From: an uncultured Opitutia bacterium
GTDB taxonomy: Bacteria > Verrucomicrobiota > Verrucomicrobiia > Opitutales > Opitutaceae
NCBI GenBank assembly: GCA_903877135.1
Contig: CAIRCN010000038.1
Span: 62,001-126,000, forward strand
DNA length: 64,000 nucleotides
Direction of reading: 5' to 3'
In this document: positions 1 through 64,000 of the stretch, piece after piece
Position numbering within the stretch: the stretch's first letter is position 1
Layout of the letters: every line of letters begins with the position of its first letter
Notes under the pieces: model-generated
Database searches by the model: none
The model's input: the letters and a program-made list of their open reading frames with translations, nothing else
What the model was told of the DNA's origin: nothing
Made by a program: the position numbers and the translations under genes

Positions 1-1
1 C

Positions 2-787
2 TACCTGCTCGCCTCCTCCCCGACGAACCTGTTTAACCACGAACTGCTCCTCATGCAGGCGGGCGGCGGTTTCTTCGACGCCAACGCGCGCCCCACCCTC
101 AACGCCCCCCTCAACGCCCGCGTCATCGCCCGGCTCGCGACCTGGTATGCCGGCCCCGGCCGCGTCACCAACGAGGCCACGGCCGGCACCGCCTCCGCGC
201 TGCGCCTGATCCTTGACGGCTACGTCGTCGGCATCCTCTGCCCCGACTGGATGGCCGGCACCCTCCGCACCAGCCTGCCCGAGCTCGCTGGCAAATTCAA
301 ATTCATGCCCCTGCCCGCTTGGGAAAAAGGCGGCCGGCGCACCTCCGTCCTCGGCGGCACCATGCTCGGCATCACCAAGGCCAGCCCGCATCAGGAGGCC
401 GCGTGGGCCTTCGCCCAGCAGCTCTACCTCTCGCCGACGACCGCGGCCCGGCTCTTCGAGCACGCCCTCATCGTCACGCCGATCAAGGCCAACTGGTCCG
501 CCGCGATCTACGACCGGCCCGATCCCTATTTTAGCAAACAGCCCGTCGGCCGCATGTTCCTCAACCTCGCTCCCGACGTCCCCGTGCGCACCTCCTCGCC
601 CTTCTACACGCAGGCCCAGGGCGCCTTCAACCTCGCCGTCATCCAGCTCTGCCATTACACCGACGCGCACCACATCAGCGACCCCGCGCTGCTCGTGCCC
701 GAGGCCCAGCGCCTCCTCGACGGCGCACAGGCTGAGCTCCTGCGCCTCATCCACCGCAACATTTTTCTCCGCCCCGCCAGCCCATGA
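2..787 (+). CDS. sugar ABC transporter substrate-binding protein, copy 1 (5' truncated by window edge)
   Basis: The gene begins before the window; the frame is open from base 2 and about 261 C-terminal residues are visible. It is a family-1 (MalE/UgpB-like) extracellular solute-binding protein that should deliver a carbohydrate to the two permeases encoded next. The assignment rests on block-by-block similarity to the complete paralogue at 2554-3942: a PDWxAG block, MPLPAWEKGGRRTS, GGTMLGI, YDRPDPYF and QPVGR appear in the same order. Its TGA overlaps the next ATG (ATGA), so translation is probably coupled. The sugar cannot be predicted. Confidence 0.88.
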   Translation, partial: YLLASSPTNLFNHELLLMQAGGGFFDANARPTLNAPLNARVIARLATWYAGPGRVTNEATAGTASALRLILDGYVVGILCPDWMAGTLRTSLPELAGKFKFMPLPAWEKGGRRTSVLGGTMLGITKASPHQEAAWAFAQQLYLSPTTAARLFEHALIVTPIKANWSAAIYDRPDPYFSKQPVGRMFLNLAPDVPVRTSSPFYTQAQGAFNLAVIQLCHYTDAHHISDPALLVPEAQRLLDGAQAELLRLIHRNIFLRPASP

Positions 788-1674
788 AAGCCTCCCGCTC
801 CTTCTCCGAATGGACGCCGTGGCTCTTCCTCGCGCCCTACCTGCTGATCTTCGGCACCTTTGTCGCGTGGCCCCTCACGCGCTCGCTCGTCCTCGCCTTC
901 GAGCAGACCTACGGCCCCAAGACCACTGCCTTCGTCGGCCTGCTGAATTTCCAATTCGTCCTGCACGACCCGCTCTTCTGGACCGCCGTGCGCAACACCG
1001 TCCTTTTCACGCTCGCCGCCGCCGTCACCCAGATCCCCGCCGCGCTCGGCCTTGCCCTCCTCCTCAACCGCCCCGACATCCGCGGCCGGCGCCTCTTTCG
1101 GCTGATCTTTTTCACCCCGTCGATCGTCGGCCTCGCCTTCGTTGCGATCATCTTCACACTCCTGCTCGAAAAACGCACCGGCTTCGTCAACAGCTCGCTG
1201 CACTCCCTGTTTCCCGTCTGGGACCCCGACTTCCCCTGGCTCGAATCCTACGTGATGCCCTCGCTCATCGCTGCCGCGCTCTGGCTCTCCGCCGGTTTCT
1301 ACATGGTCTATTTTCTCGCCGCGCTCCAAAACGTCCCCGCCGAACTGATCGACGCCGCCCACATCGACGGTGCCGGTCCCTGGCAGCGATTCCGCCACGT
1401 CACGCTCCCCGAAATCCGCCCGGTGCTCAACATCATCACGCTCCTCGTCGTCACCGGCAGCCTCCAACTCTTCGAACTGCCCTACCTGTTTTACAATGAC
1501 ACCGCCGGCAACGGCCCCGAGAACCACGCGCTCACCATCGTCACCTACCTCTACCAAACCGGCTTCCGCACTGGCGACCTCGGCTACGCCAGCGCCATCG
1601 GCTGGGTTCTCACCCTCGTGCTCGTCGGCTTCGCCCTGCTCCAGCGCCGCATGACGCAAAGGGGGGAGTCATGA
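784..1674 (+). CDS. sugar ABC transporter permease, MalF/UgpA type, copy 1
   Basis: Inner-membrane permease of 296 residues with about six hydrophobic segments, the first near residues 12-35 (WLFLAPYLLIFGTF). The cytoplasmic EAA loop that docks the ATPase is visible at about residues 190-215 (DAAHIDGAGPWQRF, then LPEIRP). This is the MalF-like half of a carbohydrate importer; it follows the binding protein and precedes the MalG-like half, both with ATGA overlaps. A close paralogue lies at 3939-4826. No ATP-binding subunit is encoded in the visible cluster, so an ATPase from elsewhere, as with MsmX/MalK-type shared ATPases, is inferred. Confidence 0.93.
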   Translation: MKASRSFSEWTPWLFLAPYLLIFGTFVAWPLTRSLVLAFEQTYGPKTTAFVGLLNFQFVLHDPLFWTAVRNTVLFTLAAAVTQIPAALGLALLLNRPDIRGRRLFRLIFFTPSIVGLAFVAIIFTLLLEKRTGFVNSSLHSLFPVWDPDFPWLESYVMPSLIAAALWLSAGFYMVYFLAALQNVPAELIDAAHIDGAGPWQRFRHVTLPEIRPVLNIITLLVVTGSLQLFELPYLFYNDTAGNGPENHALTIVTYLYQTGFRTGDLGYASAIGWVLTLVLVGFALLQRRMTQRGES

Positions 1675-2540
1675 GCCCCCGCCCCGGCGACCGCGCCTCC
1701 CTCACCAGCCGGCTGCTGATTTACGGTCTGCTGGTGGTCTTCGGCCTGATGACGCTCCTGCCCTTCATCTGGATGCTCTGCGCCTCAATCAAGACCAAGG
1801 GAGATTTCTACACCTCCCAATTTCTCCCGCCCGGCCATGGCTTCCTCGGCGTGGCGTGGGACCGGCTCACGCTCTCGCAATTCGCGCAGCTCTTCCGCGA
1901 CCTCCCCGTCGCCCGCGCCATGCTCAACTCCGTCTTTCTCGCCTCGGTCTGCAGCGTGGTCGCCACGCTGTGCTGCGCCGCCGGCGGCTACGGACTCGCC
2001 AAATTCCGCTTCCGCGGCCGCGAAACCGTCACCTCCGCCATCCTCGGCACCGTCGTGGTCCCCACCGCGCTCCTGCTCGGCCCCTCGTTCGAGACACTCT
2101 TCCACCTCGGGCTCGTCGATCACTACGCCGGCTTCATTCTGCCCACGCTCGCGCCCGCCTTCGGCCTCTACCTCTTCCGCCAGGCCATGGTCAACAGCGT
2201 GCCCCCCGACATCATCGAGGCCGCCCGCATCGACGGCTGCGGCGAGATCCGCATCTTTTTCCAAATCGTGCTCCCGATCATCCGGCCGATGCTGAGCGCG
2301 TTTCTGGTCATCTCGTTCATCGGCATATGGAACAACTTCATCACTCCGCAAATCGTCCTCCAGTCGCCCGAACGCTACCCGCTCTCCGTGGCGATCTTCA
2401 GCCTGCGCGGCCTCTACGGCGACGACAACAGCCTGATCATGGCCGGCACCCTCGTCGCAATCGCCCCGGTGATGCTGCTGTTCCTCCTGCTCCAGCGCGA
2501 GTTCATCTCCGGCCTCACCTCCGGCGCCGTGAAGGGCTGA
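1671..2540 (+). CDS. sugar ABC transporter permease, MalG type, copy 1
   Basis: Membrane permease of 289 residues, the MalG-like partner of the preceding gene. The EAA loop is clear (IIEAARIDGCGEIRIFFQIV followed by LPIIRP), and the protein ends in LQREFISGLTSGAVKG, the typical MalG-like tail; the copy-2 protein ends almost identically. The start overlaps the upstream stop (ATGA). The gene is followed by a 13-bp gap and the second copy of the importer module, so both may share one transcript. Confidence 0.93.
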   Translation: MSPRPGDRASLTSRLLIYGLLVVFGLMTLLPFIWMLCASIKTKGDFYTSQFLPPGHGFLGVAWDRLTLSQFAQLFRDLPVARAMLNSVFLASVCSVVATLCCAAGGYGLAKFRFRGRETVTSAILGTVVVPTALLLGPSFETLFHLGLVDHYAGFILPTLAPAFGLYLFRQAMVNSVPPDIIEAARIDGCGEIRIFFQIVLPIIRPMLSAFLVISFIGIWNNFITPQIVLQSPERYPLSVAIFSLRGLYGDDNSLIMAGTLVAIAPVMLLFLLLQREFISGLTSGAVKG

Positions 2541-2553
2541 GCCGCCCCGCCAC

Positions 2554-3942
2554 ATGAGCTCCGCCCGATTCGCCTCGTCGCGCGCCCTCTCCCCCGGGAT
2601 CTGGATCATCCTTCTCCTCGCCGTCGTCTCGACCACCGGCGTGCTGCTCATGCCTGCGCCGGAACGCGGCGGCGCCGTGCTGTGGACCTTCATCGACTAC
2701 AACGGCAAGAACTACGCGTCCATCCTCGCGGCCTGGAACCGCGCGCACCCCGACACCCGCCTCCAAGCCAAGGTGATCGAATATGCCGCCCTCCAGCGCC
2801 GGATGCTCACCGGCTTCTTCTCCGGCACCCCCACCGCCGACCTGCTGGAGGTCGAGCGCAGCATCGCCAACCGTGCCTTCATCGGCCCGCTCGACCGCGT
2901 CGGCTTCGTCGACCTCACCGATTACCTCCGCGCCGACGGACTGACCGACGAGATCGCCCCCGCCGTCTACACGCCCTGGAGCAGCCGCGGGCGCATCTTT
3001 GGCATTCCCATCGGCTTTCACCCCGTCCTGCTCGCCTACCGCGCCGACCTCGTAGAAGCCGCCGGTATCGACGTGTCGCAGATCGAAACGTGGGATGATT
3101 TCTTCCGGCTCCTGCGCCCGCTCATGTTCGACCGCAATGGCGACGGCCAGCCCGACCGCTATCTTCTCTCGGGTTGGAACAATAACCCCAACACCATCGA
3201 CATTCTGCTGCTTCAGGCCGACGCGCAGCTCTTCGACCCCGCCGGCCGCCCCACGCTCGACACCCCGCGCAACGCCGAGATTCTCGCCCGCCTCGTCAGC
3301 TGGTTCGCCGGCCCCAACCGCATTGCCGCCGATGCGTCCGACTTCACCTTCGCAGGCAATCGCCAGCGCCTCGAGGGCTATGTCGTTGCAACGTTCATGC
3401 CGGACTGGCTCGCCGGCTCCTGGAGGAAGGACCTCACTCCGCTCGCCGGCAAAGTGAAACTCATGCCCCTGCCTGCGTGGGAACGTGGCGGCCGGCGCAC
3501 CAGCGCCTGGGGCGGCACGATGATCGGCATCGCCAAGTCCGCCCCGCGCCCCGCCGAGAAATGGGAACTCGTGAAGATGCTCTATTTCTCCCGCGAGCTC
3601 GCCGAGACCAATTTCAACGAGTTTCTGATCGTCTCGCCGCTGCGCCGCCACCACCACCTACCGATGTATGACCGGCCCGACCCGTATTTTTGCGGGCAGC
3701 CCGTCGGCCGTCTCTATCTCGACCAAGAGAACAACGTCCCGACCCGCCCCTCCTCGCCCTACACCCAGGAAGCCCTGCGCCTTGCCCTCGACGTGCTCGG
3801 CACCCTGAAACAGCACGCCGAGGCCACCGGTCGCTACGACGCCGCCTCGCTCGAGCCGCTCGCGCACCAGTTGCTCGCCGAGGCGCAGCGCAGCCTGCTC
3901 CGGCAGATCGCCCGCAACCCCTTCCTGCTTGCCGCTCCATGA
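2554..3942 (+). CDS. sugar ABC transporter substrate-binding protein, copy 2 (membrane-anchored)
   Basis: Complete family-1 solute-binding protein of 462 residues. The N-terminus has one hydrophobic segment at about residues 15-35 (IWIILLLAVVSTTGVLLM) with no lipobox cysteine, so it looks like an uncleaved membrane anchor rather than a lipoprotein or a free periplasmic protein. The mature part starts with LWTFIDYNGKNY and carries the solute-binding blocks shared with the truncated copy at the left edge (FMPDWLAG, LMPLPAWERGGRRTS, YDRPDPYF). It heads the second importer module and overlaps the next permease by ATGA. Substrate unknown. Confidence 0.9.
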   Translation: MSSARFASSRALSPGIWIILLLAVVSTTGVLLMPAPERGGAVLWTFIDYNGKNYASILAAWNRAHPDTRLQAKVIEYAALQRRMLTGFFSGTPTADLLEVERSIANRAFIGPLDRVGFVDLTDYLRADGLTDEIAPAVYTPWSSRGRIFGIPIGFHPVLLAYRADLVEAAGIDVSQIETWDDFFRLLRPLMFDRNGDGQPDRYLLSGWNNNPNTIDILLLQADAQLFDPAGRPTLDTPRNAEILARLVSWFAGPNRIAADASDFTFAGNRQRLEGYVVATFMPDWLAGSWRKDLTPLAGKVKLMPLPAWERGGRRTSAWGGTMIGIAKSAPRPAEKWELVKMLYFSRELAETNFNEFLIVSPLRRHHHLPMYDRPDPYFCGQPVGRLYLDQENNVPTRPSSPYTQEALRLALDVLGTLKQHAEATGRYDAASLEPLAHQLLAEAQRSLLRQIARNPFLLAAP

Positions 3943-4826
3943 ACTCCGCCCGCCCGCACCCCGCGTGGGTTCCCTGGGTCTTCATCGCGCCGTTCGTCGT
4001 GATCTTCGGCACCTTCGCGGTCTGGCCGCTCCTGCGCTCGCTTCAGCTCGCCTTCGAGCAAACCTGCGGCGCCCAGACTCACGTCTTCGTCGGCCTGAAA
4101 AATTTCCGCTACCTCGTCCTCGACCCGATGTTCTGGCAGGCAATGGGCAACACCATCCTCTTCACCGTGGGCACCGTTGCCGTGCAGGTGCCGCTCGCGC
4201 TCGGCCTCGCCCTCCTGCTCAACCGTCCCGATCTCCGCGGCCGCGCCGTCTTCCGCCTCATCTTCTTCTCCCCCTCGCTCATCGGCATGGTCTTCGTCGC
4301 GATGCTGTTTTCACCTCTGCTCGAAAAGCGCACCGGCCTCGTCAACATCTGGCTCCACGCCCTTCTCCCCGCCTGGAACATCGAGTTCGCCTGGCTCGAA
4401 ACCTACTCGATGACCGCACTCATCCTCGCCTCCGTCTGGATGGGTGCCGGCTTTATGATGGTCTATTTCCTCGCCGCGCTGCAGCACGTGCCGCGCGAGC
4501 TCACCGACGCCGCCAGCATCGACGGCGCGGGCCCGTGGCAGCGCTTCTGGCACGTCGTCCTTCCGGAGATCCGCCCTGTGGTCGGCTTGATGACGCTGCT
4601 CGCCGCCGTCGGCAGCATGCAGCTGTTCGACCTGCCCTACCTGCTGCTCGGCGAGACCGGTGGACTCAACGGCCGCGGCCTCACCATCGTGATGTATCTC
4701 TACCAAACCGGCTTCACCGTCGGCGACCTCGGCTATGCCAGCGCCATCGGCTGGGTGCTCGCTCTGCTCCTCATCGGCCTCGCGCTCGTCCAACGCCGGC
4801 TCGCCCGCCGCACCCGGGAGGATTAA
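3939..4826 (+). CDS. sugar ABC transporter permease, MalF/UgpA type, copy 2
   Basis: Permease of 295 residues, paralogous to the one at 784-1674 over its whole length (shared IFGTF, LRSLQLAFEQT, LALGLALLLNRPD, LLEKRTG, MVYFLAALQ, SIDGAGPWQRF, GDLGYASAIGWVL). The frame stays open further upstream, but the ATG at 3939 was chosen because it makes the ATGA overlap with the binding protein and gives the N-terminus expected for the family. Same role as copy 1: the membrane channel subunit of a carbohydrate importer. Confidence 0.93.
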   Translation: MNSARPHPAWVPWVFIAPFVVIFGTFAVWPLLRSLQLAFEQTCGAQTHVFVGLKNFRYLVLDPMFWQAMGNTILFTVGTVAVQVPLALGLALLLNRPDLRGRAVFRLIFFSPSLIGMVFVAMLFSPLLEKRTGLVNIWLHALLPAWNIEFAWLETYSMTALILASVWMGAGFMMVYFLAALQHVPRELTDAASIDGAGPWQRFWHVVLPEIRPVVGLMTLLAAVGSMQLFDLPYLLLGETGGLNGRGLTIVMYLYQTGFTVGDLGYASAIGWVLALLLIGLALVQRRLARRTRED

Positions 4827-4829
4827 CCC

Positions 4830-5678
4830 ATGCGCCGCCCGCTCTTCCTCATCGCCGTCTATGTGCTGCTGGTGTTTTTCGCCGGCCTCACCCTCACGCC
4901 CTTCGCCTTCATGCTCGCCTCGGCCGTGAAGAGCCGTGCCGACTTCGCCGCCACGCTGTTCCTGCCCAACGGCAGCGGTTTCCTCGGCATCGCCTGGGAC
5001 CGGCTCACCTTGGAGAACTTCCGACGTATTTTCGCCGAGCCCGCCATGATGCGCGCGCTGCTCAATTCCTGTTTTTTCGCCTCCGTCGGCAGTCTCCTGG
5101 CTACGATCTTCTGCGCGATGGGCGGCTACGCCCTCGCCAAATTCCAATTCTTCGGCCGCGAATTCCTCACCCGCTTGGTGCTCGCGGCGCTGGTGATTCC
5201 GGGTTCGCTCATGGTCGCGCCCGGCTTCCAGAACCTCTGGAAGCTCGGCCTGCTCGACTCCTACGGCGGCCTCATGCTCCCCGGCCTCGCCCCGGCCTTC
5301 GGCGTCTTCCTCTTCCGCCAGGCCATGCTCAACTCCGTCCCCGCCGAACTCATAGACGCCGCACGCATCGACGGCGCTGGCGAGTTCCGCATTTTCTTCA
5401 CCTTGGTCGTTCCGATCGTGCGGCCGATGGCCGGGGCGTTCCTCATGATCATGTTTCTTGGCATCTGGAACGATTACCTCAACCCGCAGATCGTCCTCCA
5501 GTCGCCCGAGCTCTACCCGCTCTCCGCCGCCATCGCCGCCCTGAAGAACCAGTATTGGAGCGACTACGGCCTCGTGTTGGCCGGCACGCTCGTCTCGGTC
5601 GCACCGGTCATGTGCCTATTTCTCCTGCTGCAGCGTGAATTCATCTCCGGCCTAACCACCGGTGCCGTGAAGGGTTGA
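4830..5678 (+). CDS. sugar ABC transporter permease, MalG type, copy 2
   Basis: Permease of 282 residues and paralogue of 1671-2540. The EAA loop reads LIDAARIDGAGEFRIFFTLV then VPIVRPM, and the C-terminus is LQREFISGLTTGAVKG. It starts 3 bp after the upstream stop and is the last gene of the duplicated importer; a ferritin-like gene begins about 70 bp later. As in copy 1 no ATPase gene follows. Confidence 0.93.
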   Translation: MRRPLFLIAVYVLLVFFAGLTLTPFAFMLASAVKSRADFAATLFLPNGSGFLGIAWDRLTLENFRRIFAEPAMMRALLNSCFFASVGSLLATIFCAMGGYALAKFQFFGREFLTRLVLAALVIPGSLMVAPGFQNLWKLGLLDSYGGLMLPGLAPAFGVFLFRQAMLNSVPAELIDAARIDGAGEFRIFFTLVVPIVRPMAGAFLMIMFLGIWNDYLNPQIVLQSPELYPLSAAIAALKNQYWSDYGLVLAGTLVSVAPVMCLFLLLQREFISGLTTGAVKG

Positions 5679-5748
5679 TTCGCGGCGAAAGCCGCATATG
5701 CTGCGCGCACTGCCTGTCAGCTCAGTAAACCCACCACCCATCCTCCCC

Positions 5749-7149
5749 ATGAAACTGCCTGAAGATCTTGGTGCCAACGCCACCAAGTCCATCATTCCTA
5801 CCGTCCGCGTCTCCGGCCAGCGCGAAGCCGCCGCCGAGCGCAAGGCCCGCTATCCTTTCAAATTTCCCCGCGACGCGCGCGCCCTCGGCGGCAAATACAC
5901 CGTCAGGGAAAACTCCCGCCGCCTCCTCCGCTATTTCTACTTCGAGCGCCGCCTCATGCATGCGCTCGGTTCGTGGACGCTCGCGATTCCCGAGTTCGAG
6001 GTGAAGCTGGAGACCGGCCGGCACATTTTCTGGCACGCCGACGCCGCCCGCTTCCTCCGCGAACGCCTCACCGAGCAGGAGATGCGCCCCAAGGCCATCG
6101 ACGCCTTCCGCGACCCCGAGATCGACCGCTTCATCGAGGAGATGCTCAGCGCCAGCTCCGCCGCCGAACTCCTCGTCGGCGTGCACCAGGTCGCCGGTCG
6201 CGCCCTCACCACCGCTTACCGCCACCACATCGACGACACCGATCCGGTCACCGACGCGCCCACCATCCGCCTCCTGCGCCGCATCCTCGCCGACCAAGAG
6301 CCGATGCTGGCCTGGGCCGAGCAGGCTGTCGCCGCCTACATCGCGGGCGGTATCGACGAACCCAGCCTTGTCGCCTGGCGCTGGCATCTCGACCGCCTGC
6401 TTCGTTCTATTGGTGGCGTCTCCGGTGCCGACGAACGTGGCCAAGCCCCCACCCCGCTCCGCACCGATACCAAACCCTACGAACGCGCCACTGCACCCGC
6501 CCGCGACGTGCGCTTCGACACGTTCAAGAACACCGGCGACTACGACGCCGCCGACGGCAAGGCGCGCTTCCCGTCCGACTCCTACGAATCGCTCCGTCTG
6601 CGCTTCATCCGCACACAGCGCGATGAAGTCGATGCCATCGAGGCATTCGGCACGTTCATTTGGGACATCCGCTTCAAGGATTTCGACGCCGAATACGACC
6701 TCGCCCGCATCACCTGGGACGAAGCCCGCCACACCGAGATTGGTCACCGCGCGATGTTGATCGCCGGTTACGATCCGTTCGAGCTGCCGAACCGCCTCAC
6801 CGGCTCAACCTGCCGCGGCCCGATGGAGCCCGCCTACGCCATGGCCGAGATCAACCTCTTCGGCGAAGTCGGCGTGCTCAAGACCATCAACCAGCTCATC
6901 GACGCCGCCGCCGACCGCAACGACGAGGTCCTGCGCCACGTCGCCGACTACATCCGCTCCGACGAACGCACCCACGTCCGCAAAGGCGGCCGCATCATCG
7001 AGGTGATGACAAACCTTGAGGCGAAGGCCCTCGAGCAGCGCACCCGCGAACTCTTCACCGAGTGTCTCGTGAGTTTGGGCGCGGTGAAGAAGGACATGGA
7101 CGTCTTCACCGTCTCCCGCGAAGACATCGAACGCCTCGTCGGCGAGTAA
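5749..7149 (+). CDS. ferritin-like diiron protein (DUF455-like)
   Basis: Protein of 466 residues. The C-terminal half has two ExxH motifs, DEARHTEIG (about residues 324-332) and SDERTH (about 404-409), with extra acidic positions in helices such as QRDEVDAIEAFG and AEINLFGEVG. This is the layout of a ferritin-like four-helix diiron carboxylate fold and fits the DUF455 group. The N-terminal half is charged, probably helical, and not recognised. No signal peptide is seen, so it should be cytoplasmic. ATG 5749 is preferred over an in-frame start 17 codons upstream because the upstream residues look like leader sequence. The reaction (oxygenase, oxidase or iron storage) cannot be told. Confidence 0.72.
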   Translation: MKLPEDLGANATKSIIPTVRVSGQREAAAERKARYPFKFPRDARALGGKYTVRENSRRLLRYFYFERRLMHALGSWTLAIPEFEVKLETGRHIFWHADAARFLRERLTEQEMRPKAIDAFRDPEIDRFIEEMLSASSAAELLVGVHQVAGRALTTAYRHHIDDTDPVTDAPTIRLLRRILADQEPMLAWAEQAVAAYIAGGIDEPSLVAWRWHLDRLLRSIGGVSGADERGQAPTPLRTDTKPYERATAPARDVRFDTFKNTGDYDAADGKARFPSDSYESLRLRFIRTQRDEVDAIEAFGTFIWDIRFKDFDAEYDLARITWDEARHTEIGHRAMLIAGYDPFELPNRLTGSTCRGPMEPAYAMAEINLFGEVGVLKTINQLIDAAADRNDEVLRHVADYIRSDERTHVRKGGRIIEVMTNLEAKALEQRTRELFTECLVSLGAVKKDMDVFTVSREDIERLVGE

Positions 7150-7204
7150 GTGTGGCCGTGGATTCAGGCTAGACTCGCAGCGCAGGCTTTCGGTTAATCC
7201 AGTT

Positions 7205-7990
7205 ATGGCCTGCACTGTCTTCACTATCGCCAACCAAAAGGGCGGCGTCGGCAAAACCACCACCGCCGTCAACCTCGCCGCCGCCCTCGCCGAGCTGGGC
7301 ATTCCCACGCTCCTCGTCGACCTCGACCCGCAGGCCAACGCCACCAGCGCCCTCGGCGTCGACAAGGTCCACGGCAAGAGCCTCTATGGCCCGCTCCACG
7401 GCGAGGGAACCGCCGCCGACATGCTCACGGCCACGTCCTGCGCGGGCCTCACCCTCATCCCCAGCGAGGAAGATCTCGCCGCCGCCGAGATCGAGCTCGC
7501 TCAGATGGAAAACTACCTGATGAAGCTGCGCGGTGTGATCGAGCCGCTGCGCACGGGCGACCGGTTCCGCGCCATCATCATCGACTGCCCACCCGCCCTC
7601 GGCCTGCTCTCGATGAACAGCCTCGCCGCCGCCGACCACCTGCTCATCACGCTCCAGTGTGAATACCTCGCGCTTGAGGGCCTCGGCCAGATCCTGCGCA
7701 ACGTCGAGCGCCTGAAGACCGCCCACATTAACGACGGCCTGCAGCTCGGCGGAATCGTGATGACGATGTTCGACATGCGCACTAACCTCTCCCGCCAGGT
7801 CGTCGACGAGGTTAAAAAACACCTGCCCGACAAAATCTTCGAGACAGTGATTCCGCGCACCGTGCGGCTCAGCGAGGCGCCGAGCTTCGGCAAGACCATC
7901 TTCGCCTACGACCCGCTGAATCCCGGCGCCACCGCCTACCGCAACCTTGCCAAAGAGGTCATCGCGCGCTTCGGCCTCACTTCTCCCTGA
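7205..7990 (+). CDS. ParA/Soj-family ATPase
   Basis: Cytoplasmic P-loop ATPase of 261 residues. The deviant Walker A box NQKGGVGKTTTAVNLA is at about residues 9-24, LLVDLDPQANAT follows at about 37-48, and IIIDCPPALGLL is the Walker B region. The PRTVRLSEAPSFGKT segment near the C-terminus is typical of chromosomal ParA/Soj proteins involved in chromosome segregation. No parB or parS-like sequence is visible nearby. Its TGA shares one base with the ATG of the ABC-2 permease gene that follows (TGATG), which suggests co-translation with a membrane transporter rather than with ParB. Confidence 0.9.
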   Translation: MACTVFTIANQKGGVGKTTTAVNLAAALAELGIPTLLVDLDPQANATSALGVDKVHGKSLYGPLHGEGTAADMLTATSCAGLTLIPSEEDLAAAEIELAQMENYLMKLRGVIEPLRTGDRFRAIIIDCPPALGLLSMNSLAAADHLLITLQCEYLALEGLGQILRNVERLKTAHINDGLQLGGIVMTMFDMRTNLSRQVVDEVKKHLPDKIFETVIPRTVRLSEAPSFGKTIFAYDPLNPGATAYRNLAKEVIARFGLTSP

Positions 7991-8802
7991 TGTTCGCCTC
8001 GCTGAACAAATACCGCCACGCCTACCTGGTCGGCCTGCAGAGCAACCTCGTTTACCGCTGGACATTCGCCATCCGCGGCTTCTTCTCGCTGTTTCACCTC
8101 GCGGTCGTGTTCATCCTTTGGGGCGCGGCCTATGCCGGCACCCCGAGCATCGGCGGCTTCGCGTTTGGCCAGACGCTCACCTACTTCGTCGTGTTGCTCC
8201 TGCTGCAGTTCCTGATCGGCGCGTTCAACGAGGACTACCAAATCAGCGAGGAAATCCGCAACGGCCTGATCAACCAGTTCCTCCTCAAACCGGTGAACTA
8301 TTTCGCCTACCGGTTCAGTATCTACGTCGCCGCGCGAACGGTTTCCGGCCTGCTCGTGCTCCTCCCTCTCCTCGCAGCGCTGCCGTTCCTGAAGGACTAT
8401 CTCACCTTTCCGCACGAATGGTGGCGCTTCGTGCTGGGACTTCCCGCCGTGGCGATGTCCGCTCTGGTGCAATTCAGCATCGCCTATTGTTTCGGCATGA
8501 TGACGTTTTGGTTTCTGGAAATCCAAGGCTTCGTCATCCTCTCGATGGCCATCGAATCCGTGCTCGGCGGCCAGATGTTCCCGCTCGATCTTCTGCCGCC
8601 GTGGGTGCTGCACATCGCCGGCTTTCTGCCCTTCTACTACCAGATGTATTTTCCCGCGGCGATCTTCACCGGCCGGCTCAACGACCCCGCCGTCATCGTC
8701 CAGCAACTCGGCATCCAACTCATCTGGGTGATCGCCCTGCTGGCGTTCAACCAACTCCTCTGGGTGCGCGGCCTCCGCCGCCACACCGCCGTCGGCGGCT
8801 GA
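7990..8802 (+). CDS. ABC-2 type transporter permease (DUF990-like), first of a pair
   Basis: Polytopic membrane protein of 270 residues with about six hydrophobic stretches. The N-terminal pattern (LNKYRHAYLVGLQSNLVYRW), the EEIRNGLINQFLLKPVNYF segment and the late PLDLLPPWVLHIAGFLPFYY segment are typical of the ABC2_membrane_6 (formerly DUF990) export permeases. It is translationally coupled to the ParA-type gene upstream and is followed 7 bp later by a second permease of the same type. Such permeases usually work as a pair with a separate ATPase; none is encoded here. Substrate unknown. Confidence 0.83.
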   Translation: MFASLNKYRHAYLVGLQSNLVYRWTFAIRGFFSLFHLAVVFILWGAAYAGTPSIGGFAFGQTLTYFVVLLLLQFLIGAFNEDYQISEEIRNGLINQFLLKPVNYFAYRFSIYVAARTVSGLLVLLPLLAALPFLKDYLTFPHEWWRFVLGLPAVAMSALVQFSIAYCFGMMTFWFLEIQGFVILSMAIESVLGGQMFPLDLLPPWVLHIAGFLPFYYQMYFPAAIFTGRLNDPAVIVQQLGIQLIWVIALLAFNQLLWVRGLRRHTAVGG

Positions 8803-8809
8803 ACTCACC

Positions 8810-9598
8810 ATGATGCACTATCTGAAAATCTGGCTCGCCAGCGTCCGCTATTCCCTCGTGCGGATGATGATGTTCCGCTTCGATTTCTTCCTCTGGTCGA
8901 TGGTCGAGCTGTGTTGGATGGGAGTGAATGTGCTGATGATCGCCGTCATCTACCGCCACACAAATTCTATCGCCGGTTGGAGCAAATACGAGATGCTCCT
9001 GCTCGTCGGCACATCGATGCTGATCCAGCGACTCTTGCTCGGGTTTTTCTGGAGCAGCATCTTCGAACTTGGTCGCAACATCCGCACCGGCGGCTTCGAT
9101 TTCTTCGTGGCCCAGCCCGGCAACATCATGTTCATGGCGACCACGCGCAAACTCGACCCTGACAGCCTCGCCAATTCGGTCATCGCCACGGCCATCGTCA
9201 TCTACTCGGCGCACCAGTTGCACCTGAATCCCGGTCTGGCCGACATCGCGCTCTACGCGTTCATGATCATGTGCGGCCTCGCCATCCACTACAGCCTCCT
9301 CGTGCTATCGGTGTCTCTGGCATTTTGGATCACCAGCGCACAGGGCATCGAGGGCAGCTACTTCACGCTCGCGGAATTTTCCCGGCTCCCGCGTAAAGCC
9401 TTTCGTGGCCTCGCCAGTGCGCTCTTCGTCTGGGCACTCCCGGTCGTGATCGTTAGCAACACCCCGGCGCGCGTGCTGCTGCACGGCTTCGAGCCGGCCT
9501 TGGCCGTCTGGCTGCTGGCCATCACCGCCGGCTGGCTCGGCCTTGCGATTTTGGTCTTCAACCGCGGTCTGCGCCGCTATTCCAGTGCCAGCTCATGA
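8810..9598 (+). CDS. ABC-2 type transporter permease (DUF990-like), second of a pair
   Basis: Membrane protein of 262 residues, about six hydrophobic segments. Features shared with the preceding permease family are the N-terminal MHYLKIWLASVRYSLVRMMM region and the NIRTGGFDFFVAQPGNIMF segment, which matches the ENIRNGxxxxxLxxP region of DUF990-type permeases. It probably forms a heterodimer with the product of 7990-8802. The stop overlaps the start of rnc by ATGA. Confidence 0.8.
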   Translation: MMHYLKIWLASVRYSLVRMMMFRFDFFLWSMVELCWMGVNVLMIAVIYRHTNSIAGWSKYEMLLLVGTSMLIQRLLLGFFWSSIFELGRNIRTGGFDFFVAQPGNIMFMATTRKLDPDSLANSVIATAIVIYSAHQLHLNPGLADIALYAFMIMCGLAIHYSLLVLSVSLAFWITSAQGIEGSYFTLAEFSRLPRKAFRGLASALFVWALPVVIVSNTPARVLLHGFEPALAVWLLAITAGWLGLAILVFNRGLRRYSSASS

Positions 9599-10278
9599 GC
9601 GACTCCCTCGGCCAACTGCAGCGCCGCCTCGGCTACACGTTTCGCGATCCCACGCTGCTCGAGCGCGCCGTCACGCACACCTCGTTCACCGCGGATAATC
9701 CCAGCGCGGAAAACAACCAGCGGCTCGAGTTCCTCGGCGACGCCGTCCTCCAAATTCTCCTAGCCGAGACGCTGTTCCGGCTCTTCCCCGAGAAACGCGA
9801 GGGCCTGCTCAGCAAACGCCGCTCGCTGCTCGTCAACCAGAGGTTCCTCGCGGGCCTCACGAAGGAGATCGGCGCCGACCACTGCCTGCGCCTCGGCAAG
9901 GGCGAGACGAAGGGCGGCGGCCGCAGCCGCACCTCCATGCTCGGCGACGCGTTCGAGGCCATCGTCGGCGCGCTCTACCTCGACAGCGACCTCGCCACGA
10001 CCCGCGGCATCGTCATGGCCATTTACGGCGACCTCGGCGCGCGCCTCGGTGCCTCCGAGCCCGACGACAACCCCAAGGGGCGCCTGCAGGAACTCGTCCA
10101 ACCCGTCCACGGCAACACCGCGCTCCGCTACGACCTAGTTCGCAGCGAAGGCGAGGATCACGCCCGCGAATACGAGGTCGCCGTCTTCCTCCTTGACCGC
10201 CCGCTCGGCACCGGCCGCGGCACCTCCAAAAAACTCGCGGAAGAGGCCGCCGCTCGTGCGGCGCTGAGAAACTTGTAG
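9595..10278 (+). CDS. rnc: ribonuclease III
   Basis: Cytoplasmic double-strand RNA endonuclease of 227 residues, the normal length, acting in rRNA and mRNA processing. The RNase III signature NQRLEFLGDAVL is at about residues 41-52, with the second acidic site in MLGDAFEAIVGALYLD at about 115-130. A C-terminal dsRNA-binding domain begins near NPKGRLQELVQ (about 160) and ends in GTSKKLAEEAAARAAL. It overlaps the upstream permease gene by 4 bp and is followed 32 bp later by mfd. Confidence 0.97.
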   Translation: MSDSLGQLQRRLGYTFRDPTLLERAVTHTSFTADNPSAENNQRLEFLGDAVLQILLAETLFRLFPEKREGLLSKRRSLLVNQRFLAGLTKEIGADHCLRLGKGETKGGGRSRTSMLGDAFEAIVGALYLDSDLATTRGIVMAIYGDLGARLGASEPDDNPKGRLQELVQPVHGNTALRYDLVRSEGEDHAREYEVAVFLLDRPLGTGRGTSKKLAEEAAARAALRNL

Positions 10279-10310
10279 GCGCCTGCTGGCCGGCGCCCAC
10301 CTTCTGCCGC

Positions 10311-13300
10311 ATGTCCGTCTCCGCCACTCCGCGCTTTAAGCTCACCGGCGTCTGCCCGCCTGCCCGCGGCGCTGTCATCGCCGGGTTGATCCGTGAGCAG
10401 CCGGCGCCGGTCTGGCTCGTCATCGCGGAGGATCTGCGGCTGGCCGAGCAACTCGCCGAGGACCTCGCCTTCTTCAACCAGACGGCACGTCCGCAGGCCC
10501 CGCTCGTTTTCCCCGAGTCGATTCCCGACAGCCGCGACATGCGCGAGGCGTTCGCCGCCTCGAGCGACCGGCTCACCGTGCTCTCGGGCCTGCGCGCCGT
10601 GCGCCATGCCGCCCGCAACCCCGACTCGCTCATCGTGGTCACCACGCCCGCCGCCCTGCTCCAGTCCGTGCCCGCGCTTGCGGAGTTTGCCACCCGCGAA
10701 CTCACCCTCACCCGCGGCCAGAAACAGCCGTTCCAAGCTCTCCTCGAACAACTCCAGCAGCTCGACTACGACTCCGAGGCCGTCTGCGAGGCGCCCGGCC
10801 ACTACGCGGTCCGCGGCGGCATCATCGACGTCTATCCCGTCACGGCCAACCAGCCCTACCGTCTCGACTTTTTCGGCGACGAACTGGAGGAAATCCGCGC
10901 CTTCGATCCCGTCACCCAGCGCTCGGGCGAGACCGTGGAAAGCATCACGCTCTCCGCCTCGCCCCGGGTGAAGCTCGACCCGTCAACCACCGGCCTCGCC
11001 GACTATCTGCCCGCGTCCGCCCACCTCGTGTTTCTCGAACCCGCCGCGCTCGAGGAGGAGTTCAGCACCTTCGCCGGCGAGGGGACCAACGGCCTCGCGC
11101 CGCTCCTCGACCAGTGCGCCGCGCTATTCGGCATCAGCGATCTCGACGAGGCCAGCGCGCTGTTCGACGCCGCGACCGGCGAGACGACGTGGGACACCGA
11201 GAGCCTCACCCACCACCGCAGCTACCCCGGCGACACGCTCGTCGCGCAGGAGCGGCTCCAAGTCGAGGAGGACGCGCGCCGGCGTTTTCTCCGCCAACTC
11301 GCCGCGTGGAAGCAGGACGGCTACAGCGTCGTCTTCGTGGTCACCAAGGAGGGCGAGGAGCAACGCGTCCGCGAGATCCTCGCCGACGACACGAAACTGA
11401 AGGCCCTGAAGCCGGTCATCCAGCGCGGCACGCTCAACGAAGGTTTTCGCATCACGTTTCGCGAAGGCGCGCGGCTCCGTGGGGAAACCGCCGCCGCCGG
11501 CCTCGTCGTCGTGACCGAGACGGAAATCTTCGGCCGCCAGCGGCCGCGGCGCCCGGCGATCAACACCCGCGCCATCGCCCAGCGCGCGCAGATCGACCAG
11601 CTGCTCGACTTCGCCGAACTGGTCGAGGGCGACTTCGTCGTCCACCTCCAGCACGGCATCGCCCTCTACCGCGGGCTCACGAAGCTCGACACCGCCCAGG
11701 GTCTGCGTGAGGTCATCTCGCTCGAGTTCGACGACCATGTGACGCTGCATGTGCCGTTGCAGGAGTCGCACCTGATCAGCCGCTACGTCGGCCTCAGCAA
11801 AGCCCGGCCGCAGCTCGGCCGCATCGGCTCCGGCCGCTGGGAAAAGGCGCGGAAAGCCGCCGAGCTCGCCACCATCGATCTCGCCGCGGAGCTCCTGCGC
11901 ATCCACGCCGCCCGTGAGGCGCAGCCGGGCTTCGCCTTTCCGCCCGACACGACGTGGCAGAAGGAGTTCGAGGCGTCGTTCCCATTTACGGAAACGCGCG
12001 ACCAGTTGCGCGCAATCGACGAGACCAAGGCCGACATGGAGCTCACCCGACCGATGGACCGCCTCATCTGCGGCGATGTGGGCTTCGGCAAGACGGAGGT
12101 GGCACTGCGCGCGGCGTTCAAGGCCGTGCAAGGCGGCCGGCAGGTCGCCCTCCTCGTGCCGACCACGGTGCTCGCCCAGCAACACCTGAACACCTTTCGC
12201 GAGCGCATGGCCGGCTACCCGATCGCTGTCGAGATGGTCAGCCGTTTCCGCACGAAGGCGGAGCAGAAGAAAATTCTGGCCGCCACGACCGCCGGTCAGG
12301 TGGACATCCTCATCGGCACGCACCGGCTGCTCCAACGCGACGTGGTCTTCCGCGAGCTCGGCCTCGTCGTGATCGACGAGGAGCAGCGCTTCGGCGTGAA
12401 GCACAAGGAGGTGTTCAAGCGGATGCGCGCCACGGTGGACGTGCTCTCGATGAGCGCCACGCCCATCCCGCGCACGCTCTACCTCGCCCTCACCGGCGCC
12501 CGCGACCTCAGCGTGATCGAGACGGCGCCCACCAACCGCCACCCGATCCAGACCATCGTCAAAACCTACGAGGAGAAAACCGTCGTCGATGCCATCCACC
12601 ACGAGATCCGCCGCGGCGGGCAGGTGTTCTACCTGCACAACCGCGTGCAGACCATCGAATTGGTGGCGGCGCGTCTGCGCGAACTGTTGCCCGGTCTCCG
12701 GATCGGCGTCGGCCACGGACAGATGCCGTCCGATGAACTCGAGCGCGTGATGACCGAGTTTGTCGCCGGCACCTATCAGGTGCTCGTCTGCACCACGATC
12801 ATCGAGAGCGGCCTAGATATCCCGAACTGCAACACGATTTTGATCGAGGGCGCGGACCGTTTCGGTCTCTCGCAGCTCTACCAGCTCCGCGGTCGCGTCG
12901 GCCGCTTCAAACATCAGGCCTACGCCTATCTCCTGCTCCATCGGCACACCCGGATTCTCGAAGTCGCCCGCCAGCGGCTCTCGGCCATGCGCCAGCACAA
13001 CCAGCTCGGCGCCGGCTTCCGTATCGCCATGCGCGACCTCGAACTGCGCGGCGCGGGCAACCTCCTCGGCGCCGAGCAGAGCGGCCACATCGTGGGCGTC
13101 GGCTTCGAGCTCTACTGCCAGTTGCTCCGTCAGTCGGTCGCGCGCTTGAAGGGCGAGAAGACCGCCGCCGCCATCCGCGCCAGCCTCAAACTCGACTTCG
13201 TCTTCGTCGGCGAAGGCGTCAACCGGCCAGAGGACGCGCACGCCAGCCGCGGCCGGCACGAGGACAGTTACACGGCGATTAAGGACGCCGAGGACGACGC

Positions 13301-13694
13301 CAGCGGGGCAGTCGAGGTCGCGCGGATTCAGGCCCGCATCCCGGCCAGCTACCTAGCGGAGACGCGCCTGCGCATCGATTTCTACCGCAAACTCGCCATG
13401 GCGGACACGCCCGCCCGGCTCAAGGAAATCGAGGCCGACCTGCGCGACCGCTTCGGCAAGTTCGGCGACGACGTCCGCGCTTTGCTGCTCGTGACCGAAA
13501 TCCGCATCCGGGCGGAACAAAAGGGCATCCTCTCCGTCGAAACAGAGGCCAGCCGCCTGAAGTGTCTGCGGAATAGCGGTCGCCGGGAAGATTGGGTGCA
13601 GGTCGGCACCCGGTTTCCAAGGTTGACCGCATCCCGTCCGCTTCTACGGTTGAGGGAAATCATCTCTTTTCTGAACAACCTGCCCACTCCATGA
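10311..13694 (+). CDS. mfd: transcription-repair coupling factor Mfd
   Basis: Protein of 1127 residues, the size expected for Mfd. The N-terminal third is the UvrB-like UvrA-binding region, the middle (about 425-485, LLDFAELVEGDFVVHLQHGI) is the RNA polymerase-interacting domain, and the translocase motor follows: Walker A GDVGFGKTE at about 588-596, DEEQRFGVKHKE at about 689-700, then SATPIPRTLYLAL and the helicase C domain with QLYQLRGRVGR. The TRCF C-terminal domain is present. It removes RNA polymerase stalled at DNA lesions and recruits UvrA. Its stop overlaps the SurA-like gene by ATGA. Confidence 0.97.
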   Translation: MSVSATPRFKLTGVCPPARGAVIAGLIREQPAPVWLVIAEDLRLAEQLAEDLAFFNQTARPQAPLVFPESIPDSRDMREAFAASSDRLTVLSGLRAVRHAARNPDSLIVVTTPAALLQSVPALAEFATRELTLTRGQKQPFQALLEQLQQLDYDSEAVCEAPGHYAVRGGIIDVYPVTANQPYRLDFFGDELEEIRAFDPVTQRSGETVESITLSASPRVKLDPSTTGLADYLPASAHLVFLEPAALEEEFSTFAGEGTNGLAPLLDQCAALFGISDLDEASALFDAATGETTWDTESLTHHRSYPGDTLVAQERLQVEEDARRRFLRQLAAWKQDGYSVVFVVTKEGEEQRVREILADDTKLKALKPVIQRGTLNEGFRITFREGARLRGETAAAGLVVVTETEIFGRQRPRRPAINTRAIAQRAQIDQLLDFAELVEGDFVVHLQHGIALYRGLTKLDTAQGLREVISLEFDDHVTLHVPLQESHLISRYVGLSKARPQLGRIGSGRWEKARKAAELATIDLAAELLRIHAAREAQPGFAFPPDTTWQKEFEASFPFTETRDQLRAIDETKADMELTRPMDRLICGDVGFGKTEVALRAAFKAVQGGRQVALLVPTTVLAQQHLNTFRERMAGYPIAVEMVSRFRTKAEQKKILAATTAGQVDILIGTHRLLQRDVVFRELGLVVIDEEQRFGVKHKEVFKRMRATVDVLSMSATPIPRTLYLALTGARDLSVIETAPTNRHPIQTIVKTYEEKTVVDAIHHEIRRGGQVFYLHNRVQTIELVAARLRELLPGLRIGVGHGQMPSDELERVMTEFVAGTYQVLVCTTIIESGLDIPNCNTILIEGADRFGLSQLYQLRGRVGRFKHQAYAYLLLHRHTRILEVARQRLSAMRQHNQLGAGFRIAMRDLELRGAGNLLGAEQSGHIVGVGFELYCQLLRQSVARLKGEKTAAAIRASLKLDFVFVGEGVNRPEDAHASRGRHEDSYTAIKDAEDDASGAVEVARIQARIPASYLAETRLRIDFYRKLAMADTPARLKEIEADLRDRFGKFGDDVRALLLVTEIRIRAEQKGILSVETEASRLKCLRNSGRREDWVQVGTRFPRLTASRPLLRLREIISFLNNLPTP

Positions 13695-14686
13695 CGCTCG
13701 GCCGCCGCCTTACCACTGTTCTCATCGCCCTAGGGCTCGCCACTGCGGCGTGCGCGCAGTCTGCCTCACAGGGCGACGGCCTGAACCTGCGTTTTGCCAA
13801 CGGCATCGCCGCCATCGTCGAGGACAAAGTCATCACGGTGGACGATGTTCGCCGCGAAATCGGCCCGCTCGTGCCCCAGATTCAAAAGGAAGCGCGCAAC
13901 GAGAAGGAGTTCAACGAGCGTCTCGAGGCCATGCAGGACGAGGTCATTCAAAACCTCATCGACAAGGTTCTCATCGTCAAAGATTTCAAGAAGGATGAAA
14001 AGAAGCACATCCCGGACAGTTACATCGACAACCAGATCGCCTCCACGCTCACCGAGCAGTTTGACAACGACCGCTCCAAGTTCCTCGCCTACCTGCGCTC
14101 CCGAGGCACTACGCTCCGCGACTACCGGAAGGAAGTTGAGGAGGACATCATCTACAATTACATGCGCCACCAGCAGCGCAAATCCGAGAGCCTCGTCAGC
14201 CCTGTGCGTATCGAGACGTTCTACAAGGAAAACAAGGACCGCTTTTATCGCGAAGACGGCGTGCACCTGCGCCTAATCCAGTTCACGCGCACCAATGGTG
14301 AGACCGACGTGGAACTGCACAACAAGGGCGCGGAGGTTGTCGGGCGCTTCAACCGCGGCGAGAAGTTCGAGGATCTCGCCAAGGAATACAGTCAGGACTC
14401 CCGCCGCGCCAAGGGCGGCGACTGGGGCTGGCAGAAACGTTCCGACCTGAAACCAGAATTCAGCGAGCCGCTCTTCGCCCTCAAAGCCGGGCAGATCAGC
14501 GAACCCATTTTGTTACCCGAGGGATGCTTCCTCCTCTTTGTTGAAGAGCGCAAATACGCCGGCATCCAGCCACTCGCTGAAGTGCGCGGTGAAATCGAGC
14601 GCATCCTTGTGCAGCAAATGGCCCACGTCAGCGAAGAGCGCTGGCTGGAGCGCCTGCGCCGCAACGGCTACGTGAAGCACTACTGA
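13691..14686 (+). CDS. SurA-like periplasmic peptidyl-prolyl isomerase/chaperone
   Basis: Exported protein of 331 residues. It begins with a Sec signal peptide (MTLGRRLTTVLIALGLATAA, likely cleavage near ACA-Q). The SurA N-terminal chaperone region spans about 35-185 (NGIAAIVEDKVITVDDVRRE), and one parvulin rotamase domain about 195-290 includes FEDLAKEYSQDSRRAKGGDW and LKAGQISEPI. The E. coli protein has two parvulin domains; one is common elsewhere. It should fold outer-membrane proteins in the periplasm. ATG 13691 was chosen because it overlaps the mfd stop and gives the signal peptide directly. Confidence 0.9.
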   Translation: MTLGRRLTTVLIALGLATAACAQSASQGDGLNLRFANGIAAIVEDKVITVDDVRREIGPLVPQIQKEARNEKEFNERLEAMQDEVIQNLIDKVLIVKDFKKDEKKHIPDSYIDNQIASTLTEQFDNDRSKFLAYLRSRGTTLRDYRKEVEEDIIYNYMRHQQRKSESLVSPVRIETFYKENKDRFYREDGVHLRLIQFTRTNGETDVELHNKGAEVVGRFNRGEKFEDLAKEYSQDSRRAKGGDWGWQKRSDLKPEFSEPLFALKAGQISEPILLPEGCFLLFVEERKYAGIQPLAEVRGEIERILVQQMAHVSEERWLERLRRNGYVKHY

Positions 14687-14705
14687 GCAGCGTCCGCCGC
14701 TTGGG

Positions 14706-15446
14706 TCACGTCCTGGGTTTGATCGGTTCCGGCGGGTTCTTGGCGTTCGGGCACGAATCGATCCACTGGCCCTGCGGGCGCGCCCACTCGGCGGCGTTGG
14801 CGATTACGCGGCGGACGTTGGCGTCAAAATACGTCGGATAGGTTTCGTGCCCCGGCCGGAAATAGAAAATTTTACCGTTGCCGCGCGTCCAACAGCAACC
14901 GCTGCGGAACACCTCGCCGCCCTCGAACCACGAGATGAACACCTGCTCGTCGGGCGCCGGGATGGCGAACGGTTCGCCATACATTTCCTCCTGCGCCAGT
15001 TCGAAATACCGGTCAATGCCGCGCGCGATGGGATGACCGGGATTGCAGACCCACAGCCGCTCCTTCTCGTCCGCCTCGCGCCATGTCAGCGAACAGGTGG
15101 TCCCTAGCAGGCGCTTGAAAACCTTCGAGTAATGCCCCGAGTGCAGGACGATGAGCCCCATGCCCTCGAGCACGCGTTTCTGCACGCGCTCGGCGACCGT
15201 GTCGCTGACCTTGTCGTGCGCCATGTGGCCCCACCAGACCAGCACGTCAGTCGCCGCAAGCCGTTCCACCGTGAGCCCATGGTCGGATTCCTGTAGGGTG
15301 GCTGTGGCGATAGTGGCCTCGGGCAGCAAGCCACGCAACCCGTCGGCGATGGCTCGGTGCATGCCCTGCGGATAGACGGCGGCGACCTTGGCGTTTTGGT
15401 GTTCGTGGACGTTTTCGCCCCAGACGATGATGCGGAGAGGATTCAT
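14706..15446 (-). CDS. ThuA-like domain protein
   Basis: Protein of 246 residues matching the ThuA (trehalose utilisation) family, a glutamine-amidotransferase-like fold. Visible family features are the N-terminal [11 protein letters not shown], the central ADVLVWWGH-like segment ([14 protein letters not shown]), [14 protein letters not shown], and the C-terminal [17 protein letters not shown]. Members are found in sugar-utilisation loci but the reaction is not established. ATG 15446 was preferred to a start 10 codons upstream because the conserved part begins there. It is convergent with the SurA-like gene (19-bp gap) and divergent from the radC remnant. Confidence 0.87.
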
Positions 15447-15502
15447 GGAATTGGGAAGAACTGAGGATTGGCACATTCGAAATTTCGGTTCAAAACAATC
15501 CC

Positions 15503-16065
15503 GTGCCTAATTCGCCCGAATATTCTCCAGTCAACCGCCTGAAGGAGATGGCGGTCGGCGAGCGTCCGCAAGAGCGGCTCGAACGTTACGGGCCGGGGCA
15601 GCTCAGCGACACCGAGCTGCTCGCCATGCTCCTACGCAGCGGCACGAAGTGACACGACGTCATGTCGCTCGCCACGCGCCTGATCGCCGAGGCTGGTTCG
15701 CTGGCCGGGCTGATCGGCTGGAAAGAGAACGATTATCGCCGGCTGAAAGGCATCGGTCATGTCAAGGCGCTGCAACTCGTCACCGTGATGGAAGTCGCCC
15801 GCCGGGTCGTCGGCCAGCAGGCGGGCGAAACCCCGGTGCTGAATCGCGCCGACCTCGTGGCGGCCCACCTGCAACCGGTGGCCCAAGGGCTGGCCGCCGA
15901 GAAATTCTGGGTGCTGTGCCTCAACCGGAAAAACCGCCTGCTGCGGCGTGTCGAGGTCACCTCTGGCACGGCCACCGCCGCCCTCGCCCACCCGCGCGAG
16001 GTTTTTCGCGAGGCCATCCGCGAAGCCGCCACAGCCGTGATCTGTGTGCACAATCACCCGAGCGG
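15503..16065 (+). pseudogene. radC: radC, 5' part: in-frame stop and split by mobile element
   Basis: From a GTG at 15503 the frame reads [20 protein letters not shown] and continues through LSDTELLAMLLRSGTK, then hits TGA at 15650-15652 (codon 50) where RadC proteins have glycine (GGA or GGC would restore it). After the stop the same frame continues with HDVMSLATRLIAEAGSLAGL through AAVAHPREVFREAI-like sequence and ends at CVHNHPSG, the first half of the MPN/JAMM metal-binding motif. There the reading runs into the recombinase element. The 3' part, starting at the next codon (GDPAPS), is at 19454-19618. The gene is therefore disrupted twice. The role of RadC in DNA repair is unsettled. Confidence 0.93.
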
Positions 16066-16066
16066 C

Positions 16067-16092
16067 GTTATGCCGCATCCCGTTTTATGCCG
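16067..16092 (+). repeat. left outer inverted repeat of RIT element
   Basis: 26 bp that begin GTTATGCCGCATCCCG and end TTTTATGCCG; the reverse complement is found without mismatch at 19401-19426. The repeat follows radC sequence directly, after AGCGGC. Confidence 0.93.
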
Positions 16093-16130
16093 CATCGCGC
16101 CCGGTTTTCACTGGAGCGACGAGCGCCGAC

Positions 16131-16147
16131 ATGCGGCATAAAACGGG
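16131..16147 (-). repeat. left inner inverted repeat of RIT element
   Basis: ATGCGGCATAAAACGGG is the exact reverse complement of 16080-16096 (CCCGTTTTATGCCGCAT) inside the left end. The two copies can pair across a 34-nt loop and lie just outside the stop of the third recombinase gene. Confidence 0.88.
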
Positions 16148-16153
16148 CGCTGA

Positions 16154-17152
16154 TCAGAGGGACTTCAGGTAGCTGAGGAGCTGATCGTCCGGACGATACT
16201 TTCCGGGCCGACTTTGGACCGGCTGAGTTTTAGCCAGCACGGCCTCTTTCAGTGCGAGGTTGGCGTCGAGGTAACTTTGCGTGGTGTCGAGCGACTCGTG
16301 ACCGAGCCAGATCGCAATCATCGCGCGATCGACACCAGCCTGGAGCAACTCCATCGCGGCGGTGTGCCGCAGGACGTGCGGCGTCACACGTTTTGATTTT
16401 AACGAGGGGCAGGGCGCTCTTGCGGCGCCCACGTGCTTCGCGACCAGGTGCTGGACCGCATCGGCGCTGAGGCGCCCGCCGCGACCGTTCGGGAAGACGT
16501 GCTGATCATCGTCGCCGCCGAGCTCCTGCAGCCAAGCTCGGAGCACTGCGATCACGGGTTTGGTGAGCGGAGTGCATCGCTCTTTTCGCCCTTTCCCCTC
16601 GCAGCGAACGTGAGCGCCGTGGTCGAGCGTCACGTCGCGGCGGCGCAGGCCGGTCATTTCCGAGAGACGAAGCCCGGTCTGGACCGCGAGCAACAGTATC
16701 GCGTAGTTTCGTCGCCCGAGCCGCGTGCTCTGGTCCACGCTGGCGAGGATCGCTACGACTTCCTCTTGAGTAAGATAGCCGACGAGGCGTCGTGCCACGC
16801 GTTTGTAGGGGATCGCCAGCACCCGTTGGATGAGCGCAGCGTGTTCCGGCACTTCGAGCGAGGCGTAATGATAAAACGACCGCAGCGCGGCCAGCCGGGC
16901 ATTCCGGCTGCGCGGGCCGTTCACTCGTTCGCTTTCCAGTTGGTCGAGGAAGGAGGCCAGGAACGGAGCATCGAGCTGGGCCAAGGCCAGTTTCGACGGC
17001 GGCGTTCCCAGCCGCTGTTGCGCATACTGCATGAGCAATCGGAACGTCTGTGCGTAGGCGGCGATGGTGTGCGGGCTCGCACGACGCTGCGCGATCAGGC
17101 GCTTCGCAAAAAACGACTGACAGAGCGGCGAGAAGGTGGGTTCGGGTTTCAT
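16154..17152 (-). CDS. tyrosine recombinase, third gene of trio (RitC-like)
   Basis: Integrase of 332 residues. An N-terminal SAM-like core-binding domain (about 10-100, CQSFFAKRLIAQRRASPHTIAAYA begins it) precedes the catalytic domain with TGLRLSEMTGL (Arg near 160), the basic GKGRKERCTPL strand, HVLRHTAAMELL (His/Arg near 257-260) and LGHESLDTTQSYLDAN (His near 283, nucleophile Tyr near 292). All catalytic positions are present. ATG at 17152 shares its first base with the stop of the preceding recombinase gene (TGATG), so it is translationally coupled. It is the last gene of the trio; the element end lies 60-90 bp downstream. Confidence 0.93.
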   Translation of the reverse strand: MKPEPTFSPLCQSFFAKRLIAQRRASPHTIAAYAQTFRLLMQYAQQRLGTPPSKLALAQLDAPFLASFLDQLESERVNGPRSRNARLAALRSFYHYASLEVPEHAALIQRVLAIPYKRVARRLVGYLTQEEVVAILASVDQSTRLGRRNYAILLLAVQTGLRLSEMTGLRRRDVTLDHGAHVRCEGKGRKERCTPLTKPVIAVLRAWLQELGGDDDQHVFPNGRGGRLSADAVQHLVAKHVGAARAPCPSLKSKRVTPHVLRHTAAMELLQAGVDRAMIAIWLGHESLDTTQSYLDANLALKEAVLAKTQPVQSRPGKYRPDDQLLSYLKSL

Positions 17153-18090
17153 CAGGCGACTCCTTTCCAGCGGGCCTCGAGGAGATTGCCAGCCGCAGCC
17201 ATCAGCTCCGGGGTGTTGGTCAGATACCAATAGGTCCCCGTCACGTTGCTGTGACCGAGATAGGTCGAGAGGATCGGCATTCGCCGCGTCACCTCATCAC
17301 CAGCGCGATACCAGCGCAGCAACGTCTCCACGGCGAACCGGTGGCGGAAGTCATGCAGTCGAGGCCCCGGCCCGCCGCCGTGTTTGCGCAATCCGATCTG
17401 CCGCGACAGGTCGCGGAAGACCATGTTCACGCCACTATTGTTGAGACGCGTGCCGTGGATCGTCGCGAAGAAGAAGACCACCGGCCGCCGGCGTCGCGCG
17501 TAGGTTTCATCGCGCAGCCGGCCATACTCACGAAGCACCGCGCACGTCGATGGGTGCAGCGTCACGAGCCGGTTTTTATCAAACTTCGTTCGCCGGACTG
17601 TGAGCAGCCCTTGTGCAAGGTCCACGTCCTGCGGTTGGAGATTCAGCGCTTCACCGAGCCGCATCCCGGTCACCGCGAGCAAACCGAAGAGACAGTAATA
17701 AGTGCGCTGTCGCAGCGGATGCGGCGACACCATCGTCAGGGCCGCACTCAGCAATCGGTCGATCTCATCTTCGGAGTAAAGATAAGGCCGGGCTCGTTTG
17801 GAGCGGAACGGCAACAAACGTAGGTGCGGCACCTCCGTCGCTGGATCGGCCGCGCTACGATATTCGGCGAAGCCGCGGATGATTGTCAGACGCCGTGCCC
17901 AGGAGACTGGTTTTTCGTAAGCGCGGCTCGCAGCATATTCTACCGCGAGGGCGCTGGTGACGTGCTCGGCACCTCGCTTGCCGAGGAACGACACCAGTTC
18001 GTGCAAGCACACGCCATATTCGCGGAGCTTGAACCCGAGGCTGCGCCGCAACGCGAGGTAGTCCTCGACGGCTTGAGTGAGCGGCGTCAT
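17152..18090 (-). CDS. tyrosine recombinase, second gene of trio (RitB-like)
   Basis: Integrase of 312 residues. The N-terminal core-binding domain opens with LTQAVEDYLALRRSLGFKLR. Catalytic motifs are VTGMRLGEALNL (Arg near 143), TKFDKNRLVTL (basic strand), LHDFRHRFAVETLL (His/Arg near 246-249) and YLGHSNVTGTYWYLTNTPEL (His near 276, Tyr near 284). The ATG at 18090 overlaps the stop of the upstream recombinase (ATGA); the frame stays open further upstream but only over the upstream gene. The protein differs clearly from its two neighbours, as expected for the distinct A, B and C recombinases of RIT elements. Confidence 0.93.
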   Translation of the reverse strand: MTPLTQAVEDYLALRRSLGFKLREYGVCLHELVSFLGKRGAEHVTSALAVEYAASRAYEKPVSWARRLTIIRGFAEYRSAADPATEVPHLRLLPFRSKRARPYLYSEDEIDRLLSAALTMVSPHPLRQRTYYCLFGLLAVTGMRLGEALNLQPQDVDLAQGLLTVRRTKFDKNRLVTLHPSTCAVLREYGRLRDETYARRRRPVVFFFATIHGTRLNNSGVNMVFRDLSRQIGLRKHGGGPGPRLHDFRHRFAVETLLRWYRAGDEVTRRMPILSTYLGHSNVTGTYWYLTNTPELMAAAGNLLEARWKGVA

Positions 18091-19313
18091 TGCGCACCTC
18101 CCGGCCACGCGACCGCAAGCGAGCGCAGCGCAGTCAGATCGACTTTCGCGTAGATGGCCGTCGTGTCGGGGCTGCGGTGCCGGAGGATTTCGCCGATCTC
18201 GTCGAGCGACGCACCGTGCTGCAGCATGTCGGTCGCGAGACTGTGTCGGAGCAGGTGCGCACCTTTCCGCGCGGAGTTCACGCCTGCTGTTTTCAGCGCG
18301 GTCTGCACGATCTTTGCGATCGAGTTGGCCTTCGCGAGCCCTGCTAATGGAGCGTAATCTCTGATGAAGACGGCGCGACACCCACATTGAGGACGATCCC
18401 GCCGGATATACTTCGCCATGGCTCGCGCCACGTCGGCCGGCAACGGGAGCTGCGCCGAGCGGCCCGCTTTGCCATGCACCGTCATTCGAGCGTGCTCCCA
18501 ATCGATGTCGTCGAGCGTGAGCCGGATGACTTCGCCCGCCCGCAGACCAAGGCGCGCGAGCAGCAACAGGATCGCGTAGTTGCGCCGTCCCATGGCTGTT
18601 CTTCGATCGCAGGCGTCGAGCACGCGTTTCACATCGCGGGCCGGCAGATGCTTGGGCAGCGTGGAGAGTGACCACCGCGCCACTCTCGGGACCACCTTCG
18701 CGAGGTCCTGATCGTGGAGTCCCTTGTAATGTAGATAGCGAAGGAACGAGCGCATCGAGGCCACCAGCTTCCGGGCGTAAGAGGAACCGTGTTTGCGCGC
18801 GTGACGTTGGACGAACGTGGTGATGTCTGACGGCCTCAACGCCGACAGTTCAATCGCTCCATCCCCAAACTTCGCCAAGAGGAGTGGCTCGACGTATCGA
18901 ATCCAGCTTACGGCCGTCGCCGGCGAGAGCGCGCGTTCGTCAACGAGGAAGCGGCGGTATTTTGCCACCGCCTCCTCCGCTGCGGTTGGGGCCGCGCGCA
19001 CGGCTGCCGGAGTGACCCCGCTCTGCCGCAGCATTGCAATGAGCCGACGCATCGTCGCTGGCGCACTCACATGCACCCACTGTGCTCGCACGTGCGGCTC
19101 TAAAAATTCCTCCACCAGCGCTTCGTCGATTTGGTCGAGAGTGCGATGGCGCCGGGCGAGCCACGCATCAAAATATTCCAGCAGGCTCAAGTGATAGCGC
19201 TGTGAGTCCCGGACGTAGCCTTGGACACAGATCAGCGCCATGTATTGGGGAATGAAACGAGACAGCGGACCACTTGGTCCGGCCTCGGTTGGTGGTATTG
19301 GTTTCGGATCCAT
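18087..19313 (-). CDS. tyrosine recombinase, first gene of trio (RitA-like)
   Basis: Integrase of 408 residues, the longest of the three, with an extended N-terminal DNA-binding part (about 1-200) that includes SWIRYVEPLLLAKFG and SYARKLVASMRSFLRYLHYK. Catalytic motifs are LGLRAGEVIRLTLDDI (Arg near 257), HGKAGRSAQLPL (basic strand), HLLRHSLATDML (His/Arg near 350-353) and LRHRSPDTTAIYAKVD (nucleophile Tyr near 387). It is the promoter-proximal gene on the minus strand, starting about 90-110 bp inside the right-hand repeats, so any promoter lies between 19314 and 19450. Confidence 0.93.
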   Translation of the reverse strand: MDPKPIPPTEAGPSGPLSRFIPQYMALICVQGYVRDSQRYHLSLLEYFDAWLARRHRTLDQIDEALVEEFLEPHVRAQWVHVSAPATMRRLIAMLRQSGVTPAAVRAAPTAAEEAVAKYRRFLVDERALSPATAVSWIRYVEPLLLAKFGDGAIELSALRPSDITTFVQRHARKHGSSYARKLVASMRSFLRYLHYKGLHDQDLAKVVPRVARWSLSTLPKHLPARDVKRVLDACDRRTAMGRRNYAILLLLARLGLRAGEVIRLTLDDIDWEHARMTVHGKAGRSAQLPLPADVARAMAKYIRRDRPQCGCRAVFIRDYAPLAGLAKANSIAKIVQTALKTAGVNSARKGAHLLRHSLATDMLQHGASLDEIGEILRHRSPDTTAIYAKVDLTALRSLAVAWPGGAQ

Positions 19314-19345
19314 CCAACGAGGATGTCCGGCCCCACCATCATTGC

Positions 19346-19363
19346 CCGATTTTATGCCGCATC
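19346..19363 (+). repeat. right inner inverted repeat of RIT element
   Basis: CCCGATTTTATGCCGCAT matches the left repeat core CCCGTTTTATGCCGCAT except for one base and is inverted relative to the right outer repeat at 19401-19426, with 37 bp between them. It mirrors the inner copy at the left end. Confidence 0.85.
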
Positions 19364-19400
19364 CAAACGGAGCACTTCAGAGGAGCACGCCTCGAGCATT

Positions 19401-19426
19401 CGGCATAAAACGGGATGCGGCATAAC
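19401..19426 (-). repeat. right outer inverted repeat of RIT element
   Basis: 26 bp beginning CGGCATAAAACGGG and ending GATGCGGCATAAC; exact reverse complement of 16067-16092. Confidence 0.93.
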
Positions 19427-19457
19427 ACCCGTTATGCCGTATACGGCATAACGGGTG
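19426..19457. repeat. perfect 32-bp palindrome at element-radC junction
   Basis: Two 16-bp arms without a loop: CACCCGTTATGCCGTA followed by its exact reverse complement. It includes two extra inverted copies of the terminal GTTATGCCG found at the tip of the 26-bp repeats and ends in the GGTG that belongs to the resumed radC frame. There is no equivalent at the left end. It may be the recombination site proper, a regulatory site for the recombinase promoter, or a scar of an earlier event. Confidence 0.88.
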
Positions 19458-19618
19458 ACCCGGCACCGAGCGCCCCCGATATCCAGATCACGCGGCAGCT
19501 CCGCGAGGCCGCTAAGACCGTGGACATAGAGCTGCTCGATCACGTAATTCTCGGGCGGCCGACCGCCGACCCACTGGGGCGCGGCTATTATAGTTTTCGC
19601 GAAGCCGGCGTGCTGTAG
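19454..19618 (+). pseudogene. radC: radC, 3' part
   Basis: The frame resumes with GDPAPSAPDIQITRQL and runs through LLDHVILG to GYYSFREAGVL and a TAG stop, the standard C-terminus of RadC. It supplies the SxxD part of the JAMM motif whose HNH part is in the 5' fragment, so the element separates the metal ligands. Placed next to 15503-16065 the two fragments give a protein of normal RadC length. Confidence 0.93.
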
Positions 19619-19627
19619 CGCGCCGGC

Positions 19628-20737
19628 TCAGCGCAGTCGCGCGAAAAACCACAACGCCAGCGCCGCCATGCCGATGTTGGGCAGCCATGCCGCCATCACC
19701 GGATCGATCAGGTTTTTCGTTGCCAGCGACGTCGCGAAGTTTTCCAGCAGGTAATATAGAAAAAACAGCCCGATCGACTTCGATACGCCTACTGCCGGAT
19801 TCATCCGCACCCCCGACATGGCAAACGGAATCGCGATGCCGATGACGATCAGCGGGCCGAGCGTGGTGGCGATAAGCCCGTAGTAGCGCACCGCATAGGG
19901 TGTGAGCTTCGGACTGTGCTCGACCTCGAAGTAGTCGATGAGTCGCTCAAGCTGCGGCAGCGAGAGGTCGATCGGCCGCCGGTCGATCAGCAGCATCAGC
20001 TGCGGGTCCTCGCGAAAATTCGCCTCCGTGCGCACGGCGAATGGCACTGTCGCCATCAGTTCGCCCGTCTCCGGCCGGAACCGCAGCTCGCGTCCGTTGA
20101 CGAACGTCCAGCCCTTGCCCGGTTGCAGCCACGCCTCCGCCGCGACCAGTCGCAAAACCTCGCGCCGCGTGGGATCCAACACCGCCACCGTGACGCCATA
20201 GCCGCGGCTGGTATATTGGCTATAGCGGTTGAAAAACCACATGCGACGTCCGTGCGGGTTGTCGAATGCCACACTGTAAACCGCCCCCACCCGGTCGCGC
20301 ACCAGCACATTCGCCTCCTTTTGAAACTGTAGCCGGTCGCGCATCGCCTGCGACACCTCCACCGACCACGGGACCACTGCGGTGTTGAGCCACCACGACA
20401 AGCCGCACGCCAGCATACCGATCAGCCACACCGGCGCCGTGATGCGCCCAAAACTCACCCCCGCGGCGCGCAGCGCGGTGAATTCGTTCGCCCGGTGCAG
20501 TTTCCCCAGCACGAACATCAGCGACACCAGCAGCGCCAGCCGCAACACAATAGACAGGAAGCTCGGCACGGTCACCAGCACATAGCGCCACAGGTCCGTC
20601 CCGCCTGCGCCCAGTTCGCGCAGCGACCGAAAATCGTCATACATCACCTGCACCATCATGAGCCCCAGCGTGGCGCACAGCACGAGGCCGAGGATGGTCA
20701 GCCACTCGCGGAGCAGGTGTCGGTCATAGGTGTTCAA
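19628..20737 (-). CDS. LptF/LptG-family permease (YjgP/YjgQ)
   Basis: Inner-membrane protein of about 369 residues that should belong to the Lpt machine carrying lipopolysaccharide out of the inner membrane. The layout is typical: three N-terminal membrane segments (LREWLTILGLVLCATLGLMM; VLRLALLVSLMFVLGKLHRANEFTALRAAG), a periplasmic beta-rich middle (about 120-265), and three C-terminal segments (YYGLIATTLGPLIVIGIAIPF). Start: TTG 20737 gives MNTYDRHLLREW, which fits family N-termini; in-frame GTG codons at 20785 and between are alternatives. It could be LptF or LptG. Its 3' end is 9 bp from the radC remnant. Confidence 0.85.
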   Translation of the reverse strand: MNTYDRHLLREWLTILGLVLCATLGLMMVQVMYDDFRSLRELGAGGTDLWRYVLVTVPSFLSIVLRLALLVSLMFVLGKLHRANEFTALRAAGVSFGRITAPVWLIGMLACGLSWWLNTAVVPWSVEVSQAMRDRLQFQKEANVLVRDRVGAVYSVAFDNPHGRRMWFFNRYSQYTSRGYGVTVAVLDPTRREVLRLVAAEAWLQPGKGWTFVNGRELRFRPETGELMATVPFAVRTEANFREDPQLMLLIDRRPIDLSLPQLERLIDYFEVEHSPKLTPYAVRYYGLIATTLGPLIVIGIAIPFAMSGVRMNPAVGVSKSIGLFFLYYLLENFATSLATKNLIDPVMAAWLPNIGMAALALWFFARLR

Positions 20738-20874
20738 CGCCCGCGATGAAACCACCCGCCCGCTCGAAAGCAAAACCCAAACCACCCTGCGCCGTTTGCG
20801 CCAAACAGTTTGGTTGAAAACGCCGCCCGCCTCTCCTTGGCTCGCGCCCCCTGCCGTCCCCCCGTCCCGTTCCC

Positions 20875-22017
20875 ATGCACCACACGCTCCGCTCCTCCCT
20901 GCCGCTCGCCGCCGCCGCCCTCCTCGCCCTCCTCTCCGCCAGCTGCAGCAAAACCCCCTCCAGCACCATCCGCATCGGCGAATACGCCTCGCTCACCGGC
21001 AAGGAGGCCGCCTACGGAGAGACTTCGCACAAGGGCATCCTCCTCGCCGTCGAGGAACTCAACGCCCGCGGCGGCGTCCTCGGCCGCCCGCTCGAACTGC
21101 TGACCGAGGATAACCAGTCCAAGCAGGGCGAATCCGCCACCGTCGTGAAGAAACTCATCACCCGCGACCAAGCAGTCGCCCTTCTCGGCGAAGTGGCGTC
21201 CATCCGCTCGCTCGAGGCCGCGCCCGTCGCCCAGCATTACGGCATCCCCATGGTCTCTTCCGCCTCGGTCAACACCAAGGTCACCGAGGTCGGCGACTGC
21301 ATCTTCCGCGTCTGCTTCGTCGACTCCTTCCAAGGCCGTGTGCTCGCCAAATTCGCCCTCGACCACCTCCACGCCCGCCGCGTCGCCATCGTCACTTCCG
21401 TCTCCAACGCCTACAGCGTCGGCATGACGCGCATCTTCACCGAAAACTTCACCGCTGGCGGCGGCACCATCGTCGCCGACCAGAAATACAGCGAAGGCGA
21501 CAAGGATTTCCGCGCCCAGCTCACCGCCATCAAGGCCGCCTCGCCCGACGCCATCATCGCCACCGGCTACTACACCGAGGCCGCGCTCCTCTGCAAACAG
21601 GCCCGCTCCCTCGGCCTCACGCTCCCCATCTTCGGCGGCGACGGTTGGGACGCCCCCGCGCTCATCGAAATCGGCGGCGACGCCGTCGAGGGAACCTACT
21701 TCAGCACCCATTACTCGCCCGACAACCCCAGCGCCGAAGTCCAGCAATTCAACCAGCGCTACCGCGCCCGCTGGGGCGCCGTGCCCGACGCCTGGGCCGC
21801 CCTCGGCTACGACTCCGCGCTCGTCCTCGCCGATGCCCTCGCCCGCGCCGGCACCACCGAGCCGCACGCCCTCCGCGCCGCCCTCGTCGCCACGAAGAAT
21901 TTCCCCGCCGTCACCGGCCGCATCACCATCGACGCCCAGCGCAACGCCTCGAAATCCGCCGTCATCCTCACCGTCAAAAACGGTAAATACCAGTTCGTCA
22001 CGAGCGTGGCGCCATGA
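20875..22017 (+). CDS. livK: branched-chain amino acid type ABC transporter substrate-binding lipoprotein
   Basis: Periplasmic lipoprotein of 380 residues. The N-terminus MHHTLRSSLPLAAAALLALL ends in a lipobox LSASC, with Cys near residue 23 and Ser at +2, compatible with outer-membrane sorting. The mature part is a LivJ/LivK-type binding protein: IRIGEYASLTGKEAAYGE, ELLTEDNQSKQGES, and GGDGWDAPALIEIG. It heads a livKHMGF operon, so the substrate is probably a branched-chain amino acid or related amide/amino compound; the binding protein alone does not fix this. The operon is interrupted directly after it by the four-helix-bundle cassette. Confidence 0.9.
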   Translation: MHHTLRSSLPLAAAALLALLSASCSKTPSSTIRIGEYASLTGKEAAYGETSHKGILLAVEELNARGGVLGRPLELLTEDNQSKQGESATVVKKLITRDQAVALLGEVASIRSLEAAPVAQHYGIPMVSSASVNTKVTEVGDCIFRVCFVDSFQGRVLAKFALDHLHARRVAIVTSVSNAYSVGMTRIFTENFTAGGGTIVADQKYSEGDKDFRAQLTAIKAASPDAIIATGYYTEAALLCKQARSLGLTLPIFGGDGWDAPALIEIGGDAVEGTYFSTHYSPDNPSAEVQQFNQRYRARWGAVPDAWAALGYDSALVLADALARAGTTEPHALRAALVATKNFPAVTGRITIDAQRNASKSAVILTVKNGKYQFVTSVAP

Positions 22018-22043
22018 GTCCCGCGGCCGCCCCGGGCTGTTAT

Positions 22044-22070
22044 AAGTTGAAGGTTGAGTGTTGAAAGACG
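22044..22070 (+). repeat. left heptad-based inverted repeat flanking four-helix-bundle gene
   Basis: 27 bp made of GTTGAAG-type heptads (GTTGAAG, GTTGAGT, GTTGAAA). Its reverse complement matches 22458-22484 in 25 of 27 positions. It starts 27 bp after the livK stop and overlaps the beginning of the small gene. Confidence 0.85.
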
Positions 22071-22453
22071 CCGGGAAATTCTCTCATCCGATGTTCAACT
22101 TCGAGAAACTGGACGCCTGGCAGAAGTCGATTGCCCTCGCGGATCTGGTTTACCAGGCAACCCGCGCCTTCCCGGCCGAGGAGCGCTTCGGCTTGACCAA
22201 CCAAATCCGTCGGGCCGCCGTGTCGGTCTCATCCAATCTCGCTGAAGGTTGCCCCCGTTCCTCGCAGCAAGATTTCGCCCGTTTCGTGGAGATTGCCACT
22301 GGCTCAGCCTTCGAAGTCGCCTCGCAGGCGGTCATCGCCCACCATCAAGGCTACCTCCCAGAATCCGAGTTCGACGCGATCCAAGCTTTGGCCCTGGAAA
22401 TCACCCGCATGCTCAGCGGCCTGCGCCAAACGCTCCTCCGCGCCACTCGCTGA
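22058..22453 (+). CDS. four-helix bundle protein (23S rRNA IVS/S23 type)
   Basis: Small protein of 131 residues, possibly 120 if the ATG at 22091 (MFNFEKLDAWQKSI) is used. The family pattern is clear: FEKLDAWQKSIALADLVY, the LTNQIRRAAVSVSSNLAEG block and the DFARFVEIATGSAFEVASQ helix. Proteins of this family were first noted in intervening sequences of 23S rRNA and have no settled function; the related Avd protein accompanies diversity-generating retroelements, of which none is seen here. The gene sits between livK and livH, bounded by inverted repeats, and looks like an inserted cassette. The upstream start at 22058 lies inside the left repeat. Confidence 0.88.
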   Translation: MLKDAGKFSHPMFNFEKLDAWQKSIALADLVYQATRAFPAEERFGLTNQIRRAAVSVSSNLAEGCPRSSQQDFARFVEIATGSAFEVASQAVIAHHQGYLPESEFDAIQALALEITRMLSGLRQTLLRATR

Positions 22454-22457
22454 CCTC

Positions 22458-22484
22458 CGTCTTTCAACTTTCAACCTTCAACTT
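22458..22484 (-). repeat. right heptad-based inverted repeat flanking four-helix-bundle gene
   Basis: Begins CGTCTTTCAAC and consists of TTTCAAC-type heptads; the series continues to 22490. It is the 25/27 reverse complement of 22044-22070. Together the two arms could fold the transcript of the small gene into one long stem-loop within the liv mRNA. Confidence 0.85.
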
Positions 22485-22499
22485 TCAACTCTCCCTCCC

Positions 22500-23390
22500 C
22501 TGACCGAATTCCTCCAACAGCTCCTCAACGGCCTTTCGCTTGGAGCCATCTATGCGCTCATCGCGCTCGGCTACACGATGGTTTACGGCGTGCTGCGGTT
22601 CATCAACTTTGTGCATGGCGACGTCTTTATGGTCGGTGCCTACGTCGGCTACTACGTCGGCCGGCTCGTGCCGCATCACAGCCTCTGGGGCGGCCTCGCC
22701 GTGCTGGCCGCCGCCATGATAGTCTGCGCCGCACTCGGCATGCTCATCGAACGGCTGGCCTATCGGCGGCTCCGCAGTTCACCCACGCTCAACGTCCTCA
22801 TCACCGCCATCGGCGTCTCGTTGCTCCTCGAAAACCTGAGCCAATACCTCTGCGGAGCCACCCCCCGTTCGTTCCCCGAACTGTTCCCCGTCGCCACCTA
22901 TCACGTCGGTGGCGTCTTCGTCTCCAGCAACCAGCTCGTTGTGATCGGCGTGACGCTGCTCCTCCTCTTCGCGCTCCGTTACATCGTGCTCCGCACGAAA
23001 CTCGGCACCGCCATGCGCGCCCTCTCGCTCAATCCACAGGCCGCCGCGCTCGTCGGCATCGACATCAACTTCGTCATTTCCTTCACCTTCGCCCTCGGCT
23101 CGGCACTCGCCGCCGCCGGCGGCATCCTCTACGCGCTCAACTACCCCTCGATCGACCCGCTGATGGGCGTCATGCCCGGCCTCAAGGCCTTTGTCGCCGC
23201 CATCCTCGGCGGCATCGGCAACATCCCGGGAGCCGCGCTCGGCGGCCTCCTCCTCGGCACCGTGGAAACTTTTGTCGGCGGTAGCCAGTGGTCGACCTAC
23301 AAGGACGCCATCGCCTTCGCGATCCTGATTATCATCCTGCTGTTCCGCCCCGCGGGCCTGCTGGGCAGATTCACCGTCGAGAAAGTCTGA
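22500..23390 (+). CDS. livH: branched-chain amino acid type ABC transporter permease LivH
   Basis: Inner-membrane permease of about 296 residues with the LivH pattern LNGLSLGAIYALIALGYT and MVYGVLRFINFVHGD, then AVIGVSLLLEN-like and the late GLKAFVAAILGGIGNIPGA. The start is unusual: the conserved N-terminus (xTEFLQQLLNG) is preceded by CTG at 22500 and there is no ATG, GTG or TTG in frame near it. The frame stays open back into the four-helix-bundle gene to 22293, but those residues are out-of-frame sequence of that gene. CTG initiation or loss of the original ATG on cassette insertion is inferred. livM follows 3 bp later. Confidence 0.85.
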   Translation: MTEFLQQLLNGLSLGAIYALIALGYTMVYGVLRFINFVHGDVFMVGAYVGYYVGRLVPHHSLWGGLAVLAAAMIVCAALGMLIERLAYRRLRSSPTLNVLITAIGVSLLLENLSQYLCGATPRSFPELFPVATYHVGGVFVSSNQLVVIGVTLLLLFALRYIVLRTKLGTAMRALSLNPQAAALVGIDINFVISFTFALGSALAAAGGILYALNYPSIDPLMGVMPGLKAFVAAILGGIGNIPGAALGGLLLGTVETFVGGSQWSTYKDAIAFAILIIILLFRPAGLLGRFTVEKV

Positions 23391-23393
23391 CCC

Positions 23394-24338
23394 ATGCCCC
23401 GCCCGCACCTCGCCCTCCTCATCGCCCTGCTCACCGCCTTCGCGATCTCGCAGTTCTCGGACCATTTCAACCCCTACTACCTCGACGTCCTCGCCGGCAT
23501 CGGCATCAACGTCATCCTCGCCGTCTCGCTGAACCTTGTGAACGGCTACACCGGCCAGTTTTCCCTCGGCCACGCCGGCTTCATGTCGGTCGGTGCCTAC
23601 CTATCTGCCGCCGTCACCCTGTTCTTCGCTCCACGGCTCTTCGGCTCCGACGGTGGCACCGCCGTGCAGCAAGGCGTGCTGTTCCTCGCCGCGCTCCTCG
23701 TCGGCGGGCTCTGCGCCGCCGTCGCCGGGTTGGTTGTCGGCGTGCCCTCGCTGCGACTCAAGGGCGACTACCTCGCCCTCGTCACCCTCGGATTCGGCGA
23801 GATCATCCGCGTGACTTTCCAAAACGTGGAAAAACTCGGCGGCGCCCTCGGCCTCAACGCAATCCCGCCCTATACCACGCTATTCTGGGTCCTCGCCTTC
23901 GCGGCCGTCACCATTTTCATCATCACCTGCCTCGTCAACTCCACCTATGGCCGCGGCTTTATCGCGACACACGACGACGAGATCGCCGCCGAGGCCGTCG
24001 GCCTGAACACCACCCGCTACAAGATCGTCGCCTTCGTTGTCGGCGCGTTCTTCGCCGGCATCGCGGGCGGTCTCTACGCCCATTTCAAAACGACGATCAC
24101 GCCCGGCGGCTTCGACTTCACCAAGAGCATCGAGATCGTCGTCATGGTTATCCTCGGCGGCATGGGCAACACCCTGGGCGTCATCCTCGCCGCCGTTCTC
24201 CTCACGCTGCTGCCCGAGGTGCTCCGCCCCGTCGCCGAATACCGCATGATCCTCTACTCGTTCCTCCTGATCGTGCTGATGATCGCGCGCCCGCAGGGCC
24301 TGTTCGCCTTCAAGCTCCCCAAGGCCCGGTCCACCTGA
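23394..24338 (+). CDS. livM: branched-chain amino acid type ABC transporter permease LivM
   Basis: Second permease, 314 residues, about eight to ten hydrophobic segments. Family motifs include GIGINVILAVSLNLVNGYTGQFSLGHAGFM (about 40-68), SLRLKGDYLALVTLGFGEIIR (about 120-140) and VVMVILGGMGNTLGVILAA near the C-terminus. It pairs with LivH to form the membrane channel. The TGA shares one base with the livG start (TGATG). Confidence 0.95.
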   Translation: MPRPHLALLIALLTAFAISQFSDHFNPYYLDVLAGIGINVILAVSLNLVNGYTGQFSLGHAGFMSVGAYLSAAVTLFFAPRLFGSDGGTAVQQGVLFLAALLVGGLCAAVAGLVVGVPSLRLKGDYLALVTLGFGEIIRVTFQNVEKLGGALGLNAIPPYTTLFWVLAFAAVTIFIITCLVNSTYGRGFIATHDDEIAAEAVGLNTTRYKIVAFVVGAFFAGIAGGLYAHFKTTITPGGFDFTKSIEIVVMVILGGMGNTLGVILAAVLLTLLPEVLRPVAEYRMILYSFLLIVLMIARPQGLFAFKLPKARST

Positions 24339-25129
24339 TGCCCGCCCCGCTCCTCCAACTCGCGCAGGTCACCATCCGCTTCGGCGGCCTCACCGCCGTC
24401 AACGGCTTCGACCTCGCCGTCTGCGAGGATGAACTCGTCGGACTTATCGGCCCCAACGGCGCAGGCAAGACCACCGTCTTCAACCTCATCACCGGCGTCT
24501 ATCCGCCCTCCGAGGGCACCGTCACCTTCGGCGGAGGCGACCTCGCCGGCCTCCGGGTCGACGAAATCGCCGCCTGTGGCATAACGCGCACCTTCCAAAA
24601 CATCCGCCTCTTCGGCTCGCTCTCGGTCTTCGACAACGTGCGCGTCGCCTGCAACCTGCACCGCGCCACCGGTCCCGCGCACACGCTGCTCCGCCTCGGC
24701 GCGTTTCGCGCCGACGAGGCCGCGATCGCCCGCCGCATCGAGGAACTCCTTGATCTCTTCAACCTCCGCCGCTTCCGCGATGCGCCCGCGAAAAGCCTGC
24801 CCTACGGCGAACAGCGCCGCCTCGAAATCGTCCGCTGTCTCGCTACCAAACCGAAGCTCCTCCTCCTCGACGAACCCGCCGCCGGCATGAATGCCACAGA
24901 AAAGGTCGAACTCGTCCGTCTCATCCAGCAGGTCCAAAAGCAGTTCAAGCTCTCGATCCTTCTCGTCGAACACTCGATGAAGGTTGTCATGGGCGTGTGC
25001 CAGCGCATCACCGTCCTCGACTACGGGATGAAGATCGCCGAGGGCGATCCCGCCGCGATCCAGCGCAACCCGAAGGTCATCGAGGCCTACCTCGGCGAAG
25101 ACCACCAGAAATCCCTCGCGCACCACTGA
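24338..25129 (+). CDS. livG: branched-chain amino acid type ABC transporter ATPase LivG
   Basis: Cytoplasmic ATPase of 263 residues. Walker A GPNGAGKTT is at about residues 38-46, the signature in LivG-degenerate form SLPYGEQRRLEI near 152-163, and Walker B KLLLLDEPAAGMN near 173-185, followed by the His switch VEHSM. The TRTFQNIRLF segment is typical of LivG. ATG 24338 overlaps the livM stop; the open frame extends further upstream only across livM. Confidence 0.95.
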   Translation: MPAPLLQLAQVTIRFGGLTAVNGFDLAVCEDELVGLIGPNGAGKTTVFNLITGVYPPSEGTVTFGGGDLAGLRVDEIAACGITRTFQNIRLFGSLSVFDNVRVACNLHRATGPAHTLLRLGAFRADEAAIARRIEELLDLFNLRRFRDAPAKSLPYGEQRRLEIVRCLATKPKLLLLDEPAAGMNATEKVELVRLIQQVQKQFKLSILLVEHSMKVVMGVCQRITVLDYGMKIAEGDPAAIQRNPKVIEAYLGEDHQKSLAHH

Positions 25130-25131
25130 GC

Positions 25132-25839
<708 letters not shown>

Positions 25840-25865
25840 CCGCGGCGAGAGAAAGGACCCCTCCC

Positions 25866-27284
25866 ATGACCCCCGAGGAATTCCGCCGCTCCGGCCACCA
25901 ACTGATCGATTGGATTGCCGATTACCGCACGCGCATTGCCGGCCTTCCTGTCCGCTCGTCCGTTGCGCCCGGGTCCCTCCGCGCGCAGTTGCCCGCCATG
26001 CCGCCGGAACTGCCCGAGTCGTTCGACCAAATCTTCCGTGACCTCGACGCCGTTATCCTGCCGGGCCTCTCGCATTGGCAGCATCCGAGCTTCTTTGGCT
26101 ATTTTCCGGCCAACGGCGAACTCTCGTCGGTCCTGGGCGATTATCTCAGCACCGGGCTTGGCGTCCTGGGCCTGTCGTGGCAATCGAGTCCGGCCCTGAC
26201 CGAACTGGAGGAGGTCACGACAGATTGGGTGCGCCAAATGGTCGGCCTTTCCCCCGCGTGGAGCGGCGTGATTCAGGACACCGCCTCGACCAGCACGCTG
26301 GTCGCCCTGCTCTGCGCCCGCGAGCGCGCCTCGAACTACTCGCTCGCCCGCGGCGGACTCCAAGGTGAACCCGCCCCGCTCGTCGTCTACTGTTCCGCCC
26401 ATGCACACAGCTCCGTCGAGAAGGCCGCCCTCCTCGCCGGCTTCGGCCGCGACCATCTCCGCCAAGTGCCCGCCGACGAACTTCACGCTCTCCGGCCCGA
26501 CGCGCTTGCCGCCACGATCCAAGCCGACTGCGCGCGCGGCCTCGTGCCCTGCGCCGTCGTCGCCACCACGGGCACCACCACCTGCACAGCCCTCGACCCC
26601 ATCGCGGCCATCGCCGCCGTGGCCCGCGAGCACTCGCTCTGGTTTCACGTCGACGCCGCGATGGCCGGCTCCGCCATGATTCTGCCCGAGTGCCGCTGGA
26701 TGTGGGAGGGCGTCGAGGCCGCCGACTCGCTCGTGCTCAACGCCCACAAGTGGCTCGGCGTCGCATTCGACTGCTCGCTCTACTACGTCCGCGACCCGCA
26801 GCATCTCGTGCGCGTGATGAGCACCAACCCGAGCTACCTCCAGAGCAGCGTGGACGGCCAGGTGAAGAACCTCCGCGACTGGGGCATTCCGCTCGGCCGC
26901 CGCTTCCGCGCGCTGAAACTCTGGTGTCTGATCCGGGAACAAGGCGTCGCCGGCCTCGCCGCCCGCCTGCGCCGCGACCTCGCCAACGCCCAATGGCTGG
27001 CCGCCCAATTCACCGCCGCGCCCGGCTGGCGTCTCTTGGCACCGGTGCCGCTCCAAACCCTCTGCCTCCGCCACGAACCGCCCGGCCTCGCCGGCGAAGA
27101 CCTCGACCGGCACACCCTCGCCTGGGCCGAGCGCGTCAACCGCTCCGGCCAGGCCTACGTCACGCCCGCGATCCTCGATGGACGCTGGATGGTGCGCGTG
27201 TCGATCGGCGCAATTCCGACCGAACGGAGCCATATGGAGGCTTTGTGGGGACTTTTGCAGCGGGAAGCTGTCAGTAAAGACTGA
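25866..27284 (+). CDS. PLP-dependent group II (aromatic-L-amino-acid type) decarboxylase
   Basis: Cytoplasmic enzyme of 472 residues, the usual length. The PLP lysine is K295 in LNAHKWLGVAFDC; the upstream FHVDAAMAGSAMI contains the Asp that contacts the pyridine nitrogen. The N-terminus GHQLIDWIADYRTRI and the HPSFFGYFPAN block are typical of the aromatic amino acid/histidine decarboxylase group. It would release CO2 from an amino acid to give an amine; tyrosine, tryptophan or another substrate cannot be chosen from sequence. It lies directly behind a Liv-type amino acid importer and ends at a strong terminator. Confidence 0.9.
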   Translation: MTPEEFRRSGHQLIDWIADYRTRIAGLPVRSSVAPGSLRAQLPAMPPELPESFDQIFRDLDAVILPGLSHWQHPSFFGYFPANGELSSVLGDYLSTGLGVLGLSWQSSPALTELEEVTTDWVRQMVGLSPAWSGVIQDTASTSTLVALLCARERASNYSLARGGLQGEPAPLVVYCSAHAHSSVEKAALLAGFGRDHLRQVPADELHALRPDALAATIQADCARGLVPCAVVATTGTTTCTALDPIAAIAAVAREHSLWFHVDAAMAGSAMILPECRWMWEGVEAADSLVLNAHKWLGVAFDCSLYYVRDPQHLVRVMSTNPSYLQSSVDGQVKNLRDWGIPLGRRFRALKLWCLIREQGVAGLAARLRRDLANAQWLAAQFTAAPGWRLLAPVPLQTLCLRHEPPGLAGEDLDRHTLAWAERVNRSGQAYVTPAILDGRWMVRVSIGAIPTERSHMEALWGLLQREAVSKD

Positions 27285-27285
27285 G

Positions 27286-27313
27286 ATCAGCGGCATTCTG
27301 CCGCTTGATTTTT
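27286..27313 (+). terminator. intrinsic terminator after decarboxylase gene
   Basis: A hairpin with stem AGCGGCA/TGCCGCT and loop TTC, extended by ATC/GAT pairs with a bulge, is followed directly by five T. It starts 1-2 bp after the decarboxylase stop and separates the liv-decarboxylase group from htpG. Confidence 0.75.
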
Positions 27314-27390
27314 CCAAAAGTCAGCTAAACTGGTTGGCTCCCTTATTTTCCACTCGTTACTTTTCACTCTTCACCCGTCACTCTTCTAAC

Positions 27391-29232
27391 ATGTCCACCG
27401 CTACGCCGCAAAAATTCGAGTTCCAGGCCGAAATCGCCCAGCTCCTCGACATCGTCACCCACTCGCTCTACACGGAAAAGGAAATCTTCGTCCGTGAGCT
27501 CGTGTCCAACGCGGCCGACGCCCTCGAAAAGCTCCGCCACCTCCAGCTCACGGAGAAGGAAATCTTCGACGACAAACTCACGCTCGAGATCAACGTCACC
27601 ACCGACGACAAGGCGAAGACGATCACCTTCCAGGACTTCGGCCTCGGCATGACCCGCGCCGAGCTCGTCGAGAACCTCGGCACCATCGCCCACTCCGGCT
27701 CCAAGGCCTTCCTAAAGTCACTCGCCGAGGGCGACCAGAAAAACACTAGTCTCATCGGCCAGTTCGGCGTCGGCTTCTATTCCGCCTTCATGGTCGCGAA
27801 ATCCGTCAAAGTCTACTCGCACTCCTGGCGCGCCGCCGAGCCCGGTCACGTCTGGTCAAGCGACGGCACTGGCAGCTACGAGATCGAGGAGAGCGAGGGC
27901 GAGCGCCGCGGCGCCAAGATCGTGATCCAGTTGAAGGACGAGTGCTCGGACTTCTCGCAGGATTGGAAGGTCAAGGAAATCCTCGAGCGCTACAGCGCGT
28001 TCGTCTCGTTCCCGATCAACCTCAATGGCAAACACGTCAACGCCATCCAGGCGCTCTGGCTGCGCAACAAGAACGAGGTCAAGGAAGAGGAATATACCGC
28101 CTTCTACAAGTTCCAGGCCCACGCCTTCGACGAGCCGCGCCTCCGCCTGCATTTCTCGGCCGACGCCCCGCTCGCGATCAACGCCCTCCTCTTCGTCCCG
28201 AAGGAAAACACCGAGAAACTCGGCTTCTCCCGCACTGAGGCATCCGTCGCGCTCTACTGCCGCAAGGTCCTGATCGACGCCAAGCCGAAGGCCCTCCTGC
28301 CCGAGTGGCTGCGCTTCCTCAAGGGCGTCGTCGACAGCGAAGACCTGCCGCTCAACATCTCGCGCGAGACGATGCAGGACAAGGCCCTTATCGAGAAGTT
28401 GAACAAGGTTATCACGAAACGCTTCCTCAAGTTCCTCGACGAGGAGGCGAAGAACCGCGCCGACGCCTACGCCGAGTTCTACGCCGAGTTCGGCATCTTC
28501 CTGAAGGAAGGCGCCGCGATGGATTACACCCACAAGGACCAAATCGTGAAACTGCTCCGCTTCGAGTCGTCGCTCACGGAGAAGGGCAAGACCACCTCGC
28601 TCGCCGACTACGTCACCCGCCTCGGTGCCGACCAGAAGGAGATATATTATCTCATCGGCCCCAACCGCGCCGCCATCGAGGCCGGCCCCTATCTCGAAGG
28701 CTTCAAGGCCCGCAACCTCGAGGTCCTCTTCTGCTACGAGGCCGTCGACGAATATGTGATGAACAATGTCCGCGAGTTCGACGGAAAGAAACTCACCGCC
28801 GCCGACCACGCCGACGTGAAGCTCTCCGACCTGCCCAAGCCCGAGGGCGCGCTCAGCGAGGACGACACCAAGGCGCTCACCAAGTGGCTCAAGGACACCC
28901 TCGGCGAACGCGTCGCCGAGGTAAAAGCCAGCGACCGCCTCGTCGATTCGCCCGCGCTCGCGCTCAATGCCGACAAGTTCATGTCGCCCCACATGCGCCG
29001 CATGATGAAGGCCATGAACAAGGACGGCGCCGAGTCGCCGCTGCGCGTCAACCTCGAGATCAATCCCCGCTCCGCCGTGATGAAGCGCCTCTTCGAGACG
29101 CACACTGCCGCGCCGGAGAAGGCGAAACTCGTGGCCGAGCAGATTCTCGACAACGCCCTGATCAGCGCCGGTCTGCTGGACGACGCCACCCCGATGGTGG
29201 CCCGCCTCTACAAGCTGCTCGAAAGCGTGTAA
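27391..29232 (+). CDS. htpG: molecular chaperone HtpG (Hsp90)
   Basis: Cytosolic Hsp90 of 613 residues. The GHKL ATPase domain is at about 1-215: LYTEKEIFVRELVSNAADAL holds the catalytic Glu and the ATP Asn, DFGLGMTRAEL is the N2 box, and GQFGVGFYSAFMV the G2 box. The middle domain includes LPLNISRETMQ and the C-terminal dimerisation domain ends at LYKLLESV. ATG 27391 was chosen because the conserved EFQAEIAQLLDIV begins just after it. The 35 bp before the start are a degenerate 7-bp array (CTTCACC-like), reported separately. Confidence 0.97.
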   Translation: MSTATPQKFEFQAEIAQLLDIVTHSLYTEKEIFVRELVSNAADALEKLRHLQLTEKEIFDDKLTLEINVTTDDKAKTITFQDFGLGMTRAELVENLGTIAHSGSKAFLKSLAEGDQKNTSLIGQFGVGFYSAFMVAKSVKVYSHSWRAAEPGHVWSSDGTGSYEIEESEGERRGAKIVIQLKDECSDFSQDWKVKEILERYSAFVSFPINLNGKHVNAIQALWLRNKNEVKEEEYTAFYKFQAHAFDEPRLRLHFSADAPLAINALLFVPKENTEKLGFSRTEASVALYCRKVLIDAKPKALLPEWLRFLKGVVDSEDLPLNISRETMQDKALIEKLNKVITKRFLKFLDEEAKNRADAYAEFYAEFGIFLKEGAAMDYTHKDQIVKLLRFESSLTEKGKTTSLADYVTRLGADQKEIYYLIGPNRAAIEAGPYLEGFKARNLEVLFCYEAVDEYVMNNVREFDGKKLTAADHADVKLSDLPKPEGALSEDDTKALTKWLKDTLGERVAEVKASDRLVDSPALALNADKFMSPHMRRMMKAMNKDGAESPLRVNLEINPRSAVMKRLFETHTAAPEKAKLVAEQILDNALISAGLLDDATPMVARLYKLLESV

Positions 29233-29296
29233 ACCTCACCTCGCGTTGGACCGGGTTGGGGAGCGTTAGAAACGTCCGCCTTCCACAGCCGATGAT

Positions 29297-30445
29297 TCAG
29301 CAGCTCAAAGCCTCTGCGGCGCGCAGCACCCGGAGGGTGTTCCCGCCCCAGAGTTTCGTCAGGGCCACATCGCTCCAGCCGCAGTTCAGCAGCGTCTGGG
29401 TGAGAGCGGGAAAATCCGCCACGTCGTTCAATCCCTCGACGCCACCACCGCCGTCGAAATCGCATCCAATGCCAACGTGGTCGATGCCGGCAACCAAGAC
29501 CGCGTGTTCGATGTGCCGGATATAATCGCCGATTGTGGCGACCGGTTTGGGATACGACCGGCTCACCCGCGCATAGTCCTCGTCCTCAGCCGCGAGCACT
29601 GCCGGCGTCAGCACGGTGTCCGCGTAACGCAGCAGCATTTCGGAAAACGCCGCCGTCCGGCCCCCGTCCGGCGCCTCGACGACCGCGACCGGCAGCGCGT
29701 TGATCTCGATCACGCCGCCCTGTGCGGCGAGCGCCCGCAGGAGCTCGTCGCCGATGTTGCGCGGATGGTCGCACACCGCGCGGCAGCCGCTGTGCGACAA
29801 CACCACGGGCACCTTCGACAGCGCGAGCAGGTCGCGCAGCGCGGCATCGGAGGCGTGCGAGGCGTCCAGCACTATGCCGAGCCGGTTGCACTCGGCGACG
29901 ATCTCGCGGCCGAACGGACTCAGGCCGCCCCACTCCGGCCCGCGCGGATCGGTCGAAGAATCGGCCACGTCGTTGCTCAGCATGTGCGTGAGCCCGAGTA
30001 TCCGCACGCCGAGTTTTTTGAATTTCTCTACGTTCCCCGCTTCGCGGCCCAGAGAATAGCTGTTTTCGACGCTGAGATAGATCGCGCGTTTCCCGGCGGC
30101 CTTCAGCGCCAGCCCATCCCCGGCGGTCAGCGCCAGCCCGCACTCGCCCCGGTGCTCCTGCAGCACCGCCTGCGTCCGCTCGAAGCACCGCAGCGCCCGC
30201 TCGTGCGCCGCCCGCCATCCCTCCGGCGTCCGGCTCATCTGGCCCACGTAGACGGCGAACACCATCGCGTCCACCGCGCCGCGCATCCGCGGCAGGTCGA
30301 CCTGCGAGTGATCGTCCGCATACGAGTGCCGGGCGCCAAAATCCCAGCCCGCGCGCAGGAAACCCGCCGTCGGCGTGTCGCTGTGCGTGTCGAGGGTGAA
30401 CAGCCGCGCATGCAGCGCGGCGGCGTTATTCTCCGGTGCGTTCAT
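29297..30445 (-). CDS. membrane dipeptidase family protein (peptidase M19)
   Basis: Zinc-dependent dipeptidase of 382 residues. LDTHSDTP near 18-25 gives the first metal ligands (HxD), YLSVENSYSLG carries the bridging Glu, and LDASHASD and LSHSGCRAVCDHPRN the His ligands; GIDHVGIGCDFDGG is the late Asp motif. No signal peptide is seen, so it may act in the cytoplasm on dipeptides. The ATG at 30445 overlaps the stop of the YgiQ gene (ATGA), so the two are translated together; longer starts would only read through ygiQ. Confidence 0.93.
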   Translation of the reverse strand: MNAPENNAAALHARLFTLDTHSDTPTAGFLRAGWDFGARHSYADDHSQVDLPRMRGAVDAMVFAVYVGQMSRTPEGWRAAHERALRCFERTQAVLQEHRGECGLALTAGDGLALKAAGKRAIYLSVENSYSLGREAGNVEKFKKLGVRILGLTHMLSNDVADSSTDPRGPEWGGLSPFGREIVAECNRLGIVLDASHASDAALRDLLALSKVPVVLSHSGCRAVCDHPRNIGDELLRALAAQGGVIEINALPVAVVEAPDGGRTAAFSEMLLRYADTVLTPAVLAAEDEDYARVSRSYPKPVATIGDYIRHIEHAVLVAGIDHVGIGCDFDGGGGVEGLNDVADFPALTQTLLNCGWSDVALTKLWGGNTLRVLRAAEALSC

Positions 30446-32460
30446 CGGTGGCGTTTGCCTTGGCCAAACCACGGTTTTGCCGCGCGCGGCGTGGGTCCGC
30501 CGCTGCCACCCAGGGCGCGGTCTGCGCCTTTGGGCGCCGGCCCGCCGAGCAACTTCGCGGCGGCGGCATTGAGCCCGAGTTTGCGCATCGTCGCCCGCAG
30601 CGCGCCGCGCATCTCGGGCTTGTGCCAGAAGAAAAAGTTCCGCTGCGCCTGCTTCTCCTCCGGCGTGCGCGCGACACACACCGGCTTCCCGTCGTAGGGG
30701 TGCACGCCGGTCGCGTATATTTCCGTCGCGACCGTCATCGGCGTCGGCGTGAAGTCCTGCACCTGCTCCAGCTTGAAGCCGAGTTCCTTGGTCTGCACCG
30801 CGAGATCGGCCATGTCCTCCGGCTTCGAGCCCGGATGCGAGCTGATGAAATACGGGATGATCTGCAACTGCGCCTTGCCGAGCCGCTCCTTCGCCGCGTC
30901 GAACTTCGCCTTGAACCGGTGAAAATAGCTGAACGACGGCTTGCGCATCACCCGCAGCACCGCGTCCGAAGTGTGCTCGGGCGCGACCTTGAGCCGGCCC
31001 GAGACATGGTGCTCGACGAGTTCGCCGATGTAGCGCTCATGGCTCGCTTTCGCCTGCGGCTCCGCGAGGTCGTGGAGGAACAGATCGTAGCGGATTCCGC
31101 TCGTGACGAAGGCGTGTTTCACTCCCGGCGACTCGCGAACCGCCCGGTAGATACCGAGCAGTGGCGTGTGATCGGTGTCGAGGTTGCGGCAGACACCCGG
31201 CCAGATGCAACTCGGCCGCACGCACTCGTCGCAGATCCACTGCTCGATGCCCTTCATCTTATACATGTTGGCCGACGGCCCGCCGAGGTCGGTAATAGTG
31301 CCATGGAAGTCGGGCATTGCCTTAATCGACTCCACCTCCTTCAAAATGCTCTCCTTGCTCCGGCTGGAGACGAACTTTCCCTGGTGCGCCGAGATCGTGC
31401 AGAAGCTACACCCGCCAAAACACCCGCGGTGCATGTTGATCGAGTGCTTGATCATCTCGTAGGCTGGAATCGGCCCGCGCTTGCGGTAGCGCGGATGCGG
31501 CAGGCGCGTGTAAGGCAGGGCGAAACTCGAGTCGATCTGCCCCTCGCTCATCGTCGGAAACGGCGGGTTCACCACCAGCATCCGGTCCCCCGTCAACTGC
31601 AACAGCCGCCGCGCCTTCACGCGGTTCGACTCCGTCTCGATGTGCTTGAAATTGCCCGCGTAGAGCCCGCGGTCAGCGAGACATGCCTCGTGCGAGTGCA
31701 GCGCGAAGTCCTCCCAATGCTGGTTCTTCGGCAGCGTCGCGCCCGGCGGCAGCAGCACCGCCGTCTGAGCGATCGTCGTGAGCGACGCGAACGGCACGCC
31801 GCGCTTGAGCAGCCGCAGGATCGATAGCAACGGCAGCTCGCCCATGCCATAGACGAGCAGGTCCGCTCCGCTTTCGGCCAAGATGCCCGGCTTGATCGTG
31901 TCGGACCAGTAGTCGTAGTGCGTCACGCGTCGCAGGCTCGCCTCGATGCCGCCGATCAGCACCGGCACCTCGGGGAAAAGCTGCTTTAGAATCCGCGTGT
32001 AAACCGTGGTCGCGTAGTCCGGGCGGAAGCCGTGTTCGCCGCCCGGCGTGTAGGCATCCTCGCTGCGCGGTTTCTTCGCCGCCGTGTAGCGGTTGACCAT
32101 CGAGTCCATGCAACCCGAGGTCACGCCGAAGCAGAGCCGAGGCGTGCCGAGCTTCTTGAAATCGCGCAGGTCGTCGCGCCAGTTCGGCTGCGGCACGATC
32201 GCGACGCGCAGGCCCTCGCTCTCGATCAGCCGCCCCACCACCGCCGTGCCAAACGCCGGGTGGTCCACATAGGCGTCGCCCGACACGATGATCACATCCA
32301 CGTAATCCCATCCGCGCGCCGCGATCTCATCGCGCGTCGTCGGCAGCCAGCGGGCCGGATCCAAAAGAGGATCGGGCCCACTCTCTGCCTTCGGATGTTT
32401 GGCCGGCGATTTCACAACGCCGCCACCCTCTCCGCACACTTCGACTGGCGCAAGCGCCAC
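30442..32460 (-). CDS. ygiQ: YgiQ family radical SAM protein (UPF0313)
   Basis: Protein of 672 residues. The 4Fe-4S/SAM motif is RGCFGGCSFC near 343-352. Flanking family landmarks are VDVIIVSGDAYVDHPAFG at about 53-70, IGGIEASLRRVTHYDYWSD near 171-190 and the late EKQAQRNFFFWHKPE. These proteins are widespread and the substrate is unknown. The start could be a few codons later than the one given because the first 20-30 residues are not conserved. It is divergent from trxB, with 100 bp between them, and coupled to the M19 dipeptidase gene. Confidence 0.92.
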   Translation of the reverse strand: MALAPVEVCGEGGGVVKSPAKHPKAESGPDPLLDPARWLPTTRDEIAARGWDYVDVIIVSGDAYVDHPAFGTAVVGRLIESEGLRVAIVPQPNWRDDLRDFKKLGTPRLCFGVTSGCMDSMVNRYTAAKKPRSEDAYTPGGEHGFRPDYATTVYTRILKQLFPEVPVLIGGIEASLRRVTHYDYWSDTIKPGILAESGADLLVYGMGELPLLSILRLLKRGVPFASLTTIAQTAVLLPPGATLPKNQHWEDFALHSHEACLADRGLYAGNFKHIETESNRVKARRLLQLTGDRMLVVNPPFPTMSEGQIDSSFALPYTRLPHPRYRKRGPIPAYEMIKHSINMHRGCFGGCSFCTISAHQGKFVSSRSKESILKEVESIKAMPDFHGTITDLGGPSANMYKMKGIEQWICDECVRPSCIWPGVCRNLDTDHTPLLGIYRAVRESPGVKHAFVTSGIRYDLFLHDLAEPQAKASHERYIGELVEHHVSGRLKVAPEHTSDAVLRVMRKPSFSYFHRFKAKFDAAKERLGKAQLQIIPYFISSHPGSKPEDMADLAVQTKELGFKLEQVQDFTPTPMTVATEIYATGVHPYDGKPVCVARTPEEKQAQRNFFFWHKPEMRGALRATMRKLGLNAAAAKLLGGPAPKGADRALGGSGGPTPRAAKPWFGQGKRHR

Positions 32461-32560
32461 GAAGCTCGGGCCGTCGATGTTTTTGGAACTTTAACCAAAG
32501 GTTTGCATCTCCATTGTTGCACTTCGTGTTTTGCGTGGCTCTGTTTTGAAAGAATTTCCC

Positions 32561-33505
32561 ATGTCATCCCATATCGAAAACGTCGTCATTATTGGCACCG
32601 GTTGCGCCGGCCTCACCGCCGCGATCTACACCGGACGCGCCAACCTCAACCCGCTCGTGCTCGAGGGCCCGCTCCCTGGTGGCCAGCTCACGACGACCAG
32701 TGAGGTCGAAAATTTTCCAGGCTTCCCCGAGGGCGTCGACGGCTACCAACTCATGGACAACCTGCGCCAACAGGCCACCAAGTTTGGCACGCGCTTCGAG
32801 CAACTGCTCGTCACCGACGTCGATTTCACCAGCCAGCCGCGCAAGCTCATCGCTGGCGACCGCGTGATCCTCGCGCGCGCCGTCATCGTTGCCACTGGTG
32901 CCTCGCCGCGCATGACCGGCATCCCCGGCGAAAAGGAACTCTACGGTGGCAAAGGCGTGACCACCTGCGCGACCTGCGACGGCGCCTTCTACCGCAAGAT
33001 GGACGTCGCCGTCATCGGCGGCGGCGACAGCGCTGCGGAGGAGGCGCTCTTCCTCACGCGTTTCGCCAGCAAAGTTTACCTGGTCCACCGCCGCGATTCG
33101 CTGCGCGCCTCGAAGATCATGGCCGATCGTGCCACTACGCACGAAAAAATCCAGTGCGTCTGGGACAGCGTGCCCGTCGCCGTCGAGGGCGTCGAGGCGG
33201 GCGCCGTCAGCGGTCTGCGCGTCAAGAACCTAAAGACCGGCGCGGAGTCGGTGCTGCCGGTGAAGGGCGTCTTCGTCGCCATCGGCCACCGCCCCAACAC
33301 CGAGGCCTTCGCCCGCACGCTCGATGTCGATGAGGCCGGCTATTTCACACCCGTCGCCGGCTCGCAGATCCGCACCAAGGTGCCCGGCGTTTACGTCGCC
33401 GGCGACTGCGCCGACCACGCCTACCGGCAGGCGATCACCGCCGCCGGCATGGGTTGCGCCGCCGCAATCGAGACCGAACGCTGGCTCGCCGAACACGGCG
33501 GCTGA
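32561..33505 (+). CDS. trxB: thioredoxin reductase
   Basis: FAD/NADPH enzyme of 314 residues that reduces thioredoxin in the cytoplasm. The FAD site is [16 protein letters not shown] near 7-22, the redox-active disulfide is CATC at residues 136-139 (same numbering as E. coli TrxB), the NADPH site [12 protein letters not shown] near 150-161, and the C-terminal FAD motif YVAGDCAD near 280. ATG 32561 was preferred over an in-frame TTG 10 codons upstream. The typical GxGPAG reads GTGCAG here. Confidence 0.96.
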
Positions 33506-33510
33506 TTCGC

Positions 33511-33546
33511 CAAAATAAAAACGCCGCCCGTCTGAGACCGGCGGCG
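33511..33546 (-). terminator. intrinsic terminator for DUF5069-like gene
   Basis: Read on the minus strand, a CGCCGCC/GGCGGCG stem (33522-33528 with 33540-33546) is followed by TTTTTATTTT. It lies between the convergent trxB and DUF5069-like genes, about 25 bp past the latter's stop. In the plus direction there is no T tract next to the stem. Confidence 0.72.
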
Positions 33547-33569
33547 CTGGGTGAAAAAACTCGGCGGAC

Positions 33570-34010
33570 TTACTTCAGCTCGGCCTCGTGGAATTCGAGC
33601 CAGCTGTCGAGGTCGTTGAGCCGCACCGCATCGAGGACCGTGCCGTCGTCCTTGATGCCATTGGCGGCGAGGATGCCCTGGCGCGTGGCGGCATCGTGGT
33701 TGTAGCCGCGCACCGACGCGTTGTGCTTCTCGATCGTCTTGGCGTCGAGCTTCACGCCCTGCTGCTTTTTGATCCACGCCTCGAACTGCGGATACGTCGG
33801 GCGGTTTTTCTTGATGTAGGCGAGCACGTCGGCGCGCTTGAGGCCGAGCGCATCGATGGTCATCTGGTCGTAGCCTTTGCCGGCGCCGGGATAGCGCGCA
33901 TCGAGCTTGCCGCAGGCCTCGAGCGAGGCTTTTTGCCAAAGACGGGGCAGATGGAGCACGCCGAGCGGACCGGCAACACCGGAACTGATGAGGGGGACAA
34001 ACGTAGCCAT
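33570..34010 (-). CDS. DUF5069-like protein
   Basis: Small cytoplasmic protein of 146 residues. The N-terminal GPLGVLHLPRLWQKASLEA block, the LGLKRADVLAYIKKNRPTYPQFEAW-type segment (about 70-100) and the acidic C-terminus fit the DUF5069 family by recollection; function is unknown. It is a single-gene unit with its own terminator, divergent from the creatininase gene. Confidence 0.62.
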   Translation of the reverse strand: MATFVPLISSGVAGPLGVLHLPRLWQKASLEACGKLDARYPGAGKGYDQMTIDALGLKRADVLAYIKKNRPTYPQFEAWIKKQQGVKLDAKTIEKHNASVRGYNHDAATRQGILAANGIKDDGTVLDAVRLNDLDSWLEFHEAELK

Positions 34011-34176
34011 GGTATTCTATTTGGGTTGAGGGTTTGACTCTGTGGAGAACCGGGAGGTGGTTCGGGGCGAACGGACGTTCAACCCTCGTGAAAAAGCAAA
34101 CCGTGTTCTCTTCCCGTTGCCGCTGCAATATTTCCTTGGCGGACCAACTCGGGCCGGCATGGTGGCGGCTTCTGTC

Positions 34177-34898
34177 ATGACCCAACCGTCTCCCACGCCC
34201 GCCTGGGGCCATTACGAGCGCCTGCTGCCCGCGGAGATCGAGGCGATCTGCGCCCGGCATCCCGTCGCCTACCTGCCGTGGGGCGCACTGGAGTATCACG
34301 GGCAACACGCCGCCATCGGCCTCGACGGCCTCAAGGCCCACGCGCTCTGCGCCGCGCTCGCCCAGGCCGCCGGCGGCCTCGTGCTGCCGCCGCTCTATGT
34401 CGCCGCCAACACCATTAAGACGCTGCGCGACCTGTCCCACCGGCGCCATTCGCTGAATTTTTCCGAGGAGACCTTGCGCGCGCTCGCCCGCGAACATCTC
34501 GACCAGTTGGCCGACGAGCGGTTCCGCGTCGTGTTCGTCCTCTGCGGCCATGTCGGCCAGCCCCACTACGACATCGTCAAGGACGAGGCGCGCCAGTTCA
34601 ACGCGCGCCAGTCCGCGACCCACGCTATCGTCACCTCCGAGTGCGACCTGCTCCCGCCCGATCTTGTCAAGGTGAACCACGCCGCGTTCGGCGAAATCTC
34701 GTTCCTTCTGCACTCGCACCCCGAGTGCGTCGATCTCGCGCGGCTGCCCGCCGACCGGGTGCCGACGCTGGAGCAGGACGCCGTGTGGGGGCCTGACCCA
34801 CGCGAAGCTTCCGCCGTCAAAGGCCGGCTCTACACCGCCGCGTTCGTGGCCACCGCCGCCAAACTCGTCGCCACAGCGCGCACACCTCCATCTCCCGC

Positions 34899-34902
<4 letters not shown>
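34177..34902 (+). CDS. creatininase family protein
   Basis: Metal-dependent amidohydrolase-like protein of 241 residues. LPWGALEYHGQHAAIGLDG (about 30-48) corresponds to the PxGSxEQHGPHLPxxTD metal-binding signature, RHSLNFSEETL is typical of the family, and FVLCGHVGQPHYDIV replaces the usual NGHGGN motif. Related enzymes hydrolyse creatinine or ring/formamide C-N bonds; the substrate here is not known. ATG 34177 was chosen; ATG 34159 is possible. Its stop overlaps the aldo-keto reductase start (ATGA). Confidence 0.83.
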
Positions 34903-35864
<962 letters not shown>

Positions 35865-35869
35865 TTCGC

Positions 35870-36418
35870 ATGAAAACCGCGCCTGACGTCGACCTGGTTT
35901 ACGTCCAGCGCATCGCCGCGCTCGGCCGCGAGCTCGGCATCCCGGCCGACTACGCGGCGCGACGCGGACTGCCGCTACAGTCCGAAGCCACGGAGGTCGT
36001 GAGCGTCGGCACCAGTCCCGAGGGACGCGACGTGTGCCTGATACCCGCTGCGGCGGCCGCTTGGCGCGAGTTGCACGCGGCGGCGACGCAGGCGAACCTC
36101 GTGCTGCTCCTCATCTCCGGCTTTCGCAGCGTGGCCCGCCAGGCCGAGATCATCCGCGCCAAACTGGCCGCCGGCCAGGCGCCGGATGCGATTCTCCGGC
36201 TGGTCGCCGCCCCCGGATACAGCGAACACCACACCGGCCGCGCCCTCGACGTGGGCTCGCCCGGAGAATTGACGCTCGAGGAATCCTTCGCGCTGACGCC
36301 GGCCTATGGCTGGCTGACACAGCACGCCAGCCGCTTCGGCTTCACCCTCACCTACCCGCGATGCAATCCGTATGGCATCGCGTTCGAACCTTGGCACTGG
36401 TGCTGGCAGCAGCCGTGA
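35870..36418 (+). CDS. D-alanyl-D-alanine carboxypeptidase family protein (VanY/M15)
   Basis: Protein of 182 residues matching the M15B (VanY) zinc peptidases. SGFRSVARQAEII is followed by the zinc-binding SEHHTGRALDVGSP (HxxxxxxD), and the third ligand is in FEPWHWCW near the C-terminus. Family members trim the terminal D-Ala of peptidoglycan stems. No obvious signal peptide is present in the chosen frame, which is odd for a cell-wall enzyme. The frame is open upstream only across the reductase gene; ATG 35870 was chosen on spacing. Confidence 0.88.
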   Translation: MKTAPDVDLVYVQRIAALGRELGIPADYAARRGLPLQSEATEVVSVGTSPEGRDVCLIPAAAAAWRELHAAATQANLVLLLISGFRSVARQAEIIRAKLAAGQAPDAILRLVAAPGYSEHHTGRALDVGSPGELTLEESFALTPAYGWLTQHASRFGFTLTYPRCNPYGIAFEPWHWCWQQP

Positions 36419-36445
36419 AATCGCCGCCAGGGTGCTCTGTTCGAT

Positions 36446-37398
36446 TAGGGAAGCGCTGAACAAAGCGGTTTTTCAATTTCCGGTTGCTGCGGGTCGGATT
36501 GCGGAGGTTTTGCTCCGGAGCGGGACGGCTGGAATCTCCAGTTTGTAGGAGCCGTCGGTCCGGTCGGGGTCGTTTGCCTCCTTTTTCGATCCGGCTGGGC
36601 GGCGCCCGGCCCGTTTTTTCACGCCGCGGCCCGCGCCCGCGCTCCGTTCACCCCGTTTGCCAGCCCGAAGCGCGTGTAGCGCGGATGACGGTTCTTCGCC
36701 CGTCCCCGATACCGCACTTGCGATGCCGGAATATATTCTGCACGAGGTGGCAGGGATGTTCGCCAAAGGCCCGCCCGGACGCCTTCGCGTTTTCCACCGC
36801 CTGGCGGGCCGCCTTTTTCACCCCTTTGGCCATGGCTTTGCTCAACCCGCATTTGCCCGCGATCGGCCAGGCGATCTTGCGGACCAGCGCCCCGCTCTCT
36901 GAAAGACCCTTGGGGGCCTTTCTTGGTCGGGGGCATTGCCGGGTCGCGTTGCCGGGCCTGATGCTTGGGCGAGGGCGGCGCGGCGATCAGCGTGGCGTCC
37001 ACCAAGGGGCCTTCGCGCAGCAGCAGGCCGCGCGCGGTCAGGTCTATCCGGGTGCAGCGGCGCAGGGCCTGGCTGTCGTCGAGGGCGTCTGCGAGGGCTT
37101 CGTCGGCCAGGCCCTCCCATTGCTGGAGGCCATAGACCCACCGCCTCCGCTCCCGCCCAAGGGGCGGGCGGCCGCGCGCCCCCTTGGGCTAATACGGCGC
37201 GATGACGGCTAGCAGCTTGGCCCACGGGAGGACTGCCGCCATGCGCCCGGGAAACTGCTCGCGCCGGGTGCGCTTCTTCTGCCCCGCAAACTCGGCCTGG
37301 GCATAACTGGTCTGCTGGTTCATGCCAGGCTGTTTGGCTAATCCCCGCTCGCCGTCTGCAATTAATCGAAGACCGAGGACTTAATCAGCGTTTCCTTA
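36446..37398 (-). mobile_element. decayed IS5-family insertion sequence
   Basis: About 950 bp between imperfect terminal repeats: AGGGAAGCGCTGAACAA at 36447-36463 and, inverted, TTAATCAGCGTTTCCTTA at 37381-37398 (15 of 19 positions agree). The flanks TTAG and TTAA resemble the YTAR target of IS5-type elements. Inside is a broken transposase on the minus strand. The element is shorter than intact relatives, in agreement with internal deletions. It separates the VanY-type gene from the carbamate kinase gene. Confidence 0.78.
36619..37323 (-). pseudogene. IS5-family transposase remnant
   Basis: The minus strand begins at ATG 37323 with MNQQTSYAQAEFAGQKKRTR and PWAKLLAVIAPY, then meets a TAG. 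Later frames give YGLQQWEGLADEALADAL, RGLLLREGPLVDATLIAAP, KHQARQRDPAMPPTKKG, KASGRAFGEHPCHLVQNIF and VRYRGRAKN, all recognisable pieces of an IS5-type DDE transposase. Pieces are in different frames, one internal stop is present, and the segments between DSQALR and the first catalytic Asp, and between TKKG and the C-terminus, are largely missing. It cannot be functional. Confidence 0.85.
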
Positions 37399-37422
37399 AA
37401 GCTCCTCGCAGGCTCCACCAGA

Positions 37423-38361
37423 CTAGGGCACCACCCTCGTGCCAGTGTGTCCGTCCAGCGCGGCAGAGAGTTTTTCCGGACAGGTGATAACGGCGACGCT
37501 CCCGCCTTGCTCGATGAAACGCACGCAGGCTTCAACCTTCGGCAGCATGGAGCCGGGGTGAAAATGACCATCGGCAATGTATTGCCGGGCCTCGGCCACC
37601 GTCATCGAGTCTAACACGCGCTGATTGGGTTTGCCAAAATTCAAACAGACCTTCTCGACGCCGGTTGAGATGACGAGCACGTCCGCCCCGATCTGCTTGG
37701 CCAGCACCGCAGAGGCCAGATCCTTGTCAATCACCGCCGCCACGCCGTGCAAACTGCCATCGGCATCAGCCACGACGGGAATTCCACCGCCACCGCCAGC
37801 GATGACGACGTAACCGTGTTTGACCAGATGCCCGACCACCTCGGCTTCGACGATGCGAACGGGTTTCGGTGAGGCGACGACGCGCCGCCAGCCGCGTCCG
37901 GCATCCTCAACCATCGCCCACTTCTCGACGCGCATCCGATCCTCCGCCTCTTCGCGGGTGTAAAACTGGCCGATTGGTTTGCTCGGTTTGGCAAAGGCCG
38001 GATCGTTGCGGTCCACCAGCGCCTGCGTCACCACTGTGGCGACGGCAGTGGTCAGCTTGCGCCGGCCGAACTCGTTTTCCAGCGCCTGCTGCAGTTGATA
38101 GCCGAGCGCGCCTTGCGTATCGGCCACGATGGAGTCGAGCGGCACCTGATGCATGACGGCGCGCGCGTGTTCACTCCGCAGCAGGATGAAGCCCACCTGC
38201 GGTCCATTCCCGTGGGTGATGACGGCATGATGGCCGCGTGCGAGAAGGTCGGTGATATGGCGCACCGTCTCCACCACGGAGGCATACTGGTCGGGCACAC
38301 TCATGTGTTGCGCGTCCTTGATCAGCGAATTGCCGCCGATGGCGATGACGATGGTTTTCAC
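37423..38361 (-). CDS. arcC: carbamate kinase
   Basis: Amino-acid-kinase-fold enzyme of 312 residues that interconverts carbamoyl phosphate plus ADP and carbamate plus ATP. The N-terminus TIVIAIGGNSLI, ITHGNGPQVGFILLR, the KPIGQFYT segment, VIAGGGGGIPVV and the C-terminal GSMLPKVEACVRFIEQGG are all diagnostic. The GTG at 38361 gives the normal length; upstream in-frame codons are not conserved. No arginine deiminase or transcarbamylase gene is next to it, so the source of carbamoyl phosphate (agmatine, arginine or purine breakdown) is not shown. Confidence 0.94.
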   Translation of the reverse strand: MKTIVIAIGGNSLIKDAQHMSVPDQYASVVETVRHITDLLARGHHAVITHGNGPQVGFILLRSEHARAVMHQVPLDSIVADTQGALGYQLQQALENEFGRRKLTTAVATVVTQALVDRNDPAFAKPSKPIGQFYTREEAEDRMRVEKWAMVEDAGRGWRRVVASPKPVRIVEAEVVGHLVKHGYVVIAGGGGGIPVVADADGSLHGVAAVIDKDLASAVLAKQIGADVLVISTGVEKVCLNFGKPNQRVLDSMTVAEARQYIADGHFHPGSMLPKVEACVRFIEQGGSVAVITCPEKLSAALDGHTGTRVVP

Positions 38362-38488
38362 AGTGAAATCCGAATAAATAATTCGTGAATGGTTGACCGC
38401 CATGAAATTAGGCTGGCCGGTCGCGGATAGCAAGGCATCTGGCAGCGGACACAATGCCTGCTTATTTACCGAAGGCGTTCTTTTCCCT

Positions 38489-40726
38489 TCACACCAGATT
38501 CATCGGATCGACGTCGAAGACCTGCGTGATATCGTCGGGCCAGGCAAAGCCGGCGCGGAGCCGGACGAGATCGGGCACCACCTTCGTGACGGAGTTGGTG
38601 AAATACCACAACTGCCAGCGGTATTCATCCTTGATCTTCTCGATCGGCGAAGCCGACGGACCGCGCAGCTCCACGCGGCTGCCGAGTTCTTTCTCGACGA
38701 GTTTCGCCCATTGCTCGGCGAAGAATTTCAGCTTCTCGGGATTGGGGCCGCGGAAGAGGTGATGGATCAGGTGGCGGAACGGCGGGTAGCGAAAATCGCG
38801 GCGGATTTTCAACTCGGCCGCGGAGAAGCCAGCATAGTCGGCATGGCGCGAGAACTGAATCGCCTCGGCCTGCGGGTTGAACGTCTGCACGATCACCTCA
38901 CCCGCCGTGTCGCCGCGTCCGGCCCGGCCGGCGACCTGCACGAGCAACTGGAAGGTCCGCTCGTTGGCGCGGAAATCCGGGATGTGCATGGAAATGTCCG
39001 CGTCGATCAGGCCGACGAGCGTCACATTCGGGAAGTCGAGTCCCTTGCCGATCATCTGCGTGCCGACGAGCACGTCGATCTTGCCGGCGCGAAACTGCGA
39101 GAGCACTTCGCGGAAGCGATTTTTCTTGGCCATCGCGTCGGTGTCCATCCGCTCGATCCGCGCCCGGGGCAGCACCCGCCGCACCGCTTCCTCGACCCGC
39201 TGCGTGCCAAGGCCTTTCCAACGGATATCTGGCGCGCCGCATTTCGGGCAACGCGCCGGCGCCGCTTTCTGGCCGCCACAGAGGTGGCAGCGCAGCGTCT
39301 CGTCAGCGCGGTGATAGGTCAGCGCGATGCTGCAATGCGCGCACTCCTCGACGTGTCCGCACTTGGTGCAGAGCATGGACGTGGAGTAGCCGCGGCGGTT
39401 GATGAACAGAATCGTCTGTTCGCGCCGCTCGAAGCGGGCCTGCATGGCGTCGACGAGCTTGCGCGAAAGCGCCGTGAGGCCGCGCTGCCGCATCGCCTCG
39501 ATGCGTAAATCGACGATGTCGATGTGCGGAAGCTTGCGGGCGTCCACCCGCTCCCTGAGTTCGAGCAGCCGGTATTTTCCCGCCTGCGCGTTGGCGAAAC
39601 TCTCCAGCGAAGGTGTGGCCGAGCCCAGCAGGCAGACGGCACCGGCGAGTTTGGCGCGATAGACGGCGACATCGCGGCCGTGGTAGCGCGGCGTCTCGTC
39701 CTGTTTGTAAGCCGGCTCGTGCTCCTCATCGACGACGATGAGCCGGAGATTGGCCACGGGCGCGAAGATCGCCGAGCGCGCGCCGACCACCACCCGCGCC
39801 TCACCTGTCGCGAGCGCCAGCCAGCCGTCGAACCGCTCGCCCTCGCTGAGGTGGCTGTGCCAGACGACGCAACGGTGCCCGGGCGCTATCGCCTCGAGCC
39901 GCGATCGCAGTCGGGCGACGGTCTGCGGCGTCAGCGCCACCTCTGGCACGAGGAAAATCACGCCGCCGCCCGCCTTCAGCGCCGTGTCGACGGCGCGCAG
40001 GTAAACCTCCGTCTTGCCCGAGCCGGTGATACCATGAAGCAGTGAGACCTCGAACCTTCCCGCCGCGAGGCTGGCATCGAGCGCGGCGACCGCCGCCGCC
40101 TGTTCGGCGTTCGGCGCATGAGGCTGCGAGGCGACCAGCTCGCCGTGCGCAAAGTCATCGGCGTAGGCCACGCGCTCGACGCGACGGGCCTCCTCGCCCA
40201 GCACACCCCGTTTAACCAGGGCGGCAGCAACGGCCGCGGTCTGCTCCAGCCGGGCGAGCACGAGCGACTTTGGTTGCGGACGAAATTGCTGCGCCAAAAA
40301 CGTGTAGAGCCGGGCCTGCTGCGGCGCGCGTTTCGTGAGCACAGCGAGTTCATCGGGCGTGAGTCGGCGCACCACCGTCAGCAGCTTTTCCTGTTTCACC
40401 ACCGCGCCGTGGCGGACCGCGGCAGGCAGCATCGACTCGATGATGCTATCGAGTCCGCAGGCATAGTAGGTGGCCATCCAGCGCGCCAGGCCGAACAGGT
40501 CAGGCGGAAACGCCGGAAACGGGTGCACGACTTGGGCGATGGACTTGAGTTTATCGAGGGGAAAATCGCGCGGCGCGCCGATCTCGCCAACAATGCCCAG
40601 ACGCATCGTGTTGAGGACCGGCACGCGCACCAGAGAACCCACGGCAACAGCACTGCGCATGGTTTCGGGCACGCGATAGTGCAGCAGCTTGTCAAAGCCG
40701 GCCAGAGGATGGACGCCAACGGTCAT
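38489..40726 (-). CDS. priA: primosomal protein N' (replication restart helicase PriA)
   Basis: Superfamily-2 helicase of 745 residues. Walker A GITGSGKTEVYLRAV lies near 230-244, the DEAH-type box is DEEHEPAYKQ near 330, and a zinc-binding insert with pairs CTKCG, CAHC, CHLCG and CPKCG spans about 452-500. The C-terminal helicase domain includes GTQMIGKGLDFPNVTLVG and AGRAGRG. It reloads the replisome at collapsed forks. The ATG at 40726 (MTVGVHPLAGFDKLLHYRVP) was preferred over a start 21 codons earlier because conserved sequence begins there. Confidence 0.96.
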   Translation of the reverse strand: MTVGVHPLAGFDKLLHYRVPETMRSAVAVGSLVRVPVLNTMRLGIVGEIGAPRDFPLDKLKSIAQVVHPFPAFPPDLFGLARWMATYYACGLDSIIESMLPAAVRHGAVVKQEKLLTVVRRLTPDELAVLTKRAPQQARLYTFLAQQFRPQPKSLVLARLEQTAAVAAALVKRGVLGEEARRVERVAYADDFAHGELVASQPHAPNAEQAAAVAALDASLAAGRFEVSLLHGITGSGKTEVYLRAVDTALKAGGGVIFLVPEVALTPQTVARLRSRLEAIAPGHRCVVWHSHLSEGERFDGWLALATGEARVVVGARSAIFAPVANLRLIVVDEEHEPAYKQDETPRYHGRDVAVYRAKLAGAVCLLGSATPSLESFANAQAGKYRLLELRERVDARKLPHIDIVDLRIEAMRQRGLTALSRKLVDAMQARFERREQTILFINRRGYSTSMLCTKCGHVEECAHCSIALTYHRADETLRCHLCGGQKAAPARCPKCGAPDIRWKGLGTQRVEEAVRRVLPRARIERMDTDAMAKKNRFREVLSQFRAGKIDVLVGTQMIGKGLDFPNVTLVGLIDADISMHIPDFRANERTFQLLVQVAGRAGRGDTAGEVIVQTFNPQAEAIQFSRHADYAGFSAAELKIRRDFRYPPFRHLIHHLFRGPNPEKLKFFAEQWAKLVEKELGSRVELRGPSASPIEKIKDEYRWQLWYFTNSVTKVVPDLVRLRAGFAWPDDITQVFDVDPMNLV

Positions 40727-40955
40727 TCTTGCCGCGGTGATGACGGACCCGCGGGCGGCGCGCAAGCCGCGTCGACCACTGAATTGCACAGTATTTGCCC
40801 GTTGAAGTGACGCGAAAGATTATAGTTTCACACAGATTCCGTGCGCCCCTTCCTGACCATGTACCTTTAGGCACCAGAGGCCCCGAAGACCTTCCACGCG
40901 CCAGCCGGGCAGCGCTTCCAGATCTGATTCTCCAGCAAACCACGACCCAGGCGAC

Positions 40956-41255
40956 TTGGCTGGTCCCGGCGCCTTGCTCGACGGCATCTCGGACTTCGTG
41001 ACGATTTTGAACGAGCAGTGGCAGGTTGTTCTCGGCAATATGCCCCTGCGCGATTTTGCCAACGCCCGCGAAGGCGGCAATTTACTCGGCCCGCATCCCG
41101 GTGAAGTGCTCAACTGCCGGAAGGCAGAAAATGCTCCCCTTGTCTGCGGCACTGGCGAAGCCTGCTGCACGTGCGGTGCCATCAACACCATCCTCTGCGC
41201 CCGAACTAGGCCCGGCGCACAATTCGGCTGTATTCGCGGCGCAGTCCCGTCATAA
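40956..41255 (+). pseudogene. PAS-domain fragment of a sensor protein
   Basis: The frame from a TTG at 40956 reads LLDGISDFVTILNEQWQVV, continues with the GPHPGEVLNC segment and then CGTGEACCTCGAINTIL. This is the start of a PAS domain of the kind with a CGxxxxCxxCGA signature found in bacterial sensor kinases. Helices that should precede and the rest of the PAS core and any kinase domain are absent; the frame stops at 41255, inside what should still be the domain. It is best read as the remnant of a deleted sensor gene. A real small protein is not excluded. The 230 bp before it hold nothing else recognisable. Confidence 0.55.
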
Positions 41256-41262
41256 CGATGGC

Positions 41263-42033
41263 ATGAAATCCCGTAGTGACATAGTCGCCAACTGGCTGCC
41301 CCGCTACACGGGCGTGCCGCTCAAGGAATTCGGCGAATACATCCTGCTCACCAACTTCGACCGCTACGTGCAGCTCTTTGCACAGTGGCATCGCGTGCCC
41401 GTCCGCGGCAAGGACAAGCCGATGCCCAACGCCACCGCAGGGGACATCACGATTATAAACTTCGGCATGGGCAGCGCCACCGCCGCCACCGTGATGGACC
41501 TCCTCAGCGCCATCAAACCCAAAGCGGTGCTCTTTCTTGGCAAATGCGGCGGCCTCAAACACCGCGCCGAGCTCGGCGACCTCATTCTTCCCATCGCCGC
41601 CATCCGCGGCGAGGGCACTAGCAACGACTATTTCCCGCCCGAGGTCCCGTCGCTCCCGGCGTTCGCCCTCCAGAAGGCCATCTCCACCACAATCCGCGAT
41701 TTCTCCCGCGATTACTGGACCGGCACCGTTTACACTACTAACCGCCGCGTCTGGGAACATGACGAAACCTTCCGGAAGTATCTTAAGAAAATCCGCGCCA
41801 TGGCGATCGACATGGAGACTGCGACGATTTTCATCACCGGCTTCTACAACGAAATCGTGACCGGCGCGCTGCTCCTTGTCTCTGACCAACCGATGACACC
41901 GGAGGGCATCAAGACTGCCGAGAGCGACAAGCAGGTCGACGAGGCCTACGTCAACGACCACCTGAAGATCGGCATCGCCTCGCTGAAGCAACTCATCAAC
42001 AATGGCCTCACCGTCAAACATCTGAAATTCTGA
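41263..42033 (+). CDS. amn: AMP nucleosidase
   Basis: Nucleoside-phosphorylase-fold protein of 256 residues, corresponding to the catalytic domain of AMP nucleosidase, which cleaves AMP to adenine and ribose 5-phosphate. INFGMGSATAATVMDLL, VLFLGKCGGLKHRAELGDLI (about 95-115), GTSNDYFPPEVPSLP and the MAIDMETATIF motif near 181-191 are all family features. The N-terminal domain of the long E. coli enzyme is missing, as in many shorter homologues. It starts 8 bp after the end of the PAS fragment. Confidence 0.92.
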   Translation: MKSRSDIVANWLPRYTGVPLKEFGEYILLTNFDRYVQLFAQWHRVPVRGKDKPMPNATAGDITIINFGMGSATAATVMDLLSAIKPKAVLFLGKCGGLKHRAELGDLILPIAAIRGEGTSNDYFPPEVPSLPAFALQKAISTTIRDFSRDYWTGTVYTTNRRVWEHDETFRKYLKKIRAMAIDMETATIFITGFYNEIVTGALLLVSDQPMTPEGIKTAESDKQVDEAYVNDHLKIGIASLKQLINNGLTVKHLKF

Positions 42034-42090
42034 GCCGACCGCGCCGCGCCCTGTAGGCAGTCCGCTTGCATACGCTCCGCGTCTTTTCGT

Positions 42091-42930
42091 TCACACGATC
42101 CGCCGAAACCGCCGCCGGTAGCGTTGCGGACTCACGCCAAACCGCTGGCGAAACAGCGCGTAGAAATGCGACAGGTTCGTCAGCCCGCAATCGAGGGCGA
42201 TTTCGAGGATGGGCCGCTCCGTGGCGGTTAGTTGCTGGGCGCTAAAGTCCATCCGGGCGCGGTTGACGAGTTCGGTCGGTGTCTGGCGGAGCCAGCGCAC
42301 GGTCGCGCGGGCGACATGCGACGGACTGCGACCGGCCAGACGGGCCAGCGCCGGAGTCCCACCAGAGAAATGCTCCGACTGCGCAATCTGCCGGCGTGCG
42401 TGCGCCAGCCACTCCGGCATCGGGTTACCGCCCTCCGACGCCCGTTCGTGACGGAGCTGTGGCAATTCCATGAGAAAACCATCCAGCGCCACGCGCGGAC
42501 GCCCCGGCGTAGCCAACCGCTCCGCCCAATGCGTCAGCATCGTCTGGGCACGTGCATCGGCGGGCCAGACGCGTCGGGCCGACGGTTGCTCAAACCAGTC
42601 CGGCTCCTTGGGGAAATACCTCTTGCGCACCTCCACCCACGACCGGCTGGGAAATGCGACGTTGACGATGATGAGCGGCGTCGCCGCTTCCCCCTGCACG
42701 CGATGACGGTCTGTGGGGCGGATCAAATGCAGCGAACCGGCTTCGAGCGCAAGCACCTGCCCGTTGAACCGATGTTCGCCGCGCCCGCGCTCCACCCAGA
42801 ACACCTCGTGATAGTCATGATCGTGGTAACGGGCGGCATTGTCCTCCGATAGCTCCATCCTGGCAAAATGGTAGCACTCACCTGGGCGCACAAAGTCGGC
42901 GAGCTTGAAATGAGCACAGGCGGTTGGCAT
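42091..42930 (-). CDS. AraC-family transcriptional regulator
   Basis: Regulator of 279 residues with an N-terminal cupin sensor domain (YHDHDYHEVFWVERGRGEH near 35-53, LEAGSLHLIRPTDRHRV) and a C-terminal pair of helix-turn-helix motifs (about 185-275: LARLAGRSPSHVARATVR; ILEIALDCGLTNLSHFYALF followed by FRQRFGVSPQRYRR). It is divergent from a phytanoyl-CoA dioxygenase-like gene across a 72-bp interval with a direct repeat, and is probably its regulator. ATG 42930 is preferred to an upstream TTG. Confidence 0.93.
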   Translation of the reverse strand: MPTACAHFKLADFVRPGECYHFARMELSEDNAARYHDHDYHEVFWVERGRGEHRFNGQVLALEAGSLHLIRPTDRHRVQGEAATPLIIVNVAFPSRSWVEVRKRYFPKEPDWFEQPSARRVWPADARAQTMLTHWAERLATPGRPRVALDGFLMELPQLRHERASEGGNPMPEWLAHARRQIAQSEHFSGGTPALARLAGRSPSHVARATVRWLRQTPTELVNRARMDFSAQQLTATERPILEIALDCGLTNLSHFYALFRQRFGVSPQRYRRRFRRIV

Positions 42931-43002
42931 GAGAGCAATATAACACAACAAATTGCGCTTTTATGGCAAGATTTTCGCCGCGCATGCTGGTATAACACAA
43001 GC
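42931..43002. promoter_or_regulatory. divergent promoter region with direct repeat, possible AraC-type operator
   Basis: TATAACACAA occurs at 42939-42948 and again in the same orientation at 42991-43000, 52 bp apart start to start (about five helical turns). The interval between araC-like and phyH-like genes is AT-richer than its surroundings. AraC-family proteins often bind spaced direct half-sites, so an operator is a reasonable inference. The second copy ends 2 bp before the dioxygenase ATG. Confidence 0.5.
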
Positions 43003-43839
43003 ATGGTTGCCACCACCTCCTCGCCCACCGCCCACCACCGCCTCACGCCCGACCAAGTCGCGAAATACCGCCTGGACGGCTATCACATCTTCCGCGAGCC
43101 GCTCTTTTCGCCGGTCAAGTTCGCCGGGCTCAAGAGTTGCTTCGAGAACATCCTCGACAACATCGCGACCGACGTTCGCCCCGAGTTGATGGATGTGCCC
43201 CACTTCCAGTATCCTGAGCTCTTCCAATGGCTTTTCGCCGACGAGGTGCTCGATCTCGTCGAGCCCATCCTCGGCCCCGACATCGCCCTGTTTTCAAGCC
43301 ACTTCATCTGCAAGCCCCGCGGCAACGGCAAGCGCGTGCCGTGGCACGAGGACTCGCATTACTGGAAAACAATGATCTCCCCCATGGAGGTCGTCACCGT
43401 GTGGCTCGCGATCGATCCGTCCACCAAGCTGAACGGCTGCATGAACGTCATCCCCCGCACGCACAACACCGGCAAGCTCGGTTTTTCCGACTACGATGAC
43501 CTGAAGCCCGGCGAGGCGGTTTTCCCCGACGAGATCCAGGCCGCCCAGCGCGATCCCAGCCGGGCCCTGGCCATCGAGCTCGAGCCCAATCAGTGCAGCC
43601 TACATGACGGGCGCATCATCCACGGCAGCGAGCCCAATACCTCCAGCATCCGCCGCTGCGGCTACACCATGCGCTACATCAGCACGCGCGTCCGCGAGAA
43701 CCACGAACTCGTTGGCACCTACCACAACATCTACCTCGCCCGCGGCAAGGACCACGCCGGCAATATCTACGGCGACCCGACCAAAGCCTATCCCGAACTC
43801 GCCCGCTTCCGCGCCAAGCATGGCAAAGGAGGACACTGA
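43003..43839 (+). CDS. phytanoyl-CoA dioxygenase (PhyH) family protein
   Basis: Fe(II)/2-oxoglutarate-dependent oxygenase of 278 residues with a double-stranded beta-helix fold. The first two iron ligands are in WHEDSHYW (His115 and Asp117), the distal His in LHDGRIIHGSEPNTSSIRR (about 197-215), where the final Arg would bind 2-oxoglutarate. PhyH proteins hydroxylate varied small molecules; the substrate is unknown. The gene is divergent from, and probably controlled by, the AraC-type regulator. Confidence 0.9.
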   Translation: MVATTSSPTAHHRLTPDQVAKYRLDGYHIFREPLFSPVKFAGLKSCFENILDNIATDVRPELMDVPHFQYPELFQWLFADEVLDLVEPILGPDIALFSSHFICKPRGNGKRVPWHEDSHYWKTMISPMEVVTVWLAIDPSTKLNGCMNVIPRTHNTGKLGFSDYDDLKPGEAVFPDEIQAAQRDPSRALAIELEPNQCSLHDGRIIHGSEPNTSSIRRCGYTMRYISTRVRENHELVGTYHNIYLARGKDHAGNIYGDPTKAYPELARFRAKHGKGGH

Positions 43840-44031
43840 GTCCCGCACCCACGACGACCGGCAGCCGCTTCGGGCGAATGGTGGAACCCTCTAGCAAGGT
43901 GATACAAAGGCGTTGCCTAAAATGCGGACGTGACAATCCGAGCTCATCTTGACCTGCTCCAATTTAGGAACTGCGCATATCCACCGAAACGGACCTGGAG
44001 CGCAGTTCCATGTCTCGTAGGCCAATATCGC

Positions 44032-44547
44032 ATGAAAACCCTTTGCTTCCTCGCCCTCCTATTTCTGACCACGGCCTTGCGCGCAGAAAAGTTTTTCTTC
44101 CGCCCCGACGATTGGGAACTAGGCACTGAGTTTCCGGCGAAACCGGAGCTGTCCGAGACGAGAACGCCAAAACCGGAAGGCGACATGGTCGAAATGATGG
44201 CGACTTGTGTCATTTCCCAAGATGAGGCTTTGGCATTCACCCGAATTCTGAATCCGGTTGCCGTGACCAAGGCCCGGCTCGCCGCCGCCTATGACGAGGC
44301 GAAAAATGGCATGCTTCACGCGAGCGGCGGACGGTTAATCAGCCAGGAAACAATTAATATCCTTGGGCATGAAAGCCGCCGTTACTTCTGTGCGTTTAAT
44401 AGCGGAGCTCTAGTCAGTGAGCAATGCATGGTCATCATCGGAAACGATCTTTTCATCTTCAATTATCTGCACGCCAAACAGGCCGACTATTCGGACGCGG
44501 CGATGGCCTTTTTCTCCAAGATCGCGTCAGGGAAAACCGGGGGTTGA
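44032..44547 (+). CDS. exported protein of unknown function
   Basis: Not recognised. The 171-residue product starts with a signal peptide (MKTLCFLALLFLTTALRAEK, likely cleavage after LRA). The mature part has FRPDDWELGTEFPAKPE, a central VISQDEALAFTRILNP helix and the segment ESRRYFCAFNSGALVSEQC with two cysteines that could form a disulfide. It stands alone on its strand after a 192-bp interval in which no other feature was seen, about 75 bp before the Ppx/GppA gene. Confidence 0.7.
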   Translation: MKTLCFLALLFLTTALRAEKFFFRPDDWELGTEFPAKPELSETRTPKPEGDMVEMMATCVISQDEALAFTRILNPVAVTKARLAAAYDEAKNGMLHASGGRLISQETINILGHESRRYFCAFNSGALVSEQCMVIIGNDLFIFNYLHAKQADYSDAAMAFFSKIASGKTGG

Positions 44548-44622
44548 TCCGCGGGCGGCTCGGTTACAGCGCCGCGCCTGCGCCGATTGCGCTTCACGCC
44601 CGACGGGCGCTGTCCATGCTGC

Positions 44623-45570
44623 ATGGCGTCTATGCCTCCTCCCACCGTCGCCATCATCGATATCGGCAGCAACTCGATCAAACTGCTTATCGCCACGCGT
44701 CACCCGAGCGGCGGCCTGATCTCGCGCAAGACGCGCACTCTCGACGCCCGCATCAGCGCCGGCATCAGCGAGGCTGCGCCGCGACTGGCGCCGGAAAATA
44801 TGATGCGCGGCCTCGGCGCCATCCGCGAACTACTCGCCGAAGCGGCGCCTTACTCGCCCCAACGCACCATACTTGTCGCCACCAGTGCCGTGCGCGACGC
44901 CGCCAACGGTAAAGAATTTCGCGAGAAAGTCCGTGCCGCCACAGGCCAGACGATCCGCATCCTTACCGGCGACGAGGAAGCCAACCTCATCGGCCGCGGC
45001 CTCACCTGCGACTCGGCGCTAGGCAGCCTGGGCGACTTTTACGTATTCGATCTCGGCGGCGGAAGCCTCGAGTGCCTCGCCTTCCTCGGCCGGCGCATGC
45101 AGCAGGCTGTCAGCCTCCAGCTCGGCTGCGTGCGCCTGACAGAAAAATTCGTGCCCGATCCCGCCCAACCGTTTCTAGCCGAAGCTGCCGTGGCTATCGC
45201 CGCGCATGTGCAGACCATGTTCGGCGAAGGCGGCTTCGCCTTCTCGCTGCCCGCCGGCGCCTCGGCGGTTGGCACTGGCGGCACTGTCACGACCGTGCGC
45301 GCCATCCTTGGAGCCCGAGCAGGCCGTTCGCTCGACGCCACCGACCCCACTGTCACGGTCGTGCAGTTGCAGATGCTGTTGGCCGAACTCGGCGCCCTAC
45401 CGCTCGCCGACCGCAAGCGCGTCCCAGGTCTGCCGCCCCCGCGCGCCGACGTATTTCCCGTCGCCCTCGCAACCCTGATCGCTGTTGCTCAGCTCGGCAA
45501 ATTCGCCGCCTACCGCAATTCGCTCTACAACCTGCGCTGGGGCCTCGCCGCCGAGGCACTGGCCCCCTGA
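44623..45570 (+). CDS. Ppx/GppA family phosphatase
   Basis: Exopolyphosphatase/guanosine pentaphosphatase-like protein of 315 residues (ASKHA fold). The N-terminal VAIIDIGSNSIKLLIA is the phosphate-1 motif, VATSAVRDAANGKEF is typical, VFDLGGGSLE near 138-147 is phosphate-2, and VGTGGTVTTVRAI near 216-228 is the adenosine-region motif. It lacks the long C-terminal domain of E. coli Ppx, matching the shorter class. The ATG at 44632 is an equally good start. It is convergent with the gene at 45585. Confidence 0.9.
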   Translation: MASMPPPTVAIIDIGSNSIKLLIATRHPSGGLISRKTRTLDARISAGISEAAPRLAPENMMRGLGAIRELLAEAAPYSPQRTILVATSAVRDAANGKEFREKVRAATGQTIRILTGDEEANLIGRGLTCDSALGSLGDFYVFDLGGGSLECLAFLGRRMQQAVSLQLGCVRLTEKFVPDPAQPFLAEAAVAIAAHVQTMFGEGGFAFSLPAGASAVGTGGTVTTVRAILGARAGRSLDATDPTVTVVQLQMLLAELGALPLADRKRVPGLPPPRADVFPVALATLIAVAQLGKFAAYRNSLYNLRWGLAAEALAP

Positions 45571-45584
45571 CGCTTCCCGCCCGG

Positions 45585-47258
45585 TCAGGCTATCTCCACC
45601 GTTCGCGCAAATTCTCCAATTGGGAAACTCAGTCGCGCGACGTAATCACGCGGCAAAGGCAGACCGTCCTGAGTGTAGGAATTGTGCGGCACGACCGGAT
45701 AATCGAGCACCGCGCCTTCAGGGGCGTGCCAGGTGCGGCCTCGCCAGACGAAATTCCGAACCGGACGCGGCCGGCCTTCCCGGTGGATCAGCATACTCGT
45801 CTCGATCTTCTCGTCGCCCTGGTCGCTGTGCAGCAAGTCATCCGGTTGGAACGCCAGGATCAGCGCCGCCTCGTAGCGGGTGCCCGAAACCGCTTTCGCC
45901 AGCCTCGCGACCACACTGCAAACGTCTCCCTCAAACCCCAGCGTCAGCTCAATCTCGTCGGCGCCGAACCCATAGACCACCGTCGCCGCCTCGCCGGTTC
46001 GCGCGACGACAGCGGCGCGATCGGGCACGTAGGCCCGGCCATGGTCGGTCTGACGGATGGTGGAAAAACGCGGCATGTATTTGCTGCCGCCCGTGCCGGC
46101 CAGATAGCCCGAATCGCGGTGCCACAGCTCGACGAAATTCTGCACATCGAGAATGAAACGGCTCGGATGCTCCGGCACCAGTTGCCAGGCGAGATAGCCC
46201 CGCCACGGCCCATGAACTAGGCGGACAGCGGGCAGTGTGGCGGGGCGTGTGATGGTGATTGCGCGCGGCAGCCGGTCACTGGCAAAGGCAAACTCTGCCA
46301 ATGATCCGAAGAAAGCCAGTCCCTGGGCGCCGTTGTCGTGCACACCTGCTTTGCGGAAATAGGTTCTAGCGGCCACCATCCGAGCGAGCATCAAATCGCG
46401 GCCTTCCGCGCAGCCGAGGAACCCGGGCGGGAAAAAAGTGAAGGGCGCGGGATAATAGCGCATGCGCACGTCGAGCGCCACCGCCGTAGTCCCGTCCGGC
46501 AAGCTTGAGTATTCGTAGAATCCCAGAAACCGACCGATCTGCGCGTGCGCCGCCTCGTCGCCGGACAGTTCCGCGTAGAGCGAAACCGCCTGCGCCGTCA
46601 CCATGGCGTAGTTGATCACGATGCCCTGCCCTTCAGGCCAGTAGCCGTCGGCCGTTTGAAACGGCAGCACGCAGCGTGAGAAAAATTCGCGGGCAAATTC
46701 CCTCCACTCCGGCAATGCGAAAAAACGTCCGGCCCGGTAAAACAGCAGCCCGTGCCACGCGTCGTGGTTGCCCGGAAATTCCGTCGGCGCCGTCCGGTAG
46801 CGCTCCGCAAAACGCTTCTGCAGCACGCCCACCGCGCCCTCAATCGCGGCCCGCAACCGCCGCCGTAGCTCGGCGGAACCCAGCTGGTCCGCCTCCATCA
46901 GCTCCAGCGAGCAAAGCAAATAGTAGTTCTGCCACTCGCCGATGTGCCGGCCCCACTCGCGGCCCCGCGAATAGTGCGGCGTATGAAAATCGTTCGCCGT
47001 CACAGCCAGCGCGTAATCGATGTTGTGCAGGGCCAGTTTGAGAAAACGCTCCCGCTCCGCGGGCTCCGCTCCCGGCACGCGGCCGGTGGCCAGTAGCAGC
47101 AGCGCGTGATGGCTGAACTGGTTGTAATGCGAAGGCCCCTGCGCGCCCGGCCAGTCGCGCAAATCGAGATCCATGCTGCCCGTCGGCCCATAATGCGGCG
47201 CCAGCAACCGGGCCCAGTCCAGCATCAGGGCGCTCGTCGCGGATTTCAGGTCATCCAT
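45585..47258 (-). CDS. unrecognised protein, possibly alpha/alpha-toroid sugar-active enzyme
   Basis: Product of 557 residues that I do not recognise with certainty. The first about 330 residues are rich in Trp, His and Tyr helices (SHYNQFSHHALLLLATG, EWGRHIGEWQNYYLLCSLEL, PGNHDAWHGLLFYRAGRFF, DGYWPEGQGIVINYAMVTAQ), as in alpha/alpha toroids of heparinase/alginate-lyase-like or glycoside hydrolase proteins. From about 340 on it is beta-rich (VRLVHGPWRGYLAWQL, WRGRTWHAPEGAVLDYPVV), as in the beta-sandwich that follows such toroids. No signal peptide is seen, so it would act in the cytoplasm. It is convergent with the Ppx/GppA gene. Confidence 0.6.
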   Translation of the reverse strand: MDDLKSATSALMLDWARLLAPHYGPTGSMDLDLRDWPGAQGPSHYNQFSHHALLLLATGRVPGAEPAERERFLKLALHNIDYALAVTANDFHTPHYSRGREWGRHIGEWQNYYLLCSLELMEADQLGSAELRRRLRAAIEGAVGVLQKRFAERYRTAPTEFPGNHDAWHGLLFYRAGRFFALPEWREFAREFFSRCVLPFQTADGYWPEGQGIVINYAMVTAQAVSLYAELSGDEAAHAQIGRFLGFYEYSSLPDGTTAVALDVRMRYYPAPFTFFPPGFLGCAEGRDLMLARMVAARTYFRKAGVHDNGAQGLAFFGSLAEFAFASDRLPRAITITRPATLPAVRLVHGPWRGYLAWQLVPEHPSRFILDVQNFVELWHRDSGYLAGTGGSKYMPRFSTIRQTDHGRAYVPDRAAVVARTGEAATVVYGFGADEIELTLGFEGDVCSVVARLAKAVSGTRYEAALILAFQPDDLLHSDQGDEKIETSMLIHREGRPRPVRNFVWRGRTWHAPEGAVLDYPVVPHNSYTQDGLPLPRDYVARLSFPIGEFARTVEIA

Positions 47259-47309
47259 GCCGGGAAGATGCCCAGATCCGCTCCCGGCGTCGAGCCTGCT
47301 TCGGACGGC

Positions 47310-48341
47310 TCAGGCGCGTGATTCGTGCTCGTGCGCCGGCGGCGGCAGCGCCTTGCGGCGCGGTTTCGCCGCCGCGGCGGCGCGCCGCGCCTGCTGCAGC
47401 GTGGTCGCGGCGACCTTGCGCAGTTGCGCGATTTGCGCGGCAAAATCCGCCGGTGCCGGCGCCCGCAGATCGATCTTTTTTCCTGTGATCGGGTGCGTGA
47501 ACACCAGATGCTCGGCGTGCAACATCACCCGCGGCGGCTGCACCGCCAGCGCCGGCATCGGCTTCCACCCATATACCTCATCGCCGAGCAAGTTGTGCCC
47601 GAGCGCCTTCAGGTGCACGCGAATCTGATGCGTGCGGCCCGTGTGAATCGCGCAGCGCACCAGCGCCGCCACATTGCCGAATTTCTCGACCACCTCCCAG
47701 TCGGTGTGGGCGTCCTTGCCGCCCTGCTCCACCTCGACGACCGCCATCTTGTGCCGGTGCTGCTTGTTCCGGCCGATGGGCTTTCGCACCGAGCCGCTCA
47801 TCAGCACGGGCGGGCCGGCGACCAGAGCGAAGTATTCCTTCTGCAAGGCCCGCTCGGAAAACTGCTCCGCGAGTCCGCGGTGCGCCTGATCCGTCTTGGC
47901 CACCAGAATGATGCCCGAGGTCTCGCGGTCGAGCCGGTGCACGATGCCCGGCCGTTCCACGCCCCCGACGCCGCTCAGGCCGCCCCGGCAATGCGCCAGC
48001 AACGCATGCACCAGCGTGTCCTCGCCAGTGCCGGCGCCCGGATGCACGATCATCCCGGCGGTCTTGTTGATCGCGAGCAGGTGCTTGTCCTCGAAAATCA
48101 CGTCGAGCGGGATGTCCACCGCCTTCAGCTCCGTCGGCTTCGTGTCGGGAAACGAAAACGTGATAACGTCGCCCGCCGTGATGCTCGAATCCCGCCCGAG
48201 CACGACACCGTCACGACTCACAAGCCCCGCATCAAACGCCCGGTGAAACGCCACGCGGCTGTGCTCGCTGAACGCCGCCGCCAGAATCTTGTCGGCGCGG
48301 GGATGGCGGACGCCGGGAGGAACCGCATAGGTGGTCTGCAT
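47310..48341 (-). CDS. RluD/RluA-family pseudouridine synthase
   Basis: RNA-modifying enzyme of 343 residues. An N-terminal S4-like RNA-binding domain (about 10-75) precedes the synthase domain with the catalytic HRLDRETSGIILVAK near 135-150 (Asp nucleophile) and HTGRTHQIRVHLKALGHNLLGD near 233-254. A basic Ala/Lys/Arg-rich tail of about 50 residues follows. The target uridines in rRNA or tRNA cannot be chosen. The ATG at 48341 is preferred over a start 8 codons earlier. It is the last gene of a leftward group with adenosine deaminase. Confidence 0.94.
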   Translation of the reverse strand: MQTTYAVPPGVRHPRADKILAAAFSEHSRVAFHRAFDAGLVSRDGVVLGRDSSITAGDVITFSFPDTKPTELKAVDIPLDVIFEDKHLLAINKTAGMIVHPGAGTGEDTLVHALLAHCRGGLSGVGGVERPGIVHRLDRETSGIILVAKTDQAHRGLAEQFSERALQKEYFALVAGPPVLMSGSVRKPIGRNKQHRHKMAVVEVEQGGKDAHTDWEVVEKFGNVAALVRCAIHTGRTHQIRVHLKALGHNLLGDEVYGWKPMPALAVQPPRVMLHAEHLVFTHPITGKKIDLRAPAPADFAAQIAQLRKVAATTLQQARRAAAAAKPRRKALPPPAHEHESRA

Positions 48342-48395
48342 GAGTGTAATAAAGCCTGCGCGCACTCCCTTCCGACGGCAAGCGGCCTCGTCATC

Positions 48396-49376
48396 TCACG
48401 CGGCACCGCGCAGTTGCTCGATTTCCGTCAGCATCGCGCGGCGCGTCGCGGCCGACACATCGGCCACCGCCCAGCCGTTGGCCGCGACCTGCGCAAGCTC
48501 GTCGCGGGTGAACGCCAGTTCGTCCGCCAGCGCCTCGTATTCCTCGTTGACCGTGTTGGCGAAGCACAGCGGATCGTCGGTGCTGACTGTACAGCGCACT
48601 CCCGCCTGCATGAGCCGACGGATCGGATGCTCGCGCAACGACTGGACGACCTGCAGCCGGACGTTGCTGATCGGGCAGACGTCAAACGTCACTCCCCGCT
48701 CCACCGCGAGCCGCAGCACCGCCGCATCCTCGATCGCCCGCACGCCGTGCTGCACGCGGTTGACGCCGAGGACCTCGATCGCCTCGCGCACCCGCGCCGC
48801 ACCGTCGAATTCGCCCGCGTGGCACTTGGTGATCTTCCCGGCGGACCGCAGCCGCGCCCAAACCTCCGCCGTGCCGCGCTCCGTTGGCATCGTCTCCAAC
48901 CCGTGCAAGTCCACGCCCGCGAGCCCCTCCCAGGTGTGCAGTTCGTCGATCGTCGGACGCAGGTCGCCCGTGATGTCGCTCCGCAGCATCCCGCTAAAAA
49001 TCCGCACCTCGAGCCCCGCCGGCACCGCCGCACGCAAGGCCGCGATGATCTCCGGGCCGGGCACATTGATGAACTTAGTCACCGGCAGGTGGAAACTCGT
49101 CTCAACGTAGCGCACGTTCTGCGCGACGTGTTTCGCGAACATCACCTTCGCTGCCTCGTAATAACGCTGCGCTGAGTTGAACCACGGCAGTGCGTGGTCA
49201 AGCAGTGTGCTCTCGAAATGCGGAAACGTCGGGTAGCGGAAATCGCCGCGGCGAAACGGTGGATCGGGCAGATACAACTCGGGGCGCCATCCGACCAGAA
49301 GTTCATACGGCAGCGCACCCTCGACGTGCAGGTGCGTTTCCGTCTTCGGCAACGCCTGGATGAAGTCGCGCATCAT
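48396..49376 (-). CDS. add: adenosine deaminase family protein
   Basis: Zinc hydrolase of 326 residues that should convert adenosine (or a related purine) to inosine. [13 protein letters not shown] gives the first His pair, [15 protein letters not shown] the zinc His and catalytic Glu, RVQHGVRAI the next His, and VSTDDPLCF the Asp pair. It could also be an adenine deaminase-like member, which is close in sequence. Its start overlaps the stop of the M29 aminopeptidase gene (ATGA). Confidence 0.9.
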
Positions 49377-50494
49377 GCTTTGCTGAGCAGATAATCCGGG
49401 TTCAGCTTGTGCAGCGCCTTCGGCACGAAGAGGCCGTCCTTGCGGACGAGCTTGCCGTCGAACCAGATTTCGCCGCCGCCATACTCCGGGCGTTGGATGC
49501 AGACCATGTCCCAGTGCACCTGGGACTTATTGCCGTTGCCGTGCCCATCGTAGGCCTGGCCCGGCGTGAAGTGAAACGAACCCGCGATCTTCTCGTCAAA
49601 CAGGATGTCGCGCATCGGCTCGAGGATGTGCGGGTTGAAGCCGATCGCGAACTCGCCGATGTAGCGCGCGCCCTCGTCGCTATCGAGGATCTGGTTCAGG
49701 CGCTTCGTGTTCGACGACGTCGCCTCGACCACCCGGCCCTGCTTGAAAACGAGACGGATGTTGTCGAACGACGAGCCGAGATAGACCGTCGGCGCGTTGT
49801 ATTGGACCACGCCCTCGACCGAATCTTTCACCGGACACGAGAAAACCTCGCCATCAGGGATGTTCCGCAGTCCGCCGCAGGGGCACGCCGGGATGCCCTT
49901 GATCGAGAACTGCAGGTCGGTGCCCGGGCCCTTGACGTGCACGCGGTCGGTCCGGTCCATCAACGTTTTCAACGCGCTCATCCCCGCCGTCAGCCGGCTG
50001 TAGTCGAGCGTGCAGACCTTGAAATAAAACTCCTCGAACGCCTCCGTGCTCATGCCTGCCTGCTGCGCCATCGCCGACGTCGGCCAGCGCAGCACGACCC
50101 ATTTCGTCTTGCCGACGCGATAGTCCTGCACGGGCTTCATCAGTTTGCTGACCAACTGCACCTTCGCCGCCGGCACATCGCTTGCCTCGAAAATATTGTC
50201 CGCACCGCGCAGGGCGATGTAGGCGTCCATCTTCTGCATTCGCGCAAGTTCCACGGCGGCATGCGGCGCAAACTGCGCCTCCTCGGCCTCAAGCGTCAGC
50301 TCGCGGGTCACCCGCGCCCGGTGGATCTGCACCAGAGGATGCGCACCCCGCCGTCGCGCCGAGCGAATGAGTTCAATCACAATCGCATCGGGCACATCGT
50401 AGGCGTCAATCAGAACGCGCTCGCCCTTCTTGAGCGCGGTCGAGAATCCGGTGAGGCCGTCGGCCAGTTGGGTAAACCGTGGGTCGGTAATCAT
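49373..50494 (-). CDS. aminopeptidase (peptidase family M29)
   Basis: Metallo-aminopeptidase of 373 residues. The N-terminal [21 protein letters not shown], the central [37 protein letters not shown] (metal-binding Glu) and the late EFAIGFNPH, the Gly/Asn-rich [20 protein letters not shown] (His/Asp ligands) are the M29 landmarks. Cytoplasmic, broad peptide turnover is likely. ATG 50494 was chosen over an earlier in-frame codon. It lies 60 bp downstream of lpxK. Confidence 0.93.
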
Positions 50495-50554
50495 GTTGTC
50501 CTCAGCTAACCCCCGCCGGCCCCCGCGCCGCAAGGGCATAGTGTCCGGAAAATG

Positions 50555-51754
50555 CTAACGTTTCGATTCCGGAAAACAGATCCGCCCCACCGCCTCGTCG
50601 AAATCCGCCGCCCCGTGAATGATGTCGATTTCCAGTCGCAGGTGGAACAGCGGCAGCGGCCGCGCAAGGTTTGTCGGAATGCGCACCGCGTCCTTTTCCG
50701 TCGTGATGAGGCAGTCGGCCCGCTCGGCCTGCGCCAGAGCGAACAGCGCCGCGAAGTCCTCGTCGGCATAACGGTAGTGGTCGAGAAAACGCTCGCGGCC
50801 CACGATCAGCGCGCCGAGGTCGCGCAAGAATTTCTCGAAACTTTCCGGCGTCGCGATGCCGCTGAACGCCACCACGCGGCGTCCCTTCAGGAACGCCAGC
50901 GGCTCCCGCGCGCCCGGCGCCTCCGGCGCGACGCCGAAGCGCTGGAGGTATTGCGGCCGGTGCGCGCACTCGATCAGGTCGACCCCGGGGTTGTGCCGCT
51001 GGATGAGCGCCTCAAGCTCGGGGTCGCGCTGGCCGTTAGACTTGGTGAGAAACACGTAGCTGGCGCGGCGCAGATGCTTGATCGGCTCACGCAGGATGCC
51101 GCGGGGGAGCAAGTGGCCGTTGCCGAAAGGATTCGTCTTGTCCACGAGCAGCAGGTTGAGCCGGCCCTTGAGCGGCAGGTATTGGAACCCGTCGTCGAGC
51201 ACGAGCGTGTCGCAGCCGAATTTTTTGATCGCGAAGGCGCCCGCCTTCACGCGGTTCTTGTCCACCAGCACGATCACCCCCGGCAGGTTGCTCGCAAGCA
51301 TGAACGGCTCGTCGCCCGCCTGCTCGGAGTCGAGCAGCACGCGCGTGCCATCGCTCACGATCCGGGGCGGCGGCTCCTCGGTGTGCGTGAGCCAATACCA
51401 GAACTTTTTCCACAACGGCGGAGCCTTGCTCTTGTAGCCGCGACTGAGGATCGCGACCTTCCGCCCCCGGTCGCGCAGCGCCCGCGCAAACTTTTCCACC
51501 ACGGGCGTCTTGCCGGTGCCGCCGACCGTCAGGTTGCCCACCACCACCACTAGGCAGCCGAGCGGCTGGTCGTGAAAAATCCGCATGCGGTAGAGCCACA
51601 GCCGCGCCTGCACGATGCCGCTGAACAGCCACGACAGCGCCTGTAGAAACGCGCCATACACCGCCGCCCCCGTGTCCGCCCGCCGCCCCAGAATCACGTC
51701 GATCGTGTAGAGTTCGAGGGCGTTGACCTTTTTCTTGATCCAAGACGACAGCAT
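50555..51754 (-). CDS. lpxK: tetraacyldisaccharide 4'-kinase
   Basis: Inner-membrane-associated kinase of 399 residues that phosphorylates the lipid A precursor at the 4' position. The N-terminal amphipathic/hydrophobic part is followed by the P-loop [20 protein letters not shown] near 71-90, then [20 protein letters not shown] near 190 (Walker B-like DDGFQ) and the [10 protein letters not shown] segment near 350. It is the only lipid A gene in the window and demonstrates an LPS-type outer membrane. It is somewhat longer than E. coli LpxK. Confidence 0.94.
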
Positions 51755-51822
51755 GGCGGTGACACGGATGAAGGTTGACCCGACCGCGGGCGTAAACTGT
51801 TTTCCGATCCCACGCCCTTTGC

Positions 51823-52911
51823 ATGAGCTACAAACTTTTCATCCCCGGCCCCGTAGCTGTCTCCGAGAAAACGCTGCGCGCCATGGCCCAGCCCATGATC
51901 GGCCACCGCAGCTCCGACTTTGTCGCCCTCTACCAGTCCCTCCAACCGGGCCTGCAGGAACTTTTCGCCACGCGTGATCCCGTCTATCTCTCCACCAGCA
52001 GCGCCTGGGGCGTGATGGAGGGCGCGCTCCGCAATGTCGTGCGGAGAAAGGTGCTCGTCTGCATGAACGGCGCCTTTTCAGACAAGTGGCACGACGTCGC
52101 CCTGCGCTGCGGCAAGGCCGCCACCGCGCTCCGCTTCGACTGGGGCCGTCCCGTCGAGCCCGAGGCCGTCCGCCGCAAACTCGCCACCGGCGGCTACGAC
52201 GCGCTCACGCTCATCCACAACGAAACTTCCTGCGGCTGCATGAGCGACCTCGCCGCCATCATGGCCGTCGTCCGCGAGTTTCCCGAGGTGGTCTCCATCG
52301 TCGACACCGTCAGCTCGTTCAGCGCACTGCCGATTCCGAAAGACGAACTAGGCATCGACATCATTTTGACCGGCTCGCAGAAGGCGCTCGCGCTGCCGCC
52401 CGGCCTGTCGATTTTCTCCGTCTCGAAACGCGCGCTCGCCCGCGCCGCCGACACGCCTGACCGCGGCTACTATTTCGACCTGCTCGAATTCCAGAGGAAT
52501 CACGAGAACGGCATGACGCCCAGCACCCCCGTCATCCCGCTCATCTACGCGCTCCAGTCGAAGCTTGACGACATCCGCACCGAAGGCCTTGCGCCGCGTT
52601 ACGAACGTCATGCCCGGCTCAACCGCACAGTGCGTGCCTGGGCCTTAGCCCGTGGTTTTCAGCTCTTCCCCGAGGAACGCCATGGCTCCGTCACGCTCAA
52701 CTGCTTTGCCAACAACCTCGGCTACGACCTCGCAGCGCTGAACAAGACGCTGAAGACAAAGCACGCCCTCGTGATCGACGGCGGCTACGGCAAACTCAAG
52801 GGTAAGACTTTTCGCATCTCGAACATGGGCGACGAAACCGACACCACCATCGCCGACCTGATTGCCTCGCTCGACTCCGCGCTCGCCGAAACGCCGAGGC
52901 TCGCGAGCTGA
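51823..52911 (+). CDS. class V aminotransferase (alanine-glyoxylate/serine-pyruvate type)
   Basis: PLP enzyme of 362 residues. The N-terminal [26 protein letters not shown] and [11 protein letters not shown] blocks, [15 protein letters not shown] with the PLP-binding Asp (about 146-160), and [15 protein letters not shown] with the PLP lysine near 188 define the family. Alanine-glyoxylate, serine-pyruvate or 2-aminoethylphosphonate transaminase activity is possible; SerC activity seems less likely from the N-terminus. It is divergent from lpxK, with 68 bp between them. Confidence 0.9.
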
Positions 52912-53037
52912 GCGCACCGCCGAAAACTGGTGTTCGTCTGAGTCGGTTTTTTGACGCGCAATCAGGCGATTTCTGGTGCTCCTCAAAAAACTAAGCCTTG
53001 AAATTGGCGCGGGCGCCGCCTAACGCCTCGCGGCTCA

Positions 53038-55833
<2,796 letters not shown>

Positions 55834-55897
55834 GCGGTGGCGGCTGAGGCGCGCAGAGCTTGAGTAACCTTCCCGGCTAGGCTACGTCATCCCTTCA

Positions 55898-56920
55898 GTG
55901 AAATCTCCAAAAGACTACCTGCTGCTCGCGCTGGTCGTGACGACGCTCGGCTGCGCCGTGCTCGCGTGGCTGCAATACGACGAATTGGTCACGCTGCGCG
56001 CCGCCGCCATGACCGGCAACGAGCGCGCCGAATGGCAAAAACGGCTCTGGGACGCCGATAAGCGCCGCGCGGCGATCGAGGAGCAGCTCGCCAAGCTGGA
56101 GCATGACGGATCGCCGGACCGGAGCTCTGCGACGCCTGCGGCCGAACAATCCGGCCCCCGCAGCAATCGGCGCGGAGACCGGGCGGGCGAGTTCATGGCC
56201 ATGATGGACAAACCCGAGATGCAGAAGCTCGTCGCCCTGCAGCAACGGGGCGCACTGGACGCCCGCTACGCGTCTTTGTTCAAGAGCATGAACCTTACGC
56301 CCGAGCAGTTGTCGCAATTCAAGAACCTGCTGGTGGAGAAACAGACCTCCATGATGGATGTGCTCGCTGCCGCCCGGGCGCAGGGGATCAACCCGCGGAC
56401 CGACCCGACGGCTTTTGGCCAGATGGTGACCGATGCGCAAGGCGAGATCAACAGCTCGATTAAGGCGGCCCTTGGCGACTCCGCCTATGCCCAATACCAA
56501 AATTTCGAGCAGACTCTCCCGCAGCGTAATACGGTCAGCCAGCTCGACCAACGGCTCAGCTACACTCCCACTCCACTCACGCCCACCCAATCGGATCAGA
56601 TGGTGGCATTGTTGGCCGCCAACAGTCCGTCGGCTCCTGCGGGCGGCAATGGAGCCGGCAACTTGCGCGCAGCCATGATGCCCGGTGGCGGACCCGCAGG
56701 GATGGGAGGCGGCGCCAAGATCACCGATACCGTCGTCAGTCAGGCCTCGGGGGTGCTCACCGGGCCTCAACTCGACGCCTTGGTCCAGCTCCAGCAGGAG
56801 CAGGCAGCGCAGGCCCAGCTCGCGAAAGCTATGCGCGCCCAGTTTGGTGGCGGCAACCCGGGACAGGGCGGTGCGGCCACGCCACCACCGCCGGCCAAGA
56901 CCGGTCCCGGCGGCGGGTGA
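55898..56920 (+). CDS. membrane-anchored or exported coiled-coil protein, Gly/Pro-rich tail
   Basis: Not recognised. From GTG 55898, 340 residues: one N-terminal hydrophobic segment (YLLLALVVTTLGCAVLAWL, about 7-25), a charged likely coiled coil (NERAEWQKRLWDADKRRAAI, about 41-70), a helical region with the repeated pattern LTPEQLSQFKNLLVEKQ, and a low-complexity tail rich in Gly, Pro, Ala and Gln. The cysteine at the end of the first segment is not followed by a normal lipoprotein context. It lies between topB and the aldolase gene on the same strand. Confidence 0.7.
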   Translation: MKSPKDYLLLALVVTTLGCAVLAWLQYDELVTLRAAAMTGNERAEWQKRLWDADKRRAAIEEQLAKLEHDGSPDRSSATPAAEQSGPRSNRRGDRAGEFMAMMDKPEMQKLVALQQRGALDARYASLFKSMNLTPEQLSQFKNLLVEKQTSMMDVLAAARAQGINPRTDPTAFGQMVTDAQGEINSSIKAALGDSAYAQYQNFEQTLPQRNTVSQLDQRLSYTPTPLTPTQSDQMVALLAANSPSAPAGGNGAGNLRAAMMPGGGPAGMGGGAKITDTVVSQASGVLTGPQLDALVQLQQEQAAQAQLAKAMRAQFGGGNPGQGGAATPPPPAKTGPGGG

Positions 56921-57062
56921 GCCAGCCCAGCGGCTTGCTGACCGATCGTTTGGCGGCATGTGGGCGTTTCTTGGCTAAGACACACCACCAATGAAATAAC
57001 ACTTGTGGCACTTTCCCGCCGGAAGCTACGCTCATCACGGTAGTCTCAACTCCTTCACGCCT

Positions 57063-58013
57063 ATGATCGTCACCACTGCGCAACTCTTCAAGCACGCCTA
57101 CGGGAAATACGCCGTCGGCGCCTACAACATCAACAACGCCGAGCAGGCGATGGGCCTTTTCAAGGGCGCCATAGCGTCGCAGGCGCCATTCATCATTCAG
57201 ATTTCCAAGGGTGCCCGCAAATACACCGACAAGAAGATGCTCGAGGCCATCATCCGCGCCGCCGCCGAGATTTTCCCGGACTGCATTTTTGCCGTCCACC
57301 TCGACCACGGTGACGAGGAGACCTGCTACGACTGCATCGACTCCGGTTTCTACAGCTCGGTGATGATCGATGCGTCACACGACCCGTTCGAAAAGAACGT
57401 CGCTATCACCAAGCGCGTCACCGACCGCGCCCACGCCAAGGGCATCTCCGTCGAGGCCGAGCTCGGCATGCTTGGCGGCGTCGAGGAAGACATCAAGGTC
57501 GAGGCCGGCAACGCCTGCCTCACCGACCCGGCCGAGGCCGAGAAATTTGTGAAACTCAGTGCCTGCGACTCCCTCGCGTGCGCCATCGGCACGTCGCACG
57601 GCGCCTTCAAGTTCAAGGGCAAACAGTCGCTCCATTTCGACGTCCTCCAGAAGATCAAGGCCCGGCTCCCCGGCTTCCCGCTGGTCATGCACGGCAGTTC
57701 CAGCGTCCCGCAGGATGAGGTCGCCCGCATCAACGCCGCCGGCGGCAAGATCGCCGGCTCAATGGGCGTCGACGTAAACGAATACCTGCCCGCCGCCAAG
57801 CTCGGCGTCACCAAGATCAATATCGACACCGACGGCCGCCTCGTCTGGACGCGCGTGCACCGCGAGTTCTTCCGCGACAAGCCGGGTGAGTTCGACTTCC
57901 GCCCGCCGGGTAAGATCTTCATCGAAGAATATGCGAAGTTCATCGCGAGCCGCAACGTGCTCCTCGGCAGCGCCAACCAGCTCGCCGACCTCCGCACTAG
58001 CCTTGGCAAGTGA
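57063..58013 (+). CDS. fba: class II fructose-bisphosphate aldolase
   Basis: Zinc-dependent aldolase of 316 residues in glycolysis and gluconeogenesis. AVHLDHGDEETCYDCIDSGF (about 77-96) holds the catalytic Asp and first zinc His; SVEAELGMLGGVEED is the conserved Glu region, AIGTSHGAFKFKG the second His and MHGSSSVPQDEV the third. A tagatose- or sedoheptulose-type relative is possible. In the 60 bp before ATG 57063 a TTGTGG and a TACGCT 18 bp apart could be a weak promoter. Confidence 0.94.
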   Translation: MIVTTAQLFKHAYGKYAVGAYNINNAEQAMGLFKGAIASQAPFIIQISKGARKYTDKKMLEAIIRAAAEIFPDCIFAVHLDHGDEETCYDCIDSGFYSSVMIDASHDPFEKNVAITKRVTDRAHAKGISVEAELGMLGGVEEDIKVEAGNACLTDPAEAEKFVKLSACDSLACAIGTSHGAFKFKGKQSLHFDVLQKIKARLPGFPLVMHGSSSVPQDEVARINAAGGKIAGSMGVDVNEYLPAAKLGVTKINIDTDGRLVWTRVHREFFRDKPGEFDFRPPGKIFIEEYAKFIASRNVLLGSANQLADLRTSLGK

Positions 58014-58144
58014 TGCTGCGTTTCGCACGGCATAGTTGAGCGGCCGTAAGGCGGATCCTGCCACGGCAGCCGCCTGATTCTTGGCGCGCTTCGTCGCTTG
58101 ATACGGCGATGAAATTCGGTGCACTCTTCGGTGCTCAAATCACC

Positions 58145-59338
58145 ATGCCTAACTCGCACCCTAGTCGCCGGTGGTTGCTGCCATGGTTAGTGGCCGGCCT
58201 ATGTGCCGCATTCTTCGCGGAGACAGTGCCGGTCGCCAGCGCAGTCCCACCAACGGTGCCCCACCTTGGCGTCGGCGCCACCTTCGAGACGCTGCGCGTT
58301 GGTGAAACGGTTTACCGGCAAGTGCGGGTCCGAACCGTCACCGCCCACAGCATCATGATCTCGCACGCAGACGGCTTGGCCTCGATTCCTTTGCGAGCCC
58401 TACCACCCGAACTGCAGGCGGCCTTCAGCTACAATCCAGCAGTCGAGGCAGTGGAGGCGGCGGTGCTCAAGGAAGCCCATATCGCTCAAGTGCGAGCACC
58501 GGTGAAACGTTCCGGTCCAAAAACCGGCATTTCCCCGTTCGACCAACTCTTGCAGAGTTTCGGTCAACAACCGGAGATTCGCCCCTCTGTCGATCTCCGA
58601 CCCGTATTTGCGGAATTCGGGCTTAACGTCTTGAATCAGGGTCCGCGCCCCAGCTGCGCGGTGTTTGCCATCGTCAGCGCGCTGGAATTTCAGAGTGCGC
58701 AGCTCACCGGCCGCGCCGACCAATTTTCCGAGGAATATCTGATCTGGGCCACCTGCAAGACGCTTCATCGCGCTCGGCGCCCGCCGGTCGATCAGGCTGA
58801 CGCCGGAGCTGAAGCCCCAGAGATCCCGGAGCCGGCGGACGAGGGGTTCAGCTTGGGTGAAGTGGTTGCAGCAATCCGCGCCTACGGCATCCCCCTCCGG
58901 TCGAGCCTGCCCTACGCTTTCGTGCGCACCATGGCGGTCGCCGATCCGTCCCCTGAGATTGTGGAAGAGGCGCGCCGCCACCGCCGCGTTTCCGTCGTCG
59001 CCCTGCCGGGCCGCGACCCGGCAACACGCCTCGCCAATCTTATCCAGGCGCTCAACGCGGGCTTTCCCGTGCCCGCCGGCCTGGCCTGGCCCAACTGGCG
59101 CGCATCGCGCAGCGGCTATCTCAGTCGGCAGCAACCGATGGGAGGTCCCGGTCATGGCGTGGCGATTGTAGGTTATGAAAACAAGACCGGCGCCATCGAG
59201 GACACCGTGTTCATCTTCAAAAATTCGTGGGGACCACGTTGGGGTGCCGGCGGCTACGGCTATGTCACCTACGGTTACCTGAGTCACTATCTCGAGGAAA
59301 CCGCGCTGATGGAAGTCACTCCCGAGCGCTCCTCTTGA
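58145..59338 (+). CDS. exported papain-like cysteine protease (peptidase C1)
   Basis: Protein of 397 residues. A signal peptide (PSRRWLLPWLVAGLCAAFFA, cleavage likely after about residue 35) is followed by an about 120-residue pro-region and then the C1 domain: oxyanion Gln and catalytic Cys in NQGPRPSCAVFAIVSALEF (about 162-180), catalytic His in GGPGHGVAIVGYE (about 335-347), and Asn in FIFKNSWGPRWGAGGYGYV (about 356-374). The order Cys-His-Asn is complete, so activity in the periplasm or outside is likely. ATG 58145 was chosen because it puts the signal peptide at the N-terminus; ATG 58109 is possible. Confidence 0.85.
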   Translation: MPNSHPSRRWLLPWLVAGLCAAFFAETVPVASAVPPTVPHLGVGATFETLRVGETVYRQVRVRTVTAHSIMISHADGLASIPLRALPPELQAAFSYNPAVEAVEAAVLKEAHIAQVRAPVKRSGPKTGISPFDQLLQSFGQQPEIRPSVDLRPVFAEFGLNVLNQGPRPSCAVFAIVSALEFQSAQLTGRADQFSEEYLIWATCKTLHRARRPPVDQADAGAEAPEIPEPADEGFSLGEVVAAIRAYGIPLRSSLPYAFVRTMAVADPSPEIVEEARRHRRVSVVALPGRDPATRLANLIQALNAGFPVPAGLAWPNWRASRSGYLSRQQPMGGPGHGVAIVGYENKTGAIEDTVFIFKNSWGPRWGAGGYGYVTYGYLSHYLEETALMEVTPERSS

Positions 59339-59350
59339 TCTACCCTCCGG

Positions 59351-60187
59351 TCACGGCAGCCACGGATATTTGCGCGCGTCGGGTCTTCGCTTCTCGCGCT
59401 GGGCGGAATGAAACTCCTTCGCCTCCTCGCTCATGTAGTAGAGCAGCGTGGCATTGCCAGCAAGTTCCTGAATGCCGGCCTGGCCGTCGAGTTCGGCGTT
59501 GAAGCCGCTTTTGAGCAGGCGGATCGCGAGCGGGCTTTTTTCTAGTATCTCGCCCGCCCATTTCACGCCTTCGGCCTCAAGTTCGGCCACCGGCACCACG
59601 GCGTTGACGAGGCCCATCGCGAGCGCCTGCCGGGCGTCATACTGCCGGCAGAGATACCAGATTTCACGCGCCTTCTTCTGGCCAACGACGCGCGAGAGAT
59701 AACTCGAGCCAAAACCGGCGTCGAAGCTTCCCATCTTCGGGCCCACCTGCCCGAAGACGGCGTTGTCCGCGGCGATGGTGAGGTCGCACACGACGTGGAG
59801 CACGTGACCACCGCCGATGGCGTAACCCGCCACGAGCGCGATCACTACCTTGGGCATCGAGCGGATGAGTTTTTGGAGATCGAGGACATTGAGCCGCGGC
59901 ACGCCGTCGTCGCCGATGTAGCCGGCATGGCCACGCACACTTTGGTCGCCGCCAGCACAGAAAGCGTATTTTCCGTCGGTGTGCGGGCCGGCGCCTGTGA
60001 GTAGGACGACGCCGATGGCAGGGTCCTCGCGTGCAGCGCTGAAGGCGTCGAACATCTGCGCTACGGTTTCAGGCCGGAAGGCGTTGCGCTTCGCGGGCCG
60101 GTTGATCGTGACTTTCGCGATTCCGCCGGATTTGTGGTAAAGGATGTCGGTGTAATTCTTGGCGACCTGCCAGGAGGGGAAACTCAT
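59351..60187 (-). CDS. menB: 1,4-dihydroxy-2-naphthoyl-CoA synthase
   Basis: Crotonase-fold enzyme of 278 residues that closes the second ring in menaquinone synthesis. [14 protein letters not shown], the oxyanion-hole [31 protein letters not shown] and the MenB-specific [18 protein letters not shown] are all present, as is the C-terminal [17 protein letters not shown]. This implies menaquinone in the respiratory chain. No other men gene is visible. It is convergent with the C1 protease gene (12-bp gap) and divergent from kup. Confidence 0.96.
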
Positions 60188-60307
60188 GGGCACCACGGGA
60201 GCGCAGAAGACCCGTGAGGTCAACGCGGCACGCAGATGCAACCAATTTCGCACGCCAGCAAGAATCACCTTGGAGCGGCGGCAAAGCCTGCAAGAATGGT
60301 CGGACCC

Positions 60308-62203
60308 ATGAGTGCACCCGATTCCGCCGTCACGCCGGCCCAGCAGGCCCGCCTCGGCCTGTGTATCGGCGCGCTCGGGGTCGTGTTCGGCGACATCGGC
60401 ACCAGCCCACTCTACACGATGAAGGAGTGCCTCGCGCAGATTAGCCCGGCCGAGCGGACTGTGGGCGTGCTTGGCGTCCTGTCGCTCATGTTCTGGGCGC
60501 TGGTGCTGGTGGTGTGCGTCAAATACATCGGCTACATCATGCGGGCTGACAACCGCGGCGAAGGCGGCATTTTCTCCCTGCTGGCGCTTAGCCATTCCAA
60601 GGAATCTGTTCAGGCCCGGGGTGGTATGGGCCCGACGGTCCTGATCATCCTAGCCGGCGCCGCACTACTCTATGGCGACAGCGTCATCACGCCGGCCATA
60701 TCCGTGCTCAGCGCGGCGGAGGGTTTCAAGGGCTTCAGCCCCGTGTTTACGCCCTACATCACGACGATCGCATGCATCATCCTCGCCGGACTTTTCTGGA
60801 TGCAGCACAAGGGCACCAAAGCCATCGGCGGAATTTTCGGCCCGGTCATGCTGTTGTGGTTTGGCACTCTGGCGGTGCTGGGCCTGTGGCAGATCCTTCA
60901 GGCCCCGCAGGTGTTCGCGGCCATCAATCCCATGCATGGCATCCGCTTGCTCGCCGCGCACCCTGGAGGCATTTTTGTGATGCTGGGCTCAGTTGTGCTC
61001 ACCGTCACCGGTGCAGAGGCGCTCTACGCCGACATGGGCCATTTCGGCCGCAAATCGATCGCCCAAGCATGGTATTTCTTCGCTTTCCCCGGCCTGCTGT
61101 TGAACTACTTTGGCCAGGGGGCTTGGGTGCTCTCGCACCCCGATTCGAGCGCCAATCCGTTTTTTGCGATCGCCCCGGCCGGCTGGGGCCAGCTCACACT
61201 AACGCTGCTCTCAATCGTCGCGGCCGTGATCGCGAGCCAGGCGGTCATCTCCGGCGCCTATTCGCTCACGCGCTCCGCCATCCAACTCGGGTATTTTCCA
61301 CGCCTAAAGATCACTCATACCAACGCCCAACAGGCCGGCCAGATCTACGTGCCGCTCATCAACACTGCCCTTGCCATCCTCGCCATCGTGGTAGTCGCCG
61401 GTTTCGGCTCCAGCGACCGGTTGGCCGCCGCCTACGGCATTGCCGTCACTGGCACCATGGCCGTGACGACCTACGCGTTCTTCCTCGTCATCCGTCTGCG
61501 CTGGCACTGGCCGTTGTGGCGCGCGCTCGCGCTCTGCACCGTTTTCCTCGCCGTGGACCTCGTGTTCTTTATCGCCACACTCCACAAATTCACCGACGGC
61601 GGCTGGCTGCCCATCTCCATCGCTGTCGTCGTGGTGGCGGTCATGCACACTTGGAAAAGTGGCAAGAACGAGATCCAGGAACGCGTTTACAGCCGCGCGC
61701 TGGCCGACTTGGAGTTGACCCAGATTTCCCAGAGTAAAACCATCATCCGCGTCCCAGGCAGTGCCGTGTTCATGGCGGGTTCACCGCGCGGTGTGCCGCT
61801 CGCGCTGCTCCATCACCTCAAGGCCAACAAGGTCCTCCAGCAGACCGCCGTGCTGATGACCATCCTCAACGAGGATGTGCCGCACGTGCCCGACGCTGAA
61901 CGGCTCGCCGTCGAGGACCACGGCAACGGCGTCTGGCGCGCCATCTGCCGCTACGGCTACATGGAGTCGCCCAACCTCACCGATATCGTGCAACAGCTCC
62001 TTGATCGCGGAGTGCCACTCAACCAGCAAAGCACCACCTTCTATTTCAACCGCGAGATGATCATCACCGGAGGCAACGCCCGTATGTGGGAATGGGAAAA
62101 ATCATTCTACGCCTTCCTCAGCCGCAACGCCCGCCCAGTGAAAGATTATTATCAGATCATGCCCACTCAGATCATCGAGATCGGCCTGCCAATCCAGCTC
62201 TGA
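60308..62203 (+). CDS. kup: low-affinity potassium transporter Kup
   Basis: Inner-membrane K+ symporter of 631 residues, the normal length. About twelve membrane segments occupy residues 15-450, starting with [20 protein letters not shown], the Kup signature; [11 protein letters not shown] and [17 protein letters not shown] follow. The C-terminal about 180 residues are cytoplasmic ([19 protein letters not shown], ending in [11 protein letters not shown]). ATG 60308 is preferred; ATG 60296 is possible. The GNAT gene starts 3 bp after its stop. Confidence 0.96.
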
Positions 62204-62206
62204 GCC

Positions 62207-62647
62207 GTGCCACCCGCCGCCTGCATTCTGCGCGCCCTCACGATCGACGATTACGACCCCGTGCGCCGGCTGTGGGACGAGTCCGAGGGCATCGGTCTCA
62301 ACGAATCCGACACCCGCGACGCCATCGCCCGCTTCCTCACTCGCAATCCCGACCTGAGCCTGGTCGCGCTCACACCCGCCGGCGAAATCATCGGCGCCGT
62401 GCTCTGCGGCCACGACGGTCGGCGCGGCTACCTGCACCATCTGGCGGTGAACCGGTCGCTTCGCTGTCAAGGTCTGGGTCGCAAGCTCGTGCAGGAATGT
62501 CTGCGCCGGCTGCGCGCCCACGGCGTCCCCAAGTGCAACATCTTTCTCTACGCCACGAACGAAGCCGGCCGCGCCTTCTGGGTCCGCGAAGGCTGGGCCC
62601 TGCGCGAGGACTTGGTCGTCGTGCAGCACGGCACGGCGGGCTGCTAG
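62207..62647 (+). CDS. GNAT family N-acetyltransferase
   Basis: Cytoplasmic acetyltransferase of 146 residues starting at GTG 62207. The acetyl-CoA-binding motif is visible as YLHHLAVNRSLRCQGLGRKL (R/Q-x-x-G-x-G), followed by NIFLYATNEAGRAFWVREGW, the usual C-terminal strand-helix. The protein or small-molecule acceptor is unknown. It follows kup so closely that co-transcription is likely. Confidence 0.92.
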   Translation: MPPAACILRALTIDDYDPVRRLWDESEGIGLNESDTRDAIARFLTRNPDLSLVALTPAGEIIGAVLCGHDGRRGYLHHLAVNRSLRCQGLGRKLVQECLRRLRAHGVPKCNIFLYATNEAGRAFWVREGWALREDLVVVQHGTAGC

Positions 62648-62662
62648 CGCCCGGACACCGGT

Positions 62663-64000
62663 CTACGCGAACAGCAGCCGGCAGATCACCACCGAGGCCA
62701 CCACGCCGGCGCAGTCTGCGATCAGGCCAACCGCCACGGCGTGCCGCGCCCGCCGCACCGCCACCGAACCGAAATAGACCGCGATGACATAGAACGTCGT
62801 CTCGGTGCTGCCGAAAATCGTGCCAGCCATGCGCGCGGTCAGCGAGTCGGGCCCGAGGCGTTGCACGAGTTCCGTGAACAGCCCCATCGTGGCGCTGCCG
62901 CTCAAGGGCCGCACCAGCACCAAAGGCAACAGGTCCGGCGGAAAACCCAGCGGCGTGAGCAAGGGTGCCAGAACGCTCTTCAGTGCCTCGATGCCGCCCG
63001 CACCGCGAAACATCCCGATCGCCACCAGAATCGCCACCAGAAAGGGAATGATGCGTAGGGCGACTTGGAAACCCTCCTTCGCGCCCTCGACGAACTCCTC
63101 GTAAACCTTCACGCCGCGTAACGACGCGTAGAGCGGAAAAAACACGAGTAGAAACGGCACCGCCAGCAGCGAGAGCGTGCCGATGACGCGCAGGGCAACG
63201 GGCTGGGTCACGGTGTTTTCCCATGCCGGCGGCGCCACTTGCGCCGGAAAAATCCGCGCGTGCAGCGCCGTGGTGGACGCATGGTAGCCGGCGGGCGCAA
63301 AGACCATCCAGACCAGCAGCGCCGCAAAGGCCGCCAACAGCAGCCCCAGCGCCACGTGCCCTCCCACGCGCAGCGGCGCCGGCTCTGCGACGAGCGCCGA
63401 TGCGGGTTCACTTGCCGCCGCAGCAGCTCCGGCGGCCGCGCTGGCGACCTCAGGCCGAACGCGGAATAGACGCCATCTTTGCAGCCACTTGGCCATCGCT
63501 ATGCCGGTCGTGGTCGCGCATATCGAGGCAAGCAGCGCCGTGCCGACGATGGCGGTCGGATTCTGCGCATGTTGCGAAGCGAGGATGGCGATGGCGGTCG
63601 TCGGCAGGAGCTGGATGCTGGCGGTGTTAATGGCGAGAAAAGTGCACATGGCATTCGTCGCCGTGCCGGGCGTGGGGTTCAGCGTCTCCAAGTCGCGCAT
63701 GGCGCGCAGGCCGAGCGGCGTGGCAGCGTTGGCGAGGCCGAGCATGTTCGCGGCCATGTTCATCAGCATCGAGCCCATCGCGGGGTGCTCCGCCGGCACA
63801 TCGGGAAACAGCCGCCGCATGAGCGGGCGCAGCGCGCGGGCAATCTGCTGCACGAGCCCGCTGCGCTCTGCGAGCCGCATCACGCCAAGCCACAGCGCCA
63901 TCACGCCGACGAGCGGCAGGGCGATCTTCATCACCGCCGTGTCCGCCATCTGAAACGCGCCCGCCGTAACTTCCGGTAGGCGGCCGGTCGCGCCGCCGAC
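62663..64000 (-). CDS. SpmA-SpmB fusion (nucleoside-recognition domain protein), 5' end outside window
   Basis: The frame is open to the right edge, and the residues before the first Met in the window (GRLPEVTAGAF) match the SpmA N-terminal region, so the true start is outside. The visible about 445 residues consist of an SpmA-like half (GSMLMNMAANMLGLANAATP, TFLAINTASIQLLP) and an SpmB-like half (YEEFVEGAKEGFQVALRIIP, LVRPLSGSATMGLFTEL) joined by an Ala-rich linker near 170-185. Named for Bacillus spore maturation, the family also occurs in non-sporulating bacteria as membrane proteins of unknown transport role. Confidence 0.88.
   Translation of the reverse strand, partial: VGGATGRLPEVTAGAFQMADTAVMKIALPLVGVMALWLGVMRLAERSGLVQQIARALRPLMRRLFPDVPAEHPAMGSMLMNMAANMLGLANAATPLGLRAMRDLETLNPTPGTATNAMCTFLAINTASIQLLPTTAIAILASQHAQNPTAIVGTALLASICATTTGIAMAKWLQRWRLFRVRPEVASAAAGAAAAASEPASALVAEPAPLRVGGHVALGLLLAAFAALLVWMVFAPAGYHASTTALHARIFPAQVAPPAWENTVTQPVALRVIGTLSLLAVPFLLVFFPLYASLRGVKVYEEFVEGAKEGFQVALRIIPFLVAILVAIGMFRGAGGIEALKSVLAPLLTPLGFPPDLLPLVLVRPLSGSATMGLFTELVQRLGPDSLTARMAGTIFGSTETTFYVIAVYFGSVAVRRARHAVAVGLIADCAGVVASVVICRLLFA

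Follow-up and report, generated by a model that had tools for sequence, protein, structure and literature searches.

The four-helix-bundle gene between livK and livH is likely a member of a group of small mobile cassettes, whose ends would be read by their own protein and cut and joined by an enzyme acting in trans. Comparisons of related loci showed that the gene and the 7-nt repeats (heptads) beside it form a unit which is present or absent at exact junctions and which has gene-less relatives. In such a cassette, a PF05635 gene is flanked on either side by an array of about four and a half heptads, the two arrays usually being in inverted orientation. The window referred to throughout is the whole stretch of 64,000 nucleotides that was analysed.

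The cassette between livK and livH

The original prediction described a gene of the S23/IVS family between livK and livH which is bounded by 27-bp inverted repeats built of 7-bp units, and the present analysis agrees with it on each of these points [Table 1]. The encoded protein, P0001, matches PF05635 (23S rRNA intervening-sequence protein) at E 1e-36 and TIGR02436 ('four helix bundle protein') at E 4e-35, and the closest solved structure is 2gsc (XCC0516, five chains in the entry; E 3e-24). On re-counting, the core arms (22044-22070 against 22458-22484) match at 25 of 27 positions and the extended arms (22039-22070 against 22458-22489) at 28 of 32. The 160-nt flanks of the gene have an inverted-repeat score of 22.0, and the score is at most 13.0 at the 1468 other positions of the same geometry in the window. 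Period-7 arrays are present in the arms, though degenerate (GTTGARR); the right array (22461-22493), a tandem 7-nt unit of period 7 in 4.3 copies, has the top period-7 score of the window (19.4; runner-up, 10.4). The cassette has no transposase of its own, as had been claimed, the PF05635 gene being the only one inside, and rnc is indeed present in the window at about 9616-10272. PADLOC assigned no family to the cassette, and a tblastn search of P0001 against phage records gave no match at E 1e-5. Past the far side of livK, two overlapping ORFs on the minus strand (17152-19313) resemble tyrosine recombinases.

Table 1. Parts of the cassette and its host genes, with positions in the window.
Feature	Position	Strand	Evidence or remark
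Left arm, degenerate GTTGARR heptad array	22039-22070	+	Purine-rich on +; repeat search, arm alignment
Four-helix-bundle gene P0001, 120 aa	22091-22453	+	PF05635 / TIGR02436
Right arm, same heptads inverted (CTTTCAAC on +)	22458-22493	-	Highest period-7 score in the window
livK (substrate-binding protein), host gene upstream of the insertion junction	20875-22017	+	PF13458, E 4e-68
livH (permease), host gene downstream of the insertion junction	about 22500-23390	+	PF02653, E 3e-46

The genome to which the window belongs has one PF05635 match. In a search of the genome for further heptads, as the original prediction had proposed, the heptad pattern, at up to three mismatches, was found at 32 places as against 20 for the reversed pattern, so weak single arrays in this genome mean little. 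Direct reading of two of the 32 showed short hairpins built of these heptads and lacking the gene. A second, distinct period-7 array of the window (TCACTCT-like, 27352-27386) has no PF05635 gene and lies just 5' of an ATG near 27390, where an ORF starts whose beginning resembles HtpG. A U32-protease-like gene on contig C14 of the genome (L225, 1713-4394) contains in-frame, heptad-coded STFN-like peptides at five places. At its residue 177 a ten-residue stretch is absent in all six aligned relatives. The other places are in loops that differ from relative to relative, and two relatives show their own heptad-like peptides at residue 582.

Paired heptad arrays among relatives

Loci were taken from relatives and from named genome contigs (the best 80 of 82), and a profile seeded with 18 collected proteins gave 206 hits at 191 loci, from which 160 non-redundant genes were kept after partial, redundant, and short-flanked ones had been dropped. 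For 113 of the 160 genes, the inverted match between the two flanks exceeds the 99th percentile of shuffled sequence, compared with 48 of 478 flanks mispaired across loci; the other 47 genes fail this inverted-repeat test. By a second scoring, with the threshold at an inverted-repeat score of 13, 112 of the 160 genes reach it. The flanks are also periodic, with an autocorrelation of 0.377 upstream and 0.367 downstream at lag 7 (control DNA, 0.256), 0.350 and 0.338 at lag 14 (0.263), and 0.333 and 0.332 at lag 21, where the control is itself high (0.305) because codons contribute. Period-7 arrays that beat the null lie upstream of 115 of the 160 genes, downstream of 94, and on both sides of 85. 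The two arms of these 85 have a heptad in common, with at most one mismatch, in 59 cases (random pairing, 247 of 2000), and their words are three or more mismatches apart in eight. The arms of some genes (e.g., L102, L117, and L247) are direct rather than inverted. The median arm is 31 nt long, i.e., about four and a half heptads, with 108 of 208 arms measuring 28-35 nt, and four or five of the seven columns are invariant in 112 of 171 longer arrays.

A later set of 30 loci, the best hits of a phylum search, yielded 29 scorable genes from 29 loci, 20 of which reach the score of 13, compared with one of 29 when the best of 20 shuffles was taken for each; two of the 29, from the same genus, have identical arrays. 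Within the window's phylum the family is widespread, since 220 of 288 sampled genomes match PF05635 at E 0.001 and 199 lie above the family cut-off. Two loci (L132 and L143) are titled as a Klebsiella pneumoniae MAG and yet group with Verrucomicrobia in the PF05635 tree, and the label looks wrong.

The livK-livH junction across relatives

Twenty livK-livH junctions were inspected from 24 loci, our own included. Eight carry heptads with a PF05635 gene, six are short (19-57 nt), and the other six have other sequence or a poorly called livK end. Short empty junctions therefore do exist in the liv operons of relatives, where the original prediction proposed that empty sites be sought; the same-genus genome G001 has one of 57 nt without a PF05635 match. 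The words at the eight filled junctions are GTTGARR in six, GAGAGCY in G026, and GAGAGTC in G030; the PF05635 profile match of G026 stops at position 67 of 106. The genus of G004, tried for close pairs, offered two genomes only, and the new loci were left out.

In the protein tree, 18 of the 160 rows sit at livK-livH, and the label needs seven changes, of which at least three are forced by well-supported branches. Trees with a single change, i.e., one origin, numbered 0 among 200 bootstrap trees, a bootstrap that has few columns and is not settled. Because of the forced changes and the lack of one-origin trees, the cassette probably inserted at this junction on more than one occasion. Two observations that the original prediction had named as telling against it were each found in part, as gene-less heptads occur in the genome and the junction is occupied in relatives, with another heptad type in two of eight. 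We read both as signs of a mobile family and not as a refutation.

Filled and empty sites on plasmids and in 23S rRNA

A group of Nostoc-type plasmids, 97-98% identical at site 1 and 91-96% at most others, have the cassette, a gene-less hairpin, or nothing at one junction of one operon and at three of another. Site 1, read in five of the ten records that cover it, is filled in L250 (plasmid C of Trichormus variabilis ATCC 29413) and L274, empty in L275 and L276, and occupied by a remnant in L277, with an exact target duplication (GTAAT). Site 2 is filled in L278, L280, and L282 with GGAGTCA words, has a 3-nt gap in L248, L279, L281, L283, and L284, and has other sequence in L285; its duplication (TTCTA) is imperfect. 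Site 3 is filled in L248 only, with the word GGGAAAA, the gaps in the other eight being 4 nt or less, and site 4 has gene-less hairpins in L278 and L279. For two further sites (L286 and L287), empty counterparts were found and no duplication could be read. Reading by eye at sites 1-6 and the 23S site (below) gave an exact target duplication at site 1 only and none that was clear at sites 3, 5, 6, and 23S. For the flanks of L246, no second plasmid was found. The cassette of L282 (962-1526, Nostoc plasmid pNPM1) has a gene that is seemingly split by a further heptad-bounded sequence, which would be a nested insertion. The hairpins of L278 (370-614) and L279 (370-661) occupy one and the same position and differ in what they enclose, as though the arrays were exchange points.

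The window's cassette lacks an rRNA context, and a relative of the same build does sit in 23S rRNA. The 23S gene on plasmid AZO_p2 of Azospirillum lipoferum 4B has a cassette with inverted AGAGGAC/GGATGAC arrays, a 473-nt insert in place of a 19-nt hairpin tip, and the 23S copies read on AZO_p3 and AZO_p1 are empty. The claim that the livK-livH unit is of the same kind as the 23S rRNA intervening sequences is upheld by this heptad-bounded PF05635 gene and by the heptamers described in the consulted part of PMC4990558. PF05635 genes were also found between cas6 and cas4 in the type I-D operons of two cyanobacterial plasmids (L247 and L249) with heptad arrays adjoining, the arrays being inverted in L249 and the downstream one direct in L247; these cassettes may account for reports of PF05635 in cas loci. 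The intervening sequences of rRNA, the cassettes in mRNA operons, and the heptad hairpins that lack a gene thus appear to belong to a single family of elements.

Heptad words and the encoded protein

The heptad word differs between loci, with 38 clusters among 114 upstream heptads, i.e., the copies do not have one common terminal inverted repeat. Heptad similarity rises with protein identity across 102 elements (correlation, 0.53; null maximum, 0.19 in 500). When pairs with homologous neighbours were excluded (5023 of 5151 kept) the correlation was 0.50 (null maximum, 0.18 in 300), the neighbours being taken as the longest ORF, so that some same-site pairs may persist among the different-site pairs. 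Above 50% protein identity, word similarity is 0.63-0.66 for different-site and 0.68-0.75 for same-site pairs, and below 50% both lie at 0.43-0.50; words at the same site are thus somewhat more alike at equal protein identity, which indicates that a shared site adds a little. With the 46 elements of the GTTGA type removed, the 56 that remain still give a correlation of 0.24 (p 0.001).

Arrays were found in 10 of 11 cyanobacterial plasmid elements, the automatically called one of L250 being doubtful. The similarity of their words to the words of the three closest proteins in the main set is 0.606, compared with 0.518 when dealt at random (1/400), and clear agreement is missing in four of the ten (L245, L246, L248, and L251). 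The clearest case across phyla is GGAGTCA, common to the Nostoc-group plasmids and to proteins of 67-72% identity encoded in genomes of the window's own taxonomic family. In these comparisons, the heptad word tracks the protein where sites differ and, less strongly, where phyla differ. Locus-specific heptads that follow the protein point to an encoded protein that recognises the ends, although gene and ends might also co-vary through joint travel without any binding.

We infer that, most likely, the encoded protein binds the heptad array and so marks both ends. The structure entries of its solved relatives, 2gsc and 2rld, contain five chains each. Perhaps one heptad unit is taken by each subunit of a pentameric protein, in which case, as a guess, a 31-nt array would present a 3-nt core five times at intervals of 7 nt, once for every subunit. 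Cutting and joining would fall to an enzyme acting in trans, as the cassette contains no gene other than PF05635, and the gene-less heptad hairpins would be non-autonomous derivatives. A broader proposal, which we make tentatively and which may well prove wrong, is that these are transposase-less mobile elements with a heptad code that a small ring protein would read, with about five units per ring and a word of its own for each protein lineage. Under such a code, the word of a protein would mark both ends of its cassette and of its gene-less derivatives.

Transcript folding, retro-copying, and other explanations

The heptads could instead belong to an RNA-level element whose stem is retained for the processing of mRNA or rRNA (excision by RNase III) or for autoregulation, the symmetry serving the stem; we regard this as unlikely. 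Situated between livK and livH, the cassette would let the mRNA fold around the gene, as the original prediction proposed, and the arms do pair in the predicted RNA (z -2.1). Excision of an rRNA intervening sequence by RNase III is reported in the part of PMC4990558 consulted. The orientation of the genes is biased as well, for relative to the longest flanking ORFs of at least 100 codons, 75 of 152 are sense to both, 15 antisense to both, and 62 mixed; the genes of L245 and L246 are annotated antisense to both neighbours. This sense bias suits an RNA step, or merely selection against antisense inserts. The mismatches in the arms speak against the stem: transitions that preserve G.U pairing number 132 for the sense transcript and 124 for the antisense transcript (p 0.66), beside 334 transversions, and hence no selection on an RNA stem is seen. 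Conservation of a stem alone would also leave the empty sites and the agreement of heptads and proteins between sites unexplained. Of the alternatives in the earlier phrase 'mobile or RNA-processed cassette', mobility is thus backed by the filled and empty sites, and RNA processing finds no support in the arm mismatches; cleavage of an RNA stem in the livK-livH mRNA is possible, given the predicted fold.

Improbable to a similar degree is a retro-element, in which the cassette RNA would be copied back by a reverse transcriptase in trans and PF05635 would act like Avd of the diversity-generating retroelements. The sense bias agrees with it, P0001 matches the bAvd-like family PF22296 (E 1e-5; 26.3 bits, below the cut-off of 40), and homology of PF05635 and Avd is noted in the accessible text of PMC10053308. 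In a search of the genome itself, there is one RVT_1 match, on contig C42 (the window being on C38), and this sole match is not beside the cassette; moreover, the ends are symmetric, like DNA ends.

A passenger of the MITE kind, with the heptads as the ends of an ordinary transposon, an unlinked transposase moving it, and the gene as mere cargo, is harder still to credit. Gene-less hairpins exist and one site has the 5-bp duplication GTAAT, as such an element would have it, but a single transposase could hardly tolerate the 38 clusters of end words, and the words track the PF05635 protein. A profile search of the genome for Y1 transposases, the only transposase family covered, gave one match, on contig C6. 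Polymerase slippage beside an ordinary host gene, hypothesised for the heptamer repeats that are over-represented in bacteria (PMC4692102, consulted in part), would explain neither a matching inverted array across a gene nor the co-variation nor the clean empty sites, and can practically be set aside.

Relation to known systems and implications

A mobile cassette with protein-read ends, the reading that we prefer, brings together features which have been described apart. TRAP-type ring proteins bind regularly spaced RNA triplets. The likeness to the present case, a ring of identical subunits on a regularly spaced repeat, is an analogy of working, with binding here putative and no homology claimed. 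The 23S rRNA intervening sequences resemble the window's cassette in the PF05635/S23p family, in complementary ends, and in heptad arrays at the ends, as in the Azospirillum copy; the cassette differs in its place within a protein operon and not in rRNA. According to the sections consulted, PMC4990558 describes for one species a 23S intervening sequence that has terminal repeats of 28 bp and, before S23p, three heptamers in tandem (GACAGAT), and that RNase III excises; S23p of Xanthomonas is described there as a homopentameric ring. The same partial sources place PF05635 in rRNA inserts of CPR bacteria (PMC11270868), call the function of S23p/PF05635 unknown (PMC4990558 and PMC11270868), and count 18 PF05635 genes in cas loci (PMC3936711). 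The accounts of 23S intervening sequences, to the extent covered, mention neither co-variation of heptads and proteins nor gene-less derivatives. The resemblance of PF05635 to Avd stated in the excerpt of PMC10053308 is matched here by a related family and a weak profile match, and is set off by the sub-cut-off score and the location of the one RVT_1 match on another contig. MITEs and insertion sequences share terminal inverted repeats, filled and empty sites, and gene-less copies with our cassettes, whereas the cassettes have no common end sequence, no transposase, and an exact target duplication at one site only.

The cyanobacterial STRR sequences are tandem heptamer repeats. Like the arrays reported as TAACTGA (PMC4679880) and GGGNATC (PMC4692102, with GGGAATC in Xanthomonas, the source of XCC0516), they are short arrays of 7-nt units, mostly intergenic, in cyanobacteria and Bacteroidetes among others. 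In their consulted portions, these reports treat the arrays alone, whereas here the arrays form a pair around a gene; the phrase 'four helix' is absent from PMC4679880, and PMC4692102 (2015) states that the repeats are generally not found with mobile elements, that detailed literature on bacterial heptameric repeats is lacking, and that slippage is a hypothesis. A literature search for Avd pentamers gave unrelated papers among the 10 of 137 matches listed, and in the lists of the literature searches as a whole we found no paper uniting PF05635 genes and inverted heptad arrays in protein operons, a weak negative since subscription literature lay mostly outside the search. Intervening sequences with PF05635, heptamer arrays, PF05635 in cas loci, and the likeness to Avd are therefore known, and what is perhaps new is to join them as one element.

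If the gene and the heptads are one element, the question of what S23p does and the question of the heptamer repeats would merge into which protein binds which word. A heptad code, if true, would account together for the rRNA intervening sequences, the presence of PF05635 in cas operons, and the tandem heptamer repeats found in cyanobacteria and other bacteria. In essence, the family is common and supplies natural filled and empty sites together with dozens of protein-word pairs on which binding and mobility can be tested.
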